Of a DNA stretch of 10,294 nucleotides, positions 1 through 10,294 are shown in pieces. The position numbers were made by a program, and so were the translations under genes. The DNA comes from Streptomyces roseochromogenus subsp. oscitans DS 12.976. GTDB taxonomy: Bacteria; Actinomycetota; Actinomycetes; Streptomycetales; Streptomycetaceae. The stretch spans positions 4,846,263 through 4,856,556 of the forward strand of contig NZ_CM002285.1 in NCBI RefSeq assembly GCF_000497445.1, given 5' to 3'. Within the stretch, counting starts at the first letter, position 1. Each line of letters opens with the position of its first letter. The notes beneath the pieces are model-generated. The model saw only the letters and a list, made by a program, of their open reading frames with translations, was not told the DNA's origin and searched no databases.

Positions 1-637
1 GCTGCGGGGGCCGGGGCGGCGGCGCGAGCAGGCGCAGCAGGGAGGGCGGGCAGGGCGCGGGGGCCAGGTGGGCGGTGCCGGGGGCGGTTGTGTAGACGCC
101 GTGCTCGGTGCGCGAGCCGGGGCCCACGAGATAGCCGCCGGCGCCACGGATGTCGATCCCGGGGGCGAGCCGGCCGGCGGAGTTCGGTACGACGACGTCC
201 GGTGGGCCGGTGAGCCACAGATGACGCCCGCCGCTCGGTGTGCGGACGACGACCGTTTCCGGAATCGTGAACAGGTGGCGCAGGGCCAGTTCGCGCAGCG
301 CGGTCGAGGAGTCGGTGCCGCACTTGGTGTCCAGGTCGACGCCGATCAGATGGTACGGCGGCAGCCCGCACGCGATGCCGTAGCCGGTGGCCCAGGGCGC
401 GGCGGTGAACAGCTCGCGGATCCGGACCGGGTCGGTCGAGGCGTCGTACACGCCGTGGCCGAAGCGGCCGCACTCGCCGTGGCAGCGCGGTCCGGCCGGG
501 TCGGGGTCGTCGCGGTGGGGGGAGCGCAGGGCCGGGAGTTTCGTCCGGGACAGGGGGATGACGGCCAGGCCGCGTTCGGCGGCTGACAGGGCGTGTGCGA
601 GGGCCAGCGTCGTGGCCTGCCGGTCGGGGGTGGCCAT
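1..637 (-). CDS. Bifunctional DNA primase/polymerase (Prim-Pol) N-terminal domain protein, partial
   Basis: The minus-strand frame is open from an ATG at 637 to the window edge, giving 212 codons; the C-terminus is missing. The protein carries an archaeo-eukaryotic primase fold of the Prim-Pol type. The metal-binding acidic motif is GVDLD (D101, D103), followed by the S-G-G-R-H motif (residues 135-139, H139) that contacts the nucleotide, and then the conserved GIDIRGAGGYLVGPGS stretch (160-175), a hallmark of the family. The start MATPDRQAT runs straight into the amphipathic helix with ERGLAVIPL, the usual beginning of the domain; GGAG lies just 5' of the ATG. Prim-Pol proteins make primers and extend them and are common on plasmids, phages and integrative elements, but stand-alone chromosomal copies also occur in Streptomyces. 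No helicase or integrase is visible here, so whether it is a housekeeping or mobile-element gene cannot be decided. It is divergent from the small secreted protein gene. Domain call is strong; cellular role is unknown. Confidence 0.85.
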   Translation of the reverse strand, partial: MATPDRQATTLALAHALSAAERGLAVIPLSRTKLPALRSPHRDDPDPAGPRCHGECGRFGHGVYDASTDPVRIRELFTAAPWATGYGIACGLPPYHLIGVDLDTKCGTDSSTALRELALRHLFTIPETVVVRTPSGGRHLWLTGPPDVVVPNSAGRLAPGIDIRGAGGYLVGPGSRTEHGVYTTAPGTAHLAPAPCPPSLLRLLAPPPRPPQ

Positions 638-804
638 GGCTCCATGTTCGTACGTACGTTCGAAAAAGGGAAGAGGGGTCCGGGGTGACGCGCCAGGTTC
701 GGGGAAAATGACCGGATATGAGGAGGAACGATTCACCCCTTGTGCCGCTTGAGGAGTGAAAGGACCTCCTGATCCGTCCTGAGGTAGCTGATGGCAAAAG
801 ATGG

Positions 805-820
805 CGATAGGCGTTTATCG
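805..820. promoter_or_regulatory. Candidate operator dyad CGATA-N6-TATCG
   Basis: A 5-bp perfect inverted repeat with a 6-base centre sits about 185 bases upstream of the small secreted protein gene, and the ACGCTTGCGT dyad follows 10 bases later. The layout resembles a binding site for a dimeric regulator, but half-sites this short occur by chance and no regulator is identified. Confidence 0.2.
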
Positions 821-993
821 ACTTGTCATCACGCTTGCGTGCTAATCGCGGCTTCCGGGGTGGTTCGCCGGGGATTCGGTGGGCAACTCTGATCTCGCGA
901 CGTCGCCCACAGCGTCAGAGCGGTCGGCCAACTGCCCTGACATAAGCCGTACTTCACGTAGTTCCGGCCCTAGGGCCGCCGAGTTCTTGGTTC

Positions 994-998
994 TGGAG
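994..998 (+). promoter_or_regulatory. Ribosome binding site of the small secreted protein gene
   Basis: GGAGG with a 7-base spacer before the ATG at 1006. It is a strong Shine-Dalgarno match and fixes the start, as the signal peptide follows directly. Confidence 0.75.
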
Positions 999-1005
999 GA
1001 ACAAC

Positions 1006-1323
1006 ATGGCAAGCATCCGTACCGCCCGCGTACTCGCCGCCGTCGCCGCTCTCCCCCTCGCAGCCGCGCTCTTCAGTGGCGTCGCGGCCGCCGACAACGG
1101 CTCCTTCGCGGGCAACGGATCGAGCGCCAACACCGGTGTGGCGGGTGTCATCGGCAGCGGAGTCGGCCACAACAACTTCGGCAACTCGTCCACCACGCAG
1201 CAGAACGCGGTCGGCAACGGTGCCTCGAACCAGAGCAACACCGCCCAGGTCAACGACTCCGCGTTCGCACCCGTCCAGCAGGGCAACGAGAACGTGGCCG
1301 TCGACTTCACCCACCTGTGGTGA
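1006..1323 (+). CDS. Small secreted Asn/Gly/Ser-rich protein, possibly self-assembling
   Basis: This 105-residue protein has a classical Sec signal peptide: a short positive N-terminus (R5, R8), a hydrophobic core (VLAAVAALPLAAALF) and an A-A-A signal peptidase I site, so cleavage after residue 29 is likely. The 76-residue mature part has no cysteine, is about a quarter Asn plus Gln, and is rich in Gly and Ser. Its second half contains spaced Q and N residues; S85-x5-Q91-x4-N96 fits the core of the curlin repeat, and Q66/N71/Q76 echoes it. It ends in aromatic FTHLW. The start is set by GGAGG at 994-998, seven bases from the ATG. It is not a chaplin (no chaplin hydrophobic domain) and not a recognisable rodlin. 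Export is well supported; a surface-structural or amyloid-like role is my inference. It is a single-gene unit closed by hairpins downstream. Confidence 0.8.
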   Translation: MASIRTARVLAAVAALPLAAALFSGVAAADNGSFAGNGSSANTGVAGVIGSGVGHNNFGNSSTTQQNAVGNGASNQSNTAQVNDSAFAPVQQGNENVAVDFTHLW

Positions 1324-1331
1324 CCCTCGGA

Positions 1332-1363
1332 CGAGGCCCCTCTCGGTGAGGTGAGGGCCCTCG
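1332..1363 (+). terminator. Stem-loop after the small secreted protein gene
   Basis: Arms CGAGGCCCCTC (1332-1342) and GAGGGCCCTCG (1353-1363) pair over 11 positions with one mismatch around a 10-base loop, starting 8 bases after the stop codon. There is no T tract, which is common for Streptomyces terminators. Confidence 0.6.
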
Positions 1364-1391
1364 TGGGGAGTGCTTCGGGGTCATCACACGT

Positions 1392-1423
1392 CTGCGCGGC
1401 GGTACTTCGGTGCCGCCGCGCAG
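1392..1423. terminator. Strong TTCG-tetraloop hairpin
   Basis: Arms TGCGCGGCGGTAC (1393-1405) and GTGCCGCCGCGCA (1410-1422) pair over 13 positions with one T-G wobble, plus an outer C-G pair, around a TTCG loop (1406-1409) closed by C-G, a very stable loop class. A short TTT follows at 1427. It lies 68 bases beyond the preceding stop and isolates the secreted protein gene from the operon that follows. Confidence 0.75.
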
Positions 1424-1477
1424 GCGTTTGTACGGTGCCCGTTCCATGGTGGTGGACCCCGGTGACGGTGGCCGACC

Positions 1478-1506
1478 TTGACACCTACCAGTATCTGACG
1501 GACAGT
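1478..1506 (+). promoter_or_regulatory. Candidate promoter of the igr-like operon
   Basis: A perfect TTGACA (1478-1483) is followed, after 17 bases, by GACAGT (1501-1506), a poor -10 that keeps only the A at position 2 and the T at position 6. The -10 lies inside the inverted-repeat cluster at 1495-1525. If used, transcription would begin near 1512 and leave a leader of about 40 bases before the GTG start. Confidence 0.4.
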
Positions 1507-1525
1507 CAGAAACTGTCCCTGTCAG
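1495..1525. promoter_or_regulatory. Nested inverted repeats: candidate operator or leader hairpin
   Basis: Inner arms GGACAGT (1500-1506) and ACTGTCC (1512-1518) are perfect with a 5-base centre. Outer arms CTGAC (1495-1499) and GTCAG (1521-1525) extend the same symmetry with one asymmetric bulge. A second dyad, CTGAC-N5-GTCAG (1495-1509), overlaps it. The cluster covers the candidate -10 and start point and ends 26 bases before the GTG start, a suitable place for a repressor of the TetR or GntR kind. No regulator gene is adjacent. Confidence 0.5.
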
Positions 1526-1537
1526 GTATGCGAGGCC

Positions 1538-1543
1538 GGGAGG
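1538..1543 (+). promoter_or_regulatory. Ribosome binding site deciding the GTG start of fadE29
   Basis: GGGAGG, 8 bases before GTG 1552. The in-frame ATG at 1528 has no comparable site, and the inverted-repeat cluster lies just upstream of it, so the GTG is preferred. Confidence 0.65.
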
Positions 1544-1551
1544 CCCCCACC

Positions 1552-2748
1552 GTGCACCTCGCCCCCACGGAGCGGCAGCAGCGTCTGCGCGCCGAACTCC
1601 GCGCCTACTTCCGTGAAGTGCTGCCCGACTCCCTCGCACCCGCCGACCTCCCTGAACCCACTGACCCCGCTGACCCCCCTGAACCCACCGACGCCCGCGC
1701 CCTGTTGCGCCGCATCGGTGCCGACGGCTGGCTGGGTATCGGCTGGCCGGTCGAATATGGCGGCCAGGGCCGGGGCGCGGACGAGCAGTTCGTGTTCTTC
1801 GACGAGGCGAACCGGGCCGGCGCCCCGGTCTCCATGGTCACGCTCAACACCGTCGGCCCCACCCTCATGCGGTACGGCAGCGAGGCGCAGAAGGCCCACT
1901 TTCTGCCCCGCATCCTCAGCGGCGAGGCCGTCTTCGCGATCGGCTACACCGAGCCCTCCGCCGGCACCGACCTGGCCTCCCTGCGCACCCGCGCCGTGCG
2001 CGAGGGCGGCGGCTGGCGGATCGACGGTCAGAAGATCTTCACCTCGGGCGCCCAGTACGCCGACTGGATCTGGCTGGCCTGCCGAACCGACCCGGAGGCG
2101 CCCAAGCACCAGGGCATCTCCATTCTCCTCGTCCCGACCGACGCGCCGGGGTTCTCCTGGACGCCGATCGAGACGGTGGGCGGCCGGACGACGACGGCCA
2201 CCTATTACGACGGCGTCCGCGTCCCGTCCCGGAACCTGGTCGGCGCCGAGAACGAGGGCTGGTCGCTGATCACCGGCCAGCTCAACCACGAGCGGGTCGC
2301 GCTGGCCGCCCTCGGCATGCAGGCCGAGGACTTCCTCGCCGCCGCGCTCACCGCCGCCCGTTCACCCGATCCGGTGAATCCACGACGCCGGATCGATGAG
2401 CCGTGGGTGCGTCTGCGGGCCGCCGAGGTGCATGCCCGGCTGGCGGCGAATCGCCTGCTCAGCTGGCGTTTGGTGGCCGACGTGGGAGCGGGCCGACTGG
2501 CTCCGGGCGAGGCGAGCGGCGTGAAATTCGCGGGAACGGAATCGACTGTCGCGACGTATCGCATGTGTCAGGAGATCGCGGGCGAGGCTGGACTGGTCCG
2601 CTCCGGCTCCCCGGGAGCCTTCGGGGACGGCGAGCTGGAACGGCTGAACAGGGCGGCGCAGATCAACACGTTCGGGGGCGGGGTGAGCGAGGTGCAGCGG
2701 GAGATCGTCGCGACGATGCGGCTCGGGATGAGGAGGGGACGGCGATGA
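1552..2748 (+). CDS. fadE29: FadE29-like acyl-CoA dehydrogenase subunit (ChsE2 type)
   Basis: From GTG 1552 the product has 398 residues and starts MHLAPTERQQRLRAELRAYF, like FadE29 of Mycobacterium tuberculosis. In that organism FadE29 pairs with FadE28 as an alpha2-beta2 flavoenzyme that dehydrogenates the three-carbon side chain of a steroid CoA thioester. The protein shows the acyl-CoA dehydrogenase FAD/substrate loop GYTEPSAGTDLAS (132-144), the likely catalytic glutamate in QLNHERVALA (E247) and a C-terminal FGGGVSEVQREI (374-385). It lacks the usual R-x-QFG motif in the C-terminal helical domain; FadE28 downstream supplies it, as expected for a split active site. A Pro/Asp/Thr-rich insertion near residues 33-47 comes from a 27-base repeat. 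The stop overlaps the next start (ATGA). First gene of the operon. Family assignment is firm; the substrate is inferred. Confidence 0.88.
   Translation: MHLAPTERQQRLRAELRAYFREVLPDSLAPADLPEPTDPADPPEPTDARALLRRIGADGWLGIGWPVEYGGQGRGADEQFVFFDEANRAGAPVSMVTLNTVGPTLMRYGSEAQKAHFLPRILSGEAVFAIGYTEPSAGTDLASLRTRAVREGGGWRIDGQKIFTSGAQYADWIWLACRTDPEAPKHQGISILLVPTDAPGFSWTPIETVGGRTTTATYYDGVRVPSRNLVGAENEGWSLITGQLNHERVALAALGMQAEDFLAAALTAARSPDPVNPRRRIDEPWVRLRAAEVHARLAANRLLSWRLVADVGAGRLAPGEASGVKFAGTESTVATYRMCQEIAGEAGLVRSGSPGAFGDGELERLNRAAQINTFGGGVSEVQREIVATMRLGMRRGRR
1651..1695 (+). repeat. 27-base imperfect tandem repeat inside fadE29
   Basis: CCTGAACCCA begins at 1651 and again at 1678, with matching flanks ending in TGACCCC or CGACGCC. 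It encodes two copies of P-E-P-T-D separated by P-A-D-P in a surface linker between the first helices. It looks like a local slippage duplication and keeps the frame. Confidence 0.7.
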
Positions 2749-3701
2749 GCGGGGGAAGCGGTGAGCCGCAGGCCGGGCGCATGCTGGACGAGGACGCGGT
2801 GGGGGCGCGGCTCAAGGGGTACGAGGGGCGGCCCGCGGCTGTCGCCGGGGTGGGGAAGGACCCGGTCAACCTGCCCATGATCCGGCACTGGTGCGAGGCC
2901 ATGGGCGACACCAACCCGGCCTACACGGGCCCGGACGCCATCGCCCCGCCCACCATGCTCCAGGCCTGGACGATGGGTGGCCTGTCCGGCCACGAGGGCC
3001 GCACGGGTGCCTACGACGACCTGCTGTCCCTCCTCGACGCCTCGGGCTGTACGTCGGTCGTGGCCACCGACTGCGAGCAGGAGTATCTGCGGCCCCTGCG
3101 CCCGGGCGACGAGGTCACGTTCGACACGGTGATCGAGTCGGTGTCGGAACGGAAGACGACGAAGCTGGGCACGGGATATTTCGTCACGACCCGCACGGAC
3201 GTCCGGGCCGCCGGCCGGCTGGTGGGCACACACCGCTTCCGCATCCTCAAGTACGCCCCGGCCCGCCGCACACCCCCGGCCCCGCGTCCCCGCCCGGTGG
3301 TCAACCGGGACAACGCCGGCTTCTGGGCGGCGGCGGCCGAAGGACGGCTCCTCATCCAGCGCTGCACGGACTGCGGCACCCTGCGCCACCCCTGGCTGCC
3401 GGGCTGCAACGCGTGCGGCTGTCTGGAGTGGGACACGGTCGAGGCGAGCGGCGAGGGCACGGTCTACTCGTACGTGGTCATGCACCACCCGCCCTTCCCG
3501 GCCTTCGAGCCGCCTTACGCGGTGGGTCTGATCGAACTCGCCGAGGGCGTGCGGATGGTGAGCAACGTCGTGGGGGTGCCGTACGACAAGGTGCGGATCG
3601 GGCTTCCGGTGCGCCTGGAGTTCCGGCGATACGGGGACGAGGGGGACGACGAGGGCACGCTGGTGCTGCCGGTCTTCCGGGTCGTCGAGGGCGAGGGCTG
3701 A
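2745..3701 (+). CDS. chsH2: ChsH2-like protein: MaoC hot-dog domain fused to DUF35 zinc-ribbon/OB-fold
   Basis: The 318-residue product (ATG 2745, AGGAGG at 2731-2736, 4-base ATGA overlap with fadE29) has two domains. Residues about 1-170 are a MaoC-like hot-dog fold with GDTNPAY (54-60), where the catalytic His of the hydratase motif is replaced (Y60). Residues about 190-318 are DUF35: a rubredoxin-like zinc ribbon with C207, C210, C221 and C224, then an OB fold (EGTVYSYVVMHHPP). This order and length match ChsH2 of M. tuberculosis (about 311 residues). There the MaoC half forms the enoyl-CoA hydratase with ChsH1, which holds the catalytic residues, and the DUF35 half docks Ltp2 and is needed for its aldolase activity. 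The missing His fits a non-catalytic, substrate-binding half. Assignment is firm. Confidence 0.9.
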   Translation: MSGGSGEPQAGRMLDEDAVGARLKGYEGRPAAVAGVGKDPVNLPMIRHWCEAMGDTNPAYTGPDAIAPPTMLQAWTMGGLSGHEGRTGAYDDLLSLLDASGCTSVVATDCEQEYLRPLRPGDEVTFDTVIESVSERKTTKLGTGYFVTTRTDVRAAGRLVGTHRFRILKYAPARRTPPAPRPRPVVNRDNAGFWAAAAEGRLLIQRCTDCGTLRHPWLPGCNACGCLEWDTVEASGEGTVYSYVVMHHPPFPAFEPPYAVGLIELAEGVRMVSNVVGVPYDKVRIGLPVRLEFRRYGDEGDDEGTLVLPVFRVVEGEG

Positions 3702-3702
3702 C

Positions 3703-4731
3703 ATGGACTTCACGCCCACCGAGGCCCAGACCGAGGCCCGTGACCTGGCCGCTCGGATCTTCGGCGACCTCGCTACGCATGACCGGCTGAAGGCCGCCGG
3801 AACGGGCAGCGACCCGGAGCTGTGGAAGGCCCTGTGCGCGGCCGGGCTGGTGGCCGCGGCGGAGGAACTCGGCCTGCTGGGGCTGGTGCTGCTCCTGGAG
3901 GAACAGGGACGGACGACGGCCCAGGTGCCGTATGCGGCGAGCTGTGTGTACGGGGTGCTCGCCCTCACCGCGCACGGCAGTGCGGAGCAGCGGGGCAGGC
4001 TGCTTCCGGCGGTCGAGGACGGCTCGGCGGTGGTGGCGGGGGCGTTTCCCGCGCAGACCGGTGTACGGGCCTCGGCACGGGGTGAGCTGACCGGCACGGT
4101 GCCCGTCGTCCCCTGGCTGCGGGACGCCACCCATGTACTGGTCGCCGACGCCGGGCGGCAGCTGTGGCTGGTGCCACTCGGGGAGGGCACCGGGATCGAG
4201 GAGGTCGAGCTGACGGCCCCCTGGTCGGCGGGACGGCTCACCTTGGAAGGCGCGTGGGCCGAGCCGCTCGGCCCCGGCACCGGTGCCTACACCGACGTCC
4301 TGGCCACCGCCCGCACCGCCTTCGCCGGGCTCCAGGCGGGCGTCTGCGCGGGCTCCCTCGTCCGGGCCGTCGCGCACACCAACACCCGGGAGCAGTTCGG
4401 GCGCCCGCTCGCCAACCGGCAGGCCGTCCAACTGCGCGCCGCCGACGCCCACATGGACACCGAGGCGATACGGGTGACGGCCTACGAGGCCGCCTGGCGG
4501 CGGGACGCCGGGTTGCCGTACGCCACGCACGCGCTGACGGCTGCCTGGTGGGCGTCCGAGGCGGGACACCGCGTCGTGCACACGGGCCAGCATCTGCACG
4601 GCGGGGCGGGAGCCGACCTTGACCATCCGGTGCACCGGCACTTCCTGTGGGGCCGGCAGCTGGACGCGTATCTGGGCTGTGGGGCCGAAGTGCTCCAGGA
4701 ACTGGGGGAGTTGATCGCAAATGGGGAGTGA
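3703..4731 (+). CDS. fadE28: FadE28-like acyl-CoA dehydrogenase subunit (ChsE1 type)
   Basis: This 342-residue protein starts one base after the chsH2 stop and matches the short FadE28 type (about 339 residues). It keeps the flavin-binding TREQFGRPLANRQAVQ (228-243) and the C-terminal QHLHGGAGADLDHPVHRHF (296-314) of acyl-CoA dehydrogenases. It lacks the T-E-P-x-x-G-T-D loop (GAFPAQTGVRAS at 113-124 instead), and no Glu stands where FadE29 has its catalytic base (TAFAGLQAGVCAGS, 205-218). It should therefore be the flavin-contributing, non-catalytic partner in a FadE28/FadE29 heterotetramer. By the mycobacterial model the pair oxidises the C17 propionyl-CoA side chain to the 17(20)-ene. Its own end overlaps chsH1 by 11 bases. 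The gene order differs from mycobacteria, where fadE28 precedes fadE29. Confidence 0.87.
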   Translation: MDFTPTEAQTEARDLAARIFGDLATHDRLKAAGTGSDPELWKALCAAGLVAAAEELGLLGLVLLLEEQGRTTAQVPYAASCVYGVLALTAHGSAEQRGRLLPAVEDGSAVVAGAFPAQTGVRASARGELTGTVPVVPWLRDATHVLVADAGRQLWLVPLGEGTGIEEVELTAPWSAGRLTLEGAWAEPLGPGTGAYTDVLATARTAFAGLQAGVCAGSLVRAVAHTNTREQFGRPLANRQAVQLRAADAHMDTEAIRVTAYEAAWRRDAGLPYATHALTAAWWASEAGHRVVHTGQHLHGGAGADLDHPVHRHFLWGRQLDAYLGCGAEVLQELGELIANGE

Positions 4732-5140
4732 GGGCGCGGCGGTGCTGCGCGTGGGTGCCGAACTGCCGCCGCTGCAGATCCCGGTCACGCGCACGCTGAT
4801 CGTGGCGGGGGCGATCGCGTCCCGCGACTACCAGGACGTGCATCACGACGCGGAGCTGGCCAGGCAGAAGGGCTCACCGGACGTCTTCATGAACATCCTG
4901 ACGACGAACGGCCTCGTCGGCAGATACATCACGGACCACTTCGGGCCGGCGGCGGTGCTCCGCAAGGTCGCCATCCGGCTCGGGGCGCCCAACTACCCGG
5001 GGGACACGATGGTGCTGACCGGCAGGATCGAGGAGGTCGACGGCGACACTGCGACCGTGCGGGTCGTCGGCGCCAACGGCAGCGGCCGGCATGTGACCGG
5101 GACGGTGACGGTCACCGTCCCTGCCGGAGACGCGTCATGA
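4721..5140 (+). CDS. chsH1: ChsH1-like MaoC enoyl-CoA hydratase subunit
   Basis: A 139-residue single hot-dog protein matching ChsH1 (about 129 residues in M. tuberculosis). The motif ASRDYQDVHHD (33-43) carries D36 and H41, which align with the Asp and His known to be catalytic in ChsH1 (D29 and H34 in the mycobacterial protein). Further conserved stretches are VFMNILTTNGLVGRYITDHFGP (56-77) and the beta strands ending TGTVTVTVP. With ChsH2 it should hydrate the alpha,beta-enoyl-CoA made by FadE28/FadE29, giving a tertiary alcohol. The ATG at 4721 lies in the end of fadE28, with GGGGGAG about 10 bases upstream; GTG 4742 is an alternative that would match the mycobacterial N-terminus better. 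The stop overlaps the ltp2 start (ATGA). A perfect inverted repeat lies within its last codons. Confidence 0.88.
   Translation: MGSEGAAVLRVGAELPPLQIPVTRTLIVAGAIASRDYQDVHHDAELARQKGSPDVFMNILTTNGLVGRYITDHFGPAAVLRKVAIRLGAPNYPGDTMVLTGRIEEVDGDTATVRVVGANGSGRHVTGTVTVTVPAGDAS
5099..5121. repeat. Perfect 23-base inverted repeat at the end of chsH1
   Basis: Arms GGGACGGTGAC (5099-5109) and GTCACCGTCCC (5111-5121) are exact complements around one G. As RNA it could fold into a 10-bp stem with a 3-base loop, ending 15 bases before the ltp2 ATG. It encodes the repetitive GTVTVTVP strand, so part of the symmetry may follow from alternating Thr and Val codons. Confidence 0.7.
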
Positions 5141-6303
5141 GCGCCCGGGCGCGGGACACCCTGGGCGGGCGTGCGGCGATCGCCGGGATCGGGGCCACCG
5201 AGTTCTCCAAGGACTCCGGGCGCAGCGAGCTGCGGCTGGCCGTGGAGGCGGTGCGGGCCGCGCTGGACGACGCGGGGCTGGCGCCGGCGGACGTGGACGG
5301 GATGGTGACCTTCACGATGGACACCAACCCGGAGATCACGGTGGCCCAGGCCTGCGGGATGGGCGAGCTGTCCTTCTTCTCCCGGGTCCACTACGGCGGC
5401 GGCGCGGCCTGCGCGACCGTGCTCCAGGCGGCGCTCGCGGTGGCGACGGGCGTGGCGGAGGTGGTCGTCTGCTACCGCGCCTTCAATGAACGCTCGGGCC
5501 GCAGATTCGGTGCGGGTGTGCAGCACCGGGAGCCGTCGGCGGAGGGCACCGCGCTCGGCTGGATGCTGCCGTTCGGACTGCTCACCCCGGCTTCCTGGGT
5601 GGCGATGGCGGCCCAGCGGTATCTGCACGCGTACGGGCTGACGCCGGAGGCGTTCGGGCATGTGGCCGTGCTGGACCGCGGATACGCGGCGACGAACCCT
5701 GCGGCGTACTTCCACGGCCGCCCCATCACGCTCGCCGAGCACGCGGCGTCCCGCTGGATCGTGGAGCCGTTGCGGCTGCTGGACTGCTGTCAGGAGACCG
5801 ACGGCGGCCAGGCGATCGTCGTCACCTCCCTGGAGCGGGCCCGGGACCTGCGGCGTCCGCCCGCCGTGATCGCGGCGGCGGCCCAGGGCGCGGGCCGGGC
5901 GCAGGAGCAGATGACCAGCTTCTACCGGGACGATCTGACCGGCCTGCCGGAGATGGGAGTGGTGGCCCGGCAGCTCTGGCGCACCTCCGGACTCGGCCCG
6001 GCCGACATCGACGTGGGGATCCTGTACGACCACTTCACGCCGTTCGTGCTGATGCAGCTGGAGGAGTTCGGGTTCTGCGGGAAGGGGGAGGCGGCGGACT
6101 TCGTGGCCGAGGAGCGGCTGCCGCTCAACACCCATGGGGGCCAGCTCGGCGAGGCCTATCTGCACGGGATGAACGGCATGGCGGAAGCGGTACGCCAGCT
6201 GCGGGGTACGGCGGTGAACCAGATACCGGGTGCGACCCGAACCCTGGTGACGGCCGGCACGGGCGTCCCGACATCGGGCTTGATCCTGACGGCTGACGGC
6301 TGA
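5137..6303 (+). CDS. ltp2: Ltp2-like thiolase-superfamily retro-aldolase
   Basis: The 388-residue protein belongs to the thiolase-fold lipid-transfer family and is very close in length and motifs to Ltp2 of the igr operon (about 386 residues). Ltp2 splits the hydrated C17 side chain by a retro-aldol reaction, giving propionyl-CoA and a 17-ketosteroid, and works only with the DUF35 domain of ChsH2. Seen here: AIAGIGATEFSKDSGRSELRLA (14-35), HYGGGAACATVLQAALAVATG (85-105, with C92 where thiolases have their nucleophile), RLLDCCQETDGG (213-224), GILYDHFTPF (294-303, Y297) and HGGQLGEAYLHGMNG (333-347, Y341). The two tyrosines appear to match those reported as catalytic in characterised Ltp2 (about Tyr294 and Tyr344, from memory). 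It starts in the ATGA overlap with chsH1 and is the last operon gene; its final codons lie in a heptad repeat. Orthology is strongly supported; the substrate is not proven. Confidence 0.9.
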   Translation: MSARARDTLGGRAAIAGIGATEFSKDSGRSELRLAVEAVRAALDDAGLAPADVDGMVTFTMDTNPEITVAQACGMGELSFFSRVHYGGGAACATVLQAALAVATGVAEVVVCYRAFNERSGRRFGAGVQHREPSAEGTALGWMLPFGLLTPASWVAMAAQRYLHAYGLTPEAFGHVAVLDRGYAATNPAAYFHGRPITLAEHAASRWIVEPLRLLDCCQETDGGQAIVVTSLERARDLRRPPAVIAAAAQGAGRAQEQMTSFYRDDLTGLPEMGVVARQLWRTSGLGPADIDVGILYDHFTPFVLMQLEEFGFCGKGEAADFVAEERLPLNTHGGQLGEAYLHGMNGMAEAVRQLRGTAVNQIPGATRTLVTAGTGVPTSGLILTADG

Positions 6304-6334
6304 CGGTCAGCGGCTAGCGGCTAGCGGTCAGCGG
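6286..6334 (+). repeat. Seven tandem heptads across the ltp2 stop codon
   Basis: Heptads in order: CTGACGG, CTGACGG, CTGACGG, TCAGCGG, CTAGCGG, CTAGCGG, TCAGCGG. All end in CGG and share a similar first four bases. The ltp2 stop (6301-6303) lies in the third copy, so the first copies encode the last residues LTADG. The array contains GCTGAC-G-GTCAGC (6299-6311) and CTAGC-G-GCTAG (6314-6324) dyads. It may be slippage-made sequence, a protein-binding array or part of a termination region. Confidence 0.75.
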
Positions 6335-6352
6335 CGGGAGCGCACCCTCAGC

Positions 6353-6388
6353 CGCCGGCCGGCGCCCGATCCGCGCCCCAGGCCGGCG
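6353..6388. terminator. Possible terminator of the igr-like operon
   Basis: Arms CGCCGGCC (6353-6360) and GGCCGGCG (6381-6388) are perfect complements with a 20-base loop, 50 bases after the ltp2 stop. CGCCGGCCGGCG at 6353-6364 is itself a palindrome. There is no T tract, and GC-rich DNA makes such stems frequent. Confidence 0.4.
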
Positions 6389-6572
6389 TGGGGAACGCCC
6401 TCCAGGCAAGCGTGGGATCGGACCTCCGTGTCAGGGTCGGTTCGGCCGACGGGGCCAGGGACGATCGGGCCGGGGTCAGGGGCGTACCCGCAGACGGGGT
6501 GCACTCGCCGTCCACCTTCAGGAGGTGCAGTCCACCCCACCCCTACAACCTGAGGGGGACTCCGCTTCGGGA

Positions 6573-6594
6573 CCTGCGGGCGATCCGCCGCAGG
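6573..6594. promoter_or_regulatory. Inverted repeat upstream of the sigma factor gene
   Basis: CCTGCGG (6573-6579) and CCGCAGG (6588-6594) are perfect complements with an 8-base centre. They overlap where a -35 element would lie if TAGCGT (6607-6612) is the -10, so the site could bind a regulator or be a chance GC-rich dyad. Confidence 0.3.
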
Positions 6595-6606
6595 CGGGTC
6601 CGCTCC

Positions 6607-6612
6607 TAGCGT
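6607..6612 (+). promoter_or_regulatory. Candidate -10 for leaderless transcription of the sigma factor gene
   Basis: TAGCGT fits the TAnnnT form of a Streptomyces -10 and ends 6 bases before the ATG at 6619, so transcription could begin at the A of the start codon. GGAG (6613-6616) is only 2 bases from the ATG, too close for normal ribosome binding. No good -35 is visible. Confidence 0.35.
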
Positions 6613-6618
6613 GGAGCC

Positions 6619-7212
6619 ATGACCACACCCGTCTGCACCAGCGCCTCGGCCGCCGCCGCACCAAGGCGGCAGACCCTCCCCCACCCCCGGCTCCAGGCGG
6701 GCGGGGAGGCTCCCGCGTACCCGTCGTTCGCGTCGTATGTGCGAGCCCGCCAGCCGGTCCTGCTGCGCACCGCGCGCTCGCTGACCGCGAACCTGAGCGA
6801 CGCCGAGGACCTGCTGCAGACCGCGCTCGCCAAGACCTATGTGGCCTGGGAGCGGATCGAGGACCAGCGGGCGCTCGACGGCTATGTGCGCCGCGCGCTG
6901 CTGAACACCCGGACCTCGCAGTGGCGCAAGCGCAGGGTGGAAGAGTTCTCCTGTGACGAGCTGCCCGAGCCGGAGCCCGTGCCCGGTGACGACGACCCGG
7001 CCGAGCGGCAGGCGCTGCACGACGCCATGTGGCGGGCGGTCATGAAACTCCCGGCACGCCAGCGGGCGATGGTCGTCCTGCGGTACTACGAGGACCTCAG
7101 CGAGGCCCAGACCGCCGAGTTGCTCGGGGTGTCGGTCGGCACGGTGAAGTCGGCGGTGTCGCGTGCGCTGGGCAAGCTGCGCGAGGACCCTGAGCTGGGA
7201 CTGGTGCGCTAG
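6619..7212 (+). CDS. SigE-family (ECF-type) RNA polymerase sigma factor
   Basis: A 197-residue sigma-70 family protein of the actinobacterial SigE-like group. Sigma region 2 covers about residues 36-104 (YVRARQPVLLRTARSL, then LSDAEDLLQTALAKTYVAWERI), with the basic -10-binding segment RRALLNTRTSQWRKRR (91-106). Sigma region 4 covers about 131-188, with the helix-turn-helix LSEAQTAELLGVSVGTVKSAVSRALGKLR (160-188) that reads the -35 element. Such factors direct RNA polymerase to a small regulon. The first 35 residues are an Ala/Pro-rich extension, longer than in most relatives, so the real start could be later, though no other good start is visible in that segment. No anti-sigma gene follows, and no SnoaL-like C-terminal domain is present. 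It lies between the igr-like operon and fadD on the same strand; whether it controls either is unknown. Confidence 0.88.
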   Translation: MTTPVCTSASAAAAPRRQTLPHPRLQAGGEAPAYPSFASYVRARQPVLLRTARSLTANLSDAEDLLQTALAKTYVAWERIEDQRALDGYVRRALLNTRTSQWRKRRVEEFSCDELPEPEPVPGDDDPAERQALHDAMWRAVMKLPARQRAMVVLRYYEDLSEAQTAELLGVSVGTVKSAVSRALGKLREDPELGLVR

Positions 7213-7252
7213 AAGCGGGGACTGGTGCGCCGGCCCGGAATTTCCTCCTCAT

Positions 7253-7289
7253 TGACGCACCCTGAGTGACGCACTCCCTAGTGACATAC
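7253..7289 (+). repeat. Three direct repeats TGACGCAC / TGACATAC upstream of fadD
   Basis: TGACGCAC at 7253-7260 and 7267-7274 and TGACATAC at 7282-7289, spaced 14 and 15 bases apart. The third runs into the palindrome at 7284-7301. The first includes TTGACG (7252-7257), a possible -35, but no matching -10 at 16-18 bases is convincing. Confidence 0.55.
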
Positions 7290-7301
7290 CGCGCGGTATG
7301 T
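7284..7301. promoter_or_regulatory. Perfect 18-bp palindrome, likely operator of fadD
   Basis: ACATACCGCGCGGTATGT is fully self-complementary and lies 57 bases upstream of the GTG start of fadD. Size and symmetry are those of a TetR-family operator. The half CGGTATGT also fits the half-site described for gamma-butyrolactone receptors of the ArpA type, as I recall it. The regulator is not encoded in this window. Confidence 0.6.
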
Positions 7302-7348
7302 GAGCAGAATCAGCGGAGCCCTTACTACCGCGCAGGCAACGCCGCCCC

Positions 7349-7354
7349 GGGAGG
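7349..7354 (+). promoter_or_regulatory. Ribosome binding site deciding the fadD start
   Basis: GGGAGG, 4 bases before GTG 7359. The spacing is short but no other in-frame start fits better: the ATG at 7371 is 16 bases away, and farther upstream the frame runs through the palindrome. Confidence 0.5.
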
Positions 7355-7358
7355 ACTC

Positions 7359-9014
<1,656 letters not shown>

Positions 9015-9025
9015 CGGCGCGGCAC

Positions 9026-9044
9026 CGCCCCCCTTTCAGGGGCG
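9026..9044. terminator. Weak hairpin after fadD
   Basis: CGCCCC (9026-9031) pairs with GGGGCG (9039-9044) around a 7-base loop containing TTT, 12 bases after the fadD stop. The stem is short and no T tract follows; it lies between converging genes. Confidence 0.35.
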
Positions 9045-9110
9045 CTCCGGTTTCAAGACCGCTCCTGCTGACCCTGATTGGTCACGATCTTGCCCTGACT
9101 GGGCTCCGAT

Positions 9111-9161
9111 CTGGCCCCAACTGGCCCCAACTGGCCCCGATCTGGCCCTAATTGGTCCCGA
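9111..9161. repeat. Decamer array with minus-strand G-quadruplex motif
   Basis: Copies of a 10-base unit: CTGGCCCCAA (9111, 9121), CTGGCCCCGA (9131), CTGGCCCTAA (9142) and TTGGTCCCGA (9152), with one extra T before the fourth. On the minus strand the units give G runs at 9146-9148, 9135-9138, 9125-9128 and 9115-9118 with loops of 7, 6 and 6 bases, matching the G3+N1-7 quadruplex pattern. The array covers the stop codon (9148-9150) of the minus-strand gene and the following 37 bases of its transcript. Confidence 0.75.
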
Positions 9162-10294
9162 TCCGGGCCAGCAGGTCCACGATCCGGCTCTGCACCTCGG
9201 TGCTCGTGGAGCGCTCCGCGAGGAAGAGAACCGTCTCGCCCGAGGCCAGCCGGGGCAGGTCGGCCTGGTCGACGGCGGCGGTGTAGACGACCAGCGGGGT
9301 GCGGTTGAGCTGCCCGTTCGTGCGCAGCCAGTCGATGATCCCGGTGATACCGGCCTGCCGCCGGTGCACCTGCATCAGGTCCATCACCACGAGGTTCGGC
9401 CGGAACTGCCCCGCCAGCGTCACCGCGTCGTTGTCGCTCCCGGCCCGTGCCACCTGCATCCCGCGCCGCTCCAGCGTCGAGGTCAGCGCCAGCGCGATCT
9501 CCGCGTGCTCCTCGATGAGCAGCACCCGCGGCGGATGCTGCTCGCTGTCGCGCGGCGCCAGCGCCTTCAGCAGTACGGCGGGATCGGCGCCGTACGCCGC
9601 CTCGCGCGTCGCCTGCCCCAGCCCGGCCGTGACCAGCACCGGCACCTCGGCGGCGACGGCGGCCTGGCGCAGCGACTGCAGGGCCGTACGCGTGATGGGC
9701 CCGGTCAGCGGGTCCACGAACAGCGCGGCCGGGAACGCCGCGATCTGCGCGTCGACCTCCTCACGGGAGTGCACGATCACCGGCCGGTAGCCGCGGTCGC
9801 TCAGCGCCTGCTGGGTCGTCGCGTCCGGCGCGGGCCACACCAGCAGCCGGCGCGGGTTGTCCAGCGGCTCCGGGGGCAGCTCGTCGTCGAGTGGCTGCGG
9901 CAGCGGTGCGTCCGCGACCTCGATGGCCCCACCGGGACCGTCCAGCGGCTCCGGCCCCTCGGCGGCGTCCGCGTCCGGCGCGCCTATGGCGTACGAGCGT
10001 CCGGCACCCTCGGTGCCGGGGGCGAGCCGGGACTGCCCGGCGAGTGATGCCTGTGCGGGTGCGGGCCCCGGCTGTCCGGCGCCCGGCTGTCCAGGAATCG
10101 GCTGTCCGGGGGCCGCCGGCTCGGCCGACGGATGCGGCCGGCCCGCCGCCTGCTCCGGCTGCTGCTCCTGACGCTGGGCCGGGTCCGGAGGCGTGCCCAG
10201 CTTGCGCCGGCGGCCGGAACCGCCCGGCGCGTGCGGCGGCGGGGTCGCCGTCGGCTGCTGCACCTGCGCGGCCTGCCGCGAGAACGGCACGCCC
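9148..10294 (-). CDS. C-terminal part of a regulator with two receiver-like domains, 5' partial
   Basis: The frame is open from the window edge to TAG at 9148-9150, about 382 residues. The apparent GTG start at 10288-10290 is probably internal, so only a C-terminal portion is seen. Residue numbers here count from that GTG. Residues 1-145 are Pro/Gln/Gly/Ala-rich, with PGQP repeats, and read as a disordered linker. Residues about 148-245 are a degenerate receiver-like fold (RRLLVWPAPDATTQQALSDRG, then ALFVDP). Residues about 255-375 are a second receiver-like domain (RVLLIEEHAEIALALTSTLERRG) with E260/E261 in place of the acidic pair, a possible phosphoacceptor D304 in VVMDLMQ, T338 in VVYTA, and no lysine in LFLAERS. 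It resembles the tail of Streptomyces hybrid sensor kinases, but no kinase domain is in view, so that is a guess. It converges with fadD. Confidence 0.65.
   Translation of the reverse strand, partial: GVPFSRQAAQVQQPTATPPPHAPGGSGRRRKLGTPPDPAQRQEQQPEQAAGRPHPSAEPAAPGQPIPGQPGAGQPGPAPAQASLAGQSRLAPGTEGAGRSYAIGAPDADAAEGPEPLDGPGGAIEVADAPLPQPLDDELPPEPLDNPRRLLVWPAPDATTQQALSDRGYRPVIVHSREEVDAQIAAFPAALFVDPLTGPITRTALQSLRQAAVAAEVPVLVTAGLGQATREAAYGADPAVLLKALAPRDSEQHPPRVLLIEEHAEIALALTSTLERRGMQVARAGSDNDAVTLAGQFRPNLVVMDLMQVHRRQAGITGIIDWLRTNGQLNRTPLVVYTAAVDQADLPRLASGETVLFLAERSTSTEVQSRIVDLLARIGTN
10069..10107 (-). repeat. 15-base tandem repeat encoding the PGQP linker
   Basis: CGGCTGTCC occurs at 10069, 10084 and 10099 on the plus strand, a period of 15 bases. 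On the coding (minus) strand each gives G-Q-P within PGQPIPGQPGAGQP. Typical of length-variable linkers between domains. Confidence 0.65.

Follow-up and report, generated by a model that had tools for sequence, protein, structure and literature searches.

The 10,294-nucleotide stretch of Streptomyces DNA that we analysed (the window) encodes all five types of igr enzyme together. This module probably carries out the last stage, from C22 to C19, of sterol side-chain removal, in a pathway with genes dispersed across the chromosome. In our best reading of the sequence, the module would take the last propionyl unit off sterol tails, perhaps those of fungal ergosterol. We infer the reactions, the substrate, the regulation, and the product from our results on the genes, their co-occurrence, a common palindrome, the cassette site, and positions in trees.

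Five igr-type genes

The five genes are all on the + strand, and neighboring genes overlap or stand 1 base apart. A fadE29-like gene for an acyl-CoA dehydrogenase subunit (1552-2748; the glutamate in QLNHER and the GGG loop are kept) is followed by a chsH2-like gene (2745-3701; a MaoC-type hydratase half plus DUF35, with a zinc ribbon and an OB fold), a fadE28-like gene for another acyl-CoA dehydrogenase subunit (3703-4731), a chsH1-like gene for a MaoC hydratase subunit (4721-5140; the RDxxDVHH stretch is kept), and an ltp2-like gene for a retro-aldolase with a thiolase fold (5137-6303; the tyrosines of YDHF and GEAY are kept). These coordinates confirm the order fadE29-chsH2-fadE28-chsH1-ltp2.

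Ltp2 scores 667 bits on NF005892 (cut-off 469), and its top match in the PDB is chain A of 6ok1 (565 bits), which is Ltp2 from T. curvata (PMC12329534). The catalytic roles of the two tyrosines are also from PMC12329534. FadE29 and FadE28 have their best matches in Tcur3483 and Tcur3481. Every residue that we looked at is kept, and we take the RDxxDVHH stretch of ChsH1, the glutamate of NHER, and the GGG loop to be catalytic. A preliminary description of this DNA had claimed that the five genes match the igr core enzymes, with key residues kept. The coordinates, the profile score of Ltp2, the PDB matches, and the residues all agree with this claim, and the assignment to igr-type enzymes stands.

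Partner genes in this genome and across the genus

The preliminary description reported no cyp125 and no ring-degradation gene. This is correct for the 10 kb window, and no ring genes or other steroid genes were called near the module (C1:4806-4886 kb), but both are present elsewhere in the genome. A ring cluster of the 9,10-seco type lies on the same chromosome at 216-259 kb, or about 4.6 Mb from the module. When we used a mycobacteria-type CYP125 as the query (the protein adjoining a classical igr operon), we found a CYP125 at C1:6873428-6874663 that is 58% identical to it. This overturned the result of a search with a heme motif, which had suggested that the genome has no CYP125. The cyp125 gene is divergent from (back to back with) the gene for FadA5, which scores 690 bits on NF005889 (cut-off 515). 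There is also a FadE26-like dehydrogenase (449 bits). No FadE27 is beside the FadE26-like gene, and the best FadE27-like gene is distant (38-40%), unlinked to FadE26, and beside phenylacetate-type genes. A second pair of aldolase-like and DUF35 genes (ltpB) lies elsewhere on the chromosome. The module was also described as isolated; this is so within the window, and for most of our sample of the genus, but not in this genome, given the ring cluster, the CYP125-FadA5 pair, the FadE26-like gene, and ltpB.

We propose that CYP125 would oxidize the end of the sterol tail and that the FadE26-like dehydrogenase and FadA5 would carry out the earlier rounds of beta-oxidation. FadE28-FadE29 would then desaturate 2-(steroid-17-yl)propionyl-CoA, ChsH1-ChsH2 would hydrate the desaturated compound, and Ltp2 would split off propionyl-CoA and leave a 17-keto steroid.

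Among 246 genomes from the genus Streptomyces, 172 have Ltp2 over the cut-off and 168 have CYP125. All 168 genomes with CYP125 are Ltp2-positive, and just 4 of the 172 Ltp2-positive genomes lack CYP125. (In G205, the module and FadE26 are present but CYP125 is not.) The FadE26-like dehydrogenase (at least 424 bits) was found in 21 of 21 tested genomes that have both Ltp2 and CYP125, and in 0 of 22 tested genomes without Ltp2 over the cut-off. We rejected the idea that the 172 Ltp2 matches are all of one kind, as a second Ltp2-type paralogue, ltpB (580 bits), is among them. Because this paralogue also scores as Ltp2, five CYP125-positive genomes (G036, G073, G180, G201, and G224) were counted as ltpB-only; judging by the best E value per genome, among the matches listed, they appear to hold ltpB as their sole aldolase. 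With these five and G195 (whose site is empty, as described below) left out, 166 genomes have the core-locus form, and 147 of these lack both of the two markers by which we judged the absence of ring degradation. Ring markers were found in 22 of the 246 genomes. Since most of the sampled carriers lack the ring-opening markers, module-bearing Streptomyces would mostly use the tail only, while this strain, with its ring cluster, could go further.

The co-occurrence of the module and CYP125 is not free of kinship. On the best tree of 37 genomes, which were hand-chosen for their known state, the state of the module changes 10 times. (G064 and G068 were left out, with the ligase outside the stretch that was used, and G090, G093, and G109 are less than half filled.) Only 4 independent pairs in this tree have well-supported branches. 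On average, CYP125 changes in the same direction as the module in 3.8 of these 4, and it never changes in the opposite direction (p = 0.125).

Might the module act instead on a different polycyclic acid that has this kind of branched tail? The chief candidates are Streptomyces hopanoids with CH(CH3)COOH on the E ring, which would yield trisnorhopanone and propionyl-CoA. The tail chemistry would fit. Also, squalene-hopene cyclase is over the cut-off in 234 of the 246 genomes, and Ltp2 does not exceed its cut-off in any of the 12 that lack the cyclase (P = 3e-7, Fisher exact test, uncorrected for kinship). However, the cyclase is near universal and is therefore weakly informative, and hopanoids alone cannot explain the presence of the module, because in 62 of the genomes with the cyclase Ltp2 is not over the cut-off. 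Furthermore, the tight partners of the module are CYP125, FadA5, and the FadE26-like dehydrogenase, and a Streptomyces CYP125 works on cholesterol (PMC9728343, in the sections available to us). We set hopanoids aside as quite improbable. More broadly, the near-perfect co-occurrence with CYP125, the position of FadA5 beside CYP125, the FadE26-like gene, and a shared palindrome (see below) weaken the earlier suggestion of an unrelated branched isoprenoid or polycyclic substrate. Another earlier suggestion, that the module finishes a partial steroid conversion, is close to our best reading.

According to the available portion of a 2016 survey, 55 of 57 Streptomyces genomes were scored as lacking steroid pathways (PMC4810484). 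If these bacteria do use sterol tails only, then such surveys overlooked the side-chain pathway, because its genes are scattered and are mostly found without ring genes; its two best markers are both present in 168 of 246 genomes. It would also become possible to predict which species can remove sterol tails, sterol feeding would be linked to the supply of propionyl-CoA, and C19 steroids would be released in soil.

The cassette site and the upstream palindrome

The module lies between a gene for a small secreted protein that we take to be a chaplin (1006..1323, + strand; no match in Pfam or NCBIfam) and a gene for a SigE-family sigma factor (6619..7212, + strand; 208 bits on TIGR02983). In 13 of 13 Ltp2-negative genomes examined, the block between the chaplin-like and sigE-type genes is missing there. 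The site is also empty in G195, without a copy of the core locus. We compared 118 loci: the best 80 named loci, out of at least 590, and those from hand-chosen genomes. (The architectures were counted with tblastn because some fadE genes had escaped a simple gene caller.) Of these loci, 73 had all five genes, 29 had neither fadE gene, 2 were mixed, and 14 were empty. The SigE-family gene is present at all 14 empty sites and the chaplin-like gene at 13 of them (L251 has no chaplin match). The module appears to be inherited as a cassette at this one fixed site. An acyl-CoA ligase adjoins the module (7359..9014, + strand), but we rejected it as a dedicated partner because all 31 genomes that we examined have it, whether or not they carry the module.

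One of the 29 loci without both fadE genes, L089, has no chsH1 either, and just ltp2 and a remnant of chsH2 are left there, with most of chsH2 gone. Setting it apart leaves 28 three-gene loci with both dehydrogenase subunits missing, which raises the question of which enzyme stands in for FadE28-FadE29. (In L073, which is counted among the 28, 347 bases of contig precede the chsH2 match.) As for the mixed loci, L027 has a fadE29 remnant (40%), and in L029 there are 108 bases of contig ahead of the chsH2 match. The 14 sites without the cassette, the 28 loci without both fadE genes, and the remnants in L089 and L027 are what might be expected if the module were the decaying remainder of a steroid pathway that was once complete. 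We consider this very unlikely: the five frames are intact here with their residues kept, Ltp2 is 85-96% identical across the best 80 (of at least 590) named Streptomyces loci, the presence of the module tracks CYP125, and the palindrome upstream is usually kept.

This palindrome, TCTGACGGACAGTCAGA (1494..1510), is a putative operator that lies 41 bases 5' of the start codon of fadE29 and matches the pattern TCTGAYGGNCNRTCAGA with 0 mismatches. A -35-like hexamer, TTGACA (1478..1483, + strand), starts 16 bases 5' of the palindrome and may be part of a promoter. With up to 1 mismatch and up to 700 bases upstream, the palindrome was found in 95 of 104 operon loci. (A first count gave 94; the recount assigns one more site to operons.) TTGACA is within 20 bases 5' of the palindrome in 88 of these 95 loci, and 7 of the remaining 9 loci have a site at 2 mismatches. 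None of the 14 empty-site loci, each scanned whole, has the palindrome at up to 1 mismatch. Upstream of cyp125, a close variant is present in 14 of 16 cases. The pattern for the palindrome was drawn up after the operon and cyp125 sites had been inspected. The first count listed 2 further sites in 2.04 Mb, and the palindrome is also found ahead of genes of unclear role. The ltpB of this genome has two palindrome-like sites with 2 mismatches each; at this level, 6 sites were observed in 406 kb, versus 3.5 expected per run.

The preliminary description saw no KstR-type control. We take the KstR operator motif to be TnnAACnnGTTnnA, and with up to 1 mismatch, it was not found at 1251-1560 of the window. 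It is present in just 2 of 102 operon upstream regions. The description was right about the KstR motif but missed the other conserved palindrome just upstream. All 16 of the cyp125-fadA5 gaps contain two copies of a KstR-type motif with 1 mismatch, and each of 4 regions upstream of fadE26 has an exact copy. The module may be controlled via the putative operator that it has in common with cyp125.

A broader proposal, which we would as soon accept as reject, is that about two thirds of Streptomyces species have a dispersed and co-regulated regulon for eating sterol tails. This regulon would have an operator of its own, and its igr cassette would be swappable. Most of these species would never open the rings; instead, fungal sterols would supply them with propionyl-CoA and acetyl-CoA, a C19 17-keto steroid would remain, and ltpB would handle the methyl branch at C24 of ergosterol.

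Relationship to known systems

In trees of Ltp2 and FadE29, the module's proteins fall in a Streptomyces-only clade, apart from the cholesterol-type and T. curvata-type clades. This clade, separate from that of the cholesterol igr proteins, has support of 100/100. In its own tree, FadE29 is nearer to T. curvata, while Ltp2 does not group with T. curvata. So, as to whether the proteins lie outside the igr clades, they are among igr-type proteins but in a clade of their own.

The closest solved structures to the window proteins are from the T. curvata-type C3 module (Tcur3481/Tcur3483 and TcLtp2-ChsH2). Copies that group with T. curvata, some of them in Streptomyces, have the same order as the module, fadE29-chsH2-fadE28-chsH1-ltp2 (we took the T. 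curvata-type order from these kin, not from T. curvata's own locus). However, compared to the kin in G195, G179, G155, G103, and G070, FadE29 and ChsH2 of the module are just 46-55% identical and Ltp2 is 68-70% identical, and the module is in a separate clade, away from ring genes, and without a MaoC gene after ltp2.

The shared gene order and the placement of FadE29 might indicate that the module acts on bile acids (C24/C22 steroid acids) and not on sterols. Some of the T. curvata-grouping copies are within about 14 kb of KshA (G195, G179, and G155; also G471, G328, and G445), and T. curvata could use cholate for growth but not cholesterol (PMC4810484, as far as the accessible text goes). But Ltp2 is in its own clade, apart from the T. 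curvata-type copies; G179, G155, and G103 have both kinds of copy, at different places; and CYP125, which is required for alkyl tails, tracks the module. We think that a bile-acid module is unlikely.

For a role in sterol catabolism, the nearest precedent is Streptomyces CYP125A13, which is in the same family as the CYP125 that tracks the module (PMC9728343, PMC13170338; both in part). In vitro, CYP125A13 adds a hydroxyl group to cholesterol at C27 (PMC9728343). When S. lavendulae was grown with yeast, cyp125A13 was induced and most of the ergosterol was lost (PMC13170338). The portions of these two papers available to us give no account of the steps after CYP125; if our reading is true, it would explain the fate of yeast sterols after this step in Streptomyces predation.

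The module shares its five enzyme types and the inspected residues with the igr operon of M. tuberculosis (chsE1-chsE2-chsH2-chsH1-ltp2, in the KstR regulon). Other similarities are the back-to-back CYP125 and FadA5 in this genome and the KstR-type motifs at cyp125-fadA5 and fadE26. In contrast to M. tuberculosis, the gene order is not fadE28-fadE29-chsH2-chsH1-ltp2, cyp125 is not adjacent, the module's operon lacks the KstR motif, Ltp2 and FadE29 are in their own clade, and ring markers are usually missing in the genus. The classical igr order does occur in G323 and G488, beside a P450 with the CYP125 motif.

Side-chain and ring genes of the genome

Family matches identify FadE29-, ChsH2-, FadE28-, ChsH1- and Ltp2-like genes, in that order, on the forward strand at 1552-6303, and neighboring frames overlap or are 1 base apart. 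Directly to the left is a gene for a small secreted protein, which we take to be a chaplin, and to the right are genes for a SigE-family sigma factor (sigE) and then an acyl-CoA ligase. Among solved structures, the closest relatives of FadE29 and FadE28 are Tcur3483 (423 bits) and Tcur3481 (215 bits) from Thermomonospora curvata; those of ChsH1-ChsH2 are chains of 4wnb/4w78; and the best for Ltp2 and its DUF35 partner is 6ok1 (565 and 152 bits). Alignments show that the RDxxDVHH stretch of ChsH1 and the QLNHER glutamate and glycine loop of the dehydrogenase are kept, presumably with the roles assigned to them in these enzymes. The window's Ltp2 also aligns with both catalytic tyrosines of T. 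curvata Ltp2 (the source of 6ok1), Tyr294 (in YDHF) and Tyr344, whose roles are described in excerpts of PMC12329534.

These matches and kept residues indicate that the five igr-type genes of the preliminary description are real. That description also viewed the module as isolated, without cyp125 or ring-degradation genes, which does not hold for the genome as a whole. The lack of cyp125 is true of the window, but the genome encodes a CYP125 (C1:6873428-6874663; C1 is the chromosome) that is 58.6% identical over 408 residues to our query, a P450 with the CYP125 motif that adjoins a classical igr operon in another genome (G323). A divergent thiolase gene lies 246 bases away, and its product scores 690 bits on the steroid 3-ketoacyl-CoA thiolase model (cut-off 515). 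This matches the back-to-back arrangement of fadA5 and cyp125 in mycobacteria. A FadE26-like protein (C1:8684581-8685759) matches the M. tuberculosis FadE26 chain at 449 bits, versus 371 bits for the window's FadE29.

The genome has a second Ltp2-family gene, ltpB (C1:5309698-5310852; 580 bits on the Ltp2 model), with YDAF instead of YDHF; its locus (C1:5308512-5312557) includes genes for a DUF35-like protein, an enoyl-CoA hydratase-like protein, and a FadD3-family ligase. Because branched sterol tails require the aldol-lyases Ltp3/Ltp4 (excerpts of PMC6273163), LtpB is a candidate for acting on the tail of ergosterol.

A ring cluster lies at C1 216-259 kb, about 4.6 Mb from the module. It includes a 305-bit match to the KshA domain (PF19298; C1:239813-240436), HsaA (621 bits, cut-off 450), HsaD (479 bits, cut-off 400), FadD3 (684 bits, cut-off 657), a FadA6-type thiolase (719 bits, cut-off 591), and HsaF- and HsaG-type enzymes that exceed their cut-offs. 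KstD-, HsaC- and IpdE2-like proteins are below the cut-offs of their models, and KshA and the candidate IpdA/IpdB had no NCBIfam match at the thresholds used; by our reading, KshB, HsaB and IpdAB are present. Two copies of HsaA are above the cut-off, and there are at least two KstD-like genes. We called no igr copy within this cluster, unlike in G195, G179 and G155.

Co-occurrence with CYP125 across Streptomyces

Among 246 genomes from the genus, 172 have Ltp2 (above the NF005892 cut-off) and 168 have CYP125 (E ≤ 1e-120). All 168 genomes with CYP125 have Ltp2, and just four genomes (G008, G144, G195 and G205) have Ltp2 without CYP125 (P = 1e-58, Fisher exact test, not corrected for kinship). 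The ring markers are much rarer: KshA (at least 260 bits) and HsaA (above cut-off) were each found in 21 genomes and one or the other in 22, of which 20 have CYP125. If we exclude G195 and five genomes that seem to have ltpB only, 166 genomes have the window's kind of module; 163 of these have CYP125, and 147 lack both ring markers. In one sampled draw, LtpB exceeded the cut-off in each of the 18 Streptomyces genomes that had a module of this kind. As side observations, G103 has two KshA genes that are far apart (C1:717049-718200 and 5907953-5909131) and an igr-type cluster at a further location (978-986 kb), and G007 has a weak KshA-domain match in two parts at the ends of the record (C1:7-111 and 9958633-9959031), as if a circular record had been opened within the gene.

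We searched 46 chosen genomes for FadE26. Matches of at least 424 bits were present in all 21 genomes with Ltp2 and CYP125 and in none of the 22 without Ltp2 above the cut-off (one had a 215-bit match). G205 has a match of this strength, G144 does not, and in G195 the search found its T. curvata-type FadE29 (402 bits). As a test of kinship, we used a tree of the neighboring ligase gene from 37 chosen genomes. On the best tree, the module's presence switches state 10 times (at least 4 by starred branches). CYP125 changed in the same direction in 3.8 of 4 independent supported pairs, on average, and in the opposite direction in none (P = 0.125). Co-loss of the module and CYP125 looks repeated, but this subset alone cannot reach significance.

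Most likely, the module provides the last side-chain step of a sterol pathway with scattered genes in most of the sampled Streptomyces, usually without ring markers; the substrate, product and regulator are putative. In vitro, a CYP125 from Streptomyces was active on cholesterol, which it hydroxylated at C27 (PMC9728343), and when S. lavendulae grew with yeast, cyp125A13 was induced and most ergosterol was lost, while S. lividans had little effect on yeast sterols (PMC13170338; excerpts of both papers). A 2016 survey reported that steroid pathways were absent from 55 of 57 Streptomyces genomes (PMC4810484). Among the open-licence papers listed for Streptomyces FadA5/Ltp2 or for genes of sterol tail breakdown in the genus, no title or abstract describes the module.

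A palindrome upstream of the module and cyp125

Upstream of fadE29 is the palindrome TCTGACGGACAGTCAGA (1494-1510), which begins 16 bases past the start of a TTGACA. Our locus set (the best 80 named of at least 590, plus chosen genomes) has 104 loci with ltp2 and 14 empty sites. With a tolerance of one mismatch, the palindrome is present in the 700 bases before the operon at 95 of the 104 loci (94 in another count), and 88 of the 95 have TTGACA in the preceding 20 bases; 7 of the other 9 loci have it with two mismatches. At this one-mismatch limit, it is absent from all 14 empty-site loci (13-14 kb scanned for each), and the count that gave 94 listed two further sites elsewhere in 2.04 Mb of the loci. 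Within the same limit, the palindrome also stands in front of cyp125 in 14 of 16 genomes (the others have two or three mismatches); in the window's genome, it is GCTGATGGGCCGTCAGA. We composed the pattern after viewing the operon and cyp125 sites, so these are not independent tests.

In 406 kb from the window's genome, this limit is satisfied at five places (the operon, cyp125, 5316306, 5319277 and 8691595), versus none in two Markov shuffles. The last three precede genes of uncertain role, which we read as amidohydrolase/LLM/SDR-type genes and an IpdC-like gene, then an acyl-CoA ligase; the genes behind these sites are possible further members of the regulon. With two mismatches, there were 6 places, versus 7 in the two shuffles, so two such sites between ltpB and fadD are weak alone. 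The same gap has a site with one mismatch in G095 and with two mismatches in G218. With the consensus that we assumed for KstR-type regulators, two copies of the motif (one mismatch) are in all 16 cyp125-fadA5 gaps and an exact match is in 4 of 4 regions upstream of fadE26; the motif is absent from the operon.

The cassette site and related modules

At all 14 empty sites (13 genomes drawn from the 74 without Ltp2 above the cut-off, plus G195), the block is absent while sigE and the ligase gene are in place; 13 have a chaplin-like gene as well, 224-1354 bases from sigE. The 104 loci with ltp2 comprise 73 with the complete five-gene block, 28 with just chsH2-chsH1-ltp2, two that are mixed or cut, and L089, which has ltp2 and a remnant of chsH2. 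In the three-gene form, the two dehydrogenase genes are jointly absent even though chsH2 separates them in the full block, and six chosen genomes of this kind have one FadE26/29-type match each. Among the matches listed, the nearest named Ltp2 loci are two three-gene loci (L026 and L028) and one with a remnant of fadE29 (L027).

The Ltp2 proteins from this site in Streptomyces form their own clade (support 100/100), separate from the cholesterol-type clade, which has the classical gene order (and an adjoining P450 with the CYP125 motif in G323 and G488), and from the T. curvata clade, which includes copies from G195, G179, G155, G103 and G070. The T. curvata-clade copies have the window's gene order wherever it is readable, which makes gene order on its own a poor guide to the substrate. 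The window's type of FadE29 is closer to the T. curvata-type side than to the cholesterol-type. In G195, G179 and G155, no more than about 14 kb separates the T. curvata-type copy from KshA, and the copy in G103 adjoins HsaA- and HsaD-like genes. G179, G155, G103 and G070 additionally have an Ltp2 of 669-674 bits, and the core locus was read in three of them. In family f4, three genomes (G488, G412 and G275; loci L211, L212 and L191) have an igr-type copy arranged as fadE29-chsH2-fadE28-(chsH1)-ltp2; G488 and G275 have a second igr-type copy, and in G488 and G412 a different P450 gene precedes the fadE29-first copy.
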